64,000 nt of DNA from an uncultured Desulfatiglans sp. GTDB lineage: Bacteria; Desulfobacterota; DSM-4660; Desulfatiglandales; Desulfatiglandaceae. Numbering within the stretch: the first letter of the stretch is position 1; each line of letters opens with the position of its first letter. The DNA is taken from NCBI GenBank assembly GCA_900498135.1, contig LR026961.1, positions 582,874-646,873 of the forward strand, in the 5' to 3' direction. Both the position numbers and the translations under genes were made by a program. Positions 1 to 64,000 of this stretch are shown in pieces. The notes below the pieces were generated by a model that had not been told where the DNA came from, did not search any database, and saw only the letters and a list, made by a program, of their open reading frames with translations.

Positions 1-455
1 GCGCAGCAGGGCGCATAAACGGCCTCATGCTCGGGCTTGAACCTCTCGACCCCGGTGCCCTCCGCCCACTTGGACCGGTCTTCGCGCTTCCCTCCCCAGG
101 GATTCCCTTCGCCGCCCAGGCCCCCCATGGCGCTGCGCAGACTTGCCGGCGCCATGCGGTATTCGAAATCGAGCAGGATTTTCCGCACCGCGCCGAGGAC
201 GTCGGTGATCGCCACACCCCGCGGGCAGCGGCTCACGCACAGGTTGCAGGTCGTGCACCGCCACCACGCCTCATCCTCGAGGTCGACCAGGCCAAAGCGC
301 GATTCGCAGATCATCCGGTGCGGCATGAAGGTCCGGACCAGGTTCCAGGGGCAGCTCGCCGAACACAAACCGCACTGAAAGCAGAGTTTGAAGGCCTCGC
401 CCCCGGCCTCCTGGATCATATCGATGGCTTCTTCCAGAGGTTCGACGATCTCCAT
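1..455 (-). CDS. HdrD/GlpC-type 4Fe-4S dicluster protein, partial (3' end outside window)
   Basis: The reading frame opens at an ATG at 455, five bases after the Shine-Dalgarno AGGAG, and runs off the left edge after about 151 residues. Two ferredoxin-type cysteine sets are visible: C25-x2-C28-x2-C31-x3-C35 and C67-x2-C70-x2-C73-x3-C77. Together they would bind two [4Fe-4S] clusters. The last visible residues include a Cys-Cys pair, which may begin a CCG domain of the heterodisulfide-reductase type. This architecture is typical of soluble electron-transfer subunits in anaerobes that pass electrons between flavoproteins and other Fe-S partners. It lies downstream of the SDR on the same strand with a 224-base gap, so it may be transcribed separately. 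The exact partner cannot be told from the visible part. Confidence 0.75.
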   Translation of the reverse strand, partial: MEIVEPLEEAIDMIQEAGGEAFKLCFQCGLCSASCPWNLVRTFMPHRMICESRFGLVDLEDEAWWRCTTCNLCVSRCPRGVAITDVLGAVRKILLDFEYRMAPASLRSAMGGLGGEGNPWGGKREDRSKWAEGTGVERFKPEHEAVYAPCC

Positions 456-679
456 CCGGGACTCCTGTAGAGAAGGCAAACGGTTATTCGTCGTTGTGAC
501 ATCCACCAGCCGGGACCATCCGGGAAAGCATCCACACGCCCGGAATGGTCATTCGCACACAGCTGCTGGTTTCAGAGAGATAGGGATAAAAAGCGGCTTC
601 AGCAACGCGTTTCGGTTCATCCGGACCGCAGGCACACACACTCGGCCTTGAAGGGCCGCCATGCGAGCGTGCTGCGGGC

Positions 680-1444
680 TCAGTGCATGTATCGGCCCCC
701 GTCCACCACCACCGTCTGACCGGTGATGAAATCGCTTTCCGCGGAGGCCAGGAAGAGGGCGGCCCCGGTGATGTCCTCGGGCGTACCCAGCCGCTTGAGC
801 GGCGTCTTGCTGGTGTCGTAACGGGTCACATCCGCCAGGGAACGGCTGGCCTCCGTATCCGTGAATCCGGGGGCGACGGCGTTGATGCAGATGTTGTGAG
901 GCCCGAGCTCGACAGCCAGTGCGCGGGTCAACGCCAGGATGCCGCCCTTCGAGGAAACGTAGTGGACGAACCCGTGCGACCCGGTGAAGGCCGTTTCAGA
1001 ACAGAGGTTGACGATCTTCCCGTACCCCTGCACCTTCATGACGGGGAAAACCGCCCGCACGGCCAGGAAGGCCCCCTTGACGTTGACCCCCATCACGCGG
1101 TCCCACTCGCCGAGGTCGATCTCGTCGAAGGGTTTGCGCAGCAGGCCATCATAGATCGCGGCGTTGTTGATCAGGATGTCGATCCGCCCGAACGCCGCGA
1201 CCGTGGCCTCCGCCATGGCCTTGGTGTCCGCCTCGCTCGTGACGTCGCCGGCAAAGAACTGCGCGGCTCCGCCCTGCTCTTCGATCAACCGGACGGTCTC
1301 CTTCATATCCTGGAGATCCTTGTCCCCGAAAACGATATTCATGACCATGACCCGCGCGCCCTCCCGGGCCAACCGCAGCGCAAACGCCCTTCCCAGCCCC
1401 CGGGCCCCGCCGGTCACCACCGCCACCCTGTCCTTCAAACGCAT
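680..1444 (-). CDS. Short-chain dehydrogenase/reductase (SDR family oxidoreductase)
   Basis: This is a 254-residue classical SDR, the usual length for the family. Visible motifs are the cofactor-binding TGGARGLG at residues 11-18, NNAA at 93-96, the catalytic Tyr162-x3-Lys166 with Ser149 thirteen residues before the Tyr, and a C-terminal DGG. The start is set at the ATG at 1444, seven bases after GAGGAG; an ATG six bases upstream (1450) would sit almost on the Shine-Dalgarno, and the frame stays open further upstream without a better start. It is expected to interconvert an alcohol and a ketone using NAD(P)H in the cytoplasm. The similarity pattern is that of FabG/3-hydroxyacyl-CoA-type enzymes, but the substrate cannot be told. 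Its neighbours are electron-transfer genes, consistent with acid or acyl-CoA oxidation. Confidence 0.88.
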   Translation of the reverse strand: MRLKDRVAVVTGGARGLGRAFALRLAREGARVMVMNIVFGDKDLQDMKETVRLIEEQGGAAQFFAGDVTSEADTKAMAEATVAAFGRIDILINNAAIYDGLLRKPFDEIDLGEWDRVMGVNVKGAFLAVRAVFPVMKVQGYGKIVNLCSETAFTGSHGFVHYVSSKGGILALTRALAVELGPHNICINAVAPGFTDTEASRSLADVTRYDTSKTPLKRLGTPEDITGAALFLASAESDFITGQTVVVDGGRYMH

Positions 1445-1652
1445 GGCCATGCTCCTCGCTATTGCTTTCCTTGAACACCGGCAGGGAAGGCCGTCGGCCC
1501 CGCTGCCGGATAGATTGAAAAACGCAGGCTCATCCATCCCCGATGCAAAGACCCGGCCAACCGTGAATCGTTCGCCGGCACGCTGCCGGCCCGGCCTTGC
1601 AAAGCCCCTTTGGAAACAGGCTCTCGGCGATGCCTGATTCCGTCCCTGTTCC

Positions 1653-1695
1653 CCCGGCGCGAAGGGCCGGGGAAAAACCCTTCCTTCGCGCCGGG
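1653..1695. terminator. 13-bp inverted repeat, possible terminator after the FAD oxidoreductase
   Basis: CCCGGCGCGAAGG at 1653-1665 is matched exactly by its reverse complement at 1683-1695, giving a strong GC-rich hairpin with a 17-base loop. It lies 36 bases past the stop of the FAD oxidoreductase and about 200 bases before the SDR start. No T-run follows on either strand, so it is not a classic intrinsic terminator. It could also be an RNA-stabilising or regulatory hairpin. Confidence 0.4.
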
Positions 1696-1730
1696 TGCCA
1701 CACAGGCCGGAGGGGGGAGGCCCGACCCGA

Positions 1731-3374
1731 TCAATACGTCGGTTTACGGAGTCCGTGCTCGTCCGCGATCACGTTGTAGCAGGCGTAGCTCGAACCGCGC
1801 CCGATCCCGGCGCCCCCGGGAACGCCCGAGGAGCACATGTACAGGTTCTTCACGAAGGTCTTGTATCCGCCCGGCAGTCCTCTGAAGCGGCCGCTCTGGC
1901 TGCCGCCCTGGTTGCCTTCGCACCAGCCGCCCTCACGCATATCGAGGTGCGTGTCCTGGATGTCGATCGGCGTGGCCACACGCTCCCCGATGAAGTTGTC
2001 CTTGGTCATGTTGGGGGCGTACTTCTGCCATTGCTCGATCATCGCATCCATGAACTCGTCGTGGAGCTGGCGCCATTCCTTCCGCGAGAAGAGGCGGGCG
2101 GGGGCGGTGAACTCCTCCACGTGGATGCTGTGCTTTCCTTCCGGCGCGCGCGTCGGATCCCAGATGCTGTCCGGCGCCGTCAGGCAGAAGATCTTGGACG
2201 GCATGCCCAGGAGGAAGATCTCGTGCATATACTTGTCTTCCATGAACCCGAGGTCTTTCGGGGCCCAGTAGGTCCGCGGCGTGATGTTCACATCCGGGTT
2301 GTCCTTCGCGGCCTTGTACTGCGGCAGTTCGTGCACCCCCACGGGTCCCCAGAACAGCTGGGCGCGGTCGAAGAAATAGGTGTCGACCTTGCGCTTCTGA
2401 TACGTGTTGAGTTTGTCCTCGCCGATGAGGCGCAGGAAGAGCTGCGGGCTGGCATTGTCCGAGACCACCATCTGCTTGGCCTCGATCTCCGTCCCGTCCA
2501 GGAGCTTGATCCCCTTGGCCTTGCCATCCTCGATGAGGACCTTGGCCACCTCGGAGTTGATGTGGTACTCGACCCCCATCTTCTTGCCGGCCGAAACCAG
2601 CGCATCGGTGATGGACTGGGTGCCGCCCTTGGCGATGGCCGCCGTCTCCCAGCCGAGCACGAGGTGCAGCGTGGCGTACAGGAAGGCCAGACCGGGCACG
2701 TCATCCGGATAGATGCCGCAGGAGGTCAGGAAGCCCCTCAGGGTCAGGATCCGCAGCTCAGGGCTCTCGAAGAAGTAGTGGGCGACCTCTTTGGCCGTCA
2801 TGAACTGCATGGAGGGGTCGACCCCGCTCTTCGGGTTGGACATCAGCTCCTCCACCGGGTCCGGCACCCCCCAGGGGGTCGGCACGGAGTAGCGCTGCCG
2901 ATGAAACGCCGGGCGGACGTAATCCCGATACTTCGCCGTGACATCCAGGTAGGCCTCCGCGTCGGCCTTGGAAAACCGCTTGATCTGCTCATAGGTCTTC
3001 TTGAAATTTTCTTCGCTGAACTTCGTCTCGCCGGTTTCCGGGTTCACGACCGGGAACGCGGCGTAGCTGACATACGAGGTCCCGTCGTCGAAGATGATGG
3101 CCTCGTTGGTGTCCGGAAAGACGTACTCCAGACCCTCCGCCCGAAGATTGAATTCCTTGTAGGCGGGATGCCCGTAATAGCGCGTGAAATGCGCACAGAA
3201 ATTCCCCCGGAATCCAGGTGCCGGGGAGTCGTCGAACGACACCGCGCCGCCGCCGAGGTGGTCCAGACGTTCAAAGACCCCGACCTTCAGACCGGCCTTG
3301 GCCAGATAGGGGGCAATGGTCGTCCCGTGATGTCCACCGCCAATAACCACCGCATCGTACGATTTGTCCGCCAT
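1731..3374 (-). CDS. FAD-dependent oxidoreductase of the phytoene-desaturase-like (NAD(P)/FAD) superfamily
   Basis: The 547-residue product opens with a Rossmann ADP-binding fold: GGGHHG at residues 12-17 (GxGxxG type), then an acidic residue near position 35 and an L-G-G-G segment, as in amine-oxidase and phytoene-desaturase-like flavoproteins. The start ATG at 3374 follows AGGAGG by eight bases. Length and overall layout fit the CrtI/COG1233-like group, but no carotenoid genes are nearby, so a carotenoid role is unlikely. It sits immediately downstream of etfB (67-base gap, same strand). It may therefore feed electrons to, or take them from, EtfAB or a quinone. The substrate is unknown. Confidence 0.8.
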   Translation of the reverse strand: MADKSYDAVVIGGGHHGTTIAPYLAKAGLKVGVFERLDHLGGGAVSFDDSPAPGFRGNFCAHFTRYYGHPAYKEFNLRAEGLEYVFPDTNEAIIFDDGTSYVSYAAFPVVNPETGETKFSEENFKKTYEQIKRFSKADAEAYLDVTAKYRDYVRPAFHRQRYSVPTPWGVPDPVEELMSNPKSGVDPSMQFMTAKEVAHYFFESPELRILTLRGFLTSCGIYPDDVPGLAFLYATLHLVLGWETAAIAKGGTQSITDALVSAGKKMGVEYHINSEVAKVLIEDGKAKGIKLLDGTEIEAKQMVVSDNASPQLFLRLIGEDKLNTYQKRKVDTYFFDRAQLFWGPVGVHELPQYKAAKDNPDVNITPRTYWAPKDLGFMEDKYMHEIFLLGMPSKIFCLTAPDSIWDPTRAPEGKHSIHVEEFTAPARLFSRKEWRQLHDEFMDAMIEQWQKYAPNMTKDNFIGERVATPIDIQDTHLDMREGGWCEGNQGGSQSGRFRGLPGGYKTFVKNLYMCSSGVPGGAGIGRGSSYACYNVIADEHGLRKPTY

Positions 3375-3441
3375 TTCAACTACCTCCTGTTTCCGTTGAT
3401 GATGATTGAAACCTTTCCGATATCACCCGGTTTTGAAAACC

Positions 3442-4236
3442 TTATTGCAGAGATTTGAGGACAGCCGCCAGTTTGCCCGCCACCTCATCCGGGGTCGCCC
3501 CTTCCAGAAACTGGCAGTTTCTTCGCATATCCGGCGGTGAAGACAGTTCGACAATGCACATCTTGTTGAGGGCGTCCGACGGCGTTCCCAGCTCCTGGGT
3601 GCTCCAGGACGGGATGGAACCCGCGCCCTTGAGCATCTTCAGCATCCGCGTCCTCGAGATGTACCGGAGTTCGCCCACCTCGTTGCTGACGGTGACGAGG
3701 GCAGGCAGGGCGGCCTTCACCCGTTCGTAGCCCTCGGGCGTGCTCTTCTTGACCACCACGCTGCCCTCTTCAACGCTGATCTCACGGGCGAGGCTGATGC
3801 TCGGAATCCCCAGGATCTCCCCCAGCAGCAGGCCCACCTGCCCCGAATCCCAGTCCCCGGCCTGGCGCCCGGTCAGGATCAGGTCGTAGTCCCCGATCTT
3901 CCGGATCGCATCGGCCAGCGCCTGGGCCACGGAATAACTGTCGAGCTTGTCGAAGGCGTCGTCCTGGAGCAGGATCAGTTCGTCGGCGCCGGCCGCCAGG
4001 GCCTTGCGCAGCACCGTGTCCGACACCTTCTTCCCGAGGCTCAGGACGGTGATGGTCCCGCCCAGGTCCTCCGTGATCCGCAGGGCCGCCTCCAGCGCGT
4101 TCTCGTCGAACGGGCTGATCACCTGGGGCGCATCGACGATCACTTCCTTGTTCTCCGCATCCACCCGCACATCCGACAGGGGCGCTTCGGGATCGGGTAT
4201 CTGCTTCGCGCAGACGATGATTCGCATCTCTTTCAT
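3442..4236 (-). CDS. etfB: Electron transfer flavoprotein, beta subunit
   Basis: EtfB pairs with EtfA to form the soluble FAD/AMP electron carrier that accepts electrons from acyl-CoA dehydrogenases and similar flavoenzymes. The 264-residue product has the usual length and shows the beta-subunit signature around GRQAGDWDSGQVG and an N-terminal I-V-C-A-K-Q-I-P-D-P segment. Translation probably starts at the ATG at 4236, which shares its A with the etfA stop codon (TGATG) and follows GGAGGG by six bases; a GTG just upstream and an ATG at 4227 are alternatives. It is co-transcribed with etfA and the membrane Fe-S oxidoreductase upstream. No acyl-CoA dehydrogenase gene is in the window, so its electron donor is encoded elsewhere. 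Confidence 0.95.
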   Translation of the reverse strand: MKEMRIIVCAKQIPDPEAPLSDVRVDAENKEVIVDAPQVISPFDENALEAALRITEDLGGTITVLSLGKKVSDTVLRKALAAGADELILLQDDAFDKLDSYSVAQALADAIRKIGDYDLILTGRQAGDWDSGQVGLLLGEILGIPSISLAREISVEEGSVVVKKSTPEGYERVKAALPALVTVSNEVGELRYISRTRMLKMLKGAGSIPSWSTQELGTPSDALNKMCIVELSSPPDMRRNCQFLEGATPDEVAGKLAAVLKSLQ

Positions 4237-5222
4237 CACAGTCCCTCCAGTTTCTCGACCAGCGCAGGAATGATCTTATCGAAATCCTCGACCACGCCGT
4301 AGTCGGCCACCTTGAACATGTTGCAGCCGGCATCCGTGTTGATCGCGATGATCTTCTTCGAGTGCACCATGCCGACCAGGTGCTGGATCGCCCCCGAGAT
4401 CCCCACCGCCACGTAGATGTCCGGAGAGATCATCGTCCCGGTCAGACCCACCTGGTGATCCGAGGAGATCCACCCCTTGTCCACCGCCACCCGGCTGCAG
4501 CCGATCATCACGTTGCCGAAGGACTTGCTCAGGGCCTTGCGCAGATCCTCGAGAACCTCGAACCCGTCCTCTTCGCCCAGGCCTGCGCCCCCGGCCACGA
4601 CCACGTCCGCCTTGTCGAGGGCGACAATCTCCTCCTTGACCACCTCGAGGGAGGCGACCCTGGCCATGGAGACGTCGAGCTCCACCGCTATCTCGGCGAT
4701 CTCGCCTTTGGCCTCGCCCGCCGCGGCCGGTTCGAACACCTTTCCCCGCACCGTCGCCATCTGCGGATCGCCGGGGCACTTGAAGACCGATATGGCATTT
4801 CCGCCCGAGACCGGCTTGGTCCGCAGCAGCAGCCCGTCCTGCGGATCGACGGCCAGGTCGATGCAGTCCGTCGTCAGCCGCGCGCCCAGGCGGCAGGCGA
4901 GCCGCGGCCCGAGTTCCATCCCCTTGTAGGAGTGGCTCATCAGGAAGACCCCGGGCTTGACCTGTGCGCAGACCTGCTCCAGGGCCTTCAGCCAGAACTC
5001 CGGCTGAAAACCTTTCAGCAGCGGGTGCGCCACGCTGTAAACCTTCGCCGGACCGTAGGAAGCCGCCTCAGCAGCGCCTCCACCCGGCTCATCCCCTAGA
5101 AGGAGTACGCAGAGATCTCCGCCCCGCTCCTTGGCCAGCCGCCGGCCGACCCCCACCAGTTCCAGGGTCCGTGTGTCCAGTGAACCCTCTTTCATGTCTC
5201 CCAGAATCAGGACATCACCCAT
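4236..5222 (-). CDS. etfA: Electron transfer flavoprotein, alpha subunit
   Basis: The 328-residue EtfA carries the C-terminal FAD-binding domain. This is recognisable by the V-A-G-G-A-G-L-G segment, a K-G-W-I stretch, and the run from Q-V-G-L-T-G-T to V-G-I-S-G-A-I-Q-H-L, ending with the A-D-Y-G-V-V-E-D motif. The start ATG at 5222 is seven bases after a GAGGAG-type Shine-Dalgarno. Gene order EMO-like oxidoreductase, etfA, etfB with one shared base at the etfA-etfB junction indicates one operon and coupled translation. The complex would shuttle electrons from a flavin dehydrogenase to the membrane oxidoreductase encoded just upstream. Confidence 0.95.
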   Translation of the reverse strand: MGDVLILGDMKEGSLDTRTLELVGVGRRLAKERGGDLCVLLLGDEPGGGAAEAASYGPAKVYSVAHPLLKGFQPEFWLKALEQVCAQVKPGVFLMSHSYKGMELGPRLACRLGARLTTDCIDLAVDPQDGLLLRTKPVSGGNAISVFKCPGDPQMATVRGKVFEPAAAGEAKGEIAEIAVELDVSMARVASLEVVKEEIVALDKADVVVAGGAGLGEEDGFEVLEDLRKALSKSFGNVMIGCSRVAVDKGWISSDHQVGLTGTMISPDIYVAVGISGAIQHLVGMVHSKKIIAINTDAGCNMFKVADYGVVEDFDKIIPALVEKLEGL

Positions 5223-5257
5223 GTGGATCCTCCTCTTGCAAAAAGGTTCGGCTTATC

Positions 5258-7210
5258 TCAGGCGCCGGGCGCTTCGGCATCGACCCCTTCCAATGCCTGC
5301 AGCACTAGCTCGTTCAGGTCCATGACCTGGAGCTTCTCGTTCAGCCCCGCCGCCTTGCGGGCATCTTCCAACATGATCCGGCACAGCGGACACGCCGTCA
5401 CCAGGATCTTCGCCCCGGTGGCCTCGGCCTCCCTGATCCGGATCTCGCTCATCTTGACCTCCCCGGTCAGATCCTGCCACATCCGTCCACCGCCGCCGCC
5501 GCAGCACAAACTGTCTTCGCGGTGGTGCGCCATCTCCACCAGGTTGAGTCCGGGGATCGCCCGGATCACCTCGCGCGGTTCATCGAAGATGCGGTTGTAT
5601 CGGCCCAGATAGCAGGGGTCGTGGTAGGTGACCGTCGTCTTCTGCTGCTCCCGGAACCGGAGCTGTCCCTGCTCCAGCATCTCTCGCAGCAGAAGGGTAT
5701 AGTGCCGGGCCCTGAAGGGGGCGTCGGGGTACTCGTTGCGGAAGGTGTGAAAACAGTGGGGCGAAGAGGTGACGACCTCGGTGATGCCGTAGCGGTCGAA
5801 GAGTTCGAGGCACTTTTCCTGCTGCTCCTGGAACAGTCCCAACTCGCCCACGCGCCGGGCGATGTCCCCGCAGCAGGGCTCCTTCTTGCCCAGGATGCCG
5901 AAGGAGGCCCCCGTAGTCTGGAGGATCTTCGTCAACGAGCGGGCGATCCCGCGGGCCGTGTCGTCAAAGGAGGTGGTGCACCCCACAAAGTAGCACAGGT
6001 CCGCCTCCACCCCCCTTTTCGTGAGATCAGGCGGGTTGAGATCCTTCGCCCAGGCGTCGCGCTGGCCCTTGGAAGACTCCCAAGGATTGTCGTATTTCGC
6101 CAGCTTCTCGAGGGTCTGGTTCAGGAGCTTCGGCACCTGCGTGCCCTCCTCCACGGCGAGCACCCGCTTTCTCGTCACCGCCTCGAAGGAGGCCCCATAG
6201 ATCGGACAGACCTCCAGACAGGCGCGGCAGGTGGTGCAGTACCAGAAGTTCTTGTCGACATCGCTCTCCTCCCCGCGGCTCAGGAAGCGGACATCCCCGA
6301 AGGAGGAATGGGTCTGCCACAGGGAACGCCGCATGGCCTGGATGAAATCGCGGGGGGCAAAAGGTTCCTTGGCGCCCGCTGAGGGACAAACCGCGACGCA
6401 CCGGCCGCATCGCATGCAGGCGTCGAAGAAGACCGTGTCCCCGAGATCGAACTGGCCGGCCTCCTCGATATCCAGGGCGGCCGGTTTCTCGATCCCTTCG
6501 AAGTAGACGGCCGCCGGTGCGCCGAGGACGTGGAAGAGCTTCGTGAAGGGGATCACCGCGATGAGGGAGAGGCTCAGGAGCGTATGGCCCCACCAGACCG
6601 CCGGATAGGCGGCTTCGGAGGCCGACGCCGAAAAGAGCGCCCCTGCCCACCCGCCCGCGAAGGACCATCCCCCCCAGACCGGCTGCTCGTAGGAGAGACG
6701 CAGCCCCTCCAGCAGGAATCCGGAAAGACCCACCACCAGGAGCCACAAGGGCACGACGGCATCCTCCAGCCGACGTTCGAGCCGCGGAACCCGCTGCATA
6801 TAGCGGCGGACGAGCGCCCAGAGGAGCCCGGCCAGCAGCATGAGACCCGCGATCTCCATCGCCACCGAGAAAATCAGATAGGTCGTACCCGTCAGAAAGG
6901 CCACGAGATAATGGTGTACGGCGAGCACCGTGGTGCCGATAAAAAGGGAGAGAAAACCCCAGAAGATAAAAAGATGCATAAGGCCGGCGGCCGGCTCCCC
7001 ATGCAGGATGCGCCGCCCCAGAAAGCTGTCCAGGACCATCCGCTTGAGCGCCTCTTTGGAGAAGGGGATCTTCAGCGACCCGGCGTTCTTCTTCCAGACG
7101 AGCACATGGGCTGCCATCCCTGCCAGGAAAAGGGCCGTTGCCAGCGCCGCCAGGAGGTAAAACAGCCAGACCAGGTCGATCTGCCAGAACATCATCCGCT
7201 GCGGTGTCAT
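5258..7210 (-). CDS. Membrane-bound HdrD-like Fe-S oxidoreductase, probable EtfAB:menaquinone oxidoreductase (EMO family)
   Basis: The 650-residue protein starts with about five transmembrane segments (roughly residues 10-260) resembling the NarI-like cytochrome b domain. It continues with two ferredoxin motifs (C-M-R-C-G-R-C-V-A-V-C-P and C-T-T-C-R-A-C-L-E-V-C-P) and two HdrD-type cysteine-rich (CCG) domains. This order matches EMO enzymes, known from fatty-acid and aromatic-acid degrading anaerobes, which oxidise reduced EtfAB and reduce menaquinone. The start at 7210 is preferred over an in-frame ATG 33 bases upstream because AGGAG lies about eight bases before it. It is the first gene of the operon with etfA 35 bases downstream, and diverges from a LysR gene across 154 bases. 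Function is inferred from architecture and the etfAB neighbours. Confidence 0.85.
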   Translation of the reverse strand: MTPQRMMFWQIDLVWLFYLLAALATALFLAGMAAHVLVWKKNAGSLKIPFSKEALKRMVLDSFLGRRILHGEPAAGLMHLFIFWGFLSLFIGTTVLAVHHYLVAFLTGTTYLIFSVAMEIAGLMLLAGLLWALVRRYMQRVPRLERRLEDAVVPLWLLVVGLSGFLLEGLRLSYEQPVWGGWSFAGGWAGALFSASASEAAYPAVWWGHTLLSLSLIAVIPFTKLFHVLGAPAAVYFEGIEKPAALDIEEAGQFDLGDTVFFDACMRCGRCVAVCPSAGAKEPFAPRDFIQAMRRSLWQTHSSFGDVRFLSRGEESDVDKNFWYCTTCRACLEVCPIYGASFEAVTRKRVLAVEEGTQVPKLLNQTLEKLAKYDNPWESSKGQRDAWAKDLNPPDLTKRGVEADLCYFVGCTTSFDDTARGIARSLTKILQTTGASFGILGKKEPCCGDIARRVGELGLFQEQQEKCLELFDRYGITEVVTSSPHCFHTFRNEYPDAPFRARHYTLLLREMLEQGQLRFREQQKTTVTYHDPCYLGRYNRIFDEPREVIRAIPGLNLVEMAHHREDSLCCGGGGGRMWQDLTGEVKMSEIRIREAEATGAKILVTACPLCRIMLEDARKAAGLNEKLQVMDLNELVLQALEGVDAEAPGA

Positions 7211-7266
7211 GAAGCCTTCTCCTCTCTTGGGGTTGCCGCACAAAAGCGCCTGTTTGAGAAAATATT

Positions 7267-7291
7267 CCTTGTTTTTCTATTGACTTGTCAA
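7267..7291 (-). promoter_or_regulatory. Possible divergent promoter for the EMO-etfAB operon
   Basis: On the minus strand TTGACA (7291-7286) is a perfect -35 box, followed at a spacing of about 18 bases by the weaker GAATAT. Its -35 abuts the -35 of the plus-strand promoter. Together they form the perfect palindrome TGACTTGTCA at 7281-7290. Confidence 0.4.
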
Positions 7292-7309
7292 AGCAATTGT
7301 TTTTATAGT
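7280..7309 (+). promoter_or_regulatory. Sigma-70-type promoter for the LysR gene
   Basis: TTGACT at 7280-7285 and TATAGT at 7304-7309 are separated by 18 bases, close to consensus. The predicted transcription start falls inside the LysR-type operator just downstream, which suggests autorepression. Confidence 0.55.
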
Positions 7310-7310
7310 C

Positions 7311-7329
7311 ATATAAGTTTTTCTTATAT
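7311..7329. promoter_or_regulatory. LysR-type operator (T-N11-A box)
   Basis: ATATAAG, five T bases, then CTTATAT make a perfect seven-base dyad that contains the LysR consensus T-N11-A (T7314 to A7326). It lies 35 bases before the LysR start codon and about 100 bases upstream of the EMO-like gene, between divergent genes. That is the usual place for a binding site of the divergently encoded regulator. Confidence 0.65.
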
Positions 7330-7364
7330 TCAAAAAGAACTTTTTATAGAAATCAGGAGGACTG

Positions 7365-8246
7365 ATGCGCGTCAATCTGAATCAGCTCCGGGCCTTTTTC
7401 CTTGCCACCCGTGAAAAGAGCATCACCAAGGCGGCCGAGTCCCTTTACGTGACCCAGCCGGCGGTGACCATGCAGATCAAGGCCCTCGAGGAAGACCTGG
7501 ATCTGAAGCTCTTCACCCGCTACGGCAAGGCGCTCGAACTGACCGAGACCGGGCGGGTCCTTTTCGGCTACGCCGAGCGCATCTTCGAGATCGTGGAAGA
7601 AATGGAGTATGTCCTCAAGGGCCGCGCCGAACTCTCCCAGGGGTCGCTCGTCATCGGCACGACCCGGAGTTTTGCCAGGCACCTCATGCCCCAGATCCTG
7701 TCCCGTTTCCAGGAACGGTATCCGGACATCAAGGTCTATCTGAAGGAAGCCAGTTCCACCAGCATTGCGGAGGGCATCATCGCCCACGAATTCAACGTCG
7801 GGATCATCGCCCGAATCCCGTTCCGGAGCAGACTGAGCGTCGTGCCTTACTCCAAGGAGGAATTCTGCCTGGTGGTCCCCACGACTCATCGCTTCGCCAG
7901 GATGCAGACGGTGCACATGAGCGACCTCGCCACGGAGCCCATCATCATCCGCGAGGAAGGGTCGGGCTCGCGCTACGCCATCCTTTCGTTCCTCGACGCC
8001 TACGGCATCAAACCCTCGGTGCTGCTCGAGGCGGAAAGTCTCGAGTTCATCAAACAGTATGTCATTCAGGGACGGGGGGTCACCATCATGTACAAACCCG
8101 ACATCCGCCTGGAAACCCAGCTGGGGCTTCTCAAGCCCATCAATCTGGCCGAGGGTCCCATCCAGGTCCAGACGGACATGATCTTCGCCAAGGGAATCGA
8201 GCTCAATCCAGCCACCAAGGCCTTTCTCAGCTTGTTTGAGGGATGA
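7365..8246 (+). CDS. LysR family transcriptional regulator
   Basis: The 293-residue protein has the family length. An N-terminal winged helix-turn-helix (residues 1-60, including S-I-T-K-A-A-E-S-L-Y-V-T-Q-P-A-V-T and L-F-T-R near its end) is followed by a type-2 periplasmic-binding effector domain. The ATG at 7365 follows CAGGAGG by four bases. The gene is divergent from the EMO-etfAB operon with a T-N11-A operator and overlapping promoters between them, so it most likely controls that operon and itself. The inducer is unknown; a CoA-ester or organic-acid intermediate is a guess from context. The downstream repeat protein may be its second target. Confidence 0.92.
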   Translation: MRVNLNQLRAFFLATREKSITKAAESLYVTQPAVTMQIKALEEDLDLKLFTRYGKALELTETGRVLFGYAERIFEIVEEMEYVLKGRAELSQGSLVIGTTRSFARHLMPQILSRFQERYPDIKVYLKEASSTSIAEGIIAHEFNVGIIARIPFRSRLSVVPYSKEEFCLVVPTTHRFARMQTVHMSDLATEPIIIREEGSGSRYAILSFLDAYGIKPSVLLEAESLEFIKQYVIQGRGVTIMYKPDIRLETQLGLLKPINLAEGPIQVQTDMIFAKGIELNPATKAFLSLFEG

Positions 8247-8281
8247 GAATCATATAAGATGCACAGGGTTTTAATTGGCCG

Positions 8282-8325
8282 ATGCACTCCGGGCCCTACC
8301 GGGATGCGCTCCAGGCCCTACCGGG
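8282..8325. repeat. Two tandem 22-bp repeats
   Basis: Two adjacent 22-base units (8282-8303 and 8304-8325) differ at two positions and each ends in GCCCTACCGGG. They lie between the LysR stop and the next gene. Function is unknown; a binding site or slippage product is possible. Confidence 0.7.
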
Positions 8326-8361
8326 CTGACCGCCCACATCACTGCAAGGAGAAAAACACCG

Positions 8362-9021
8362 ATGACGATCCTCTTCAGCCAATACTGGGATGTAAATCCC
8401 GGCGAATATGATGAATACTCGAAGTTCATCTCGGAAACCTTCAACCCCGGACTTGAAAAGCTCGGAATCCGGATGCTCGGCGGGTTTTATGTGGCCGTCG
8501 GCGCAGGACCCCGGATCGTCGCGGCCGCCGCCGTAGAAAACGACATCGGGCTTCTCGCCGCCTTCTCGTCGCGGGAATACCGGATCATGGCGACGCAGCT
8601 GCAGCGCTACGTTTACAACTACGGGAACCGCGTCTGGATCCCCACGGGGATGTTCCGCGACCAGACCTTCAACATCCAGACGGGCGCCTGGAAATTCAAT
8701 CAGTACTATGACATCGTCCCGGGGCAGGAAGACGCGCACAACCGCTTCGTGTCGGAAGAGGCCATCCCCATGATGAAAGACATGGGGGTGCCCGTCACCC
8801 ACGGCTGGCGGCTCGCCATCGGCGCCGGCCCCCGGATCCTGGCGGAATGCACGGCCCGGAGCCTGGCGGACATCGCCAAGGCCATCGATTCAGCCCAATA
8901 CCGCAGACTTTCCAGGACCCTCAAAAAGCTATACGCCGTCAACTTCAGCAGCCGGATCCTGGCGCCCACGGGCCGGGTGGAAGTTCCCTATCTGATTGCG
9001 GAAATGATGAAGGGATTTTGA
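8362..9021 (+). CDS. Conserved protein with two tandem NIPSNAP-like repeats, function unknown
   Basis: The 219-residue product has no signal peptide or membrane segment. It consists of two copies of a module of about 107 residues, each opening with an aromatic F-(S/N)-Q-Y-(W/Y)-D segment and carrying A-(V/I)-G-A-G-P-R-I (residues 45-52 and 152-159). The pattern resembles dimeric alpha-beta barrel/NIPSNAP-like proteins, where two modules make one barrel-type dimer; this assignment is tentative. The ATG at 8362 follows AAGGAG by about ten bases. It is 115 bases downstream of the LysR gene on the same strand. I do not recognise a specific function. Confidence 0.7.
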   Translation: MTILFSQYWDVNPGEYDEYSKFISETFNPGLEKLGIRMLGGFYVAVGAGPRIVAAAAVENDIGLLAAFSSREYRIMATQLQRYVYNYGNRVWIPTGMFRDQTFNIQTGAWKFNQYYDIVPGQEDAHNRFVSEEAIPMMKDMGVPVTHGWRLAIGAGPRILAECTARSLADIAKAIDSAQYRRLSRTLKKLYAVNFSSRILAPTGRVEVPYLIAEMMKGF

Positions 9022-9050
9022 GGTCAAACGGCATCGGGGTCCAAGGAGAT

Positions 9051-9238
9051 TTCCATCCGGAAATGGTCTTTTTGGCCGATCTCGGCGTCGATCTGCACGT
9101 TTGCTTGTGCGGCGATCTGCAGGTCGCCTCCGCGCAAACGCTTGATTGCGTTGATATTGGCCAAACCGGGACCCGTCGCGAAGCGGTGGGACTGAGCACG
9201 CGCAGCGTGTAAAGAAAAATCCTCATTTCCGGATGGAA
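9051..9238. mobile_element. MITE-like repeat element with 15-bp terminal inverted repeats
   Basis: This 188-base element begins with TTCCATCCGGAAATG (9051-9065) and ends with its exact reverse complement (9224-9238). Its interior closely matches a second locus at 18501-18942 over most of its length. It contains no convincing gene and lies in the gap between two convergent genes. The size, inverted ends and dispersed copies suggest a non-autonomous transposable element or a structured intergenic repeat. No obvious target-site duplication was seen. Confidence 0.65.
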
Positions 9239-9262
9239 CGGAGGATCTCGCTCGTTCGGGCT

Positions 9263-11326
9263 TCAAGATGACGAGGTGCGCTTCACGACCCGGCACCTCA
9301 CGGACTTGAGGTTCGGGAACCCCGAGACAGGATCGGCATCCTCGTTGGAGGTCAGGCGGTTGGCGTTGCTCGTCTCCCACCCCTGGGCCAGATGCACCAC
9401 CCCCGGGCGGATGGCGCCGGTGATCATCGCCGGGACCACAATGACGTCTGTCTCCGTGCGCACCTCCACCAGTTCTCCGTCCCGGACCCCCAGCAGACCG
9501 GCCGTCTCGGGATGGATCTCCAGGAATGGATCGGGCACTGTTTTCCGAAGCCTGGGGATATACCGGAACTGCCAGTGCGTATACGGCAGGAGATTGCCCC
9601 CCGTCGCCAACATCAAGGGGAAGGGATCGTTCTGATCCGCTTCCGCCGCCCGCATTCGTTCAGCCTCGAGAGAAGGAACAGGAGAAGGATCGAACCCGGC
9701 CTCCTCGAGACGCTTCGGATAGATCTCCACCTTGCCGGAAGGCGTGCCGAACCCCTCCCGTTCATACCGTCGGTAGATCCTTCGGTCATAGGCGTAGATG
9801 CCCCCGTCGGCCGCGATCTCCGCATAGGTCTTTCCCATGGGGCTCAACAGTTCATCGATCCCCTCGATACAGCTTTTCCACGGAAAGTATTCCTGGTAAC
9901 CCATGGCGTGGGCCAGCTTCACCCAGATCATCTGGTCGGGAAGACCGTAGAGGGGCTCCACGACGGCCTGCCTCAGGGTCACATACGGCAGGTTCAGGTA
10001 GACGTTGCTCCGATGTTCGTCCCGCTCGAGGAACGTACAGGCCGGGAGCACCACATCCGCCAGGCGGCTGTCAGGGGCGTCCACCACATCGACCACCATC
10101 AGGAATTCCAGCTTTTCGAAGGCCTCCCGGGTGCGGCGGCTGTCGGGCCACTGAAGGCTCGGGTTACCGCCGGTCACCGTCAATCCTTTGATGGGGTAGG
10201 GGTCTTCGTCCAGGATGGCGCGGGGCAGGGAGAGGGCGTGTGCTTCTCCGCGGGCGCGGCAGAAGATCGGGAAGCGCCGGGCGCCGATCGCCGGGGCTTC
10301 AGGCGGCGGCAGGGGCGAGGTGATGTCCTTGATCGGCGGCCTCGGGGTGAAAAGCTCCCCCCCCGGGACATCGAGGTTCCCGGTGACGGCCTTGAGGACC
10401 GCCAGGAGCCGTGTCTTGGCAACGCCCGAAGGATGATGCTCCAGCCCGTTCCCGGTGAAGATGCACGCGGGCTTCGTCCGGGCGTATTCGCGCGCGAGCA
10501 CCCTCACCGCCTCCGGCTCGATGCCGGTCAGCGCCACCCCCGCCTCCGGTGCGTAGCGCGGCTTCGAAACCTCCGCCTGCAGCCTCTCGAACCCTGACAC
10601 CCACTCGCCGGTGAAGCCCCGATCCCACAATCCCTCGCGCAGGATCACATGCAGCATCCCGGCGATCAGGACCGCATCCGTTCCGGGGCGGATCTTCAAG
10701 TGCAGGTCGGCCCTGGCCGCCGTCTCGGTCGTGCGCGGGTCGATGACCACCAGGCGGGCGCCCGACTTTCCGAGCCGACGGATCACCTTTGGGGGGACCG
10801 GCTCGTGGGAGACCAGCGGATTGGCCCCCCACAAGACCACCAGCCGGGCGTTGGCGATGTCCGGCTTCGTCAGGCCGCCAAGCGTCAGGACCTCCCCGAA
10901 GGTGCGGGCGGCGTTGCAGATGGCCCCGACGCTCATGAAATTGGGCGTGCCGTAGACGTTGGCGAACCGTTTCATGTAGTAGCGGATTTCCTGATGCCCG
11001 ACCCCCTCGCCGTAGTAGATGCCGAGCGCCTGGGGGCCCCATCGCTCCTTCAGCCGCTGCAGCCGCTCCGCGGCATGGCCCAGCGCCTCATCCCACGAGG
11101 CGGAAAGGAGCCGCCCGCCCCTGCGGATCAGGGGCGTCTTCAAGCGATTCGCCGCGTAGAACAGATCAAGGGCGGATTTCCCCTTGATGCACATCCAGCC
11201 TTTGTTGAACGGGTGGTCGGGGTTGCCGCGGATGTGGACCGGCTTTCCGTTTTCGACGCTCACCAGGATGCCGCAGCCATGGTCGCACATCCTGCAAAGG
11301 GTGGGGACCTCCAGTTTCTCCTGCAT
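9263..11326 (-). CDS. Molybdopterin-dependent oxidoreductase (DMSO reductase superfamily), cytoplasmic type
   Basis: The 687-residue protein has the N-terminal [4Fe-4S] motif C11-x2-C14-x3-C18-x27-C46 and all three molybdopterin regions, ending in the C-terminal dinucleotide-binding domain. Cys137 in the G-A-I-C-N-A segment is the likely Mo/W ligand. There is no twin-arginine signal, so it should act in the cytoplasm. Length and motif layout match the formate dehydrogenase/acetylene hydratase-like catalytic subunits found singly in anaerobes. It lies downstream of the acyl-CoA ligase on the same strand with 225 bases between them. The real substrate is not deducible. The start at 11326 has GGAGGG three to four bases upstream. 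Confidence 0.88.
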   Translation of the reverse strand: MQEKLEVPTLCRMCDHGCGILVSVENGKPVHIRGNPDHPFNKGWMCIKGKSALDLFYAANRLKTPLIRRGGRLLSASWDEALGHAAERLQRLKERWGPQALGIYYGEGVGHQEIRYYMKRFANVYGTPNFMSVGAICNAARTFGEVLTLGGLTKPDIANARLVVLWGANPLVSHEPVPPKVIRRLGKSGARLVVIDPRTTETAARADLHLKIRPGTDAVLIAGMLHVILREGLWDRGFTGEWVSGFERLQAEVSKPRYAPEAGVALTGIEPEAVRVLAREYARTKPACIFTGNGLEHHPSGVAKTRLLAVLKAVTGNLDVPGGELFTPRPPIKDITSPLPPPEAPAIGARRFPIFCRARGEAHALSLPRAILDEDPYPIKGLTVTGGNPSLQWPDSRRTREAFEKLEFLMVVDVVDAPDSRLADVVLPACTFLERDEHRSNVYLNLPYVTLRQAVVEPLYGLPDQMIWVKLAHAMGYQEYFPWKSCIEGIDELLSPMGKTYAEIAADGGIYAYDRRIYRRYEREGFGTPSGKVEIYPKRLEEAGFDPSPVPSLEAERMRAAEADQNDPFPLMLATGGNLLPYTHWQFRYIPRLRKTVPDPFLEIHPETAGLLGVRDGELVEVRTETDVIVVPAMITGAIRPGVVHLAQGWETSNANRLTSNEDADPVSGFPNLKSVRCRVVKRTSSS

Positions 11327-11392
11327 CTTCCCTCCGATCGGCCGCAGGCTTCAGGCGGCAAGAAGGTTCACCGATTCAGGACCGGCGCACTG

Positions 11393-11425
11393 GAAGGCGC
11401 CAAAGGAACGCTCACGGGCGCCTTC
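11393..11425. repeat. Inverted repeat between ligase and molybdoenzyme genes
   Basis: GAAGGCGCC at 11393-11401 pairs exactly with GGCGCCTTC at 11417-11425 across a 15-base loop. A smaller hairpin, CCCCG/CGGGG, follows at 11445-11459. They could be attenuators or mRNA processing sites between two same-strand genes; neither has a T-run. Confidence 0.4.
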
Positions 11426-11551
11426 TCCAGCCGGAACATTCACACCCCGAAAACCGGGGCTGCCCGGGTCAGGCTGTCTGCCCGATTTCAACCTTCAGCC
11501 GCCCGAAAGGTCAAGCGGAAAATCGTGGAGAGGATCAGGTTTTCGCGGCCG

Positions 11552-13108
<1,557 letters not shown>

Positions 13109-13284
13109 AACTGTCTCCCCCTCGTCATGTTGTTGTGCCGGCCGGGCCTCCCGTATCGCGTCCGTTAAGGCGCCTCCACCGGCGCAGGGAGCGGTCGCCC
13201 CCCACCGTCCCGGTGTCGAGCCAGCTCGACGCCCGGGCGGGATCGTTCACCCGTCCAGGCGCAGCTCATTGCCGTATCGGAAAA

Positions 13285-13300
13285 AGCAAGGGCCGTGCCA
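13285..13300 (-). promoter_or_regulatory. Sigma-54 (-24/-12) promoter upstream of the acyl-CoA ligase
   Basis: Read on the minus strand the sequence is TGGCAC, five bases, TTGCT, matching the RpoN consensus with the invariant GG and GC at proper spacing. Transcription would start near 13275 and leave a leader of about 165 bases before the ligase ATG. An NtrC-family activator is encoded nearby. Confidence 0.75.
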
Positions 13301-13398
13301 GGGGCCTAAAAACACTCAACAAGTTGTCATTGTTTCACATTTTACAAAAGGGCACCCGCGGGGCGGACGCAGGGCGGAGGAGACACCGTGTGAGATTT

Positions 13399-13540
13399 GG
13401 TTACAACCGGGGACTTACCGGCGGGGGGAAACATCGGGGTATAAAAAATAACATCGAAATATGAACAATTTAGGCGCAAGCCTCTTCAAATTGTTACCTT
13501 CCGTTACGCCCAAACCAAGATGTAAGAAAAGGTAACACAT
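13399..13540. promoter_or_regulatory. Candidate upstream activator sites: GTTAC cluster and nested inverted repeat
   Basis: GGTTACAACC (13399-13408), TTGTTACCTT (13491-13500), CCGTTACGCC (13501-13510) and, inverted, GGTAACACAT (13531-13540) share the GTTAC core. AACAATTT (13464-13471) pairs with AAATTGTT (13488-13495) around an inner AGGC-GCAA-GCCT hairpin. They lie 125-265 bases upstream of the predicted sigma-54 start site, the normal range for enhancer-binding proteins. Confidence 0.4.
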
Positions 13541-13616
13541 CGAGGAAAGGTCTTTGCTTCAAGCCGGCGCATCTCGACCCGGCAGCGGCGTCTCGGCACC
13601 GGTGCACGCCGCGGCT

Positions 13617-14930
13617 TCACTCCACTCTTCCCCGGCGCACGAAATCGGGCAGCGCGATCGGACCTTCGGCGATGGCCGCCGGGTGCACGATCACCCGCCG
13701 GCCGGATGCCTGCCACTGCACCACGCAGGCCAAGGCCTCGTTGTACGGATCTTCACCGAAGATCGCCTGATGCCCCCGGTGGAAACGGAGGCGGCCCATG
13801 CTCCCCTGCCGGTCGGTGGCCTCGAGCGCCGCAATGACCCCTTCCGGCTCCAGGCTGCCGGCCCGTTCGATCGCCTCCGCGAACACATAGACCGACTCGT
13901 AGGAGGGGGCTGGACCGTGGCCCGCCTCGATCGGGGCCCCGTAGGCGGCCTTGAAGGCCTCGTAAAAGGCTGCAGCCGGGGCATAGCGGGACGAAGGCAG
14001 GTTGCCGAGTTCGAAAATGACGTTGATCACCCCCTCGAGGCGCCCTCCGAAGGCCTCCCAGGCCCCCGGCCCGATGGCAGGCGACAGGAACCCGCACAGG
14101 ACGGCGGGCGGCTTCAGGGTATGCCATTGCTCGATCAGGTTCCCGCATGCGGGGGCGTCGAAGATCGTCAGGATGACGTGGGCCCCGTCTGCACGTGCCT
14201 TGTTCAGAAATCGGCTGAAATCCACCGTTTCGCCGTTGAGGTTCTCCTGCCCCGTCACCTTCCAGTCCGAGCGGTCGAGATACACCTTGAGGAGCAGCGA
14301 GATCGTCGAGCGCGCCCAGGCCACATCCTGATTCAAGATCAGTATCTTGTCGAATGCGAACTCCCTGCGCATCATCTGCAAAGCCTCGATCAGGCGCGCG
14401 GCCAGATAACGCGTACTGAGGCTCAACCGGAAGATGCAGCGATACCGCGGGTCGGAAAGGATCTTGGCATCCACCGCCGGGGACATGGCGATGCTCACCA
14501 GGGTGGGGATCCTGTGCCGGGCCAGGAGGTCCATCGAGGCCAGCAGGACCTCGGACCGGAAGGGCCCGATGAGGATGACGTCGGGCGCCTGTTCCCGGAT
14601 GAAGCGCTCGAGGCGCGCCACCGCCTCCTCCGGACGCACCCGCCCGGCGGCATCGTTCAGGTCGCAGGGCTCGAGGCGCAGCCGGCAGACCCGGCCGCCA
14701 ACCCGCACCCCTCCCGCCGCATTGACCTCATCCACGGCCAGGCGCACCGCCTTCAGGCTTTCCGCGCCCTCCAGGGTTCCGAGGGAGGTCGGCGCCCCGA
14801 GGACGATCTCCTCTGTTGCGGCTGCACAGAGCAGGGAGGGACCGACGATCGGCGGCCGGAGGATCGTCAGAACGCCGAACAGGAGCACAGCCCCGCTCAT
14901 TGGACGCAAAAGCCCCCATACCCGCTTCAA
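13617..14930 (-). CDS. Periplasmic ligand-binding protein, Leu/Ile/Val-binding (type 1) family
   Basis: The 437-residue product has an N-terminal signal segment (basic start, hydrophobic residues about 12-37, Ala-rich end) and the two-lobed fold of branched-chain amino acid or urea receptors. Recognisable parts are the A-V-R-L-A-V-D-E-V-N-A-A-G-G-V region and a later G-P-A-P-S-Y-E-S-V-Y-V-F-A-E-A-I helix. Translation probably starts at a TTG at 14930, seven bases after AAGGAGG and overlapping the regulator's stop codon (TTGA). No ABC permease or ATPase is adjacent. The tight coupling to a two-component regulator suggests it serves as a ligand sensor for the kinase and not as a transporter subunit; that is an inference. 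Confidence 0.8.
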   Translation of the reverse strand: MKRVWGLLRPMSGAVLLFGVLTILRPPIVGPSLLCAAATEEIVLGAPTSLGTLEGAESLKAVRLAVDEVNAAGGVRVGGRVCRLRLEPCDLNDAAGRVRPEEAVARLERFIREQAPDVILIGPFRSEVLLASMDLLARHRIPTLVSIAMSPAVDAKILSDPRYRCIFRLSLSTRYLAARLIEALQMMRREFAFDKILILNQDVAWARSTISLLLKVYLDRSDWKVTGQENLNGETVDFSRFLNKARADGAHVILTIFDAPACGNLIEQWHTLKPPAVLCGFLSPAIGPGAWEAFGGRLEGVINVIFELGNLPSSRYAPAAAFYEAFKAAYGAPIEAGHGPAPSYESVYVFAEAIERAGSLEPEGVIAALEATDRQGSMGRLRFHRGHQAIFGEDPYNEALACVVQWQASGRRVIVHPAAIAEGPIALPDFVRRGRVE

Positions 14931-16321
14931 AGGAGGTCCTCCTTGATCCCGAGGCGCGCCATCTTTTCGTAAAGTCCTTTGCGGGAAATCCCCAGCACCT
15001 TGGCCGCCAAGGTCTTATTCCCCTGGCAGCGCCGGATCGTGTCGGCGATCAGCCGGGCCTCCATGTCCTTGAGCGTCACCCCTTCCACGGGCGGCGCATC
15101 CTCCCTTCCCGCCTCGCCGGGCCCGGCCTCCGCCCGCGCGCCTTCCGTCACCTTCCCCGGCAGGTCAACCCGGCCGAGAACGGACTGCTTGGAGAGGATC
15201 ACAGCCCGTGCGAGACAATTCTCGAGCTCGCGCACATTTCCCGGCCAGGGATAATCCAGGAGGGCCTGCATGGCGTCCGGAGCGACGCCTTCGATCGATT
15301 TCATGTAGTGCCGCGCGTAGTGGGCGATAAAATGCTCGACCAGGATGGGGATGTCCTCGACCCTTTCCCGGAGAGGCGGCAGGTGCATCGCGATCACCTC
15401 GATGCGGTAGAGGAGGTCGCGCATGAATCGGCCGGCGGCGATCTGCGCCTCGAGATCGGCGTTGGTCGCCGCCACCAGCCGCACATCCACCTTTTTGCTC
15501 CAGTTCGCCCCGACCGGCTCGAAGCTGCCGTCCTGCAGGAACCGGAGGAACTTGGCCTGGAGGTGAAGCGTCATGTTGCTGATCTCGTCCAGAAACAGCG
15601 TCCCTTCATGCGCCATCTCGAGGCGGCCTTTTCGATCCGTCAGGGCCCCGGTAAAGGCGCCTTTCACGTAGCCGAACATCTCGGCCTCGAGCAGGGTCTC
15701 GGTCAGGGCGGCGCAGTTGATGCAGACCATCGGGCGATCCCGCCGCCGCGACTCCTCGTGCAGGCTATGGGCCAGAAGTTCCTTTCCCGTGCCCGTTTCA
15801 CCGGTGATGAGCACCGCGGCATCGGTCGGCCCCACCGTGCGGACCATCTCGAAGATCTCCCGCATGGGACGGGAGACCCCGAGCATCCCGTGAAAGCGCT
15901 GCTCCTCTCGGACCTCTTGGCGGAGCGCCGCCAGTTCCCGGCTCATCTCCGCCTGCCTGCACGCGTTGGCCAGCACGATGGGGAGTTCTTCGTAGTTGAG
16001 CGGCTTGATCAGGTAGTCGGTCACCCCCTCCTTGAGGGCCGAGATCGCCGTTTCCACCGTGGCGTAGGCGGTCATGATGATAAAAGGCGGTACGGGACGC
16101 ACCTCCAGCATGGCCCTGTACAGGTCGAGCCCGCTCATCCCGGGCATCTTGAGATCCGAGAGCACCACGTCGATTTCGGGATGGTCCTGAAAGACCGCCA
16201 GCGCCTGAGGCCCGCTCGAGGCCTCCAGCACGCGATAGCCCTTGTCGGCCAGAAAGAGCATCAACACCTTCAAGGCGTTGATGCGGTCATCTACGACTAG
16301 AATCGTCTTTTCCCTGTCCAT
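14927..16321 (-). CDS. NtrC-type sigma-54-dependent response regulator
   Basis: The 464-residue protein has three domains. The receiver carries phospho-acceptor Asp56 and Lys106. The AAA+ domain shows Walker A G-E-T-G-T-G-K at 174-180, the sigma-54-contact GAFTGA at 221-226 and Walker B L-F-L-D-E-I at 242-247. A Fis-type helix-turn-helix lies at the extreme C-terminus. When phosphorylated it would remodel RNA polymerase-sigma-54 at -24/-12 promoters. The histidine kinase lies upstream on the same strand, and the binding protein overlaps its stop codon downstream. The nearest sigma-54 promoter is that of the acyl-CoA ligase, its probable target. Confidence 0.95.
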   Translation of the reverse strand: MDREKTILVVDDRINALKVLMLFLADKGYRVLEASSGPQALAVFQDHPEIDVVLSDLKMPGMSGLDLYRAMLEVRPVPPFIIMTAYATVETAISALKEGVTDYLIKPLNYEELPIVLANACRQAEMSRELAALRQEVREEQRFHGMLGVSRPMREIFEMVRTVGPTDAAVLITGETGTGKELLAHSLHEESRRRDRPMVCINCAALTETLLEAEMFGYVKGAFTGALTDRKGRLEMAHEGTLFLDEISNMTLHLQAKFLRFLQDGSFEPVGANWSKKVDVRLVAATNADLEAQIAAGRFMRDLLYRIEVIAMHLPPLRERVEDIPILVEHFIAHYARHYMKSIEGVAPDAMQALLDYPWPGNVRELENCLARAVILSKQSVLGRVDLPGKVTEGARAEAGPGEAGREDAPPVEGVTLKDMEARLIADTIRRCQGNKTLAAKVLGISRKGLYEKMARLGIKEDLL

Positions 16322-16371
16322 CTGCCTCGTATCCTCACGGAACTGGTCTCTTCAGCCGGTCGAGCAAAACA

Positions 16372-16406
16372 GGGGGATCCTCCCCCCGGGCGGCCTGCGC
16401 GCCGCC
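16372..16406. repeat. Two GC-rich hairpins between kinase and regulator genes
   Basis: GGGGGA-TCC-TCCCCC (16372-16386) and GGCGGC-N6-GCCGCC (16389-16406) lie in the 152-base gap between the kinase stop and the regulator start. They may act as partial terminators that set the kinase-to-regulator ratio. No T-run follows. Confidence 0.4.
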
Positions 16407-16473
16407 GCGCGCGCAAGCGCGACGCTCGACACCGAGACGGACCAAGCAAACCATTCCCGGATGGAAAGGGTCT

Positions 16474-18297
16474 TCATCCCGCCGGTGATCCGTCGAGAGG
16501 AAGGCGGATCGTCGCACGGGTGCCCTCACCCGGACGGCTCTCGATTTCCAGGCTGCCGCCGTGCGCCTCCACGATCCCGAGGCTGAGCGGCAGCCCGAGG
16601 CCGGTGCCTTCCTCTTTGGTCGTAAAAAAGGGGTCGAATACGTTCGGAAGGTCTTCCGGGCCGATGCCCACGCCGTTGTCGACCACCTCGATGGCCGCAA
16701 AACGCGCGCCGCCCTCCTCCTTCACACCGGATGTAAACCGGACCTCGCCGCCCGGAGGCACGGCATCCATGGCGTTGATCGCGAGGTTCAAAAGAGCCTG
16801 CTCCATCTGATGCGCATCGAGGGGGACAGGAGGGAGCCCCTCATCCAGCCGGTTCTCGAACCGCACCCCCTTGCGGGAGGCCTGATGGATCAGCAGCGCC
16901 TGCGCCCCCAAAATGACCAGGTTCAGGTCCGTCGGCGACAGCCGGGGCGGGGCCTGCTTTGAAAAGTAGAGGAACTCGGCCACCAGGCGATCCAGGCGGT
17001 CGATCTCTTCGGTCACCAGACCGGCGATCTCCTGAATCAGAGGTTCATCGGGCCTTTTCTGGCGAAGATGGACCATGGCGCCCTTCATGGCGTTCAACGG
17101 ATTCCGGATCTCATGGGCGACGCCGGCCGAAAGCCGTCCCAGGGCGATCAGCTTCTCCGAACGGACCAACTCCTGCTGGATGCGGGCGAGATCCGTCAGC
17201 ATGCGGTTGAAAGACCGCGTCAGATCGCCCAGTTCGTCATGGGACGAAATAGGTATCTCCTGGTTCAGATCGCCTCCCGCCGCCCGGTTGGTGGCCGCCA
17301 CAAGCCGTCTGACGGGCCTCAGGAGATGATAGGACAGCGCGAACACTCCGGCAAGAGTGACCAGCACGGTCACCAGGACGAGATTCAGCACCCGGGACTG
17401 CAGGTCGTGCGACTCGCGGGCGAACTCGCGGATCGGCACCGTCACGGCCAGGGACCAGCCCATGCTGCGGACCGGCGCAAATCCCGCCACCTTTTCCTCT
17501 TCTTGAAACGTATAGGTCTGCCACCCGCTTCCGCCTGAGAGCATGCTCCGGACCATATCCCGCAGGCTGGCGTCGGGATAATCACCGATGCCGAAGGCGT
17601 AGGGCTCATAGCGCGGGTGGACCAGGGTACGGCCCTCCTGATCGATCAGGAAAGAATACCCCCCTTCCCCCACCTGTATCGCGCGGATGATCTCGATGAT
17701 CTTCTCGAAATCCACATCGATCACCACGACCCCGGCGTATTCGCGCCAACCGGTGAAGAAGGGCCGGGCGGCGTATACGACGTAGCCTCCATGATCTTCA
17801 CTGCGCACAAGGCCGGAAAAGAAGACCTCCTCAGGCCCTAGACCGCGGGCTTCAAGGAAAAACACGTCTTCGCTCCGATCCGCCGACGGTTCTGCAGGGC
17901 CCTCTCGCGACACATGAATCCGCTCACGGCCCTGCCGATCCAGAAAACGTATGCGATGATAGTACGGCGTGCGCGCCAGGATATCGGCAAAGAGCTTTTC
18001 CAGATTCTCCCGGTTGAACCCGGCTTCGGCCTCGAGCCGGAACAGCCGCGCGAGATAGAACTCGGCCAGTACCGGGGACCGCGCCAGGGTCTCCAGATCC
18101 ATCCGGCCATTGTAGAACACGGCGTCGATCCTCTCGGCGGTCGCCTGCACCTGGGCCATCTGCTCCTGCCGCACCAGCCGATTCACCCGTTCGACGGAGG
18201 CCTGCACGGAGAGATACCCCACCACGGCGATCGGGATGCACACCAGCGGGATGATGAAGAGGACCAGTTTGACAAAAATGGAAAAGCGGAACCGCAA
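16474..18297 (-). CDS. Membrane sensor histidine kinase (dCACHE-HAMP-HisKA-HATPase)
   Basis: The product of about 607 residues has an N-terminal membrane helix, a large periplasmic double-CACHE-type sensor (about residues 30-305), a second helix (about 310-335), a HAMP linker, a HisKA domain with phospho-His395 in A-H-E-I-R-N-P-L-N, and an ATPase domain with the D-N-G-V-G-I-G and G-T-G-L-G-L boxes. The preferred start is a TTG at 18297, seven bases after GGGAGG. The frame also contains an ATG at 18357, but that would add 20 residues before the membrane helix with a poorly placed Shine-Dalgarno. It is the cognate partner of the NtrC-type regulator just downstream. The signal is unknown, but small organic acids are common CACHE ligands. 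Confidence 0.92.
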   Translation of the reverse strand: MRFRFSIFVKLVLFIIPLVCIPIAVVGYLSVQASVERVNRLVRQEQMAQVQATAERIDAVFYNGRMDLETLARSPVLAEFYLARLFRLEAEAGFNRENLEKLFADILARTPYYHRIRFLDRQGRERIHVSREGPAEPSADRSEDVFFLEARGLGPEEVFFSGLVRSEDHGGYVVYAARPFFTGWREYAGVVVIDVDFEKIIEIIRAIQVGEGGYSFLIDQEGRTLVHPRYEPYAFGIGDYPDASLRDMVRSMLSGGSGWQTYTFQEEEKVAGFAPVRSMGWSLAVTVPIREFARESHDLQSRVLNLVLVTVLVTLAGVFALSYHLLRPVRRLVAATNRAAGGDLNQEIPISSHDELGDLTRSFNRMLTDLARIQQELVRSEKLIALGRLSAGVAHEIRNPLNAMKGAMVHLRQKRPDEPLIQEIAGLVTEEIDRLDRLVAEFLYFSKQAPPRLSPTDLNLVILGAQALLIHQASRKGVRFENRLDEGLPPVPLDAHQMEQALLNLAINAMDAVPPGGEVRFTSGVKEEGGARFAAIEVVDNGVGIGPEDLPNVFDPFFTTKEEGTGLGLPLSLGIVEAHGGSLEIESRPGEGTRATIRLPLDGSPAG

Positions 18298-18500
18298 GAG
18301 GCTTCCTCCCGGGGCTATGGGAAAAGGGGCCGGCAAGAACCTGCAATGCCACACCATCCTTCAGCTCCCCAAACCGCGTGGGGCAACGGGTTCAAATCCT
18401 TCAAAATCGTTCGAACCTCCCCAATCTGCTCGAGATCATACTATAAAAGCAGTGGCCCCACGAAATTTTCTTGCATCCGGCATCCAAAATCGACCCCCCT

Positions 18501-18942
18501 TCCCATCCGCAAAGGGGCTTTTTGCAAGATCAACTGCATGGGCATGGACATCGGCGCCCCTTCCCATCTGCAAGAGGGCTTTTTGGCCAATCTCTGCGTC
18601 CGTCTGCAGATTTGCTTGTGCGGCAACCCCCGGTCGTATATGCACAAACGATTGATTTCACAATAGTTTCCGTCCGAAAAGGGGCTTTTGGGCCAATCTC
18701 GGAATCCATCTGCACGTGTGCTTGTGCGGCGACCTACAGGTCGCCTCCGCAAAAACGCTTGATTTCCTTGATATTGGCCAAACCGGAACCCGCCGCATAG
18801 CGGTGGGGCTGAGCACCCGAAGCGTGTGAAGAAACCGGGGCCTGCCGCAACGCGGTGGGACTGCGCACGCGAAGCGTGTGAAGAAAAATCCTCATTTCCG
18901 GATTGGAAACAGGGTTCTACGGGGAAATCATTTCCGGAATGG
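18501..18942. mobile_element. Mosaic array of the same MITE-like repeat family as at 9051-9238
   Basis: A near-full copy spans 18668-18908 and ends in CATTTCCGGATTGGAA, one base different from the right end of the 9051-9238 copy. Two partial 5' heads lie before it (18501-18540 and 18561-18660). Its 3' tail is duplicated in tandem (18792-18834 and 18844-18886, period 52). A further end-like fragment follows at 18923-18942. The interior matches the first copy, including the segment with GCTTGTGCGGCGA and the downstream TTGATATTGGCCAAACCGG. Confidence 0.65.
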
Positions 18943-18974
18943 ACATTATTTATGAACCAAATTCAAATTTGATA

Positions 18975-19003
18975 TTGACTTGGCAGGCCCAGACGTTTAA
19001 AGT
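18975..19003 (+). promoter_or_regulatory. Candidate sigma-70 promoter for the T6SS operon
   Basis: TTGACT at 18975-18980 and TAAAGT at 18998-19003 are 17 bases apart in an AT-rich stretch. Transcription would start near 19010, about 110 bases before the first T6SS-operon gene. Confidence 0.45.
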
Positions 19004-19117
19004 ATTCCTTAAACTAGTTAATTTGTTAACATATTTTGACAACACCATCATCGCACTTCGGGCTGGCTATTCCACGGTACCCTGACCAAACACTCCTGCA
19101 ACGGAAAGGGTTCGAAC

Positions 19118-21331
19118 GTGGCTCACGAGCGCGTCTCACAGTCGCTGCTTCCCTATCTCGACGCCCAGAACACCTCCACAATGCGACTGGAGTTCGTCAA
19201 TCCAGTCGTGCCCGAACCCCTAACCGGGGAGCCGTTTTCGGTATTCGACGATTCCCAGCCGTTCGCACGTCTTTTCGAAGCCCGTTTCATCCTGGATGAG
19301 AGTACGGAGATCAAGCGGCTCCTCCTGCTCGTGCAGCGCGACCGCTGCCTCGCAGGCGAAGACCCCGTCCGCCCTCTCAGCAACCCGGATATCGACCGCT
19401 TGTGGCTGACAACCTACGCCCATTACCGCTCTCAGGGCCGATCGGCCGGGCTCACGGTCCTCGGCAGCCAGCTCGATGCCTCGCAGCGCTTCATGCCGCT
19501 CCGTTCGCTGTTTTTCTGCCAGAAGCAACGGATCTTCTTCCATCCCCCATGCCCGTCCTGCGGGGCGCCGCTCGACCTGTGCCGGGATGACTCGTTCCTT
19601 CGGGGGATGGGGCTGAGCCCCTACAGCGGATCCCTCTCACGCTACCTCCATTGCCCCGCCTGCCTTCAGGAAACCGGCCGGACGGCGTTCTACGCGCCGA
19701 TGACGGATCCCGCCGATCCGCTCGCCTTGAAAGACGGCCGCGCACTGATCCGCGGCTTCGCTCAGCAGGCCGGCCCCGGCGGCGCAGCGGCGGCCTTTCC
19801 CTGCCGGGGCTGCCCCGACGCCTCAGAGTGCTACGGCCCCTCGGGCCTGGCCGTCACAAGAGTGGTTCCCTTTGCCTTTTTCCCGTTTTTCATGCTCGTC
19901 TTCGACGCCCCGTCCCTGAGCCTCATCGATTTTTCGGCCCTCCTTGGCGGGGCCCCGCCGGATGACCTGGAGCGGCAGGCGCGCGAACGAGGGGACTACA
20001 GAAGACTCCGGCCCTTTCAGCCTCCGGGTGTTCGGCCGCTTCAGGAAGACAGGGAGGCGTTCCTTTTCCCGGATGGATCGCCCCGCCGTTTCGCAGAGGT
20101 CCTTTACCTCAAGCTGGGTCTCCTGGAGGCATGCCTGCGCCTCCTGAGGCCGCACCTCGAAACGTCCAGCGCACCAGGCACGGACTTTTCCTTCGACCGC
20201 CTGTGGGTCGATCTCCCGGGCAGCCCCGGACATCTGCCTCTCTGCTGGTCTTTCAACCTCCGCTCGATCGGAACGGTCAGCAGCCGCCCGCCCTTGCCTC
20301 TACCGTTGCAGGGGAGCGCCGCTACCGGGCTTCAGCTGCTCGGTCTGGTCTGGTTCCAGATCCTCCTGGCCAACCGGCGGCAAAAACCACAGGACATTTA
20401 CAGCGCCCTGCAGGAGGCCCTTCAGACGCTCGGCGCCGGCCCCGATGACGCCTTTCCCGCAGTTGCACGAAACCACCCGGACAGCGTCTTCTCCTCTCGA
20501 AACATCTTCTGGAATCGTGAATCCGCCGCAGGCGAAGCATTCGCCCCATGGTGGGAACGGTCCCTCGGCGTCGGCTGCGGCCTTCTTCGAAACAGCGCCG
20601 CGGGCGCTGTCGAAGCCGCCCTCGAGGGCATCGAACGGACCCTGGGCGAACTGCGGCAGGAGATCAAGACCTGGCTGTTTCAACCGGAAGCCCGCCCCAC
20701 CGCCGGAAGGGCCGCGGTCGAAGACCCAGGCGAGCGCCCCCGTGAAGACGAGGCGATTTGTCGCCTTCTGCAGGATATCAAGGCCGAATGGGCCGCCCGG
20801 GCGGGGCGGGAGCGTCCGCAGCATTGGGAAACGGAGCCCCCCTCGTTGCACGCCGGACAGGATGCAGCCGAAACCCTGGCCGGGACCGTGGTCCTTTCAG
20901 CAGCCGGGGAACCGTCCGGGAGCGTCCCACTAAAACCTCCCCTCTCAGCGGAGGGCGAACTCCAGTCGACGATGATCATCGGCCGGGACAAAAGGCCGGA
21001 GCCCGCCGTTTATCCCCCGGGAGATCGAACGGAACATGGGCAGGATTCGCAACCGGCGACCGTCGTGCTTTCCCCCGACGGTCCACCGGACGCCCCGCAG
21101 CCCGCGGGGGACAGACCGGGTCCCGCGGCCCCGGAAACCGGCCCGGCGCCGGAGGCTCTCGAGGAGACCGTGGTGATCGGCCGGAACGGAGCACCCCCTG
21201 CAGACGACTGGAACCGCCTCTCCGGCACCGCTGCCGGAGCGAAGCCAGAGGCGGCTCCCTCAGCCGGGGCAAAATCCGAGGACGACGACCTCATGACCGA
21301 AACGGTGATCCTGCGCAGGGACAAAAAATAA
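19118..21331 (+). CDS. T6SS-operon protein with zinc-ribbon-like cysteines and a tail of five Thr-x-x-Ile/Leu motifs
   Basis: This is the first gene of the T6SS operon (737 residues; GTG start at 19118 after GGAAAGGG). The first part has paired cysteines (C-P-S-C, C-P-A-C, C-R-G-C plus further Cys) that look like zinc-binding knuckles. The last 150 residues are low-complexity, rich in Pro, Ala, Glu and Gly. They hold five evenly spread motifs, T590-V-V-L, T618-M-I-I, T648-V-V-L, T684-V-V-I and T729-V-I-L, each in an otherwise disordered context. Thr-x-x-Ile/Leu is the recognition pattern of FHA domains when the Thr is phosphorylated, and the window encodes a Ser/Thr kinase, a PP2C phosphatase and an FHA protein. 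I do not recognise the family; a phospho-regulated scaffold for the T6SS is an inference. Confidence 0.8.
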   Translation: MAHERVSQSLLPYLDAQNTSTMRLEFVNPVVPEPLTGEPFSVFDDSQPFARLFEARFILDESTEIKRLLLLVQRDRCLAGEDPVRPLSNPDIDRLWLTTYAHYRSQGRSAGLTVLGSQLDASQRFMPLRSLFFCQKQRIFFHPPCPSCGAPLDLCRDDSFLRGMGLSPYSGSLSRYLHCPACLQETGRTAFYAPMTDPADPLALKDGRALIRGFAQQAGPGGAAAAFPCRGCPDASECYGPSGLAVTRVVPFAFFPFFMLVFDAPSLSLIDFSALLGGAPPDDLERQARERGDYRRLRPFQPPGVRPLQEDREAFLFPDGSPRRFAEVLYLKLGLLEACLRLLRPHLETSSAPGTDFSFDRLWVDLPGSPGHLPLCWSFNLRSIGTVSSRPPLPLPLQGSAATGLQLLGLVWFQILLANRRQKPQDIYSALQEALQTLGAGPDDAFPAVARNHPDSVFSSRNIFWNRESAAGEAFAPWWERSLGVGCGLLRNSAAGAVEAALEGIERTLGELRQEIKTWLFQPEARPTAGRAAVEDPGERPREDEAICRLLQDIKAEWAARAGRERPQHWETEPPSLHAGQDAAETLAGTVVLSAAGEPSGSVPLKPPLSAEGELQSTMIIGRDKRPEPAVYPPGDRTEHGQDSQPATVVLSPDGPPDAPQPAGDRPGPAAPETGPAPEALEETVVIGRNGAPPADDWNRLSGTAAGAKPEAAPSAGAKSEDDDLMTETVILRRDKK

Positions 21332-21423
21332 CCCCCAGGCGGCGCGGCGCAGGACATCGGGAGGAGACTCGAAGGGGTCCCGCCGCCCCGGGAGGGCCGG
21401 GCCTATCCAGCGGGCAGAAACAG

Positions 21424-22188
21424 ATGGATCAGAAAAGGTCATCCAAAGACGATCACGCAATGGGACCGACAGCACTGGTCGGAGCTATCCGGGCCATTTA
21501 CCGGCAGGGTCCTGAACAGGCGCGCACGCGCATCGAGGCGATGCTCACGGCGGAACTGGGCGGCTATCCCTACGAGGTTCAGGAGAAGTCACTCGCCGAT
21601 CTGACCGCAGCATTCCTTCCGCGCGAAGAGCGGCCGGCCGCCGGCGCCCTGGAAACAACGACCCTCCGGAGGGTCGTAGCCCTGATCCTCGGCAGGGAGC
21701 CGGAGGCGGACATGCCGGCCGAGGAGTTGGTGAAACGCCTCGCCGAATCCGTGAACAAGCTCTTCGACCTCATCAACGAGGTGGTCCGCTCCATCGATCT
21801 TCATCTGGCGCCCGGCGGGGGAGAAGAGACGATTCGGCACGTCATCGGCTCGGAGATAGCCGGGGCCGGCGGCGCCAGGTCGATCGAAGGCTACCTCGGT
21901 CAGATCAAACGCGCCTTCATGATCGCCCAGGAAGCCTCCAAACGGACGGCTGTCGAGCAGGTGGGCGGCATCCTTCAGGCCCTCGACCCCGAGGCCCTCT
22001 CGAAAAGCGGCGGAGGGGGGCTTCGATTCGGCCCCCTGCGCAAGGCCGAACTCTTCGGACTCTATGAGGAGCATTTTCGGCAATGTCGGCAATGGTTTGA
22101 ATCGAATCGGTTCATGGAAGACTGGATACGGGGCTTCGAACGGAATTGCGCAAAGATAACGGCAGAACAAGACGGAGGTTCGCATTGA
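21424..22188 (+). CDS. T6SS protein resembling the C-terminal domain of TagH/Fha, without an FHA domain
   Basis: The protein of 254 residues is helical and acidic. Its last 70 residues (around F-G-P-L-R-K-A-E-L-F-G-L-Y-E-E-H-F and following) resemble the C-terminal domain of T6SS FHA proteins (TagH/Fha/ImpI). The N-terminal FHA domain of those proteins is absent. The ATG at 21424 has only a weak Shine-Dalgarno; the same frame is open further upstream but there overlaps the preceding gene. The stop overlaps the tssJ start. It probably docks at the T6SS baseplate or membrane complex as the effector half of a split TagH. The family assignment rests on pattern resemblance and is moderate. Confidence 0.6.
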   Translation: MDQKRSSKDDHAMGPTALVGAIRAIYRQGPEQARTRIEAMLTAELGGYPYEVQEKSLADLTAAFLPREERPAAGALETTTLRRVVALILGREPEADMPAEELVKRLAESVNKLFDLINEVVRSIDLHLAPGGGEETIRHVIGSEIAGAGGARSIEGYLGQIKRAFMIAQEASKRTAVEQVGGILQALDPEALSKSGGGGLRFGPLRKAELFGLYEEHFRQCRQWFESNRFMEDWIRGFERNCAKITAEQDGGSH

Positions 22189-22763
22189 AACAGAGGATTG
22201 CATGGATTGGTGCCGGAGTTCTTCTCTGGGGCATTATCGCGGGTCTTGCAGGATGCGCTTCGAGCCCGCCGCTGCCCCCCTCTCCACCCGAATTCACCTA
22301 CGAAGAAGAGGCGATCGAACTCTACATCAAAGCCGATCCCCGCCTGAATTTGTACGACGGGCTGCCGCACACGCTTCTGCTCTGCGTCTATCAGTTGAGG
22401 GATCCCAACAGTTTCCACCAGCTTGCCGACCAGCCGGGGGGCATCTACAAACTCCTCGAGTGCGCCCCCTTCGACGCGAGCGTCGCCGCGGCCAAACGCC
22501 TGATCGTTCACCCCGATCAGGATCTCAAATATCCCCTGGACCGGGCCGAGGGGGCCCGGTACGTCGCGGTCGTAGCAGGATACTACGCCCTCCAGAAGGG
22601 AAACATCATCCGCCTCTTCGATGTCCCCGTGGTCGTGGAAAAACCGGAGGCGAAAGGCCGGCAGCCGGTGTCCCGGCCTGCTCATCTGACCGTCGAGCTG
22701 GACCTGGGCTCCGAACGGATCGAAGATCGACCGGCAAACGATGCTCCACCGAAAACCCCTTGA
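22185..22763 (+). CDS. tssJ: TssJ, T6SS outer-membrane lipoprotein
   Basis: TssJ anchors the T6SS membrane complex to the outer membrane and binds TssM. The 192-residue product has a lipoprotein signal with lipobox L-A-G-C at residues 21-24 and no Asp after the Cys, consistent with outer-membrane sorting. The body carries the TssJ beta-sandwich pattern, including L-L-L-C-V-Y-Q-L-R-D-P-N-S-F. Translation probably starts at a TTG at 22185 that overlaps the previous stop (TTGA) and sits six bases after GGAGG; no ATG gives a sensible signal peptide. A Pro-rich linker follows the lipidated Cys. Confidence 0.88.
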   Translation: MKQRIAWIGAGVLLWGIIAGLAGCASSPPLPPSPPEFTYEEEAIELYIKADPRLNLYDGLPHTLLLCVYQLRDPNSFHQLADQPGGIYKLLECAPFDASVAAAKRLIVHPDQDLKYPLDRAEGARYVAVVAGYYALQKGNIIRLFDVPVVVEKPEAKGRQPVSRPAHLTVELDLGSERIEDRPANDAPPKTP

Positions 22764-22782
22764 AGCGGGAGCGCACGGGACC

Positions 22783-24168
22783 ATGGACAGACCCCTTTTC
22801 TGGCACCAGGGCCTTTTCCTGCAGCCGCAGCATTTTCAACTCGCGGATCGGCACGCCGGGACCTTGCTCCAGCCGTTCCACCGCTTCCTGCAGCCTGACT
22901 TCTGGGGGGTCGGTGACATCGAAATCGCAGAGGCCGCCCTTGGAAACCTGACCTTCGAACTGACGCGGGGAGAATTCATCTTTCCCGACCGGACGCACGC
23001 GGTCTTCCCCGGCAACGCCCTGATCGAAGGCCGATCCTTCGAGGAGGCCTGGGTGAACGGGGGAAAGCCCCTCACGGTCTACGTCGGCCTCAGGCAATGG
23101 AATGAATCCGGTGAAAACGTGACGGTGCTGCCGCGCATCGAACGGCTTTCGGAGATCACCACCCGCTTCACGGCCCCGGTCGACCCGGACGAGATCCAGG
23201 ACCTGCATCAGCAAGGTCCGAGCGGGCAGGTCAAGCGGCTCCACTATGTCCTGCGCATCTTCTGGGAACCGGAGATCAGCCGGCTCGGAGGCTACGCGCT
23301 GGTCCCGGTGGCGAGGCTCGAACGGCGCGCGGAGAAGGTCGTTCTGGACGAGGCATTCTTCCCGCCCTGTCTCGCCGTGACAGCCTGCGCCCCCTTGCTG
23401 GCAACGGTGCGCGAGATCCGCGATCAACTCGCGGCGCGCGGCCGCCAGCTGGAGGCCTACAAGCGCGACCGGGGCATCCATTCGGCCGAATTCGGGGCCC
23501 GGGACATGGTCTACCTGCTGGCGCTGCGATCCCTCAACCGCTACGTGCCGCTTCTCTTCCACCTGACCGAGGCCGAGCCCGTTCACCCCTGGCAAGTCTA
23601 CGCCCTCCTGCGCCAACTGGTAGGAGAGCTCTCCTCCTTTTCGGGCGAGATCAACGCGCTGGGCGAGGGGCCCGGGGGGACCCGACTCCTGCCCCCCTAC
23701 GACCACCGCAACCTCGGGCCCTGTTTCTCGGCCGCACGCTCACTGATCACGCGCCTTCTGGACGAAATCACGGCCGGGCCGGAATATGTCCTGCAGGTCC
23801 TCTTCGACGGAACCTATTTCGCAGCTGAACTGCCGCCGGCCATCTTCGAGGGCCGCATGCGCTACTACCTGGTCTTCGAGACCGAAGCCGACCCTCAGAC
23901 CGTGCTCCGCTCTCTCGAGACGGCCGCCAAAATCGGTTCGCGCGAAACGCTGCCGATCCTGATCGCCCGCGCCCTGCCGGGGGTCCGGCTGGCCCATCTG
24001 CCGGCCCCGCCGCAGGAACTGCCCCGGCGTGCAAGGGCCCTCTACTTCCAGATCGACCACCACAGCGACCAGTGGCTCCCGGTGCAGAAGAACCGCAACC
24101 TCGCCCTTTACTGGGATCAAGCCCCGGAAGACCTCAAGATCGAGCTGATGGTGACGGGGAGGAGATGA
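22783..24168 (+). CDS. tssK: TssK, T6SS baseplate-membrane complex linker
   Basis: TssK connects the baseplate (TssEFG) to the membrane complex. The 461-residue product opens with the family hallmark F-W-H-Q-G-L-F-L-Q-P-Q-H-F-Q shortly after the start. The ATG at 22783 is chosen because it places this motif at residue 5, as in other TssK proteins; an in-frame ATG 42 bases upstream would add an atypical extension over the tssJ end. The stop codon overlaps the tssL region. Confidence 0.95.
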   Translation: MDRPLFWHQGLFLQPQHFQLADRHAGTLLQPFHRFLQPDFWGVGDIEIAEAALGNLTFELTRGEFIFPDRTHAVFPGNALIEGRSFEEAWVNGGKPLTVYVGLRQWNESGENVTVLPRIERLSEITTRFTAPVDPDEIQDLHQQGPSGQVKRLHYVLRIFWEPEISRLGGYALVPVARLERRAEKVVLDEAFFPPCLAVTACAPLLATVREIRDQLAARGRQLEAYKRDRGIHSAEFGARDMVYLLALRSLNRYVPLLFHLTEAEPVHPWQVYALLRQLVGELSSFSGEINALGEGPGGTRLLPPYDHRNLGPCFSAARSLITRLLDEITAGPEYVLQVLFDGTYFAAELPPAIFEGRMRYYLVFETEADPQTVLRSLETAAKIGSRETLPILIARALPGVRLAHLPAPPQELPRRARALYFQIDHHSDQWLPVQKNRNLALYWDQAPEDLKIELMVTGRR

Positions 24169-24170
24169 GC

Positions 24171-24851
24171 ATGCGTTTGACCGATTGCTTCATGGAACTG
24201 ATCGCCTATGTCGCCTATTTCATCCGGGGCGACACCATCCGACAGGCCTCCTTCGAGCAGGTGCGGGCCGACATCCAGCGTCTGATCTCAGGGGCCGAGG
24301 CCCGCTTCGACAGCGGATCCTTCACGCGAGAGGACTACGATCTGGCGCGCTTTGCCGTCTTTGCCTGGATCGACGAGGTGATCCTCAGTTCGCAATGGCC
24401 GGAACGGCAGCGCTGGCAGGGGGAGCAGCTGCAGCGCATCCACTACCAGACCGCCGACGCGGGCGAAGGCTTCTTCGAGCGGCTGAATATGCTCGGGCCT
24501 CATCAGTCGGAGGTCCGCGAGGTCTACTATCTGTGTCTGGCCATGGGCTTCATGGGGCGGTATTGCCATGAAGGGGACGAATACCTCCTCGAGCAGTTGA
24601 AAGCCACCAACCTGAAAGTCCTCTCCGGCAGTTCCATGGCACTGCCCAGCCTGGAAGACCGGGAGCTGTTCCCCGAGGCCTATCCGCCCGAGACGGAGAC
24701 CATGGCGGCCCCTGCGCGGGCAGCCGGGCGTCTGCCCTTTTTCACCCTCGCCTGTATCGGGTGTCCGGTCATCCTGTATGCCGGACTGTTTCTGATCTAC
24801 CGTTTCATCCTGAGCAGCGTCAGCGTAAACGTCCTCAGCGCGGTGCAGTAA
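24171..24851 (+). CDS. tssL: TssL (DotU-like) T6SS inner-membrane protein
   Basis: TssL forms the inner-membrane part of the T6SS with TssM. The 226-residue product is the DotU-type cytoplasmic domain with a C-terminal transmembrane helix (about residues 185-210) and no peptidoglycan-binding extension. The family core C-F-M-E-L-I-A-Y-V is near the N-terminus and the conserved F-A-x-x-A-W-I-D-E segment follows. The ATG at 24171 lies eight bases after GGAGG. An ATG at 24165 overlaps the tssK stop (ATGA) and would add two residues. tssM starts on the base after the stop. Confidence 0.92.
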   Translation: MRLTDCFMELIAYVAYFIRGDTIRQASFEQVRADIQRLISGAEARFDSGSFTREDYDLARFAVFAWIDEVILSSQWPERQRWQGEQLQRIHYQTADAGEGFFERLNMLGPHQSEVREVYYLCLAMGFMGRYCHEGDEYLLEQLKATNLKVLSGSSMALPSLEDRELFPEAYPPETETMAAPARAAGRLPFFTLACIGCPVILYAGLFLIYRFILSSVSVNVLSAVQ

Positions 24852-27800
24852 ATGAAAAGACTCCTCAAAGGGTTTCTCGTCATTCTCGCGGTCCTTCTGG
24901 TCGTCCTCGTGGTGGCCGGCCTGGTCCTGACCCTCGACTGGCCCTGGTGGGTGGGGATCTTCATCCTCGTCGGGCTGGCAGGCGTCTGGCTCGGATTCGT
25001 CTTTCTCGAGAAGGTGCTGCTGCGCCAGCGCGAGGAGCGCTTCGTTCAGCAGGTCATCGCCCAGGACGATGCCTATCTGAAGGGGCTATCCGACCAGGAG
25101 CGGGATCAGGCGCGGGAGGTCCAGGAGCGCTGGCGGGAAGCCGTGACCGCCCTCAAGCAGTCCCACCTCAAAAAGCTCGGCAACCCGCTCTATGTCCTGC
25201 CCTGGTACCTGGTCATCGGAGAAAGCGGTTCCGGCAAGACCACGGCCATCCAAAGCGCCCGGCTTTCAGCGCCCTTTGCGGAAATGACGCGCACCTCGGG
25301 CCTGTCCGGCACCCGCAACTGCGACTGGTGGTTTTTCGACCAGGCGGTGATCATCGACACCGCCGGACGCTACGCCATCCCCGTGGACGAGGGACGGGAC
25401 AAGGAGGAGTGGACGCGCTTCCTGGCCCAATTGGCCAAGTTCCGCAAGAAGGAGCCCCTGAACGGGTTGGTGGTGAGCCTGCCCGCGGACAAGCTGCTTC
25501 AGGGCGACACGGCGCGGCTCGAGGAGGACGGCCGGGCCATCCGGCGCCGTGCCGACGAGCTCATGCGCGTGCTCGGGGCCCGTTTCCCGGTGTACGTGCT
25601 CGTCACCAAATGCGACCTGATCCAGGGGATGACCCAATTCTGCGACCAGCTCCCGGAAAAGGCCCAACAACAGGCCATGGGGTTTGTCAACCGTGATCTG
25701 AAGGCCGGCGTAGAAGACTTCCTCGGCCGGGCCATGCAGACGATCGGCACACGCCTGCGGGAACTGCGCCTGCTGCTGCTTCACCGGGGCGGCACCCGTG
25801 CGGTGGACCCGGCGCTCCTCCTGTTTCCGGAGGAATTCGAGGGCTTGACGCCCGGACTCACGGCCTTTCTGAAGGCCGCTTTCCAGCAAAACCCCTACCA
25901 GGAGACCCCCATCCTGCGCGGCCTCTTTTTCAGCAGCGGCTGCCAGGAAGGAAGCCCCTATTCCCACTTCCTCCAGGCCCTGGGACTCATCGCATCGCGC
26001 GAGGTGCTGCCCGGGACCAGCCGCGGGCTGTTCCTACACGATTTCTTCTCGCGGATCCTGCCAAAGGATCGCCGCCTCTTCGCGCCCACCCAGCGTGCAC
26101 TCGACTGGCGCCGTCTCACCCGAAATCTCGGCCTGAGCGCCTGGGTCGCGCTCGTGCTGGCCGCTTGCGGTCTGCTCAGCTTTTCGTTTGTGCGCAACCT
26201 CTCGAGCCTGCGGCACATCGCGCACGAATTCACAGCCCCTGCAGTTATCCGGGGGGACACCGTCACCGACCTCGCCACCCTGGAGCGCTTCCGGCAGGCC
26301 GCCCTGCGGGTGGAAGACCAGAATCGCAACTGGTGGATCCCCCGGATGGGTCTGCCCGACAGCAAGAAGGTCGAACTGCAGCTGAAGGCGCATTTCTGCA
26401 GGCAATTCCGGAAAGGCCTCCTCGACCCGCTCGACCACACCGAATCAGAAACGGTGATGCGCTTTTCCGCCGCCACGCCCGGGCAGATCATCGGGCCCCA
26501 TGTCGTTCATCTGGTGCGGCGGATCCTCCTTATCAAAGCGCGGCAAGCCGGAGAGGATCTCGAGGCGCTCGAGGCCCGGCCCCAACCGGGCTATGCCGCA
26601 CTTCTGCCGGCAGCCGGACCGCATCTGCCAGAGGAAGCCGTGGACGAGGGGTTCGCTCTTCTCTACCTCCACTATCTGGTGTGGTCTTCCAGGAGTGAGG
26701 ACTTCAACCAGGAGATAGGCGACCTGCAGCGTCTGCTCCAGCACGCCCTCACCCATGAAGGGGCGCGGCTCGACTGGCTGACGGATTACGTCGACACCCG
26801 CACCGCGCTTTCCCCGGTCAAGCTCAAGGATTTCTGGGGGGAGAGTCTGGCCGGGGCCGACTCCCCCGCCGTGCCCCCCTGCTTCACCCGCCAAGGCAAG
26901 GCCTTCATCGAGGGCCTGATCGCAGACATCGAGAACGCCCTGCCGGACCCGGCGCGGCTCGCCGGCCGGAAGACCGCTTTCCTGACCGCCTATGCTGCGG
27001 ACTATCTCCGTAGCTGGCAGGCCTTTGGCGCGGCCTTCCGTCAGGGGGAAGCCGGCCTCGAGGCCGGCGAACCCCGCCGGACGGCGGCGGCGTTGATGGG
27101 AAGCGACCAGGGGCCCTATTTCAACCTCCTTTCGCGGATGGCCGAAGAGCTGGGGCCTTTCTCCGAGCGGCGGGACGACACCGGATGGCCAGACGCGCTG
27201 CTCGCCTTCCGGAATGTGCGCGTCCTGGCGGACAAGGAGGCCCTTGCCGAAGAGAGCCCCGGTCTTTCCAAGGCCGCGAAAAAGGGCAAAGACCTGATCG
27301 GGAGGCTCGAAGAGACATTCAGCCGGGGAGAAGACGACCCGTCGCTGCGGTCGATGATGACGGCCGCCTCGGCCCTGCGTGATTATCGCGCCGCCCTGAT
27401 GGAGATCACCCCCGTCTCGGCCTCGCGCCTCGTCGCCTACCAGACGGCCGCCCAGGTCTTCAGCGAAGACCCGGCAATGAGCAAATCCCCGCTCGTGGCA
27501 GCCCAGAACGCCTACGCACGGCTCAAGGCCGCGATGGCGACGGCGGGCGCCGGATCCGGGTCCGGCTCCGGACTCGTCTGGGACCTGGTCAAGGGCCCTT
27601 TCGACTATCTTTGGACGTATGTCCGGATGGAAACCGCCTGCCATCTGCAGGACTTGTGGGAACAACAGGTGCTGGTGGAAGTCGAAGGCATTTCCGACCT
27701 GCAGCGGGTCAATGAGCTGCTCCTCGGCGACGGGGGTTATGCCCTGCAGTATGTCAAAGGACCCGCGGCCCCTTTTCTCGGACGAAGCCTCGACAGGGGC

Positions 27801-28340
27801 TACTACTCCAAACGGGTGATGGGCGAAGCCATTCCCTTCGAGGGCGCATTCCTCTCCTTCCTTACCCGCGGGGCCCGCACCGCCAGACCGATCGAACAGA
27901 GCTATGCGGTCACCATCAAAGGCCTGCCCACGGACACCAACCCGGAGGCGCACATCCGCCCCCATGCCACGCGCCTGGAACTGCAGTGCGCAGCCCAGAC
28001 CTTCAGCCTGGCGAACTTTCAGTTTCCGATCACCAAGGTTTTCAAGTGGGAACCCCAAACCTGCGGCGACGTCGTCTTTACCATCGAGGTGGGGACCCTG
28101 AGCCTGGTCAAGACCTACACGGGCAACCTGGCCTTTGCTCAGTTTCTGAGGGATTTCAACAGGGGAGAGCGCACGTTCCGGCCGGATGAATTCCCGCGGG
28201 AGGCATCCGCCCTCAAGCAGATGGGGATCAGCTTCATCCGCGCCCGGTACCAGTTCAGCGGTCATGGCGCCGCTGTCAAACTGCTGGCTGCGGGCCCGGG
28301 ACGGGCGCCGAGGACCATCGTGCGGTGCTGGGATCGATGA
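24852..28340 (+). CDS. tssM: TssM (IcmF-like) T6SS inner-membrane protein
   Basis: The 1162-residue TssM spans the envelope from the inner membrane to TssJ. It has two N-terminal membrane helices (about residues 5-55), a cytoplasmic NTPase domain with an intact Walker A G-E-S-G-S-G-K-T at 123-130, a third helix near residue 435, and a long periplasmic part with the IcmF-related region and a C-terminal beta domain. The intact Walker A suggests the ATPase-competent subgroup. It starts directly after the tssL stop, and its own stop overlaps tagF (ATGA). Confidence 0.96.
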   Translation: MKRLLKGFLVILAVLLVVLVVAGLVLTLDWPWWVGIFILVGLAGVWLGFVFLEKVLLRQREERFVQQVIAQDDAYLKGLSDQERDQAREVQERWREAVTALKQSHLKKLGNPLYVLPWYLVIGESGSGKTTAIQSARLSAPFAEMTRTSGLSGTRNCDWWFFDQAVIIDTAGRYAIPVDEGRDKEEWTRFLAQLAKFRKKEPLNGLVVSLPADKLLQGDTARLEEDGRAIRRRADELMRVLGARFPVYVLVTKCDLIQGMTQFCDQLPEKAQQQAMGFVNRDLKAGVEDFLGRAMQTIGTRLRELRLLLLHRGGTRAVDPALLLFPEEFEGLTPGLTAFLKAAFQQNPYQETPILRGLFFSSGCQEGSPYSHFLQALGLIASREVLPGTSRGLFLHDFFSRILPKDRRLFAPTQRALDWRRLTRNLGLSAWVALVLAACGLLSFSFVRNLSSLRHIAHEFTAPAVIRGDTVTDLATLERFRQAALRVEDQNRNWWIPRMGLPDSKKVELQLKAHFCRQFRKGLLDPLDHTESETVMRFSAATPGQIIGPHVVHLVRRILLIKARQAGEDLEALEARPQPGYAALLPAAGPHLPEEAVDEGFALLYLHYLVWSSRSEDFNQEIGDLQRLLQHALTHEGARLDWLTDYVDTRTALSPVKLKDFWGESLAGADSPAVPPCFTRQGKAFIEGLIADIENALPDPARLAGRKTAFLTAYAADYLRSWQAFGAAFRQGEAGLEAGEPRRTAAALMGSDQGPYFNLLSRMAEELGPFSERRDDTGWPDALLAFRNVRVLADKEALAEESPGLSKAAKKGKDLIGRLEETFSRGEDDPSLRSMMTAASALRDYRAALMEITPVSASRLVAYQTAAQVFSEDPAMSKSPLVAAQNAYARLKAAMATAGAGSGSGSGLVWDLVKGPFDYLWTYVRMETACHLQDLWEQQVLVEVEGISDLQRVNELLLGDGGYALQYVKGPAAPFLGRSLDRGYYSKRVMGEAIPFEGAFLSFLTRGARTARPIEQSYAVTIKGLPTDTNPEAHIRPHATRLELQCAAQTFSLANFQFPITKVFKWEPQTCGDVVFTIEVGTLSLVKTYTGNLAFAQFLRDFNRGERTFRPDEFPREASALKQMGISFIRARYQFSGHGAAVKLLAAGPGRAPRTIVRCWDR

Positions 28341-29122
28341 AACCTCGAACCCTGTGGCAATGGACCGCCGCCGGGAAGCACCCGGTGGCCAGGGACTTCA
28401 TAGAGGCAGGCTCCCCGACGCAGCTTTCAAAGGCCTTTTCCGATTGGATCGCTCAAGGCTACCATCGCCTTGGAGAGTCGGAGACCAGGCGGCTGGTCCA
28501 CCAGTCCTGGCGATTCTGGGCGGGGGCAGGGAACCGGAAGGACATCGCCTGCGGCCTCATCAAAGACAGCAGCGACACGCTCGGAAGGCCCTATCCGCTC
28601 TTGATCCTCGGCACCGGGCCGTTGAATCGGTGGCAGGAACGCTGGCCTTCCCTGCTGATCGAATTCAGAGAGATGTACATGCAGATGGAAGGGTTGGCGA
28701 GCCGCCGGTTCGCCGGCTTCAAACCCTTCGAGGAGGCCGTCCGGGGCCTTCCGGCCTCCGGACCTCGGTCGAGCACCGGGTCGACCGAAGGCGGCAAAGG
28801 GATGACCGAGTCGGGGGGCGAACCTGCGGATGTTCCTGCTGAGCCGGATATTCAGGCATGGCGGGCGGAAACCGGTGGAACGGCCTATGTCCTGCCGCTC
28901 CAAAGCAGGATCTCCGGTGGTGAGGAGCAGACCGCCCGCCGGCGGCTCCTCGGATTGAGGGCGGTTCTGGCCGAAAGCCCCCAGGCCGTTTTCGCCGGCG
29001 GAAGCCCGGATCGCGTGTTTTTAGCCGTTTTCCTGCGGGGTCTGACACCCGCCGACTTTGCGCGCTTGTGGCTTTTACCTTTGGAGGAAAGACCATCCCA
29101 TGGACCCGTGGTCTCTCGGTAA
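28337..29122 (+). CDS. tagF: TagF/ImpM-like T6SS accessory protein
   Basis: TagF is known as a post-translational repressor of T6SS assembly that works alongside, or in parallel with, the PpkA/PppA/Fha pathway. The 261-residue product shows the family pattern: an opening with W-Q-W-T-A-A-G-K-H-P-V-A-R-D-F, then A-F-S-D-W-I, and a Y-P-L-L-I-L segment. The ATG at 28337 overlaps the tssM stop, and the 3' end overlaps the tssA start by 23 bases. Its presence fits the kinase/phosphatase genes found in the window. Confidence 0.85.
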   Translation: MKPRTLWQWTAAGKHPVARDFIEAGSPTQLSKAFSDWIAQGYHRLGESETRRLVHQSWRFWAGAGNRKDIACGLIKDSSDTLGRPYPLLILGTGPLNRWQERWPSLLIEFREMYMQMEGLASRRFAGFKPFEEAVRGLPASGPRSSTGSTEGGKGMTESGGEPADVPAEPDIQAWRAETGGTAYVLPLQSRISGGEEQTARRRLLGLRAVLAESPQAVFAGGSPDRVFLAVFLRGLTPADFARLWLLPLEERPSHGPVVSR

Positions 29123-31043
29123 GGAACCGATTCGGCCGGAGCAGCCGGCAGGCGTGGATGCGCGCTACGACCCCGATTTCGAGGCCCTCCAGGCCGAAAT
29201 CGACAAGCTTTCGACGCCTTCCGCCATGGGCGGCACCGACTGGGAAACGGTCGAACGCCTCGCGGCGGCCATTCTTTCCGGCAAATCGAAGGACCTGCTC
29301 GCGGCCAGCTATTTCGCGGTGGCGGCGATCCGCACCCGCGGTCTCGATGATTTGGTGCACGTACCGGGATACCGTGGGCGATTTTCGATTAGAAATAACC
29401 CACGGTATCCCGTGATCCGCACCCGCGGTCTCGATGATTTGGTGCACGTACCGGGATACCGTGGGCGATTTTCGATTAGAAATAACCCACGGTATCCCGT
29501 GATCCGCACCCGCGGTCTCGAAGGTCTCGCTCAGGGTCTGCAGGTCATGGGTGATCTGATCGAACACTTCTGGGAGGATCTCTTTCCGCCGAAGAAACGG
29601 ATGCGCGGCCGGGCGGCGGCCCTCGAATGGTGGGTCGAAAAGAGCGCGGCGGCGCTGGAGGACCTCAAGCCCGAAGGAGCGGCGGCGGAGGCGGTGCAGC
29701 AATACCGTGAGGCCCTGATGCGGGTCGATGCCCTGCTTCAGGCGAACCTCGACAGTCCGCCGCTGACCAGACCCCTCGAACGGTTTATCGATGCCCTACC
29801 GCTGCAGACCGGGGAGGCTGCGGAACCCGCCCAGGGCCCGGCGCCTCCCTCGCTAGAGGCATCGGCTTCAACTGCAGCCGCTGCGCCGGGCGAGGTCCCG
29901 GCGCTCAAGAAGGGGCCTGAGGACACAACGCCTCAATCCGCTCCAGCCCCGGCCGGGGCGGCCGCTTCCGAGCCGCATCCCCTGCGAAGAACCGTCGAAA
30001 ATCCGCCGGCCTCGGCTCCCTCTCCAGGCCCGCCGCAAGAGCCGGTCTCCGGGCCTGCCGCCCCTCCCGCTGGGGTGCGGCCCGAACCCGGCGAGGCAGG
30101 GCCGGGAACCCAGCCCGCCTCAGCGGTCGAGGCGGAAAAGGTCTTGCGCGGCGCCTTTCAGGCGGTCCGGCGGACGGCCGATTATTACCTCGGACAGGAC
30201 CTGAGCGACCCCCGGTCATACCGCCTGCGACGAATCGCGTCCTGGTCCCTGATCCAGGCCCTGCCCCCGGCCGCCGGCGGGAGGACCGAGGTCCCGCCGC
30301 CCATGAACAGGCCCCTTCTGGAAAACGAATGGAAGGGCCTGGAAGCGAAGGGCAGTTGGGAGATCCTGATCCGCAGCGCCGAGGAGCGCCTCCAGAGCGC
30401 CGTCCTGTGGCTCGACCTGAACCGCCTCACGGCCGAGTCCCTGGCTCGGATGGGCCCCCGCTGTGAAGCCGCCCGGGACGCTGTCGTCCATGAGACCGTA
30501 TCCCTGGTCAAGCGCCTCTGCGGAATCGAGGAATTGAGCTTTTCGGACGGGACCCCTTTCGCCGACGGGGCCACACGATCCTGGCTGGAATCCCACCGGC
30601 ACCGGTCGAAAACAGAGGCGCCTGAGACCGTGCAGGGGGCCGCAGCAGGCGCGGCAAACGGCCCGGATGCAGCCTTGCTGGAGCAGGCGCGCGAACTGGC
30701 CGGCCGCAAACGCCTGGCCGAGGCAGCCGAACTGCTGCAGCGCGGTCTATGCAGCGGGACGTCCCGGCGCAGGCAGATGGGATGGCGCCTGAGCCTGTGC
30801 GAATTGCTGCTCGGCGCCGCCGAGACCCAGGCGGCCTTGCCTCAGCTGGAGGCGGTCCTGCAGGACATCGACGCCTTCCAGTTGGAGAGCTGGGACCCGG
30901 ACCTTGCTGTCAAGGCGCTCAGACTCGTCTGGCGCGGATTCAGCGCCGCACCGGCGGACGACGTGCGAAATCGAGGCGCCGCCATCCTCGACCGCATCGC
31001 GAGACTCGCGCCGGCCGACGCCCTGCGTCTGGCCGGACGTTGA
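29100..31043 (+). CDS. tssA: TssA (ImpA-like) with a duplicated in-frame palindromic insertion
   Basis: TssA organises sheath assembly in the T6SS. The 647-residue product has an ImpA_N domain opening with Y-D-P-D-F-E-A-L-Q-A-E, a long Pro/Ala-rich linker (about residues 230-350) and a C-terminal domain. In the N-terminal domain, residues around 76-141 contain three copies of I-R-T-R-G-L separated by two identical 23-residue inserts; the ordinary family sequence would read straight from the first helix into E-G-L. Each insert comes from a palindromic DNA element (29327-29521). The frame is kept, so the gene is likely still expressed, but the helix pair is extended by 58 residues. The ATG at 29100 is 12 bases after GGAGG. 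Confidence 0.9.
   Translation: MDPWSLGKEPIRPEQPAGVDARYDPDFEALQAEIDKLSTPSAMGGTDWETVERLAAAILSGKSKDLLAASYFAVAAIRTRGLDDLVHVPGYRGRFSIRNNPRYPVIRTRGLDDLVHVPGYRGRFSIRNNPRYPVIRTRGLEGLAQGLQVMGDLIEHFWEDLFPPKKRMRGRAAALEWWVEKSAAALEDLKPEGAAAEAVQQYREALMRVDALLQANLDSPPLTRPLERFIDALPLQTGEAAEPAQGPAPPSLEASASTAAAAPGEVPALKKGPEDTTPQSAPAPAGAAASEPHPLRRTVENPPASAPSPGPPQEPVSGPAAPPAGVRPEPGEAGPGTQPASAVEAEKVLRGAFQAVRRTADYYLGQDLSDPRSYRLRRIASWSLIQALPPAAGGRTEVPPPMNRPLLENEWKGLEAKGSWEILIRSAEERLQSAVLWLDLNRLTAESLARMGPRCEAARDAVVHETVSLVKRLCGIEELSFSDGTPFADGATRSWLESHRHRSKTEAPETVQGAAAGAANGPDAALLEQARELAGRKRLAEAAELLQRGLCSGTSRRRQMGWRLSLCELLLGAAETQAALPQLEAVLQDIDAFQLESWDPDLAVKALRLVWRGFSAAPADDVRNRGAAILDRIARLAPADALRLAGR
29327..29521. repeat. 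Two tandem 87-bp palindromic units inserted in frame in tssA
   Basis: The 21-base sequence starting GATCCGCACC occurs at 29327, 29414 and 29501, exactly 87 bases apart. Each unit holds a perfect 14-base inverted repeat, CGGGATACCGTGGG with CCCACGGTATCCCG (first copy 29365-29378 and 29399-29412), around a 20-base AT-rich loop. The unit length is a multiple of three and has no stop in the tssA frame. This resembles palindromic elements that insert within genes and resemble protein-coding spacers. Confidence 0.9.
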
Positions 31044-31071
31044 ACGGTTTCATACCACCAAGGAGGAGATC

Positions 31072-31560
31072 ATGGCCAAAGAAGGATCCGTTGCCCCGCG
31101 TGAAAGGGTGAACATCGTCTACCGTCCGGCTCTGGGCGATGCCCAGGAAGAGGTGGAACTGCCTTTGAAACTCCTGATCCTGGGCGATTTCACCGGCAGG
31201 CCGGATGAGCGGCCCCTCGAAGACCGCGAGCCGATCAACATCGACAAGGACAATTTCAACGAGGTGCTGAAGGCGCAGGGCATCGGGCTGAACATCTCCG
31301 TGCCGAACCGTCTTGCCGAGGAGCCCGACGCGGAGATGAATGTCGACCTGCAGTTCGAGTCCCTTAAAGACTTCGAACCGGAGGCGGTGGCCCGCAAGAC
31401 GCCTGAACTCAAGCGCCTGCTCGAACTGCGCGAGGCCCTGGGCGCACTCAAAGGCCCTTTGAGCAACCTGCCGAATTTCAGAAAGAAGATACAAGAGCTG
31501 GTGAAGGACGAAGCCGCGCGCGAGCAGCTTCTGAAGGAACTCGGCGCGGAAGAAAAATAA
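31072..31560 (+). CDS. tssB: TssB, T6SS contractile sheath small subunit
   Basis: TssB pairs with TssC to form the sheath that drives the Hcp tube outwards. The 162-residue product has the expected length and pattern: L-P-L-K-L-L-I-L-G-D-F near residue 30, the D-F-x-P-E core of the middle, and a charged C-terminus. The ATG at 31072 follows AAGGAGG by five to six bases. Adjacent tssC follows after 22 bases. Confidence 0.95.
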   Translation: MAKEGSVAPRERVNIVYRPALGDAQEEVELPLKLLILGDFTGRPDERPLEDREPINIDKDNFNEVLKAQGIGLNISVPNRLAEEPDAEMNVDLQFESLKDFEPEAVARKTPELKRLLELREALGALKGPLSNLPNFRKKIQELVKDEAAREQLLKELGAEEK

Positions 31561-31582
31561 GCCAACAGGGGGAGATTGTGCC

Positions 31583-33073
31583 ATGGCAGAAGAACGCGAG
31601 CAGCAGGCTGCCGCCGCCGCTCCTGCGGAAGCGACGGAGGAGCGCTCAATCCTGGACGAAATCGTTCAGGCCACCAGACTTCAACCCTCGGACGAGGCCT
31701 ATGGGGTGACGAAACGGGGGGTCGAGGCGCTGATCACCCAACTCCTGGAGCCGGGGCGCGAGATGCCCAAGATCTCGAAGGCGGTGGTCGACGAGATGAT
31801 CGCGGAGATCGACAAGCGCCTCGGGATGCAGTTGGACGTCATCCTGCACCACCCCGATTTTCAGAAGCTCGAATCGGCCTGGCGCTCGATGAAGTACCTG
31901 ATCGACAAGACCGATTTCCGGGAAAACAACAAGATCGAGATCCTGAACGTCAGCAAGGAGGACCTTCTCGAGGACTTCGAGGACGCCCCTGAGATCACCA
32001 AATCCGGGCTCTACAAGACCGTCTATACGGCGGAATACGGCCAGTTCGGCGGACAGCCCTACGCGGCGATGATCGGGAATTACGCCTTCGGGGCCGGTCC
32101 CCTGGACATCAAACTCCTGCAATATCTGGCGAGCGTGGCCTCCATGGCCCATGCGCCCTTTATCGGCGCCGCCGGGCAGGCCATGTTCGGCCTGGACGAT
32201 TTCAACGGGCTGCCTCAGCTGAAGGATCTGAAATCCATCTTCGAGGGGCCTCAGTACACCAAGTGGCAGTCGTTCCGGCAGAGCGAGGATGCCCGATACG
32301 TCGGGCTGGCCCTGCCGCGCTTCCTGCTGCGCCTGCCTTACGGGCCGGAGACCGCGCCCGTCAAGGCCTTCGGTTACCAGGAAGACGTCTCGGCCAACCA
32401 CGGCGACTACCTCTGGGGCAACGCCGCCTTCGCCTTCGCGACACGCCTGACGGACAGCTTCGCCAAGTATCGCTGGTGCGCGAACATCATCGGCCCGAAG
32501 GGCGGGGGCACCGTGGAGGACCTGCCCCTGCACCAGTACGAGGCGATGGGGGCCATCCAGACCAAGATCCCGACCGAGGTGCTGATCAGCGAACGGCGGG
32601 AATACGAACTGGCCGAAGAGGGCTTCATCGCCCTGACCATGCGCAAGGGGAGCGACAACGCCGCCTTCTTCTCGGCCAACTCGGTCCAGAAGCCCAAATT
32701 CTTCGGGATCAGCAAGGAGGGGAAGGAGGCCGAACTGAACTACAAGCTGGGACTGCAACTGCCTTACATGTTCGTCATCAACCGCCTGGCCCATTACCTG
32801 AAGGTCATCCAGCGGGAAAACATCGGCACCTGGAAGGAAAGGGCCGATCTCGAGCGCGAGTTGAACACCTGGATCACGCAATACGTGGTCAACATGGACA
32901 ACCCCGCGCCGGAGGTCCGCAGCCGGCGGCCGCTTCGGCAGGCGCAGGTGACCGTCGAGGACGTGGAGGGCGAGCCGGGCTGGTACAGGGTCGGATTGAA
33001 GGTCAGGCCTCATTTCAAATACATGGGGGCCTTCTTCACCCTCTCCCTGGTCGGCAAACTGGACAAGGAATAA
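31583..33073 (+). CDS. tssC: TssC, T6SS contractile sheath large subunit
   Basis: The 496-residue TssC has the classic length and motifs, such as F-Q-K-L-E-S-A-W-R-S-M-K-Y-L and L-P-R-F-L-L-R-L-P-Y-G. It polymerises with TssB. The ATG at 31583 follows GGGGGAG by eight bases. A separate TssB-TssC-like fused protein is encoded near the right end of the window and is much more diverged. Confidence 0.96.
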   Translation: MAEEREQQAAAAAPAEATEERSILDEIVQATRLQPSDEAYGVTKRGVEALITQLLEPGREMPKISKAVVDEMIAEIDKRLGMQLDVILHHPDFQKLESAWRSMKYLIDKTDFRENNKIEILNVSKEDLLEDFEDAPEITKSGLYKTVYTAEYGQFGGQPYAAMIGNYAFGAGPLDIKLLQYLASVASMAHAPFIGAAGQAMFGLDDFNGLPQLKDLKSIFEGPQYTKWQSFRQSEDARYVGLALPRFLLRLPYGPETAPVKAFGYQEDVSANHGDYLWGNAAFAFATRLTDSFAKYRWCANIIGPKGGGTVEDLPLHQYEAMGAIQTKIPTEVLISERREYELAEEGFIALTMRKGSDNAAFFSANSVQKPKFFGISKEGKEAELNYKLGLQLPYMFVINRLAHYLKVIQRENIGTWKERADLERELNTWITQYVVNMDNPAPEVRSRRPLRQAQVTVEDVEGEPGWYRVGLKVRPHFKYMGAFFTLSLVGKLDKE

Positions 33074-33135
33074 ACGAAACGAAACACCCAGGGTAGCTTT
33101 TTTCGCGGGCGAAACCAGAAAGGGGGGCAGGAACC

Positions 33136-33627
33136 ATGGCTCAGACCGTACATCTTTTCCTCAAGGCCAATGGTCAGGACATCCAGGGGGACTCCACCAT
33201 CACCTCCATGGAGCGGGAAAACTCGATCGAGTGCCTTTCCTTCAAGGACTCGGTCCGGACGGCGCGCGAGGCCGCCACAGGCATGGCGACCGGGCAGAGG
33301 ACCTATGAGCCGCTCCGGATCGTCAAGCGGATCGACAAGAGCTCGCCGCTCCTGTTCAAGGCGCTGACAAACAACGAGGTCATCGAAGGCGTCTTCAAGT
33401 TTTATCGGCCCAACCCCGCCGGCGACGGCTCCACCCAGTACTTTTTCACCATCGAGATCCAGGAGGGGCGGATCTCGACAATCACACGGTTCAGCCCCGA
33501 CGTCATCGATCCGGCATCGGCCAACACACCGCCCACCGAAGAGGTGTCGTTCGTTTTCGGGTACATCCGGATGTGCTACGAACCCGACGGCGTCGAACAT
33601 ATCGACCATTGGAGTGAACGTACCTGA
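33136..33627 (+). CDS. hcp: Hcp (TssD), T6SS tube protein
   Basis: Hcp forms the hexameric inner tube that is ejected with its effectors. The 163-residue product has the family length and beta-barrel pattern, starting M-A-Q-T-V-H-L-F-L-K and including T-G-x-R-T-Y-E-P and a K-A-L-T-N segment. It follows tssC by 62 bases with a good Shine-Dalgarno. The stop codon overlaps a CTG of the following unexplained reading frame. Confidence 0.95.
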   Translation: MAQTVHLFLKANGQDIQGDSTITSMERENSIECLSFKDSVRTAREAATGMATGQRTYEPLRIVKRIDKSSPLLFKALTNNEVIEGVFKFYRPNPAGDGSTQYFFTIEIQEGRISTITRFSPDVIDPASANTPPTEEVSFVFGYIRMCYEPDGVEHIDHWSERT

Positions 33628-33925
33628 CAGGGCTTTCATGCTGGTGCTGCATCGACGAGGCCGCCGGAGGCCCTGATGCGGGAGAGCGCTTTGCGGCGAT
33701 CGGAACGGATGGCGAAGGGCCCGACCCGGCGATGGAACGGCGGTCTTCGGGTCTCTATCGAGGAAAGGACCTGTCGCGCCGGGTTGTGCCGCTCTATCCT
33801 CAGAGGTGCCCTGCCGACTGCGCGGCCGATTCCGGCAGGGAAGGGCAAGGCCGGATGGTCCTGCAGCTGCCGGAAGGGATCATCGATCCCCGCCGGGCCG
33901 ATCACTGGGCGCGGAGCGACCAATC
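33624..33925 (+). other. Unassigned open frame between hcp and tssE, possible CTG-start or decayed gene
   Basis: A frame without stops opens with CTG at 33624, overlapping the hcp stop (CTGA) with GGAG nine bases before it. Its third codon positions are GC-rich but less so than in the neighbouring genes. It has no ATG/GTG/TTG start before 33732. It continues past the tssE start to 34100, which would need an implausible 175-base overlap; shifting by one base would end it at 33933. It could be a short gene with a frameshift, or a decayed gene. No family is recognised. Confidence 0.35.
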
Positions 33926-34339
33926 ATGCGTGAAGACAGACTGCTCGAGCGGATCCGGACCTGGAAGGCGTCGCCCCTCGCACGGGCGCGCGAAGATCCC
34001 ATGCGCGTCGTCGAGTCCGTGCTCGGGCACCTGCAGAGGATCCTCAACACCCGGCAGGGCAGTGTCCCCATCGCCGAGGACTACGGGCTACCGGATCTGA
34101 CGGACATCAATGCAGACTATCCGGACTCCCTGACGCGCTTCGAGCGGGCGATACGACTGACGATCCAGAAATACGAACCTCGGCTGAAGGTGATCCGCGT
34201 CCGTTTCGTTCCGGATGAAGAGGATCTGCTGTCCCTGCGGTTCCAGATCGTCGGGAAGCTGGCCGCCGAGGACCTCAAGGATACCGTCTATTTCGAGAGC
34301 GTGGTGGAATCGGACGGCCGGGTCAGTGTCAAGCGCTGA
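33926..34339 (+). CDS. tssE: TssE, T6SS baseplate gp25-like protein
   Basis: TssE is the gp25-like wedge component of the baseplate. The 137-residue product shows the gp25 pattern with the stretch N-T-R-Q-G-S-V-P-I and the Y-G-L-P-D-L segment, then an E-P-R-L-x-V region. The ATG at 33926 has GGAG about nine bases upstream; longer in-frame starts would run into the unassigned frame upstream. Confidence 0.92.
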   Translation: MREDRLLERIRTWKASPLARAREDPMRVVESVLGHLQRILNTRQGSVPIAEDYGLPDLTDINADYPDSLTRFERAIRLTIQKYEPRLKVIRVRFVPDEEDLLSLRFQIVGKLAAEDLKDTVYFESVVESDGRVSVKR

Positions 34340-34417
34340 CCGATCCGGGGTGTCCGAAAAGACATCGACCTTCAACCGAACCCTCTTCCGACGGCGTGCA
34401 AGGAGCGGCAGGGATCG

Positions 34418-36151
34418 ATGATCAGCCGATATTTTCAGCAGGAGCTGGCGCAGCTGAGAGAGCTCGGCGAGGAGTTCGCCCGGGCGCACCCTGCCGTCGC
34501 CCCCATGCTCGGCGGGGCCGGCGCGGACCCCGATGTCGAGCGCCTCCTCGAAGGCGTGGCCTTTCTGACGGCCCAGATCAGGGAGAAGATCGAGGACGAC
34601 TTCCCCGAGATCATCCATGAGCTGATCCAGCTCATCTGGCCGCACTATCTGCGGCCGATCCCCTGCACCACCGTGATCGCCTTCAAGCCCAAGCCCATGC
34701 TCAAGCAGCCCCTGATCATCGCAAGAGGCGCCCAGATCGCGTCCGTTCCGGTCGAAGGGACGCCGTGCCTCTTCCGAACCTGCTGCGATGTGGAGCTCCA
34801 CCCGCTCCACCTGCTCGAGGCATCGTATATCGAAGCGGCGGGCCATCCGCCCGCCGTCCGCATCCTCCTCGAGCTGCGCGGCATGAAACTCGCCGATTGG
34901 ACCCCCCGCACCCTGAGGCTCTTTCTGGGAGGCGGGTATGCCCAGTCAGCCGACCTCTACCTCCTGCTGCGCAGAAGTCTCCACCGGGTTTTGCTCACAC
35001 CCGCGGAGGGAGGCGCATCCTGTGCCCTCCCGCCGGATGCCCTGCAGCCCGCCGGGTTTTCCCCCGCAGAGGCGCTCCTCCCTTATCCGCCGCATTCCTT
35101 TCCGGGCTATCGGATCCTGCAGGAATACTTCATCCTCCCGGAAAAATTCTGCTTCCTGGACTTGAACGGCTGGGAGCGCTGGCGCGATCGAGGTCCCGGC
35201 GACCGGTTCGAGATCGTGTTCGAACTGGACCACACCCCGTCACCCCCTCCCAGGATCCGCAGGGAACATGTCGTCCTCGGGGCCGCCACGGCCGTCAACC
35301 TCTTCGGCCACGACGCGGATCCGATCAGGCTGGACCACCGGACGACCGGCTATCCGGTGCGCCCTTCCGGCGTCAACACCCAGCACTACCAGGTCTACGA
35401 CATCCAGGAGGTCATCGGGGTGGCTCAGGGTAGCGCCCGGCAGCGCGCCTATCAGCCCTTCGAGGTCTTCAGCGCCCAGGGAGGACCCGTGCCGGTCTAT
35501 CAGAAGGTCTTCCGCCCTTCCCCTGTCCGGGCCGGGTACGACGTCTCCCTGTCGGTGTCCTATCCCCCCGGAGAGGGCCTGCCTGCGCCGGAGACCCTCT
35601 CCATCCGGCTGCTCTGCACGAACGGAACCCTCCCGGAAAACCTGCGTGCCGGGGACATCGCGCTGCCGACCAGCCGTTCGCCCGAATTCGCCGAGTTCGC
35701 CAATATCCGTCCGCCTGCGCCCAACATCCTGCCGCCGCTCGGCTCCAACCTCCTCTGGCGCCTGCTGGGGCATCTGTCGCTCAATTACCTCTCCCTGCAG
35801 AAGCCCGAGCATCTGCGGGCGCTGCTCGAACTCTACATCTTTCCCCAGAGCCGGGACCGCCGTGCGGTCCTAGCCAACCGCAAGCGCATCGAGGGCATCC
35901 AGGGCATCCACGTGCTCCCGGCCGACCGGCTGATCTCGGGCATCCCGATGCGGGGTCGCCACATCATCCTCCAGATGCGTCAGGACCACTTTGCCGGAGC
36001 AGGAGACCTGTTTCTCTTCGGTTGCGTCCTGGATTATTTTCTTGGCGTCTATGCCTCTCTCAACACCTTTACACGGATCGAGATCGAAGAGGTCCTGAAA
36101 GGAGAACGTCTGCAATGGCCGGCCAGGGTGGGAGACCGTTTTCTGATCTGA
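34418..36151 (+). CDS. tssF: TssF, T6SS baseplate protein
   Basis: The 577-residue TssF has the usual length and opens with the family pattern Y-F-Q-Q-E-L-A-Q-L-R-E-L-G-x-E-F. The C-terminal half contains the R-P-S-P-V-R-A-G-Y-D segment. With TssE, TssG and TssK it forms the baseplate wedge. Its 3' end overlaps tssG by 37 bases, consistent with coupled translation. Confidence 0.95.
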   Translation: MISRYFQQELAQLRELGEEFARAHPAVAPMLGGAGADPDVERLLEGVAFLTAQIREKIEDDFPEIIHELIQLIWPHYLRPIPCTTVIAFKPKPMLKQPLIIARGAQIASVPVEGTPCLFRTCCDVELHPLHLLEASYIEAAGHPPAVRILLELRGMKLADWTPRTLRLFLGGGYAQSADLYLLLRRSLHRVLLTPAEGGASCALPPDALQPAGFSPAEALLPYPPHSFPGYRILQEYFILPEKFCFLDLNGWERWRDRGPGDRFEIVFELDHTPSPPPRIRREHVVLGAATAVNLFGHDADPIRLDHRTTGYPVRPSGVNTQHYQVYDIQEVIGVAQGSARQRAYQPFEVFSAQGGPVPVYQKVFRPSPVRAGYDVSLSVSYPPGEGLPAPETLSIRLLCTNGTLPENLRAGDIALPTSRSPEFAEFANIRPPAPNILPPLGSNLLWRLLGHLSLNYLSLQKPEHLRALLELYIFPQSRDRRAVLANRKRIEGIQGIHVLPADRLISGIPMRGRHIILQMRQDHFAGAGDLFLFGCVLDYFLGVYASLNTFTRIEIEEVLKGERLQWPARVGDRFLI

Positions 36152-37212
36152 AAGACGCCCTGATCGAGGAAGGGCAGCGCTTCGCCTTTTATCAGGTGAT
36201 CCGGTTGCTGCGCACGCTGCAGCGGCCTGGACCGGAAGGGCGAAAACCTCCCGCGGATGATGTCGGAGCCGTCAGGATCCGTCCGAAGCTCGATCTGGCC
36301 TTTCCGCCGGCCGATGTGGACCGGGTCGAAGAACTGCGCCCCGATGAGCAGGGGCGGCCCGTCTACCGCGTAACCGCCAACTTCCTGGGGCTGTACGGTG
36401 TCTCTTCGCCGCTGCCTGTCTTTTACACAGAGGATCTCCTCGATGAGGCCGATGCAGAGGAGTCGGTCACCCGGGATTTCGTCGACGCCGTGAATCAGCC
36501 CTTGTTCATGCTGCTCTTCAGGGCCTGGATGAAAAACCGGCTGTTTCTACAAGTCAATGAAGAGCGAAGCAGCGACGACCTGGAGCGGCTTTTCGCGCTT
36601 CTCGGCCTTGGAGAACCGGTTCTCCGAGATGCCATGCCGGGGGCGTCCGGCCTGCTCCGCTACCTCGGGCTCCTCACGCAGTTTCCCCGTTCGGCCCTCG
36701 GCCTCGCATGCCTTCTTGGGGACGCGCTTCACGGCATCCCGATGGATATCATCCCCTGCATCCTCAGGACCGCTCCCATCCCGCCGGATCAACGCCTCTC
36801 GCTGGGATCTGCCGGAAACGCGCTCGGGAAGACCAGCTATCTGGGTGAAACCGTTCAGGACCGGATGGGACGGTTCCGCATCCGCGCTGGCCCCCTCGAC
36901 GCCGCGTCATTCCTGGCGCTCCTCCCCGGCGGGCGCGACTTCGCACGACTGAGGTCGTTGATGGCGTTTTACGTGACGGAGCCCCTGGAATACGACCTCG
37001 AACTGGTGCTCGGCGCCGGCGAGGCCAGGCCGGTCTGCCTCGGAGGTCTGGCCTGGGCCCGGCTCGGGCTGGACACCTGGACCTTTTCGGGCGGAGTGGT
37101 GGAAGAAGCCAGCGTGCGGTTCTTTCCCGAAAGGCTTCCAATCCCTGCCGTCCACCCGCCTCACACCGGCACGGAGGCCGGCGGGAGGAGCGGTGCAGCG
37201 GAGAATCGTTGA
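36115..37212 (+). CDS. tssG: TssG, T6SS baseplate protein
   Basis: The 365-residue TssG begins with the family pattern in which F-A-F-Y-Q-V-I-R-L-L-R follows shortly after the start, then the N-F-L-G-L-Y-G-V-S-S-P-L-P motif. The ATG at 36115 is preceded by AAAGGAG and overlaps the tssF end. It completes the baseplate set. Confidence 0.93.
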   Translation: MAGQGGRPFSDLKDALIEEGQRFAFYQVIRLLRTLQRPGPEGRKPPADDVGAVRIRPKLDLAFPPADVDRVEELRPDEQGRPVYRVTANFLGLYGVSSPLPVFYTEDLLDEADAEESVTRDFVDAVNQPLFMLLFRAWMKNRLFLQVNEERSSDDLERLFALLGLGEPVLRDAMPGASGLLRYLGLLTQFPRSALGLACLLGDALHGIPMDIIPCILRTAPIPPDQRLSLGSAGNALGKTSYLGETVQDRMGRFRIRAGPLDAASFLALLPGGRDFARLRSLMAFYVTEPLEYDLELVLGAGEARPVCLGGLAWARLGLDTWTFSGGVVEEASVRFFPERLPIPAVHPPHTGTEAGGRSGAAENR

Positions 37213-37279
37213 AACGAAAGTCATCACGGCCACGAGATAGCCGCAACCAGATCGACATTCGTCGATGGAGGGCAAACCC

Positions 37280-40045
37280 ATGATCACGGTCGATATCAAG
37301 GCCCTGTTGGGACGATTGAACCGGCATTGCACCCGCTGGCTCGAGGGGGCGGCCGGCTTCTGCGTCTCGCGCACCCATTACGAGGTCACTGTGGAGCACT
37401 TCCTGGCCAAGGTCCTCGAAGAACCCCAGTCCGACCTGGCCCTCATCTGCCGGTGGTTCGACATCGAGCCGGGCCGCGTGCAAAAGGCGGTCACCGGGAC
37501 CATCGAGTCCTTCCGGACGGGTAACGCCGCCAAACCGGTGTTTTCCCCCCTGCTGATGGAGCTCTTTCAGGACGCCTGGTTGACGGCCTCCGTCGACCTT
37601 GCGGAGGAGCGTGTGCGCTCGGGCGCCATCCTCCTGGCCTTCCTCAAAAAACCCACCCAGTTCGCCACAGGGGCCTATGTGGACACCCTGACCGGAATCG
37701 GGAAGGATGCGTTGCAATCCCAATTCTGGACCATCGTCAAGGGGTCCGCCGAGGCGCCGCCGGGGGCGAGGCCCGAACCCGGCGAGGAAAAAGCGGCGGG
37801 CGAGGCCACGGCGCTGGCACGCTTCTGCATCGATTTCAGCCGGAAGGCGGCCGCCGGGGAAATCGACCCCGTCTTCGGGCGGGACCGCGAGATCCGTCAG
37901 ATGGTGGACATCCTGGCGCGCCGGCGCAAAAACAACCCGATCGTGGTCGGCGAGGCAGGGGTGGGAAAAACCGCCGTGGTCGAAGGGCTGGCGCTGCGGG
38001 TCGTGGAAGGCGACGTCCCCGAGATCCTGCGGGACGTTTCGGTCCTCGGGCTCGACATGGGGCTGCTGCAGGCCGGAGCCGGCATGAAGGGCGAGTTCGA
38101 AAACCGGCTCAAGGCGGTCATCAACGAGGTCAAGGCCTCGCCCAAGCCCGTCATCCTCTTCATCGACGAGGCCCACACCCTGATCGGCGCCGGCGGAACG
38201 GCCGGGGGGAGCGATGCGGCCAACCTTCTCAAACCCGCCCTGGCCCGCGGGGAACTGCGCACCGTCGCCGCCACCACCTGGTCGGAGTACAAGAAGTACT
38301 TCGAGCGCGATGCGGCCCTCGCCCGGCGGTTCCAGCTGGTGAAACTGGACGAACCCTCCGTCGAGACCGCCGCCCTGATCCTTCGCGGCCTGAAACCGAA
38401 ATACGAAGAGGCGCACGGCGTGGTCGTGCGGGACGACGCGATCGCCGCCGCAGCCGAGCTGTCGAGCCGCTACATCTCGGGCCGGCAGCTGCCGGACAAG
38501 GCCGTGGACCTCCTCGACACGAGCGCCGCGAGGGTGAAGGTCCTCCTCTCGGCCAAACCGGATGTGATCGAAGATCAGGAGCGCCGGATCCAGGCCCTCG
38601 AGCGCGAGCAGCGCGCCCTCGAACGGGACCGGCTGCACGGGATAGCGGTCGACCCCGAGCGCGAGGGCGCCATCGCCACTGAACGGCAAGGACTACAGCA
38701 GAATCTGGCGGCCCTCACCGAGCGTTGGCTGAAGGAGCAGGAACTCGGACGGGCCTTGATCGCCTGCCGCAGGACCCTCTATGAGGTCGCAAGCGGGATG
38801 CTGCAAACCCCGTCCGTGCCCGAAGCGCCCTCCCCCGGACCGCCGGGGCCGGCCGAAGGCGGCACGCCTTCTCCCCCGGGGCCGGCGGGTGCCGGCGCTG
38901 AGCCTGCTGGGGCCGATCAACCGAGGGTGGATCAACCGAGCGAGGAGGCGCTCCGCGCTGAAATGGCCCGCCTCATGACCGACCTCGAGGCCCTGCAGGC
39001 CGGCGCGCCCCTCGTGCGGATCGAGGTGGACCCGGACGTGGTGGCCAAGGTCGTGAGCGACTGGACCGGCATCCCGCTCGGAAAGGTCATGCGCGACGAG
39101 GCACGCAACATCCTCGACTTCGAAACACGGCTCCAGGAGCGCATCAAAGGCCAGGACGAGGCCCTGCAGACCATCGGCCAGGTGATCAAGGCGGCCAAGG
39201 CCGGCCTCAAGGACCCGCACCAGCCCCTCGGGGTCTTCCTGCTCGTCGGACCGAGCGGGGTCGGAAAGACCGAGACGGGCCTCGCGGTCGCAGACCTTCT
39301 TTTCGGCGGGGAACGCTTCACCGTGACGATCAACATGAGCGAGTTCCAGGAGAGCCACACGGTCAGCCGCCTGATCGGTTCGCCTCCGGGCTACGTCGGA
39401 TACGGCGAAGGCGGCGTGCTGACCGAGGCGGTTCGCCAGCGCCCCTATTCGGTGGTACTCCTGGATGAGGTGGAAAAGGCCGACCTCGAGGTCATGAACC
39501 TCTTCTATCAGGTCTTCGACAAGGGCATGCTCTCCGACGGCGAGGGCCGCGTGATCGACTTCAAGAACACGGTCATCTTCCTGACGAGCAATCTCGGAAC
39601 GGACGTGATCACGGAGATGTGCACCGCCGGCGAACGCCCGGCCGTGGAGACCCTGATGGCGGCTATCCGGCCGATCCTGAGCCATCACTTCAAACCGGCG
39701 CTCCTGGCCCGGATGGCCGTGGTGCCTTTCTACATCCTCGATCCGGAGATCATGAAGGACATCGTGGTGCTCAAACTGCGTAAACTGGCTAAACGCCTGG
39801 CGGAGACCCACCGGATGCAGCTCACCTACGACCAAGCGGTCGTCGATCAGATCGCCGCGCGCTGCACCGAGGTCGAGACCGGGGCCCGGAACGTGGATTA
39901 CATCATGAGCGGGACCATCCTTCCCCAGCTCTCGCGCGAGATCCTGGGGGCGATGGGGGCCGCCGCCCCGCCGGCCGCGGTTCACATCGGCCTGGCCGAG
40001 GACGGGACCTTCCGCATCCACTTTGGAGGAATGGGAGATGACTGA
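37280..40045 (+). CDS. tssH: TssH (ClpV), T6SS sheath-recycling AAA+ ATPase
   Basis: ClpV disassembles contracted TssBC sheath. The 921-residue product has an N-terminal double-Clp domain, a first AAA+ module with Walker A G-E-A-G-V-G-K-T and Walker B F-I-D-E-A-H, a middle coiled region, an unusual Pro/Gly-rich insertion (about residues 515-555), and a second AAA+ module with G-P-S-G-V-G-K-T. It is somewhat longer than typical ClpV. The ATG at 37280 follows GGAGGG by seven bases and gives the family opening M-I-T-V-D-I-K-A-L-L-G-R-L-N; an in-frame ATG at 37265 is less likely. Confidence 0.96.
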   Translation: MITVDIKALLGRLNRHCTRWLEGAAGFCVSRTHYEVTVEHFLAKVLEEPQSDLALICRWFDIEPGRVQKAVTGTIESFRTGNAAKPVFSPLLMELFQDAWLTASVDLAEERVRSGAILLAFLKKPTQFATGAYVDTLTGIGKDALQSQFWTIVKGSAEAPPGARPEPGEEKAAGEATALARFCIDFSRKAAAGEIDPVFGRDREIRQMVDILARRRKNNPIVVGEAGVGKTAVVEGLALRVVEGDVPEILRDVSVLGLDMGLLQAGAGMKGEFENRLKAVINEVKASPKPVILFIDEAHTLIGAGGTAGGSDAANLLKPALARGELRTVAATTWSEYKKYFERDAALARRFQLVKLDEPSVETAALILRGLKPKYEEAHGVVVRDDAIAAAAELSSRYISGRQLPDKAVDLLDTSAARVKVLLSAKPDVIEDQERRIQALEREQRALERDRLHGIAVDPEREGAIATERQGLQQNLAALTERWLKEQELGRALIACRRTLYEVASGMLQTPSVPEAPSPGPPGPAEGGTPSPPGPAGAGAEPAGADQPRVDQPSEEALRAEMARLMTDLEALQAGAPLVRIEVDPDVVAKVVSDWTGIPLGKVMRDEARNILDFETRLQERIKGQDEALQTIGQVIKAAKAGLKDPHQPLGVFLLVGPSGVGKTETGLAVADLLFGGERFTVTINMSEFQESHTVSRLIGSPPGYVGYGEGGVLTEAVRQRPYSVVLLDEVEKADLEVMNLFYQVFDKGMLSDGEGRVIDFKNTVIFLTSNLGTDVITEMCTAGERPAVETLMAAIRPILSHHFKPALLARMAVVPFYILDPEIMKDIVVLKLRKLAKRLAETHRMQLTYDQAVVDQIAARCTEVETGARNVDYIMSGTILPQLSREILGAMGAAAPPAAVHIGLAEDGTFRIHFGGMGDD

Positions 40046-42317
40046 TCGGGATCACCGCCGCTTTCTGTTTCGATCGGAGGCCCTGGCGGAAGACGCCTTC
40101 GAGGTCGTGCAGTTCAGGGGGGTGGAGGCCGTGTCACGGCCGTACGAGTTCGATATCACCCTGGTCTCGGACGACCCCGAAATCGATCTGCGAGCCGTAT
40201 TGCGCAGCCCGGCTGCACTGACGATTCTCCGCCCCGAAGAGGAGGAGGCCCGGGTGATCCACGGCGTCCCGGCCCGCTTCGAGCAGCTGGAGCAGGAGGA
40301 CGTGCACGTCTTCTACCGCGCCGTCCTGGCGCCCAGGCTCTGGCAGGCGGGCCTGTATCGTGAGAACCAGCTCTTCCTGGACAAAACGGTCCCGGACGTC
40401 CTCGAGGAGATCCTGCGGCAGGCAGCCCTGACCGGCGACGATTACGAACTGCGCCTGACCCGCAGCTACCCCCAATGGGAGTACATCTGCCAGTACGGCG
40501 AAACGGACCTCGACTTCATCAGCCGATGGATGGAACGTGAAGGGATCTACTATTATTTCGAACAGACGGAGGCCTTCGAAAAACTCATCTTTACGGACAG
40601 CTCTTCCAGCCATGAAGCCATCCCCGGCGGGGCGGTGGACTACCGGCCGCCCTCGAGCCTGACCGCGCGCGACCAGGAGGTGGTCCGCGCGCTGATCTGC
40701 CGGCAGCGGATGCTGCCGCGCCGGGTCATCCTCCGCGACTACAACTACCGCCGCCCGGACCTCGAACTGCGCGCCGAGGCGGAGGTCGACGCCGAAGGTC
40801 GCGGGGACGTGTATCTCTATGGTGAACATTTCAAGACCCCCGAGGAGGGGAACGAACTGGCGAGCATCCGGGCTGAGGAGATCCTCTGCCGGGAACAGAT
40901 CTTCACAGGGGAAAGCCTCCTTGCAGCCCTCGCGCCCGGATTTCTCTTCGAGCTCGCCGGCCACTACCGCGACAGCTGCAACCGGCGGTTTCTGCTGACT
41001 GAACTCGAGCACGAGGGGAACCAGGCCGGCGCCCTTTTCGGCGAGGGCCACCCCAGGGCAGAGGAGCCATCGCTCGTCACCTACGTGAACCGATTCAGCG
41101 CCCTTCCGGCCGACGTGCAGTACCGCCCGGAGCGCACCACCCCGAAGCCGCGTTTTTTCGGCACCATGAGCGCCCGGGTCGATGCCGCGGGCGACGGACA
41201 ATACGCGGAGATCGACGACGAAGGGCGCTACAAGGTGCGCCTCGCCTTCGACCAGAGCGACCGGAGAGACGGCCGCGCCTCGCGCTGGGTGCGGATGGCC
41301 CAGCCCTACGCCGGCGCCGACTACGGGATGCATTTTCCGCTACACCGCGACACGGAGGTGCTCCTCACCTTCGTCGGGGGGGACCCCGACCGGCCCATCA
41401 TCGCCGGTTCGGTGCCCAACCCGGAGACGGCGAGCCCCGTCACCTCGGAGAACCAGACCCAGTGCGTGATCCGCACCGGCGGCGGCAATCAGATCCACAC
41501 CGAAGACTCAGACGGCAAACAACTGATCAAGCTGCAGACCCCCACGGCGCGCAGTTCCATCCGCATCGGCGCCCCGAATCCGGGAGATGGCCCGACCGGC
41601 GTGATGATCTTCACCGAAGGATCGGAGCACGTCATCGTGCAGGGGCACCGGGAACTCAGCGTGGATCAGACGGACACCGTCAGGGTCACCGGAGAGCGGA
41701 CCAAGCGGGTGGGGCAGAATGAAAACATCACCATCACGGGCGGCCTCAATATGAATGTGGGCCAAGGGGTGATGACCACCATCGAGGCAGGGGGCGAAAC
41801 GCACGACGTCACGGGCGGCCGGCATGTCTTCCTCCAAGGCGAAGAAGTGCGCACGGTCTCGAACGGACGGCACGTGACCGTCGAGGGCGGCGGCGAGACC
41901 TACACCGTCAACGGCGGGCGGGAAGTCACGGTTTCGGGCGGGGACACGCACCGCATCACGGGCGGCGATACGAGCACCATCACCGGGGTGAAAAGCCTCA
42001 CAGTGAACGGCACGGACAACTACACGGTCAACGGACCGCGCACGATCACCGTCAACGGACCCGAGGCGCGCAACATCGCCCTGCTGGACAACATCGTCCA
42101 GGGCTTCGAAAAATCGATCAAGCTGGCAGCCGCGATCGAGATCTTCATGGGATTCAAGAACGAGACGAAGCTCTCGCTCGGCCTCGAGCAGAAGGCGATC
42201 GCCATCAGCCACGCCGCCGTAAACCTGGGCAAGGACGGCATCAAGTCCGACAACGGCAAGATCGTGCTCGGCGAGCGGGTCCTGCTCGACAACCGCATCG
42301 CCAGGATATTCGCATGA
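40038..42317 (+). CDS. vgrG: VgrG (TssI), T6SS spike protein with a long beta-helix tail
   Basis: The 759-residue VgrG has a gp27-like N-terminal half, a gp5-like OB-fold (around Y-A-E-I-D-D-E-G-R-Y-K-V-R-L) and a C-terminal repetitive beta-helix with many T-V/I-x-G-G steps (about residues 500-690). No extra enzymatic domain follows, so cargo probably attaches through the DUF2169, DUF3540 and DUF4150 proteins encoded next. The ATG at 40038 follows GGAGG by eight to nine bases and overlaps the tssH stop by eight bases. Confidence 0.95.
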   Translation: MTDRDHRRFLFRSEALAEDAFEVVQFRGVEAVSRPYEFDITLVSDDPEIDLRAVLRSPAALTILRPEEEEARVIHGVPARFEQLEQEDVHVFYRAVLAPRLWQAGLYRENQLFLDKTVPDVLEEILRQAALTGDDYELRLTRSYPQWEYICQYGETDLDFISRWMEREGIYYYFEQTEAFEKLIFTDSSSSHEAIPGGAVDYRPPSSLTARDQEVVRALICRQRMLPRRVILRDYNYRRPDLELRAEAEVDAEGRGDVYLYGEHFKTPEEGNELASIRAEEILCREQIFTGESLLAALAPGFLFELAGHYRDSCNRRFLLTELEHEGNQAGALFGEGHPRAEEPSLVTYVNRFSALPADVQYRPERTTPKPRFFGTMSARVDAAGDGQYAEIDDEGRYKVRLAFDQSDRRDGRASRWVRMAQPYAGADYGMHFPLHRDTEVLLTFVGGDPDRPIIAGSVPNPETASPVTSENQTQCVIRTGGGNQIHTEDSDGKQLIKLQTPTARSSIRIGAPNPGDGPTGVMIFTEGSEHVIVQGHRELSVDQTDTVRVTGERTKRVGQNENITITGGLNMNVGQGVMTTIEAGGETHDVTGGRHVFLQGEEVRTVSNGRHVTVEGGGETYTVNGGREVTVSGGDTHRITGGDTSTITGVKSLTVNGTDNYTVNGPRTITVNGPEARNIALLDNIVQGFEKSIKLAAAIEIFMGFKNETKLSLGLEQKAIAISHAAVNLGKDGIKSDNGKIVLGERVLLDNRIARIFA

Positions 42318-42351
42318 AACAGGCAGAAAGGCCTGCTGACCGGTCGAACGG

Positions 42352-44961
42352 ATGAAAGTGATCAAACCCCTGAAACTCGGACTGCTCTACAGGACCTTCG
42401 AGGCCGGGGAGCGCTGTTACCTCTCGACGGGGCTCCTCACCTTCTTTTCGTTCGCCGCATCCGAACCGGTGATCGAGACGGAGATCGATCTCTGGAAATA
42501 CGCTGCCAAGGCGCTCGGCCCCGAGGCCGTGATCGACCTCGGAATGCCGAAGGCCAGGGGCGAGGCCCTGGTCACCGGCCGCTATTTCGCCCCGGACGAC
42601 GCCCCGACCCCTGCGGGCCGGGTCGGATTCGGGCTGGGCGCGGTCCGGAAAACCCTCTACATCTTCGGCGACCGCTTCTGGCAGCGCGGTCGAAGCGGGG
42701 CGTGGATGATCACCGATCCCCTGCCGATGGCCCGGATGGACATCATTTATCCGAATGCCTTCGGCGGCGAGGGGTATGCGCCCAACCCGGTCGGGAAGGG
42801 AGCCTCCCCCGTGACATCCGGGCGAGGAGACCCCGCGTGGCCGCTGCCCAACATCGAGGACCCGCGCCGGCTGATCGGTTCGCAGACGGACCGCCCGCCG
42901 CCGGCTGGGTTCGGGCCGCTCGATCTGACCTGGGCAGAGCGGTTCTCCAAGGCCGGGACCTATGACCAGGGCTGGCTCCAAACGCGCTTTCCGGGTTTCG
43001 CCGCCGATATGGACTGGACGATCTTCAACGCGGCGCCGGCGGATCAGCAGATCGAGGGGTGGTTCAACGGTGATGAACCCTTCGAGATCGATCACATGCA
43101 CCCCGACCATCCCCACCAGCAGGGGCGCCTGCCCGGCATCCGCCCGCGCTGCTTCATGAACCGCACCACGGGGCCGGACGCGGTTTTCGAAGAGATCCCG
43201 GCCCATCTCGAAACAGTGTGGCTCTTCCCCGAGGGGGAAAAGGGTCTGATGATCCACCGGGGCGTCGCCGAGGTGGCCGACCCGGACGCCGACGATGTCC
43301 TGCACCTCTTGATCGCCTTCGAATCGATGGGGGACGCCCCCCGCCCGGACGAACACTACCGCCGGGCCCTCGCAAACCGGCTGGACCCGGAAAAAGGCGC
43401 CTATTACAGCCTGCGCGAGACGGACCTGATGCCCGACGGGGAGCGCTCCGGTCTGGCCCTGCTGATGGAGGAGAGCGAGGAGGGCCAGCTCCAGGCGAGC
43501 GACAACATCCTGGCCGGGCGGCTGCAGGACAAGGCCAGACGGGAGGCCGCCGAAGCTCGGACCCGCGCCTCCGCCCTGGGGCTCGATCCGGCGGCCGCTG
43601 AGCCGGACGCAACTCCATCCGAGGAGATATCGTTCGATCCAACCGACATCGACGACGTGGTCGACCACCTGGATGAGATCCTGGCGGAGGCTGAACGGCG
43701 CGAAACCGAATCACGCTCGAAAATTCAGGCGCTCATGCAGGAACTCGGGATCGACGGTGAAGCAGCGATGGAGGAAGCCGCGCAAAGCGGGGGCGGCCGG
43801 CCGGCCTTCTCCCCCGAGGAGACCATTGCGCGGCTGCGCGAACTGGGGCTCGACAACCCGGAGCTCGAGCAGAAGCTCCATGATGCGAAGGCCCTCCTGG
43901 ATCAGTCGTACCGCCGATACGGACAGTATTTTCCGCCGGCAGACCGGCCCGCGGCCGGCGATGCCGCCGGCCTGCGCGGCCTGGTCACGGCGGGATACGC
44001 GCGCGGCGACTCCCTTGCCGGGATGGACTTGACCGGTGCCGATCTGAGCGGCCTCGACCTGGCCGGCATCGATTTGAAGAACGCCTTTCTCGAAGGGGCG
44101 GACCTCTCGGGTTCGAACCTTCAGGGGGCCGATCTCAGCGGCTGCGTCCTCGTGCGCGGCCGTCTGGCGGGAACCCGCTTCACCTCCGCGGAAATGGAGG
44201 GCAGCAACCTCGGCGATGCCGGGATCAGCGAGGCGGACTTCAGCGGGGCCGATCTGCGTCAGGCCGTGTTGACCCGGGCCCGGATCAGCCGGAGCGCCTT
44301 CAGGGAGGTCTCGATGGACGATGCCGACCTGTCCGAGAGCGTGGTGGATGAGGTCGACTTCAGCAGGGCCGATTTAACAAAGGCCCGATTCATCGATGCC
44401 CGGTTGTCCGGGGCGCTCTTCGCCGGGGCCGTGCTGCGCGAGGCCCTCTTCCTGAATACCACCTTGCGGGAGGTGGATTTCAGCGAGGCAGACCTGAGGG
44501 CTGCGGTGCTCGTGGGGGCGCAGTGCGAACAGGTCTCCTTCCGCGGCGCGGATCTCAGCCGGCTCTGCACGGCCGGTGAGAACGCATTCAACGGAGCCGG
44601 CTTCGAGGGGAGCCGTTTGGCCGGCGCGAACCTGCGCGGCCTCGACTTGTCCAGCGCCCGCCTGGACGGCGCCGATCTCAGCCGGGCCGACCTCAGCCAA
44701 TGCAACCTGCAGGGGGCGAGCCTCGCGAGGGCGAAGGCGGTCGAAGCGCGGTTCGTCAAGACGGACCTGACCGGGGCCGACCTTTCCGGCATCAACCTGC
44801 GCGAGGGGTCGCTCCAGCGGGCGTGCCTCTTTGAAACCGGCTTTCAGGGGGCGAACCTCTATGGCGTGGATTTCATGAAGGCCCGGTTTCGCAACACGGA
44901 CCTCCGGGGTTCTCTGTTGAAAAAGGTCTTCCTGGATCGATGGATCAAGAAACGACCATGA
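42352..44961 (+). CDS. DUF2169 T6SS adaptor fused to a pentapeptide-repeat domain
   Basis: The 869-residue protein has an N-terminal DUF2169 domain (about residues 1-330), a helical charged middle, and a long pentapeptide-repeat region (about 550-865) built of A-(D/N)-L-x-x units, which folds as a right-handed quadrilateral helix. DUF2169 proteins are encoded beside vgrG and DUF4150 genes and are thought to act as effector adaptors or chaperones. The 3' end overlaps the second pentapeptide gene (ATGA). It could be a spike cargo, a structural extension or an adaptor; the function of the pentapeptide part is not known. Confidence 0.85.
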   Translation: MKVIKPLKLGLLYRTFEAGERCYLSTGLLTFFSFAASEPVIETEIDLWKYAAKALGPEAVIDLGMPKARGEALVTGRYFAPDDAPTPAGRVGFGLGAVRKTLYIFGDRFWQRGRSGAWMITDPLPMARMDIIYPNAFGGEGYAPNPVGKGASPVTSGRGDPAWPLPNIEDPRRLIGSQTDRPPPAGFGPLDLTWAERFSKAGTYDQGWLQTRFPGFAADMDWTIFNAAPADQQIEGWFNGDEPFEIDHMHPDHPHQQGRLPGIRPRCFMNRTTGPDAVFEEIPAHLETVWLFPEGEKGLMIHRGVAEVADPDADDVLHLLIAFESMGDAPRPDEHYRRALANRLDPEKGAYYSLRETDLMPDGERSGLALLMEESEEGQLQASDNILAGRLQDKARREAAEARTRASALGLDPAAAEPDATPSEEISFDPTDIDDVVDHLDEILAEAERRETESRSKIQALMQELGIDGEAAMEEAAQSGGGRPAFSPEETIARLRELGLDNPELEQKLHDAKALLDQSYRRYGQYFPPADRPAAGDAAGLRGLVTAGYARGDSLAGMDLTGADLSGLDLAGIDLKNAFLEGADLSGSNLQGADLSGCVLVRGRLAGTRFTSAEMEGSNLGDAGISEADFSGADLRQAVLTRARISRSAFREVSMDDADLSESVVDEVDFSRADLTKARFIDARLSGALFAGAVLREALFLNTTLREVDFSEADLRAAVLVGAQCEQVSFRGADLSRLCTAGENAFNGAGFEGSRLAGANLRGLDLSSARLDGADLSRADLSQCNLQGASLARAKAVEARFVKTDLTGADLSGINLREGSLQRACLFETGFQGANLYGVDFMKARFRNTDLRGSLLKKVFLDRWIKKRP

Positions 44962-46115
44962 ACCTGGACGAACTGATCGCACGCATGCGCTCCTATCCGG
45001 GGCTCAAGAAGACCGCGCCGGTCCGGCCGACCCGCGCCGATCTGGAGCGGCTCGTGCAGTTGGGCGAGCTCGTCTGCCACGCCGACTGCAGCGGAATGGA
45101 CCTCGAAAGGGCGGACCTCAACGGTGGGATCTTCGAGCGCGTCTCGTTTCAAGGCGCCCGCCTCGAACAGGCCCGACTGAGGGAAGCGGTTTTGGTCGAC
45201 TGCGACCTTTCCGGTGCCGCCATGGGCGGGGCCGATCTGCACCAGGCCGTCCTCGAAAAGGGGCGGCTGATGCGGACCGATCTCCAGGGGGTGGACCTGA
45301 CCGACGCCCATGTCCTGCACTGCGATCTCGGCGATGCCGATCTGAGCGGCGCGGACCTGCGGGTCGTGAAGGTTATCGAATCGGACCTTTCGGGAGCCAC
45401 CCTGGCAAGGGCGCGCCTCCATCGGGCCGCCCTCTACGAAACCCCCCTGCGCGATGCCGATCTGAGCGGCGCGGAACTGGAGCAGACCGTCTTTTCCGGA
45501 ACCGACCTGCAGGGTGTCAGGCTTGCAGGCGCGCGTTTCCTGCGGGCCTTTTTGAAGGATGCCGTATTGACCGGCATGGACCTGGGCGGCATGGACCTGG
45601 CGATGACGCAGTTCATCGGCGCCGACCTGAAGGGCGCCAATCTGGCCGGGGCCGATCTGACCCAGGCAAGCTTCATGGAGGCGGATCTTTCCGGCGCCGT
45701 CCTCGACCGGATCCAGGGGCGCTACGCGATCTTCATGAAGGCGCAGATGGCAAAGGCCTCCCTGCGCGGCGCGTTTTTGCTGCAGGCCTCCTTCGAGGAG
45801 GCCGATCTGACGCTCGCCGACCTGTCGGGGGTCCGAGCGGAAGGCGGCATTTTCGTCAAGGCCTGCTGCCGTGCGGCGCGCTTCGCGGGGGCGGACCTGA
45901 CGTATGGTGATTTCAGCCATGCGGACCTGTCCGGGGCGGACCTGTCCCGGGCAGGCCTTTACCGCACGAACCTGCACCGGGTCGTGGAGGAACACTCGCT
46001 GTGGCACGGTGCAAACCGCGCTGCCGCGCTTCCGACGGACCCGGACCGGGCCGCGGCGGAAGACTGGCAGCCCGCGGCCGGCGACCCCGAAAACCCGATG
46101 CGAAAGGGCTTCTGA
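44958..46115 (+). CDS. Pentapeptide-repeat protein next to vgrG
   Basis: Almost the whole 385-residue product, after about 45 residues, is pentapeptide repeat with D-L-S-G-A type units; the last 50 residues are not repeats. It starts at an ATG overlapping the stop of the DUF2169 gene; an in-frame ATG at 44940 would add six residues. It is probably a partner of, or paralogous to, the C-terminal half of the upstream protein. It may be a toxin or structural cargo of the spike; no catalytic motif was found. Confidence 0.85.
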   Translation: MNLDELIARMRSYPGLKKTAPVRPTRADLERLVQLGELVCHADCSGMDLERADLNGGIFERVSFQGARLEQARLREAVLVDCDLSGAAMGGADLHQAVLEKGRLMRTDLQGVDLTDAHVLHCDLGDADLSGADLRVVKVIESDLSGATLARARLHRAALYETPLRDADLSGAELEQTVFSGTDLQGVRLAGARFLRAFLKDAVLTGMDLGGMDLAMTQFIGADLKGANLAGADLTQASFMEADLSGAVLDRIQGRYAIFMKAQMAKASLRGAFLLQASFEEADLTLADLSGVRAEGGIFVKACCRAARFAGADLTYGDFSHADLSGADLSRAGLYRTNLHRVVEEHSLWHGANRAAALPTDPDRAAAEDWQPAAGDPENPMRKGF

Positions 46116-46202
46116 TCCGCAGACAACCCCAGGCCGCTGCGCGGCGGCTGCGACGAACGGTGCACCGATGGAAGGAAGCGCCGGCACCCAGGAGGAACGA
46201 CC

Positions 46203-46853
46203 ATGGAAAACCTCGCCGCCAGACGCGGCCCTGTTCCCGTCTTTCAGGAATATGGAAAGATCCAGAAGCTCCAGGCGGACGGCTGCCTCGTCGAAACCGC
46301 GTCCGGGCTGATTCGAGCCAGTCAGGCCGTGGGCTGTCTGATCCGTCCGCAGCCCGGCGACAAGGTCCTTGTCTGCTCCGATTCGGACGGCGCCGCCTAC
46401 ATCCTCGCCGTGCTGGAGCGCCGCCCGGACGAAGGACTGGAGATACGGTTCGACCGACCGGCTGCGATCCGGGTCTCGCGCGGCCGCCTGAGCCTCGTTT
46501 CCCAGGAGGGCATCGATCTCGGCGCGAACCAGGACATCCAGTTGACCGCCTCGGCCCTCGAGGTGCATGCAGCCCGGGGGAAGGTCATCATGGAGCGGGC
46601 CGCCTTCCTCGGGTCCTTTCTGGAGGTCCAGGCGGCCCGGGTCAGGCTGCTGGCGGGGATACTCGAATCGGTGGCGGAGCGCCTCACCCAGAAGATCAAA
46701 CGCTCCTACCGCGTGATCGAGGAGTCGGAGCACGTCAAGGCGGGCAGCCTCGACTATTTCGCGCGGAAGTGGCTGTCCTTCAAAGGGCGCTACACCCTAT
46801 TGACCGCCCGGGAAGACGTCAAGGTGGATGGGGAGAGGATCCACATCGGATAG
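46203..46853 (+). CDS. DUF3540 domain protein of the VgrG accessory cassette
   Basis: The 216-residue protein fits DUF3540, with a beta-rich N-terminal half and the Q-D-I-Q-L-T-A-S-A-L segment. DUF3540 genes typically lie between pentapeptide/DUF2169 genes and PAAR-like DUF4150 genes, as here. It has AGGAGG upstream. Its biochemical role is not established; an assembly factor of the spike is a reasonable guess. Confidence 0.8.
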   Translation: MENLAARRGPVPVFQEYGKIQKLQADGCLVETASGLIRASQAVGCLIRPQPGDKVLVCSDSDGAAYILAVLERRPDEGLEIRFDRPAAIRVSRGRLSLVSQEGIDLGANQDIQLTASALEVHAARGKVIMERAAFLGSFLEVQAARVRLLAGILESVAERLTQKIKRSYRVIEESEHVKAGSLDYFARKWLSFKGRYTLLTAREDVKVDGERIHIG

Positions 46854-46862
46854 GAGGGCATG

Positions 46863-47267
46863 ATGTTCGCCAATACGCAGATGATGGGGATGGACATGGC
46901 CTTTCCGGATGTGTGCCTGACGCCGGCGCCTCCCGCACCGCCGATCCCGGTCCCCTACCCCAATATCGCCATGGGACCCACCGCCAACCCGGGAACGGCC
47001 TGCAGGAAGACCTTCATCATGTGCATGCCGGCGCACAATCTCGGCACCATGATCCCCATGACGAACGGCGACAACCCCGGTGTCTCCATGGGGGTCGCCT
47101 CCGGGACGGTCATGGGGCCCCAGCGCCATCTGACCGGGGCCTTTACGGTGCTTTTCGAGGGGATGCCCGCGACCCGGCTGACGAGCGCCAGCATCCAGAA
47201 CAGCACCAACGCCCCCGGGATGCGCCTCGTCCCGAGCCAGACCAAGGTGATCCTGCTCGCCCCCTGA
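46863..47267 (+). CDS. PAAR-like (DUF4150) spike-tip protein
   Basis: The 134-residue protein is a DUF4150 PAAR-like tip. It opens with F-A-N-T-Q-M-M-G-M-D-M-A-F-P-D-V, then the family P-P-x-P-x-P-Y-P-N run, and has conserved cysteines and histidines that can bind a metal. It would sharpen the VgrG spike. The ATG at 46863 is five bases after AGGAGG; an ATG three bases earlier is also possible. It is the last gene of the T6SS operon. Confidence 0.88.
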   Translation: MFANTQMMGMDMAFPDVCLTPAPPAPPIPVPYPNIAMGPTANPGTACRKTFIMCMPAHNLGTMIPMTNGDNPGVSMGVASGTVMGPQRHLTGAFTVLFEGMPATRLTSASIQNSTNAPGMRLVPSQTKVILLAP

Positions 47268-47396
47268 AAGGGGCCGGCGAAGCCATCGCGACGAAAGCGG
47301 CAAGGACGTCCGAGGAGAGGCGGAGAGGTCCCCCAGCCGGAGAGTTCGCAGCGCTCCTGCAGGTCCGGAAGAGGAACCCGCAGCCCCCGGCCGAGA

Positions 47397-47954
47397 TTAG
47401 AGCCCGCGGAGGATCTCCTCCCGCTTGCGGCGGTATTCGGCCTCGGTGATAAGGCCCTTTCGATGGAGGTCCTGCAGGCGTTCGAGCCTGGACTCCGCAG
47501 GGTCACGGGACAGGCCGCCTGATGTACTCACCGAGGCGAGGGCCACGCGCTTCCTGTCGCGCGGATCGATCTTGACCTCGACCGCCGTTCCCGGCTGCAG
47601 AAGCGCTGCCTGAAGCCGGGAGACGACCGGAGTGGCCCGGGCCTGATAGGACGCACCGCCGTCTCCGGGGCGGATTTCGAGCAGCAGATCGACCTTGGGG
47701 TTGCGATTGACGGTGGTGCCCGTGTCCCGCGCCTCGAGGATGACGGCCGAGGCCGGAAGGCCCCGTTTCTGGAGCGCCCGGTCATGCAGAATCGGGCGGA
47801 GGACGCTCCAGTAAACGGCCCCGCAGATGCCCGTAAACAGGAGGGTGAGGAGGATCCCTTCGAGCGGCGAGAGGACGATGACCACACCCAGGCTGATCAG
47901 GGCGCAGAGGATGCCGAGGGAGGCGATGAACAGACCGATACGGTGTTGATTCAT
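47397..47954 (-). CDS. Membrane protein with SHOCT domain
   Basis: The 185-residue product begins with two hydrophobic segments (about residues 8-50), continues with a beta-rich DUF3592-like stretch, and ends in a SHOCT motif (R-L-x-x-L-x-x-L-x-x-x-G-L-I-T-x-x-E-Y). The ATG at 47954 is about five bases after AAGGAG; the frame stays open further upstream but without a better start. It is convergent with the T6SS operon and divergent from the next gene. Function is unknown. Confidence 0.75.
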   Translation of the reverse strand: MNQHRIGLFIASLGILCALISLGVVIVLSPLEGILLTLLFTGICGAVYWSVLRPILHDRALQKRGLPASAVILEARDTGTTVNRNPKVDLLLEIRPGDGGASYQARATPVVSRLQAALLQPGTAVEVKIDPRDRKRVALASVSTSGGLSRDPAESRLERLQDLHRKGLITEAEYRRKREEILRGL

Positions 47955-48118
47955 GGCGTCTCCTTGCCTCCATCCGGAGGCATCGGTTGAAGACCGGAGC
48001 GGCTTCCAGCAAACCCGAAAACGGAGATACCCTGAAACTATAACCTTCCTCCCGCGCAGTAGAAAAGACAAAAAAGCTGGATTTGCGGTTTTGTAGGCAA
48101 TGGAAAGGCGGTGCACCG

Positions 48119-48898
48119 ATGAAACGGATATGGATCACCTCCTTGAGCGGGTCGGAAGATGCGGTCAAGCCCCTGCCGGCCGAACTCAAGACCTATGGGA
48201 TCGAGGCCGGCGGGCATCCCTGGGTGGACGACGTCGAAAAGGCGGCCTGGATCGAGGCGAGAGAGGTCCTGGTCGATCCCCGGACGGCCCTGTGGGCGAT
48301 CCTGGGGAGCGGCGAAGCGTTTTCCACCCCCAGTGTGCGCTATGGCCTCGCCCTGCTGGCGATCACCGTTCAGGCAAAACGAGGGCGGGGATTCCCTGTG
48401 GCGCTGTTCGTGAGCGGCGGCGCGGCGCCCCCGGCGGACACCCTCCCGACGCCGCTCAAGGGAGCCCAGGTGACGGCCCTCCAGGGGGCGAGCCCGGCGG
48501 CCAAGATCGTCGCCCGTCTGCACACCGCTCCTCCGGCGGCGGCCGTGGCGGATTACCGGCTCGATGTGCACGCATCCCCCACCCTCGGGACCTGGTTCGA
48601 GGCGGGGCCGGTCGAGACGCCCTGGGAAGGGGCCATGGCCGGGGTAGCCGGCCCGGCCGAGATCACCTTTCAGGCCGTCGGGCCGAGGGGAAGCCTCCCC
48701 GAGCGATCGGTCCTGTCCTATCCGGTCAAGGGGATGCAGCTGACGCTCCGGGAAAGGTCCTACCTGGCCTGGGCCGTGCAAAACCGGCTCGATTCCGAGG
48801 CGTCCTATTTTTTCAAGGTGCAGGGGACAGCCGATTCCATCCTGTTTGGCCCCTATGCGGCCAGCGAGTCCGCAGAGCTTTTCGTGATGGATTTCTGA
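48119..48898 (+). CDS. Unrecognised protein encoded after the T6SS operon
   Basis: The 259-residue product has no signal peptide or membrane segment. The N-terminal 110 residues alternate hydrophobic strands and helices, ending in P-V-A-L-F-V-S-G-G; the C-terminal half is beta-rich. No known motif is evident. The ATG at 48119 has GGAAAGG upstream, and the longer frame from 48083 overlaps no useful start. It is divergent from the SHOCT gene. It could belong to a T6SS-associated accessory set, but this is only context. Confidence 0.65.
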   Translation: MKRIWITSLSGSEDAVKPLPAELKTYGIEAGGHPWVDDVEKAAWIEAREVLVDPRTALWAILGSGEAFSTPSVRYGLALLAITVQAKRGRGFPVALFVSGGAAPPADTLPTPLKGAQVTALQGASPAAKIVARLHTAPPAAAVADYRLDVHASPTLGTWFEAGPVETPWEGAMAGVAGPAEITFQAVGPRGSLPERSVLSYPVKGMQLTLRERSYLAWAVQNRLDSEASYFFKVQGTADSILFGPYAASESAELFVMDF

Positions 48899-49065
48899 CT
48901 CCGTCGGGGGGGAGAGCTTCAGACACCGCAGCCCGCAGTACAGGCAGAAGGTTTGAAATCGATCCATGGTGTATCGGACGCGGACACGTTCCCATTCCTG
49001 AAATGCACTACCTTCACTGATCCGATCGACGCGAGACCCTTAGAGGAATAAGAGATGAGGATGCC

Positions 49066-51552
49066 ATGAAAAAGACATTGCTTTGCACACTGGGTCTGTG
49101 GATGGCTTTCATGCTGCCGCCAGGCGTGGCAGCCGCCCCCGACGCCTACCAGCCGGCGGTGGCGCATGACCCCGTCAACGACCGCTACCTATCGGTATTT
49201 GCAGACGTCTTCAATGCCACGTCGAGCATTTACGGGGAGCTTCGGGACGCTGCCGGAGAGCCGGCCGGGGATCCGGTCCGCCTCTCGGGAATGGACGGCG
49301 CGGTGATGCGGCAGTTTCCGGCCGTCGACCGTATCAGCGAGAACGGGCATTTCCTGGCGGTCTGGAGCGAATCCGCTTTCCTCCCTGATACCAATATACG
49401 GTACTGGCGGGTCCTTGGACGGCTGGTTGCCCCGGACGGCCAACCCCTCGAAGGGACAATCCCCATCACAGGATACGTCAGCCAGGGTGAAACGGCCCCG
49501 CAGGTTGCCTGCAGCGACGGCCTATGCCTCGTCGTCTGGCAGACGCAGGCCTGCTACAGCCTCGGTCCCACCCAGATCTGCAATCAGGCGATTGCGGCCC
49601 GCGAAGTGGATGCGAACGGGACCTTGGTTCAGGAGGAGGCCTTTCTGCTGACACCGTCCAACGAGGAGGTACGCCTACAGGCCTTTCCGGCCGTCGCCTG
49701 CGACCCCGCCAGCGGCCGCAGCCTCGTCATATGGCAGGATGACCTGAACGCGGACTCGACCGGCTGGGATATCCACGGTCGTCTTGTCGAGGCCGGCGGG
49801 GCACTGATCGGAGATGAACGGATCCTCACAGCGGCCGATGCCGACCAGACCCTGCCCGCCGTGGCCTTCGACCGGCTGGGCGGCCGTTATCTGGCGGTGT
49901 GGACGGACGGACGCAATGCCGAGGCACGAGGTGCCGACATCTTCGGGCGTTTGGTCGGCTCTGAAGGCGATTTGATCGGGGACGATTTTCCGATCTCCGA
50001 CACGGCCGCTGAGGCCTTCTATCCGGCGGTGGTTTTCCTCGAAGCCGGGCGGCGCTTCCTGACCGCCTGGCAGGACGACCGCGGGGGGGAGCTCACCGGT
50101 TGGGATGTCTACGGCCGGTTCCTGGATGCCGAGGGCGCGGCGGACGGTCTCGAGATCGCCGTCGCAGCGACCGGCGGCCGCGATACCCGGCCTGCCCTGG
50201 CCTACAACCCCCTGGACGTGAGCGTCCTGGCAGCCTATGAAACCGTCCTGGACGACGTCCCGGTGCAGGCATATCGGGTCCTCTCCGCACGCAAGCCGCC
50301 CACCGCCGCCGCCGGAGCCGACCAAAACGTGGAAGAAGGCTCGATCGTCACCCTGGACGGAAGCGCCTCCAGGCCGTGGGACCCGTCCGCCCCCATCGTG
50401 TCCTACCAGTGGATTCAGGTGGGGGGCGTCCCGGTAGCCCTGAGCGGTGCAGGATCCGCCGTGGCGTCCTTTACGGCGCCCCTGGGAGGCGCCCTGGGCC
50501 GTTTGCTGGCCTTCATCCTGGTGGTGACCGACTCGGCAGGACTTCAAGGCGTCGACATGGCCCTGGTGCGGGTGACGGACCTGCCGTTGCCGCCCATCGC
50601 CGAGGCCGGCCCCGATCAGTTCGCCGACGAGGGAACCCTCGTAACCCTGGATGGATCGGGCTCCCGGCCGTCCGATCCTTTCTATCCCATCGCGGCCTTC
50701 AGGTGGCGGCAGACGGGAGGCACCCCTGTGAGCCTGTCCGGAGGGGAAACCGCCTTAGCGACCTTCACCGCCCCGATGGTGCCTCTTGAAGGGGCCAGGC
50801 TCGATTTCGAACTGGAGGTACGCGACGCCTCCGCTCTGGCCTCCTCGGATACAGTGACCATCACCGTGGATGACCGAAGCCCGAGGACCTTCAGGCTGAC
50901 CCTGCCCTCCGGCGCCTACTCGGAGATCGGCTTTCCGGTCGAGGCGGACCCGGATCTCCTGCGTCAAATCACGGCACAGTTCGGGCCCTATGACACCAAG
51001 CGCTTCAGGCTTTTCCGCTGGGATCCTGAGACCGCTGGAAACATCGAGATCGTCAGCCCGGCGTGGGGGGCCGAGCAGGCCTGCGTTCCCGGACGCGGTT
51101 ACTGGGCGATCGCCCGCGACCCGGCCACGCTGGATATCACCGGCACACCGGCCTCCATCCGCCGTCCCTGCAGGGTCCTTCTGCACCCGGGGTGGAATCA
51201 GCTCGCCGACCCTTTCTTCTTCGATGTCGGCTGGAGCGAACGGATCCTGGTCAGCGACGGGACAGAGGAGTCGCTCATCCCTGTCACCGCCGAGGAAAAC
51301 ACGTTGACGAGCCGGGTGATCCTGGAGTACGACGGCGCAACGGGGCAGTATGCCATCGCTTCGGGGCTGCGGATGGGACGGGGTTACTGGATCGAAAACC
51401 TGACCCCCGAGGATGTGGAACTCCTGATACCGCCGGAGCCGGCTGCACCCTCGAGTGGTCCGAAGGGCACAGAAGCGGGCAGGGGCACCTATGACGGCCC
51501 TCCGCCGCCCCTGCCGCCGGAAGGCCTGGGGAAAACACGGCACCGTCCCTGA
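49066..51552 (+). CDS. Secreted beta-rich protein with repeats and two PKD-like domains
   Basis: The 828-residue product has an N-terminal signal peptide (cleavage near the A-A-A-P at residues 23-26). Residues about 30-400 carry repeats of the V-V-W-Q-D/W-D-I-x-G-R-L pattern, suggesting a beta-propeller or solenoid. Two PKD/REJ-like domains follow (about 410-600), each starting with A-G-P/A-D-Q. The C-terminal part has a W-N-Q-L-A-D-P-F type fold. No lipobox or membrane anchor is seen, so it is probably secreted or surface-attached. Its relation to the T6SS is unknown. Confidence 0.75.
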   Translation: MKKTLLCTLGLWMAFMLPPGVAAAPDAYQPAVAHDPVNDRYLSVFADVFNATSSIYGELRDAAGEPAGDPVRLSGMDGAVMRQFPAVDRISENGHFLAVWSESAFLPDTNIRYWRVLGRLVAPDGQPLEGTIPITGYVSQGETAPQVACSDGLCLVVWQTQACYSLGPTQICNQAIAAREVDANGTLVQEEAFLLTPSNEEVRLQAFPAVACDPASGRSLVIWQDDLNADSTGWDIHGRLVEAGGALIGDERILTAADADQTLPAVAFDRLGGRYLAVWTDGRNAEARGADIFGRLVGSEGDLIGDDFPISDTAAEAFYPAVVFLEAGRRFLTAWQDDRGGELTGWDVYGRFLDAEGAADGLEIAVAATGGRDTRPALAYNPLDVSVLAAYETVLDDVPVQAYRVLSARKPPTAAAGADQNVEEGSIVTLDGSASRPWDPSAPIVSYQWIQVGGVPVALSGAGSAVASFTAPLGGALGRLLAFILVVTDSAGLQGVDMALVRVTDLPLPPIAEAGPDQFADEGTLVTLDGSGSRPSDPFYPIAAFRWRQTGGTPVSLSGGETALATFTAPMVPLEGARLDFELEVRDASALASSDTVTITVDDRSPRTFRLTLPSGAYSEIGFPVEADPDLLRQITAQFGPYDTKRFRLFRWDPETAGNIEIVSPAWGAEQACVPGRGYWAIARDPATLDITGTPASIRRPCRVLLHPGWNQLADPFFFDVGWSERILVSDGTEESLIPVTAEENTLTSRVILEYDGATGQYAIASGLRMGRGYWIENLTPEDVELLIPPEPAAPSSGPKGTEAGRGTYDGPPPPLPPEGLGKTRHRP

Positions 51553-51788
51553 CCGGATCCATCATCCGGACAGGGGAAGCCGGCAATGGCGTCTTTTGCA
51601 ATCCGGAAAGGAGGGTTCTTGGGAGATGCTCATAGGATCGAACTGCTTGACCGAGAAGGCCTGCAAGCCGCCCCACGAGCAACCGCGCGGACGAGGCGAA
51701 GAGAGGCTTGAAAAGTCCCTTTTCCTATGGAAGTCGAAATCAAGTGCACAGACCAATACATCCAGACAAGAAACGGTGAGGTCCCCAC

Positions 51789-52736
51789 ATGCATAAATGC
51801 AGCAGAAAAGCGCTGGCAGGATGCGTCCTGATCCTGCTGATGACCCTGTCACCGGCATGGGCCGGACACGTCATCACGGAAGAGGTCCGGCTGTGGGCCA
51901 GGGAGGCCCTGCAGCAGGAAAAGGCCCTGGCGGCATCCGCCGCCGCCTCGGACACGATCGCGGTGCTCAACTTCGCCAACCGGACCGGGGCGGCGGAATT
52001 CGATCCGCTCCAGAAGGGGTTGGCTGTCATGCTGATCACCGACTTGACGCAGGTCTCATCGCTCCGCGTCGTCGAACGCGTGCGCATGCAGGCCCTGGTG
52101 GAGGAGCTGGGACTCGGGGTTTCAGGATTGGTGGAGACCGGGACGGCGCCGAGGGTGGGCAGGCTTCTCCGGGCCCGCTGGCTTGCCGGTGGGGGCATGA
52201 CAGCCGACCGTGCCCCTGTCATCGACATCCGGGCCGACGTCCTGGAGGTCCCGGACAGCCAAATCCTGGGGCAGCCCGCCGCCCAGGGACCGTTGGCCGA
52301 GTTGTTTCGTATGGAAAAGGAGATCCTCTTCGGGATCCTGGCCCTCCTGAAGGTCGAACCGTCGACCGAAGAAGAGGAGGCGCTGCGGCGGCCCCTGACT
52401 ATCAGCCTCGAGGCCTTCCTGAGGTTCGCCGAAGGGATCGATGCCAGCGACCGCGGGCTCTATCCCAAGGCCGCCGAGCTGTATGAAAAGGCCCTGGAAG
52501 CCGACCCCGGCTTCGGTACGGCGGCCGAGGCGCTCGAAGAGTTGAGGTCGCTCGGGCTCATCCCGCCGAAGCGGCGGAGCGGGGCCTTCCTCCGTTCGCT
52601 GCGCGACCGGACCTCTCTGACCGACCGTCTCTCACCCGACGAGGTGATCCGGCGCGAGCGGACACCCCAGGATCTGGACCAGCTGCCCCACCCGCTGCCC
52701 GAGCCGCCGCCGCCGCCTGAGCGCTTTCAGCCTTGA
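51789..52736 (+). CDS. CsgG-like secreted protein with a TPR-like C-terminal part
   Basis: The 315-residue product starts with a signal peptide (S-P-A-W-A-G cleavage region). Its N-terminal half contains I-A-V-L-N-F-A-N-R-T-G, followed by L-R-V-V-E-R-V-R, the pattern of CsgG/FlgO/TolB-like proteins that assemble or act in the periplasm or outer membrane. The C-terminal half contains a tetratricopeptide-like helix pair. It lies upstream of the beta-barrel gene on the same strand. It shares its V-E-R-x-R core with the two CsgG-like genes on the other strand. Confidence 0.7.
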   Translation: MHKCSRKALAGCVLILLMTLSPAWAGHVITEEVRLWAREALQQEKALAASAAASDTIAVLNFANRTGAAEFDPLQKGLAVMLITDLTQVSSLRVVERVRMQALVEELGLGVSGLVETGTAPRVGRLLRARWLAGGGMTADRAPVIDIRADVLEVPDSQILGQPAAQGPLAELFRMEKEILFGILALLKVEPSTEEEEALRRPLTISLEAFLRFAEGIDASDRGLYPKAAELYEKALEADPGFGTAAEALEELRSLGLIPPKRRSGAFLRSLRDRTSLTDRLSPDEVIRRERTPQDLDQLPHPLPEPPPPPERFQP

Positions 52737-52876
52737 CGCGAGGGCTGAGGAAAGATCTCCTCGAAAGGGGGGAAACCCGTCTCCACCAGGGAAACAGCCT
52801 CTGAGAGCAAGCGGAGTCAGAGGAAACGATCATTGCAGGTCGCAACCCAAGGCTATTCAGGAGGAAGAAATCTGCC

Positions 52877-54016
52877 ATGAAAGCCATAAAGATCGTCATC
52901 GGGATCCTGTGCCTGGTCAGCGTATGGTGCATCATCGGACCGGCCTCTGCGGCGGAGTTCGAATACACCCTTCACACCGGCTTTCACTTCGACCTGTGGC
53001 GGAGCGATGCGGATGAGAGCGGTTTTCAGTTCCACACGCCCATCGAGGTTGCCGGCCGCTACGATGCGTTTTCCCTGCGGGTGCTCAGCGCCGTCATGTA
53101 CACCGAGACATCTCCCGAAGGCAGGGATGACGTGTCCGTCTCGAATTTCGCCGACACCAAGATCAATGCCTCCTACGAGATCATCGGCCGCTTCCCGGTC
53201 GATATCCTGATCGGGCTCGATCTGAACCTTCCCACGGGCGAGACCCGGCTGAGCGCCGATGACCTGCTGCTGTATCTGGACCCCGATCTCGTTTCCATCA
53301 CCCAGCTCGGTGAGGGTTTCAACATCAACCCGACGCTCGTCCTCGGCAGGGAATGGGAGCGTTGGGCGGCCGGCCTGGGGGCTGGATACGTGTGGCGCGG
53401 AAGCTACGACTACAGCGAGGAGGTCGAGGACTACGACCCGGGAAACATCTTCACCCTGTCGGCGGAGGTCCACTATCTGCTGACATCCGCCTGGCAGGCG
53501 CGGCTGTTCGCCCAGTACGCCGATTACGGCCAGGACACGGTGCGGGATGCGGCCTTTTATGAGGAGGGGGACTTCATGATGATCGGCGTGGGCTTGGACT
53601 ATTCGGCCGGTCCCTGGGAGACCTCCGTCAGCCTGAGAAGCATCCAGAGGGCCAAAAGCCGCTTCGACGAGCCGTCGGGCGGCATTCTGAAGGAGGAGGC
53701 GAACAGCCACGGGGACGAATGGGTGGCGGACCTCTTCTGCCGGTATGCGCTCGATTCCCGGACCACGCTGAAAGGGCTCGCCCAGTTCCTCTCGATCGAC
53801 GCCAATGATTACCCTCGAGGGGAGGATCTTTACGTCGGCGAGCGCCAGAAATTCGCCCTCGGGCTCGCCGTGGCCCGACAGCTCCTGGCCAACCTGAGTG
53901 GAGAGGTCGGGGTCAAGGGCTTCATCGTGGACGATGACGAGACCTGGTACCACCCCACGAGCGGCCGGCGTTACCGCGGGTTGAGCGCCGCCGTCACTTT
54001 CACCGGGACCTTCTGA
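52877..54016 (+). CDS. Outer-membrane beta-barrel protein, function unknown
   Basis: The 379-residue product has a signal peptide (cleavage after P-A-S-A-A near residue 26). The rest shows alternating polar and aromatic-hydrophobic strands with tight turns and ends in a terminal Phe, the usual signature of outer-membrane barrels. No family was recognised. The ATG at 52877 follows AGGAGG. It sits between two CsgG-like genes. Confidence 0.7.
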   Translation: MKAIKIVIGILCLVSVWCIIGPASAAEFEYTLHTGFHFDLWRSDADESGFQFHTPIEVAGRYDAFSLRVLSAVMYTETSPEGRDDVSVSNFADTKINASYEIIGRFPVDILIGLDLNLPTGETRLSADDLLLYLDPDLVSITQLGEGFNINPTLVLGREWERWAAGLGAGYVWRGSYDYSEEVEDYDPGNIFTLSAEVHYLLTSAWQARLFAQYADYGQDTVRDAAFYEEGDFMMIGVGLDYSAGPWETSVSLRSIQRAKSRFDEPSGGILKEEANSHGDEWVADLFCRYALDSRTTLKGLAQFLSIDANDYPRGEDLYVGERQKFALGLAVARQLLANLSGEVGVKGFIVDDDETWYHPTSGRRYRGLSAAVTFTGTF

Positions 54017-54623
54017 CCGGAGCGGCCCCTGCAAGCTCGGCCGCCGCCTCCCCGGCGGCGCCGAGCCATGCCTGGATATCACGGCCTGCCGCACTGCGCT
54101 CCGCGGCCGCCAGCACTCTGCCGGTCTCCACCTCCACCAGCCGCAGATCGATCCGGGCGGTCCCCTCGATCACGAGATAACTGCCGAAGACCATCCGCTG
54201 CGCCCCGGCGATCCGCCCGAGGCGCAGTCGTGTTTCTTCATCCGCCAGCTCTCCCGAGCCCAGGTTCAGTTCCTCCAGGATGCGGACCAGCCGCTCCCGC
54301 TCGATCACCTGGTAGCCGCCTTCGACATCCAGGACCTGGATCACCCGGCCGGCGAGGGCCTCTCCCAATCCCGGGAGGGCCGACCCTTCCGGGCCGAGAT
54401 CCTCGAGGTCCCAGACCGCCACCGCCGGCGGCCCGAGGGGGGCGGGAGGCGCTGCTGCGGCGCAGGCACCCAGGATCAGGGCCAGCGCATAGGCCTCGAT
54501 CCAGATGCGGAACCGAGGCCGAACCACGCCGCCTTTTGAATGCGGGGCCGTCTTCCGCGCCGAACCCGTTTCAGCGCGCGCCGCCCAAGGATCGGGGCCG
54601 TGATGATGCCTAACGAGTCTCAC
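54000..54623 (-). CDS. CsgG-like lipoprotein
   Basis: The product has a lipobox L-G-A-C and then a CsgG-like fold: A-V-W-D-L-E-D-L, V-I-E-R-E-R-L, E-E-L-N-L-G-S-G-E and R-L-G-R-I. The GTG at 54623 has GGAGGG seven bases upstream, but a GTG at 54527 would give a more normal lipoprotein signal; the start is unresolved. It overlaps the upstream gene by 14 bases. Its 3' end overlaps the beta-barrel gene on the other strand. It is a likely partner or paralogue of the adjacent TPR protein. Confidence 0.65.
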   Translation of the reverse strand: MRLVRHHHGPDPWAARAETGSARKTAPHSKGGVVRPRFRIWIEAYALALILGACAAAAPPAPLGPPAVAVWDLEDLGPEGSALPGLGEALAGRVIQVLDVEGGYQVIERERLVRILEELNLGSGELADEETRLRLGRIAGAQRMVFGSYLVIEGTARIDLRLVEVETGRVLAAAERSAAGRDIQAWLGAAGEAAAELAGAAPVRRSR

Positions 54624-56565
54624 GTGCAGGCCCTCCCGTTTCCTGCACCTTGTCGTCGGTCTTGAGCGGCCGATCCTGTTCGAGGACCCGGGCGTAGGCG
54701 AGGTCCGGCTCGATCCGGGTCACCTCGAGTTCGCCTATGGTCCGCTGCGCGCGTTGGAGGAGCCTGCCCTTGTATTCGACCGGGGGCTGCTCCTCGACGG
54801 CGGCGAAGCGCGTCCCGAGGACCACGCCCTGCTGCGCTCCGAGGTTGATCATCACCTCGTCACCGGCGGCCTCGACCACATAGCCGCGCAGCGGGTATTT
54901 CTCCATGACGGTCTCGAGGATCTGCCGGCTCAGCTGAAAAAAGGTCTTTTGGAAGGCCGGACCGGGCTGGACCTCGGCGGTGAGGATCCGGGGGATGGCG
55001 GTGGTCTCCGTGTCGATCAGGCGCAGGTTGAGGAGCGAAGCACCGGGAAGGTGGTTCAACGTCCCGGTGCCGATCAGCTTGACCGCCATGATGCGCCCCA
55101 GGCGCGATGCGGTTTCCGGGTCGGCCAGCTCGGACGAGCCCAGGTTCAGTTCCTCGAGGACCCGCTCGATCAAAACCCGCTCGATCACCCTGACGCGGCC
55201 CGAACGGTTGAGCTGCTCGGTCAGCCCTTCGGCGAGGACGATCGGAAAACCGTCGCGATCGGCCAGCCCGCCCCTTTCCTGCATATCCACGAAACTCAGG
55301 ACCATCGGACGGGAGGTCCATGCATCGACCTCCTCGACGGGTGCAGCCTTCTGTTGACGATATCGTTCGGCCAGTTCCTTCACGAGCGCATCCACCCGCC
55401 GGCTGCGTGCGGCATCCCGCTCGAGATCGAGGCGCTCCTGGGCCTTTCGCGCCAGCACCGCTGTGAAGACGTCGTTTTGGTCGAGTGCAAGCGCCCCTTT
55501 GTAGGCCGCCAGGGCCTCGCCCCACTGGCCCTGCCGCTCATACGTGACGCCCTTGTTCGCAGTGGCCTCGACATAGTAAGGGTCGAGTTCCACCGCCTGG
55601 TCGTAAAGCTCCCGTGCCTCGGGATACCGCGCCTGGGCGGCATTGAGACGCCCGAGACGGTTGTGGGCGACCGCCCGCTGGAAGGGCGGTGCCTCCTCCT
55701 TGCGGGTGGCCTCCTGGTATTCCTTCTCGGCCTCGGCATGCCTTCCCTGGCTGTAAAGGACGTCTCCCTTGATGACATGCGGATAGGCCCGTTCGGGCGC
55801 CTTCCGAGACACCTCGTCGGCCAGCTGCAATGCCTTTTCCGCCTGGCCCTGCCGTGCATACACCGCCGCAAGCCCTTCCTTCCCGACCGCCTCGGCTCGA
55901 CCCGTCTTCTGCGCCAGGCCGTCGAAGGTCTTGGCCGCCTCCTCCAGCTTGCCTTCCTTCAGTGCGGCATACCCCTGGACCGCGCGGGCTTCGGTGTTCC
56001 CGGGGTCTTTCGCACCGGCCTCCCCCCCGAGGGCCCGGGCGAGCGCCGGCTGTCTGGCCTGCAGGGTGCGCTCGGCCAGGCGGGTCAGCATGACCTCGGT
56101 GGTCCGGCCGCCGCCCTGAAAATAGTCGAGGACCTTCAGCTGCGGACCGAGGATGTAGACCGTCGGCAGCACCACACGCGCGTGGTAAAGGTCGCTTACG
56201 CCGGAGGTATCCGGCAGGAGCGGAAATCCGAGGCCTCGACCCGCCGCGAATTCAGCCACCTTTTGTGCGGGGGAAAGCGTAATGCCCCAGACCGTCAACC
56301 GGGCCTCCCGGTGCTGCCTGGCCAGGCGATCCAGGGTCAGAAGGCCTTCCTGGCTGGGGCGGGACTCCACATCGAAAAAATAGAGGATCACCATCGGGTG
56401 GTCCTTTACGGCATCGAGCGCATGGGAGGTACCCTCGACGCTTTTGAGGGCAAAGCTCGGGGCCCTTTTCCCGGGGGGAATCTGGGCCGGGACAGCGGCA
56501 AGGCCGCCCCCCATCAGCACCACCAGGGCCGCGAGGGAAACGATCCATCCTGTTTTCAAATGCAT
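54610..56565 (-). CDS. Redoxin-fold, TPR and CsgG-like periplasmic protein
   Basis: The 651-residue product has a signal peptide and then a thioredoxin-like domain (about residues 30-165) whose usual CxxC position reads without cysteines (E-S-R-P-S-Q), so it cannot be redox-active. A block of tetratricopeptide repeats (about 185-385) and a CsgG-like domain follow, with V-I-E-R-V-L-I-E-R-V and E-E-L-N-L-G-S-S-E. The ATG at 56565 follows GGAGGAGG. It lies 21 bases after the kinase gene. The combination suggests an envelope scaffold, but the function is unknown. Confidence 0.75.
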   Translation of the reverse strand: MHLKTGWIVSLAALVVLMGGGLAAVPAQIPPGKRAPSFALKSVEGTSHALDAVKDHPMVILYFFDVESRPSQEGLLTLDRLARQHREARLTVWGITLSPAQKVAEFAAGRGLGFPLLPDTSGVSDLYHARVVLPTVYILGPQLKVLDYFQGGGRTTEVMLTRLAERTLQARQPALARALGGEAGAKDPGNTEARAVQGYAALKEGKLEEAAKTFDGLAQKTGRAEAVGKEGLAAVYARQGQAEKALQLADEVSRKAPERAYPHVIKGDVLYSQGRHAEAEKEYQEATRKEEAPPFQRAVAHNRLGRLNAAQARYPEARELYDQAVELDPYYVEATANKGVTYERQGQWGEALAAYKGALALDQNDVFTAVLARKAQERLDLERDAARSRRVDALVKELAERYRQQKAAPVEEVDAWTSRPMVLSFVDMQERGGLADRDGFPIVLAEGLTEQLNRSGRVRVIERVLIERVLEELNLGSSELADPETASRLGRIMAVKLIGTGTLNHLPGASLLNLRLIDTETTAIPRILTAEVQPGPAFQKTFFQLSRQILETVMEKYPLRGYVVEAAGDEVMINLGAQQGVVLGTRFAAVEEQPPVEYKGRLLQRAQRTIGELEVTRIEPDLAYARVLEQDRPLKTDDKVQETGGPARETR

Positions 56566-56586
56566 GCCGTCACCTCCTCCGTCGCT

Positions 56587-57915
56587 TCAAGGTTGTCCTT
56601 CTTCCTCCGGCAGGAGCCGCACGGAGAGCGGAGTCTCTCGCGCCTCGGCGAGCGTCAGCTGGGCCTCCCAGGTGTGGAAGCCCTTCTTCTCGACGAGGAC
56701 CTCGTAGGTCCCCGCCGGGAGATCGAGACCGAGAGGGGTCTCTCCCCGATAGGATTGATCGACGAAGACCTGGGCCCCTTCCGGGAAGCTTTCCACCACC
56801 AGGCGCGCCTGGGGCGGCACCTGTTCAGGAGTCGTCTCCTCGACCGAAGGGACCTGCTCGACGACCCCCTGCTTCTCTTGCGGAACCGGTTCCTGTTTGA
56901 GAAGATGATACCCCAGGACCCCCGCTGCACCGAGAACCAGGGCGACCAACACGATCAGAAGCGGCGTCGGGCGCCCTATCCCTTTGCGCTGCACCGCCCC
57001 GCCGAAACCTTCCCGAACCGGACCCTCGGAAGGCGCACGGCCGGAAGGCGGGGTGGAAGCCGCAAACACCGGAGGTTCGACAGGGGGAACAGGCGGCGGG
57101 ACCGGAGCCTTCAGGCTTGCCTCGAGGGCGGCCGCCATCTCCGCGCCGGTCTGGAACCGCGCTTCGGCCGGTTTCTGCAGGGCCCGCAGGATGAGCGTCC
57201 CCAGCACCGCAGGGACCGCCGGGTTCTCGGCAACGGGGTCCACGGGGTCGTCCTGCGTAATCGCCCTGAAGATGGCGGCCAGGTTCTCCCCCCTGAAAGG
57301 CCGGGCCCCCACCGCCAGCTCATAGAGGATGACGCCCAGGGAATAGAGGTCGGAGCGGCCGTCGACCCGCTGCCCGATGACCTGCTCCGGGGACATGTAG
57401 ACAGGGGTGCCGAGGATCTCGCCTGCCTGGGTCCGATACTGAATGGAAGGGTCTTCGATGTGGGCGATGCCGAAATCGGTGATCTTGACGCCCCCCCCCG
57501 GCATGACGATGATGTTGGAGGGTTTGATGTCCCGGTGGACGATTCCCTTGCGATGGGCATAATCGAGCGTCTCGGCCACCTGGACCCCCAGGTCCACGAT
57601 CTCGTCCAGAGAGAAGCGGCGCCGGCGCATCAGATCGCTCAGGGCCTCGCCCTCGAGGTACTCCATCGCGATATAGACCGTGCCGTGGTCCCGCCCCACA
57701 TCGAAGACCGTCACGATATGGGGATGCGGCGACAGCCGCCCCATGGCCCGGGCCTCACGGAGGAAGCGCTCCACGAAATCCTCGCTGACCAGCCGGTCCT
57801 CGCGCAGGACCTTCACGGCCACCAGCCGATCGAGATCGGGATCATAGGCCAGGTAAACCACCCCCATCGAACCCCGCCCCAACTCCCGCTGGACCTCGAA
57901 GCGCCCGTATCGCAT
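56587..57915 (-). CDS. Membrane Ser/Thr protein kinase with PEGA domain (PpkA-like)
   Basis: The 442-residue protein has a complete Hanks-type kinase domain: glycine loop G-R-G-S-M-G at 13-18, Lys35, H-R-D at 127-129, D-F-G at 147-149 and S-P-E. A Pro-rich linker, a membrane helix (about residues 320-340) and a PEGA domain (F-P-E-G-A-Q-V-F-V) follow. The order matches T6SS-associated PpkA-type kinases that phosphorylate Thr residues read by FHA proteins. The start at 57915 is placed five bases after the protease stop; the frame remains open upstream only as an overlap with the protease gene. Confidence 0.92.
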   Translation of the reverse strand: MRYGRFEVQRELGRGSMGVVYLAYDPDLDRLVAVKVLREDRLVSEDFVERFLREARAMGRLSPHPHIVTVFDVGRDHGTVYIAMEYLEGEALSDLMRRRRFSLDEIVDLGVQVAETLDYAHRKGIVHRDIKPSNIIVMPGGGVKITDFGIAHIEDPSIQYRTQAGEILGTPVYMSPEQVIGQRVDGRSDLYSLGVILYELAVGARPFRGENLAAIFRAITQDDPVDPVAENPAVPAVLGTLILRALQKPAEARFQTGAEMAAALEASLKAPVPPPVPPVEPPVFAASTPPSGRAPSEGPVREGFGGAVQRKGIGRPTPLLIVLVALVLGAAGVLGYHLLKQEPVPQEKQGVVEQVPSVEETTPEQVPPQARLVVESFPEGAQVFVDQSYRGETPLGLDLPAGTYEVLVEKKGFHTWEAQLTLAEARETPLSVRLLPEEEGQP

Positions 57916-57920
57916 GCGGC

Positions 57921-58955
57921 TCAACCCTCGTTCAGAAAGGCAAGGATGGTTTCGAGCGGAATCAGGAAACCGACCGAATCGGTTCCCCGGTAGCGGCCTT
58001 TGACCATGCCGACCAGGTGGCCCTGGACGTCGAAGACCGGGCTGCCGCTGCTGCCCGGATAAATCTCCATGCGGACCACCCAGAGGGGCTGACCGTCGAC
58101 CTTTCGCGGCGGGCCGTTGACCGTTCCTTGAAAGACCGTCCCGCCGAGTCTGAGGGGGCATCCGATGGAATAGACCCGCTCGCCCATCCCCACGAGGCGG
58201 CGCCCCTCGCGCGGTGACACCCCCGGCGGTGCCTTCCCCGCGACCCGGACGAGGCTGAGATCCCGATGCGGTTCCAGCCTGACCGGAAGCCCCTGCAAAA
58301 CCCTTCCATCGTGGAAAACCACCTGAACGCCATCGCCCCGCCCCAGGGCGTGCGCGACGCACAGGATCAGACCTCCGCGATTGAGCACCACGCCCGAGAT
58401 CTGGCTCTCCGCAGCCCCCTCCCCGACCCGGATGCACACCACGGATTCGATCCTCGAAAGCACTGCAGCAGGAATATCCCTGTTGGAAACCCCTGCCGCC
58501 GGTCCTGTTGAACCGCCCAGATAGTCCGTGACGAAGCGGTCGAGGGCCGCGGCCCGAGCCGGATCGGGATCACCTCCCCGGGTGAAAACCGCCAGCAACT
58601 GCGAACCCAGGGGGGACTGCGGGCGCAGCCGGACCTCCCATGCCTCCTCCCCCTTCCGGGCATCCAGGCGACGGTACCCCATGGCGAGGGTCGCCCCCCC
58701 GACCTCGAAGCCCGAACGCTCGAGCCATCCTGTCACGACCGCTTCGAGTTCCGCCATCGGCAAGGCGTATGACTGCCACCCATCCTCCGCACGCAGATCC
58801 CGTGGCGTCAGCCCGGGGAAAAACACCTCCAGGAAAAACAGGCCAAACGCCAAAAGAGTCCTGAGCGTGCGGGCATCGGCTCCAAAGGTCGGCAGCCGTG
58901 CGGCCTTCACCGTCCCGGCCGATGGCGCTGCCGAAGCCCTGCGGCCCGGGTTCAT
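57921..58955 (-). CDS. Trypsin-like (HtrA/DegP-type) periplasmic serine protease
   Basis: The 344-residue product has an N-terminal membrane or signal segment (about residues 30-50), an alpha-beta region, and a trypsin-like domain with His202 (C-V-A-H-A), Asp232 (H-R-D-L-S) and Ser303 in a G-S-S-G-S-P motif; the catalytic triad is complete. There is no PDZ domain. The ATG overlaps the phosphatase stop (ATGA). Its position between kinase and phosphatase genes makes it a candidate part of the same signalling module. Confidence 0.8.
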   Translation of the reverse strand: MNPGRRASAAPSAGTVKAARLPTFGADARTLRTLLAFGLFFLEVFFPGLTPRDLRAEDGWQSYALPMAELEAVVTGWLERSGFEVGGATLAMGYRRLDARKGEEAWEVRLRPQSPLGSQLLAVFTRGGDPDPARAAALDRFVTDYLGGSTGPAAGVSNRDIPAAVLSRIESVVCIRVGEGAAESQISGVVLNRGGLILCVAHALGRGDGVQVVFHDGRVLQGLPVRLEPHRDLSLVRVAGKAPPGVSPREGRRLVGMGERVYSIGCPLRLGGTVFQGTVNGPPRKVDGQPLWVVRMEIYPGSSGSPVFDVQGHLVGMVKGRYRGTDSVGFLIPLETILAFLNEG

Positions 58956-59683
58956 CCCACCACCTCGCAGAAGACCACCGTGACGTTGTCCCTCCCCCCC
59001 GCCGCGAGCGCCTCCTCGACCAGCCGGTCAACCCTGGCCTGTACAGAGCCCCCTGCGGCCAGGATCTCGTGGATGCGGGCATCATCCACCATGTCGGTCA
59101 ACCCGTCCGAACATAGCAGGAAACCATCCCCCGGCAGGATTTTGCCTCGAATCAGGTCGAGTTCCACGGCCTCCTCCCCGCTCACTGCACGCAGGATCAC
59201 ATGACGCATCGGGTGGGTGCGCGCGGCCTCGGGGGTGATAAGCCCCTGCTCCAGCTGCGCCTGCACGAGGGTGTGATCGCTCGTCAGTCTCGTGAACTGA
59301 GCATCCCTGAGGCGGTAGGTCCGGCTGTCCCCCAGGTGCCCCAGGACGAACCCGTCCGGGTGGAAGGCAAGGAGTTCGGCGGTGCACCCCATGCCGAGAT
59401 GGGCGGGGTTCCAACGGATGTGCTCGCGCACCCGTTCGTTGGCAGCCTTGAAGGTCTCCCGGACGGTTTGAATGACATCTTTTTCGGAGAGGGGTTGTGC
59501 GCTCTGGAAGATCTCACCGGCTGTTTCAGCAAAGGTCCGGCTGGCGACTTCGCCGGCCGCGGCGCCCCCGATGCCATCGGCCACGAGGCAAAAGCCGAGT
59601 TCTGTGGAGATCAGGAAGGTGTCCTCGTTGTTCCGGCGTTTCAGGCCGATATCCGACTTGCCGGCCCATGCCATCCTGCTCAT
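58952..59683 (-). CDS. PP2C-family protein phosphatase (PppA-like)
   Basis: The 243-residue phosphatase shows the family signature residues for two metal ions: R-R-N-N-E-D near residue 18, D36-G-I-G-G, S-D-G-L-T-D and G-R-D-N. It would remove phosphate from Thr residues modified by the neighbouring kinase, as PppA does in known T6SS pathways. The ATG at 59683 follows GGAGGGG by seven bases; a longer open frame upstream would add a hydrophobic stretch but has no good ribosome site. It is the first gene of the minus-strand operon. Confidence 0.9.
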   Translation of the reverse strand: MSRMAWAGKSDIGLKRRNNEDTFLISTELGFCLVADGIGGAAAGEVASRTFAETAGEIFQSAQPLSEKDVIQTVRETFKAANERVREHIRWNPAHLGMGCTAELLAFHPDGFVLGHLGDSRTYRLRDAQFTRLTSDHTLVQAQLEQGLITPEAARTHPMRHVILRAVSGEEAVELDLIRGKILPGDGFLLCSDGLTDMVDDARIHEILAAGGSVQARVDRLVEEALAAGGRDNVTVVFCEVVG

Positions 59684-60124
59684 CGGTCTTCCCCTCCTTG
59701 CAGCGCAGGCATCGGGTGCACGTGAACATCCGGCGGGAAGGTTTTCCTCCGCGCGGCGGGCGTCTGCGGCGACCATTCGTCCGCTGCAGACAACGATCAC
59801 CCAAAGCGCCAACCACCCGGACACGACATAAATCAGCTCTTCTTCGACTCTACCCGAAATCCTGGAAAAGAACAATCATTTCTGAAAATTACCCGCTACC
59901 GGCAACGCTTGCCGCTTGACAACGAGGGGGTTTTCCAACATATAATTAAAACACCGCCCTTTGTTTGCAGAGTGAAGATCAGCGCAGCAGGGGACCTCTT
60001 GCCTGTTCGGTTTTACCCTGCTGGCGGCCTTGGTCCACTCGGGGATCCAGGGGATTCCGTCGTTTGCCGATCCCGCGACAGGCCGCTTTTCAGCGCTCCA
60101 GACATGCGAGGTCCGGGTGAGCCC
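59684..60124. other. Intergenic region between divergent phosphatase and FHA genes (441 bases)
   Basis: No gene is supported here, although the FHA frame is open for some way upstream. It contains a consensus-like promoter at 59916-59946 for the FHA-side genes. No clear operator or terminator was seen for the phosphatase side. Confidence 0.55.
59916..59946 (+). promoter_or_regulatory. Promoter with consensus -35 and -10 boxes for the FHA-gene operon
   Basis: TTGACA at 59916-59921 and TATAAT at 59941-59946 are both perfect hexamers, separated by 19 bases, longer than the usual 17. Transcription would start near 59953, about 170 bases before the FHA start codon. Confidence 0.6.
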
Positions 60125-61234
60125 ATGCAGAAACCGCCGCTTATCACCGTTCAACTGGTCCACATCCAGGGGCCGCGCAAAGGCGAGATCCAGGAACTCG
60201 CCGACCCGGCCATCCTATTCGGGCGCAGCCCCGACTGCCAGGTGTCCTTCCCGAAAGACCTCCTGATCGTATCCCGCAGACATGCTGAAATCCTCCGCGA
60301 AGGGAACCGCTTCAAGCTGATCGATCACAGCACCAACGGCACGTTCGTCAACGGCAAACGGGTCAAGGAGGCTTATCTGAAGGACGGGGACGTTCTGCTC
60401 TTCGCCGAAGGCGGACCCAAGGTGAGTTTTCTGACCCGCATCGCCGACGCGCAGCCTGAAACGGGCAGCCTTGTGGGAACCGGCGCTGCGGCGGTTCCGC
60501 CCCAAAGACCCGTGGAGCCCTTCATCCCCCCTGTGAGGCCTGAAGGATCGACGCCCCATGCCGATGTCTCCGGACCGGACGTGTTTCCCGGGCGACCGGA
60601 AGCCGGTCAGGTCCCGGGGGCAGCCCCCACCGGCCCATACCATCGCGGCCCGGGCCTTCCCGAGCGGGAGGCGCCACCGGAGGCCGCCGGCCCGCCATCC
60701 GCAGGCACCGGTGCACCCTTTCAGCCGAGTGAGCCTTCTCCACCCGTAGCACCCCCGCAGCCCCATCCGGCTCCTCCTTCGGGCGACATCCCGGTGCAGC
60801 GCGTGCGCGCGCCCCTGACGATCTTGTACGGCCCAACCCTGCGGACATTCAACGAACTGCCGGTCCTCCTCGGAAGCGGTCCGCGCTGCGACCTCATCCT
60901 GCCCCTTCCCGGGATCCTGGAAGAGCACGCGCTGTTCTTCCACCATGCAGACCGCTACTGGGTCAAAGACCTCACCGGCCGCGGCACCCTCTCCGTAAAC
61001 GGGCAGCCGGTCCACCCGCAAGCGGCCCTGGAACCGAACTGCACCCTGCGCCTGACCCCCCAGGGTCCGGCATTCCGCTTTCTGGGCGAAGGACGACTGG
61101 CCGAGTTCGAGGCCCCGGTCTCCCAGGAGCCTCAGCGTTCCTCAGCGGAAAGCCCCGGCAGCGCCCCTTCCGAGCCGCCGGATAAATCCGGCAAGGGCCC
61201 GCGCTCCATCCTGAAAAAGTTCTGGAGCCGCTGA
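60125..61234 (+). CDS. Double-FHA protein of the T6SS phosphorylation module
   Basis: The 369-residue protein has an N-terminal FHA domain (about residues 25-95) with the phospho-Thr-binding residues G33-R34-S35, S50-R-R-H53 and N71-G-T73, a long Pro-rich linker (about 120-245), and a second, degraded FHA domain in which R and one S are replaced. There is no TagH-type C-terminal domain; such a domain is on a separate protein in the T6SS operon. The ATG at 60125 is chosen because it places the FHA motif at the family position; the frame is open further upstream. It is probably the reader of phosphorylated Thr in the T6SS. Confidence 0.85.
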   Translation: MQKPPLITVQLVHIQGPRKGEIQELADPAILFGRSPDCQVSFPKDLLIVSRRHAEILREGNRFKLIDHSTNGTFVNGKRVKEAYLKDGDVLLFAEGGPKVSFLTRIADAQPETGSLVGTGAAAVPPQRPVEPFIPPVRPEGSTPHADVSGPDVFPGRPEAGQVPGAAPTGPYHRGPGLPEREAPPEAAGPPSAGTGAPFQPSEPSPPVAPPQPHPAPPSGDIPVQRVRAPLTILYGPTLRTFNELPVLLGSGPRCDLILPLPGILEEHALFFHHADRYWVKDLTGRGTLSVNGQPVHPQAALEPNCTLRLTPQGPAFRFLGEGRLAEFEAPVSQEPQRSSAESPGSAPSEPPDKSGKGPRSILKKFWSR

Positions 61235-61266
61235 CCCTCCGCAACCCTGAATGATCAGGAGGCGGT

Positions 61267-62844
61267 ATGCAGATCCCATCCCTTCCGTTCAAGATCCTCG
61301 CCATCGCCCCTTTTCGAGGCACCGGGGAAGCCGTCTGGCGCGACGCCCCGATCACCGTCGACCCGTCCGACCTGGACCGGGTGCTGGCGCAGCTGAAGCC
61401 GGCTTTGTACATCCCCCTGCCGAAGGAACTCTGCCCGGCAGGCGGTCTGGATCTTGCCTGGCAACACCTCAAATCGTTCCACCCCGATACCCTGATCCAG
61501 ACCGATCCCTTCCTGAAGGCCCTCGTCGAGGCGAAGGCCTTCGCCGCGGAGTCCAGCCGTCAGGGCGTCGACAACCAGTCGATCTGCAGCGCCCTGGCTG
61601 CGCGGTCTCATCTGCCGCCCATCCACTGCCCCGATGCCCCGATTTCGGAGCCGCGCGGTTCGTCCACCGGCGGAATCGACAAGATCCTCGAGATGGTCGC
61701 CCTGCCCGGAGGGAGCGGGGCGCCGGATACCTCCGCCCGGTCGATCACCGCCGTATTGGACGACCTGCTTTCCCGGACCCTTCAGCGCATCTTCACCGAT
61801 CCATCCCATCAGGCCCTCGAAGGATCCTGGCGCGGACTCAAGCTCCTGCTGGGTCAGGGGGCGGCGGACGGCACGGTCGAGATCAGCCTGCTCCCGGCCG
61901 CGGCGGAGACGCTCGCCGAAACCATCGAACTCGCGCTCGATCACCTGATCGCCTCGCCGCCTTCGGTGATCCTCCTGGACCTCCCCTGCGACAGCTCCCC
62001 GTCCGGCATCGAGCGCCTCGAACGGACCGCGGCACTCGCCGAGACCCTCCTTTCCCCTGCGGTCTGCTGGATCGGGCCGCGCTTTCTGCATCTCGAGGAT
62101 TGGGGTGAACTCGACCGGCTCGCCTATCTGCCGCACACCGCCGAGGGCCCGGAATTCGCCAAGTGGCGCCGGTTCCAGCAGGAATCGAAGGCGCGCTGGC
62201 TGGCCCTCACCTGCAACCGCCTGCCCGCCAGGTTTCCATACGGCCCGGAAAACCCGCCCCGCACAGCCGCATTCGAAGAGAAGACGCCCCCCTGGATCGC
62301 GCCGGTCTGGGGGCTTGCCTCGCTCCTGGTGCAGAGCCTGCACCGGACGGGGTGGCCCACCGCCTTCACCCAATGGCAGCGCATCCGGTTGGAGGATCAG
62401 CCTCTTCATGCCATCGCGCAAGGACGGCAGATCCCCACGGAAATGCCTCTGAGCGAGGAGCGGCTTGCACAATTCATCCGCACCGGCATCCTGCCTCTTA
62501 TGGCCGCACGAAACCAGGACGTGGTCTTTACCCCGGCCGAGACGACGGCCGCAGGCACCTCGCTCGCCTACCAGCTCTTCGTCTCCCGGATCACCCAGGT
62601 TGTCTTGTGGTGCAAAGACCATTTCCCCCATGGGCGGCCCGCCCCGGCCACCCTCGAAAACGATCTCAAGACCGCGTTCTCGCGCTTCTGGGAGCGCACC
62701 GGGCACCGCCTCCCGGACGGGTTCACCCTCACCGTCAGCAGCCCGGAAGGAGAAGATCGCCCCGAGGTCCTGATCGACCTCCTTCCCCCGCGATCCATCG
62801 TCCCATCCGGTGAACGCGTCACCCTGCAGTTTCCCTGGTCTTGA
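61267..62844 (+). CDS. Fused TssB-TssC-like protein, sheath paralogue
   Basis: The 525-residue product follows the FHA gene by 32 bases with an AGGAGG ribosome site. The first ~130 residues resemble TssB; the rest resembles TssC, with L-E-G-S-W-R-G-L-K and the W-x-x-F-x-x-x-S-K-A-R-W-L-A-L-T-C-N-R-L-P-A-R-F-P-Y segment. A single polypeptide with both sheath subunits is unusual. It may cap the sheath, act as an assembly factor or belong to a regulatory complex with the FHA protein. The TssBC resemblance is by motif, not by alignment. Confidence 0.7.
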   Translation: MQIPSLPFKILAIAPFRGTGEAVWRDAPITVDPSDLDRVLAQLKPALYIPLPKELCPAGGLDLAWQHLKSFHPDTLIQTDPFLKALVEAKAFAAESSRQGVDNQSICSALAARSHLPPIHCPDAPISEPRGSSTGGIDKILEMVALPGGSGAPDTSARSITAVLDDLLSRTLQRIFTDPSHQALEGSWRGLKLLLGQGAADGTVEISLLPAAAETLAETIELALDHLIASPPSVILLDLPCDSSPSGIERLERTAALAETLLSPAVCWIGPRFLHLEDWGELDRLAYLPHTAEGPEFAKWRRFQQESKARWLALTCNRLPARFPYGPENPPRTAAFEEKTPPWIAPVWGLASLLVQSLHRTGWPTAFTQWQRIRLEDQPLHAIAQGRQIPTEMPLSEERLAQFIRTGILPLMAARNQDVVFTPAETTAAGTSLAYQLFVSRITQVVLWCKDHFPHGRPAPATLENDLKTAFSRFWERTGHRLPDGFTLTVSSPEGEDRPEVLIDLLPPRSIVPSGERVTLQFPWS

Positions 62845-64000
62845 CCGCTGCGGCGGATGTTTCTTTGACGACCAGGTCTTCGAAGTAGACCCGGCTGTCG
62901 GCCTTGGTCCAGAGGCCGACATAGCCCTCGACGGGCTTCCTGGCCTCGAAGATCAGCACGGGCTCTCCATCCACAGAGCACTCGACGGAGGATGCTTGCA
63001 CCCGGACCGACAGGCGGTAGCCCCGGCCCGATTCCACCTCCCGTTTCGCCTCCGTGCGGCTGACCCGCTTGCCCTTCACGAACTCGAAGACCACGGCGCT
63101 CCCCGCCAGGGCGTCCAGGGCGAAAACGAAATAGTGGTTGAAGTTCCGGAAGCCGAAAACCAGGCCGCCTGTCCTGTCGATGCATCCGCCCTCGAGGCTC
63201 AGGGTCGCCTCGACCGTGGCGTTGGTGACGTGGCTTTCCTTCAATACCGCCAGGGGAAAATAGTGGTAGGCCTGAATGCTGTCCAAAAACCGCTGGTATC
63301 GATCCCCGGCCATCTTCCCCATGATGTTCTTGAAGGTGCAGGAAAGCCCCTCTCCCGAACCTGAGCCTTCCTGGAGCCAGCCTTGGCGCCCTCCGCGCTC
63401 CCCGGCTCGCCACTCTCCGACCAGGGTGTAAAAACCCTCGAGCGCCGCCCTGGAGTCGCCCAACAGGTTGTAGTCGCCTGCAAGAAAGGCCTTCACCATG
63501 GGTTCCACCTGGTCCCTGCCCTGTATCGCCAGGTCCAGGAGCCGGGTGACGGCCAGCAGTCGACCCACCTGATCCAGCGCCTCCTCCATCGAATCCCGGT
63601 CATATCCCTTGAGGACCGCCTCCAACAGGTCTCCCGAGATGTTCAGGGTGAAGCCCAGTTGCTCGAGCACCTCCGAAAGGAAGTGGATCCGCATGGAGCG
63701 GCCGAACCAGGAGCCGGCGCCCCCGCCGAACTGAAGCGAGATGTAGTTGTTGTCGGGCTCGTCGGAATGAAAGATATCCAGATTCGCGTAGTGGTACCCG
63801 AACTTGAAGCTCAGGTTCACGTACTCGTCGGAAAGGACGACGTAGCTCGCCATCTGCGGCGGCGACCCGGAGGTCATGAGCGCCATGACGTTCCTGGCGC
63901 TCAGGCCGACGGCCCCGGACCAGCTGATGCCGGGGTGAGAAAGGCCGCGCCAGAGGGCCTTCATGGGCGGGGATGCGATCGCATCCGGCGTAATGTCGTC
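62819..64000 (-). CDS. C-terminal part of a probable PEP/pyruvate-binding-type protein with a LamG-like end, partial
   Basis: The frame is open to the right window edge without a start; the coding part visible is about 393 residues. The N-terminal part as seen contains M-K-A-L-W-R-G-L-S-H-P-G-I-S-W, a segment I associate with PEP/pyruvate-binding (PpsA-like) proteins. The last 200 residues form a beta-rich, LamG/laminin-like sugar-binding-type region. It overlaps the end of the convergent TssBC-like gene by 26 bases. The identification is tentative because the ATP-grasp part would lie outside the window. Confidence 0.5.
   Translation of the reverse strand, partial: DDITPDAIASPPMKALWRGLSHPGISWSGAVGLSARNVMALMTSGSPPQMASYVVLSDEYVNLSFKFGYHYANLDIFHSDEPDNNYISLQFGGGAGSWFGRSMRIHFLSEVLEQLGFTLNISGDLLEAVLKGYDRDSMEEALDQVGRLLAVTRLLDLAIQGRDQVEPMVKAFLAGDYNLLGDSRAALEGFYTLVGEWRAGERGGRQGWLQEGSGSGEGLSCTFKNIMGKMAGDRYQRFLDSIQAYHYFPLAVLKESHVTNATVEATLSLEGGCIDRTGGLVFGFRNFNHYFVFALDALAGSAVVFEFVKGKRVSRTEAKREVESGRGYRLSVRVQASSVECSVDGEPVLIFEARKPVEGYVGLWTKADSRVYFEDLVVKETSAAAVKTRETAG

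Follow-up and report, generated by a model that had tools for sequence, protein, structure and literature searches.

Inside the tssA gene of this uncultured Desulfatiglans genome (G000) lies a tandem palindromic insert that leaves the reading frame open, and the question that it raises is whether such DNA is a mobile element, a product of the cell or a product of sequencing and assembly. In the window, by which we mean the whole 64,000-nucleotide stretch analysed, tssA occupies positions 29100..31043 of the + strand (ORF 29058..31043, ATG at 29100), and was identified from Pfam matches to PF06812 (ImpA_N, E=1.3e-28) and PF16989 (T6SS_VasJ, the C-terminal domain, E=7.4e-60) as well as from its orthologue in a genome of the same genus (G001). 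It sits in an apparently intact T6SS cluster (22741-36151), in which frames resembling tssK, tssL, tssM, tagF, tssB, tssC, hcp, tssE and tssF were recognised by position and sequence, only tssA being checked against families. Two 87-base units, 100% identical, span 29327-29413 and 29414-29500, each made up of a 66-base insert and a 21-base block. The block, GATCCGCACCCGCGGTCTCGA, is found three times (29327..29347, 29414..29434 and 29501..29521), with the two identical 66-bp foldback inserts on the + strand at 29348..29413 and 29435..29500. Arm search and folding located in both units a perfect 14-base inverted repeat around a 20-nt loop, the arms being CGGGATACCGTGGG (29365..29378, + strand, in copy 1) and CCCACGGTATCCCG (29399..29412, - strand); those of copy 2 lie at 29452-29465 and 29486-29499. 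The 66-mer folds with -18.8 kcal/mol (z = -5.2; no shuffle was equally stable). This anatomy bears out the original prediction, which had described the paired units, their hairpins and the threefold 21-base segment, and had placed them in the N-terminal domain: the insertion point falls in ImpA_N, between a stretch ending AAIRTRG and one starting LEGL, probably in a loop joining two helices.

Had these bases been gained by G000 or lost by its relatives? G001 is 97.3% identical to G000 over the kilobases that flank the insertion, and its intact tssA of 589 aa carries the 21-mer once and exactly 174 bp fewer. Given this exact empty site, the 174 bases must therefore have been added in G000, so that the comparison with close relatives proposed in the original prediction upheld its view of the ancestral gene; orthologues in seven other relatives likewise lack the insertion. 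As had also been predicted, the added length is a multiple of three and the frame, now 647 aa, is open. In itself the open frame is unsurprising, because a shuffled insert is free of stops in the tssA frame 32% of the time.

A strong hairpin, a clean empty site and an open frame might together commend a new mobile palindromic family that enters protein genes without shifting the frame and duplicates 21 bp of target, in the manner of Rickettsia palindromic elements (RPEs). The search of the genome and its relatives that had been suggested for this possibility returned the tssA locus alone. Neither the 66-mer nor its arms had a second locus in the 4.8-Mb G000 genome or appeared in the relatives searched across class and phylum, and the exact arms had no match in an 85,000-species genome collection or in viral contigs; Blastn of the insert against annotated phages and plasmids gave no match either. 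When the arms were relaxed to 10 bp, 12 genome matches and 1 viral match were obtained; neither loops nor flanks were related to those in tssA, and the 12 look like independent hairpins of other bacteria. Rfam returned only microRNA matches for the hairpin, all of them sub-threshold, and Pfam nothing above curated cut-offs for the 58-aa spacer. With the 66-mer confined to one locus in the genome and absent from all collections searched, the predicted family is already largely refuted.

A spontaneous local event, that is, replication slippage or template switching followed by tandem duplication and independent of any other locus, would fit tssA as the sole multi-unit case in coding sequence and the failure to find a donor. 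Against it, matches to the 66 bases elsewhere in the host genome do not exceed 14 nt, their GC content is 50% in a context of 63% (300-bp flanks), and their shape, direct-repeat length and tandem form agree with what we found at other loci. We therefore hold such an event to be very improbable.

Those other loci came from a scan for direct repeats flanking foldbacks, which covered 1.8 Mb of the 4.8 Mb of G000 and picked out ten, tssA and nine sister loci, with direct repeats of 20-35 bp and stems of 13 bp or more. The sister insertions affect genes for an aminotransferase, a RidA-like protein, an ABC transporter, a CdhE-like protein, a phage-tail-like protein, two HdrA-related proteins and an MFS transporter (names read from the translations; tssA alone was checked against families), and the ninth is an intergenic tandem pair at 1,662,225, as in tssA. 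Nearly all of them lie in unrelated genes, and each has its own sequence, unrelated to the others. At two weaker loci, which lie in genes for a thioredoxin and a sigma-54 activator, the direct repeats measure 22-23 bp, the stem is short or missing, and the insert resembles the same gene. The aminotransferase insertion (G000:C1:690583-690750), detected by aligning 200 kb of G000 with G001, is in frame, with 135 bp inserted, a 33-bp direct repeat and a 45-bp perfect inverted repeat; it shares no sequence with the tssA insert, and part of it codes for a diverged form of the gene segment in which it sits. The recognition of this insert as a divergent piece of the same gene told against a Cas1-like or integrase-like mechanism with duplication of 21 bp, and that reading was dropped.

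All ten sites compared with G001 (tssA, aminotransferase and eight others) are empty there, the eight further loci being single and empty at 93-98% identity. Applied to G001 (197 kb) and to G004 (320 kb), a genome that belongs to the same family but to a different genus, the scan yielded zero foldback loci, a result that is supportive but not overwhelming, as ~3 would be expected at the G000 rate. In the ten loci measured, the insert is always AT-richer than its flanks (GC 43-55% vs 54-66%); the GC content of G004 is 52%. In-frame insertion, which the original prediction had noted, holds for tssA but not as a property of the class: across the twelve loci, the two weaker ones included, net lengths divided by three leave remainders of 0, 1 and 2 in 5, 3 and 4 cases, so that 7 of 12 would shift the frame, and among the five in-frame insertions there is one that contains a stop.

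What, then, are the inserts made of? Matching them against the class brought up G004, which the nine sister inserts match mostly at 97-100%, while the flanking genes of the two organisms are only ~75-88% alike. Every one of the nine, that of the aminotransferase among them, resolves into G004 pieces in alternating orientation (forward-reverse-forward) within ~60-200 bp. Eight come from the G004 counterpart of the gene that they interrupt, and a region of G004 supplies the match for the ninth, the intergenic pair. At the joints between the pieces of a foldback there is little or no overlap. The ends of the sister direct repeats coincide with the points at which identity between G000 and G004 stops; therefore the direct repeat is a block shared by the two species and not a duplicated target. 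The target duplication of the original prediction is thereby contradicted at the nine sister loci, and probably at tssA as well. These inserts, unrelated to one another in sequence and mostly derived from the target gene's own counterpart, also speak against a mobile palindromic family, as no pair of related copies, alike in sequence and in their ends, turned up among the loci found; we now give that reading next to no credence. Insert matches of 100% in G004 were a further reason to drop both a mobile element and a Cas1-like or integrase-like mechanism.

For tssA itself the donor was not found; no long piece of its insert matched in the genomes searched. In G004 we detected neither a tssA gene nor any stretch of the insert above the length expected by chance. 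When the insert was unfolded into a 73-nt guess at the donor, the guess aligned at 91% over 35 nt with an MscS-like gene of G362, a distant genome (E=1.2e-6 per genome); this is only a lead, being one such match among 395 genomes and one that a protein match did not confirm. In a large metagenome, some unrelated gene may by coincidence contain the same 21-base block, given how short it is. With its 21-bp direct repeat, foldback, empty site in G001, lower GC and tandem form, tssA resembles the sister loci, and this anatomy suggests that it belongs to the same class.

The composition of the inserts could have arisen in the cell, if DNA of a neighbouring species had been taken up, had annealed at ~20 bp of identity and had left a scar after two template switches, with a later tandem duplication in tssA. 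That the direct repeats are interspecies identity blocks and that nearly all inserts derive from the corresponding gene would suit this sequence of events, as would the three insertions that are both open and in frame (tssA, aminotransferase and thioredoxin); high identity would equally be expected if species living together really exchanged DNA. Several observations weigh on the other side, namely a count of ten loci in the 1.8 Mb of G000 scanned against zero in 0.5 Mb from two relatives, the broken frames of conserved housekeeping genes (among the broken genes are those for the ABC transporter, the MFS transporter and an HdrA-like protein), and an assembly rich in gaps and unmerged overlaps. 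We consider this cellular route very unlikely. Were the insertions real, the lineage would repeatedly be taking in short foldback copies of neighbour DNA at ~20-bp identity blocks and scarring its genes, a proposition that strikes us as very unlikely. If it were true, it would amount to a previously undescribed interspecies template-switch mutagenesis, sometimes in frame and with an occasional tandem duplication.

The condition of the assembly bears directly on this choice. Nominally a single contig, the sequence has 125 N runs in 1.4 Mb, some of which may not be original assembly gaps. Single Ns at G000:C1:898398, 1180519 and 1726858 are flanked on both sides by exact repeats (64, 70 and 83 bp), and these three joints are typical of unmerged contig overlaps, here in a nominally single-contig genome. 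The window contains no N, which counts against a technical origin. Other irregularities were observed along the contig. A phage-like region (G000:C1:1705000-1776000) with many single Ns and long N runs suggests a mixed or poorly resolved prophage population, and an 8.7-kb segment without counterpart in G001 (G000:C1:654966-663703) includes a 795-base N run. Separately, a dispersed, MITE-like repeat with the core TTGGCCAATCTCGGCGTCAATCTGCACGTTTGC, ~140-190 bp long and often in tandem, occurs genus-wide; it is found at 9072, 18583 and 18689 of the window and at ~90 further sites in G000:500-2300 kb, and several sites have it in only one of the two genomes G000 and G001.

Taken together, these results lead us to regard the tssA insertion as very probably a technical chimera of sequencing or assembly and not a mobile element, and for the step itself we infer a technical rather than a cellular origin. 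The original prediction had named an artificial repeat as one finding that would overturn it, and, as read from the assembled sequence, an artificial repeat is most likely what tssA contains. The sample that was assembled probably held other bacteria too, including a close match to G004. At an exact block of ~20 bases or more common to both species, the assembled path would exit the host, cross a short forward-reverse-forward foldback of the other organism's DNA and re-enter the host via the identical block, which would thus be doubled and mimic a target-site duplication, while the foldback stretch would show up as a palindrome in the contig. Two passes through the loop would account for the two 87-base units and the three 21-base blocks of tssA. 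A pure de Bruijn-graph error was rejected, the foldback joints being without overlaps of 20 bp or more; with so little overlap at these joints, or none, chimeric molecules or reads have to be invoked too. The order of events would then be foldback chimeric molecules or reads first, followed by assembly or gap-filling through the shared blocks.

A technical chimera of this kind removes a tempting 'new palindromic element' and flags an assembly-wide problem: palindromes within genes, direct repeats, frameshifts and 'extra peptides' of this contig would be untrustworthy without the reads. The signature, a direct repeat of at least 20 bp around a foldback whose pieces align to a different genome in alternating orientation, could serve as a simple screen for chimeric metagenome assemblies.

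Among known systems, RPEs form ~150-bp families of many copies, each encoding a conserved peptide (PMC10969869). The tssA palindrome resembles them in being inserted in frame, and open, in a protein gene, but it occupies one locus without a family and has no conserved peptide, and the other foldback insertions are unrelated in sequence. Nor does it behave as a MITE or another DNA transposon derivative, as direct-repeat length varies over 20-35 bp where a target-site duplication would be of fixed length, and the inverted repeat stops short of the left end of the tssA insert. Comparable too are errors of contig overlap and gap closure in draft scaffolds, since the insert ends carry direct repeats and the same scaffold has 64-83-bp overlaps around a single N; ordinary overlap errors are plain duplications, whereas at the sister loci the added DNA is foreign and folded back. 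Foldback chimeras are a well-known artefact of whole-genome amplification, where over 85% of chimeras were inverted in PMC1855051 and palindromic reads are common (PMC6218980). Judged from the contig sequence alone, the sister loci are like such MDA foldback chimeras in their inverted pieces, the little or no microhomology at the joints, the short distance between the pieces and the palindromic products, of which several foldbacks are possible per molecule (PMC1855051, PMC6218980). They differ from MDA chimeras alone in that entry and exit through two-species blocks of at least 20 bp need mis-assembly, gap-filling or in-vitro recombination in addition. Of the features that mark a two-species chimera, inverted adjacent pieces of the other organism's DNA are seen at the nine sister loci, and absence from an independent genome of the same genus at the ten sites that are empty in G001.
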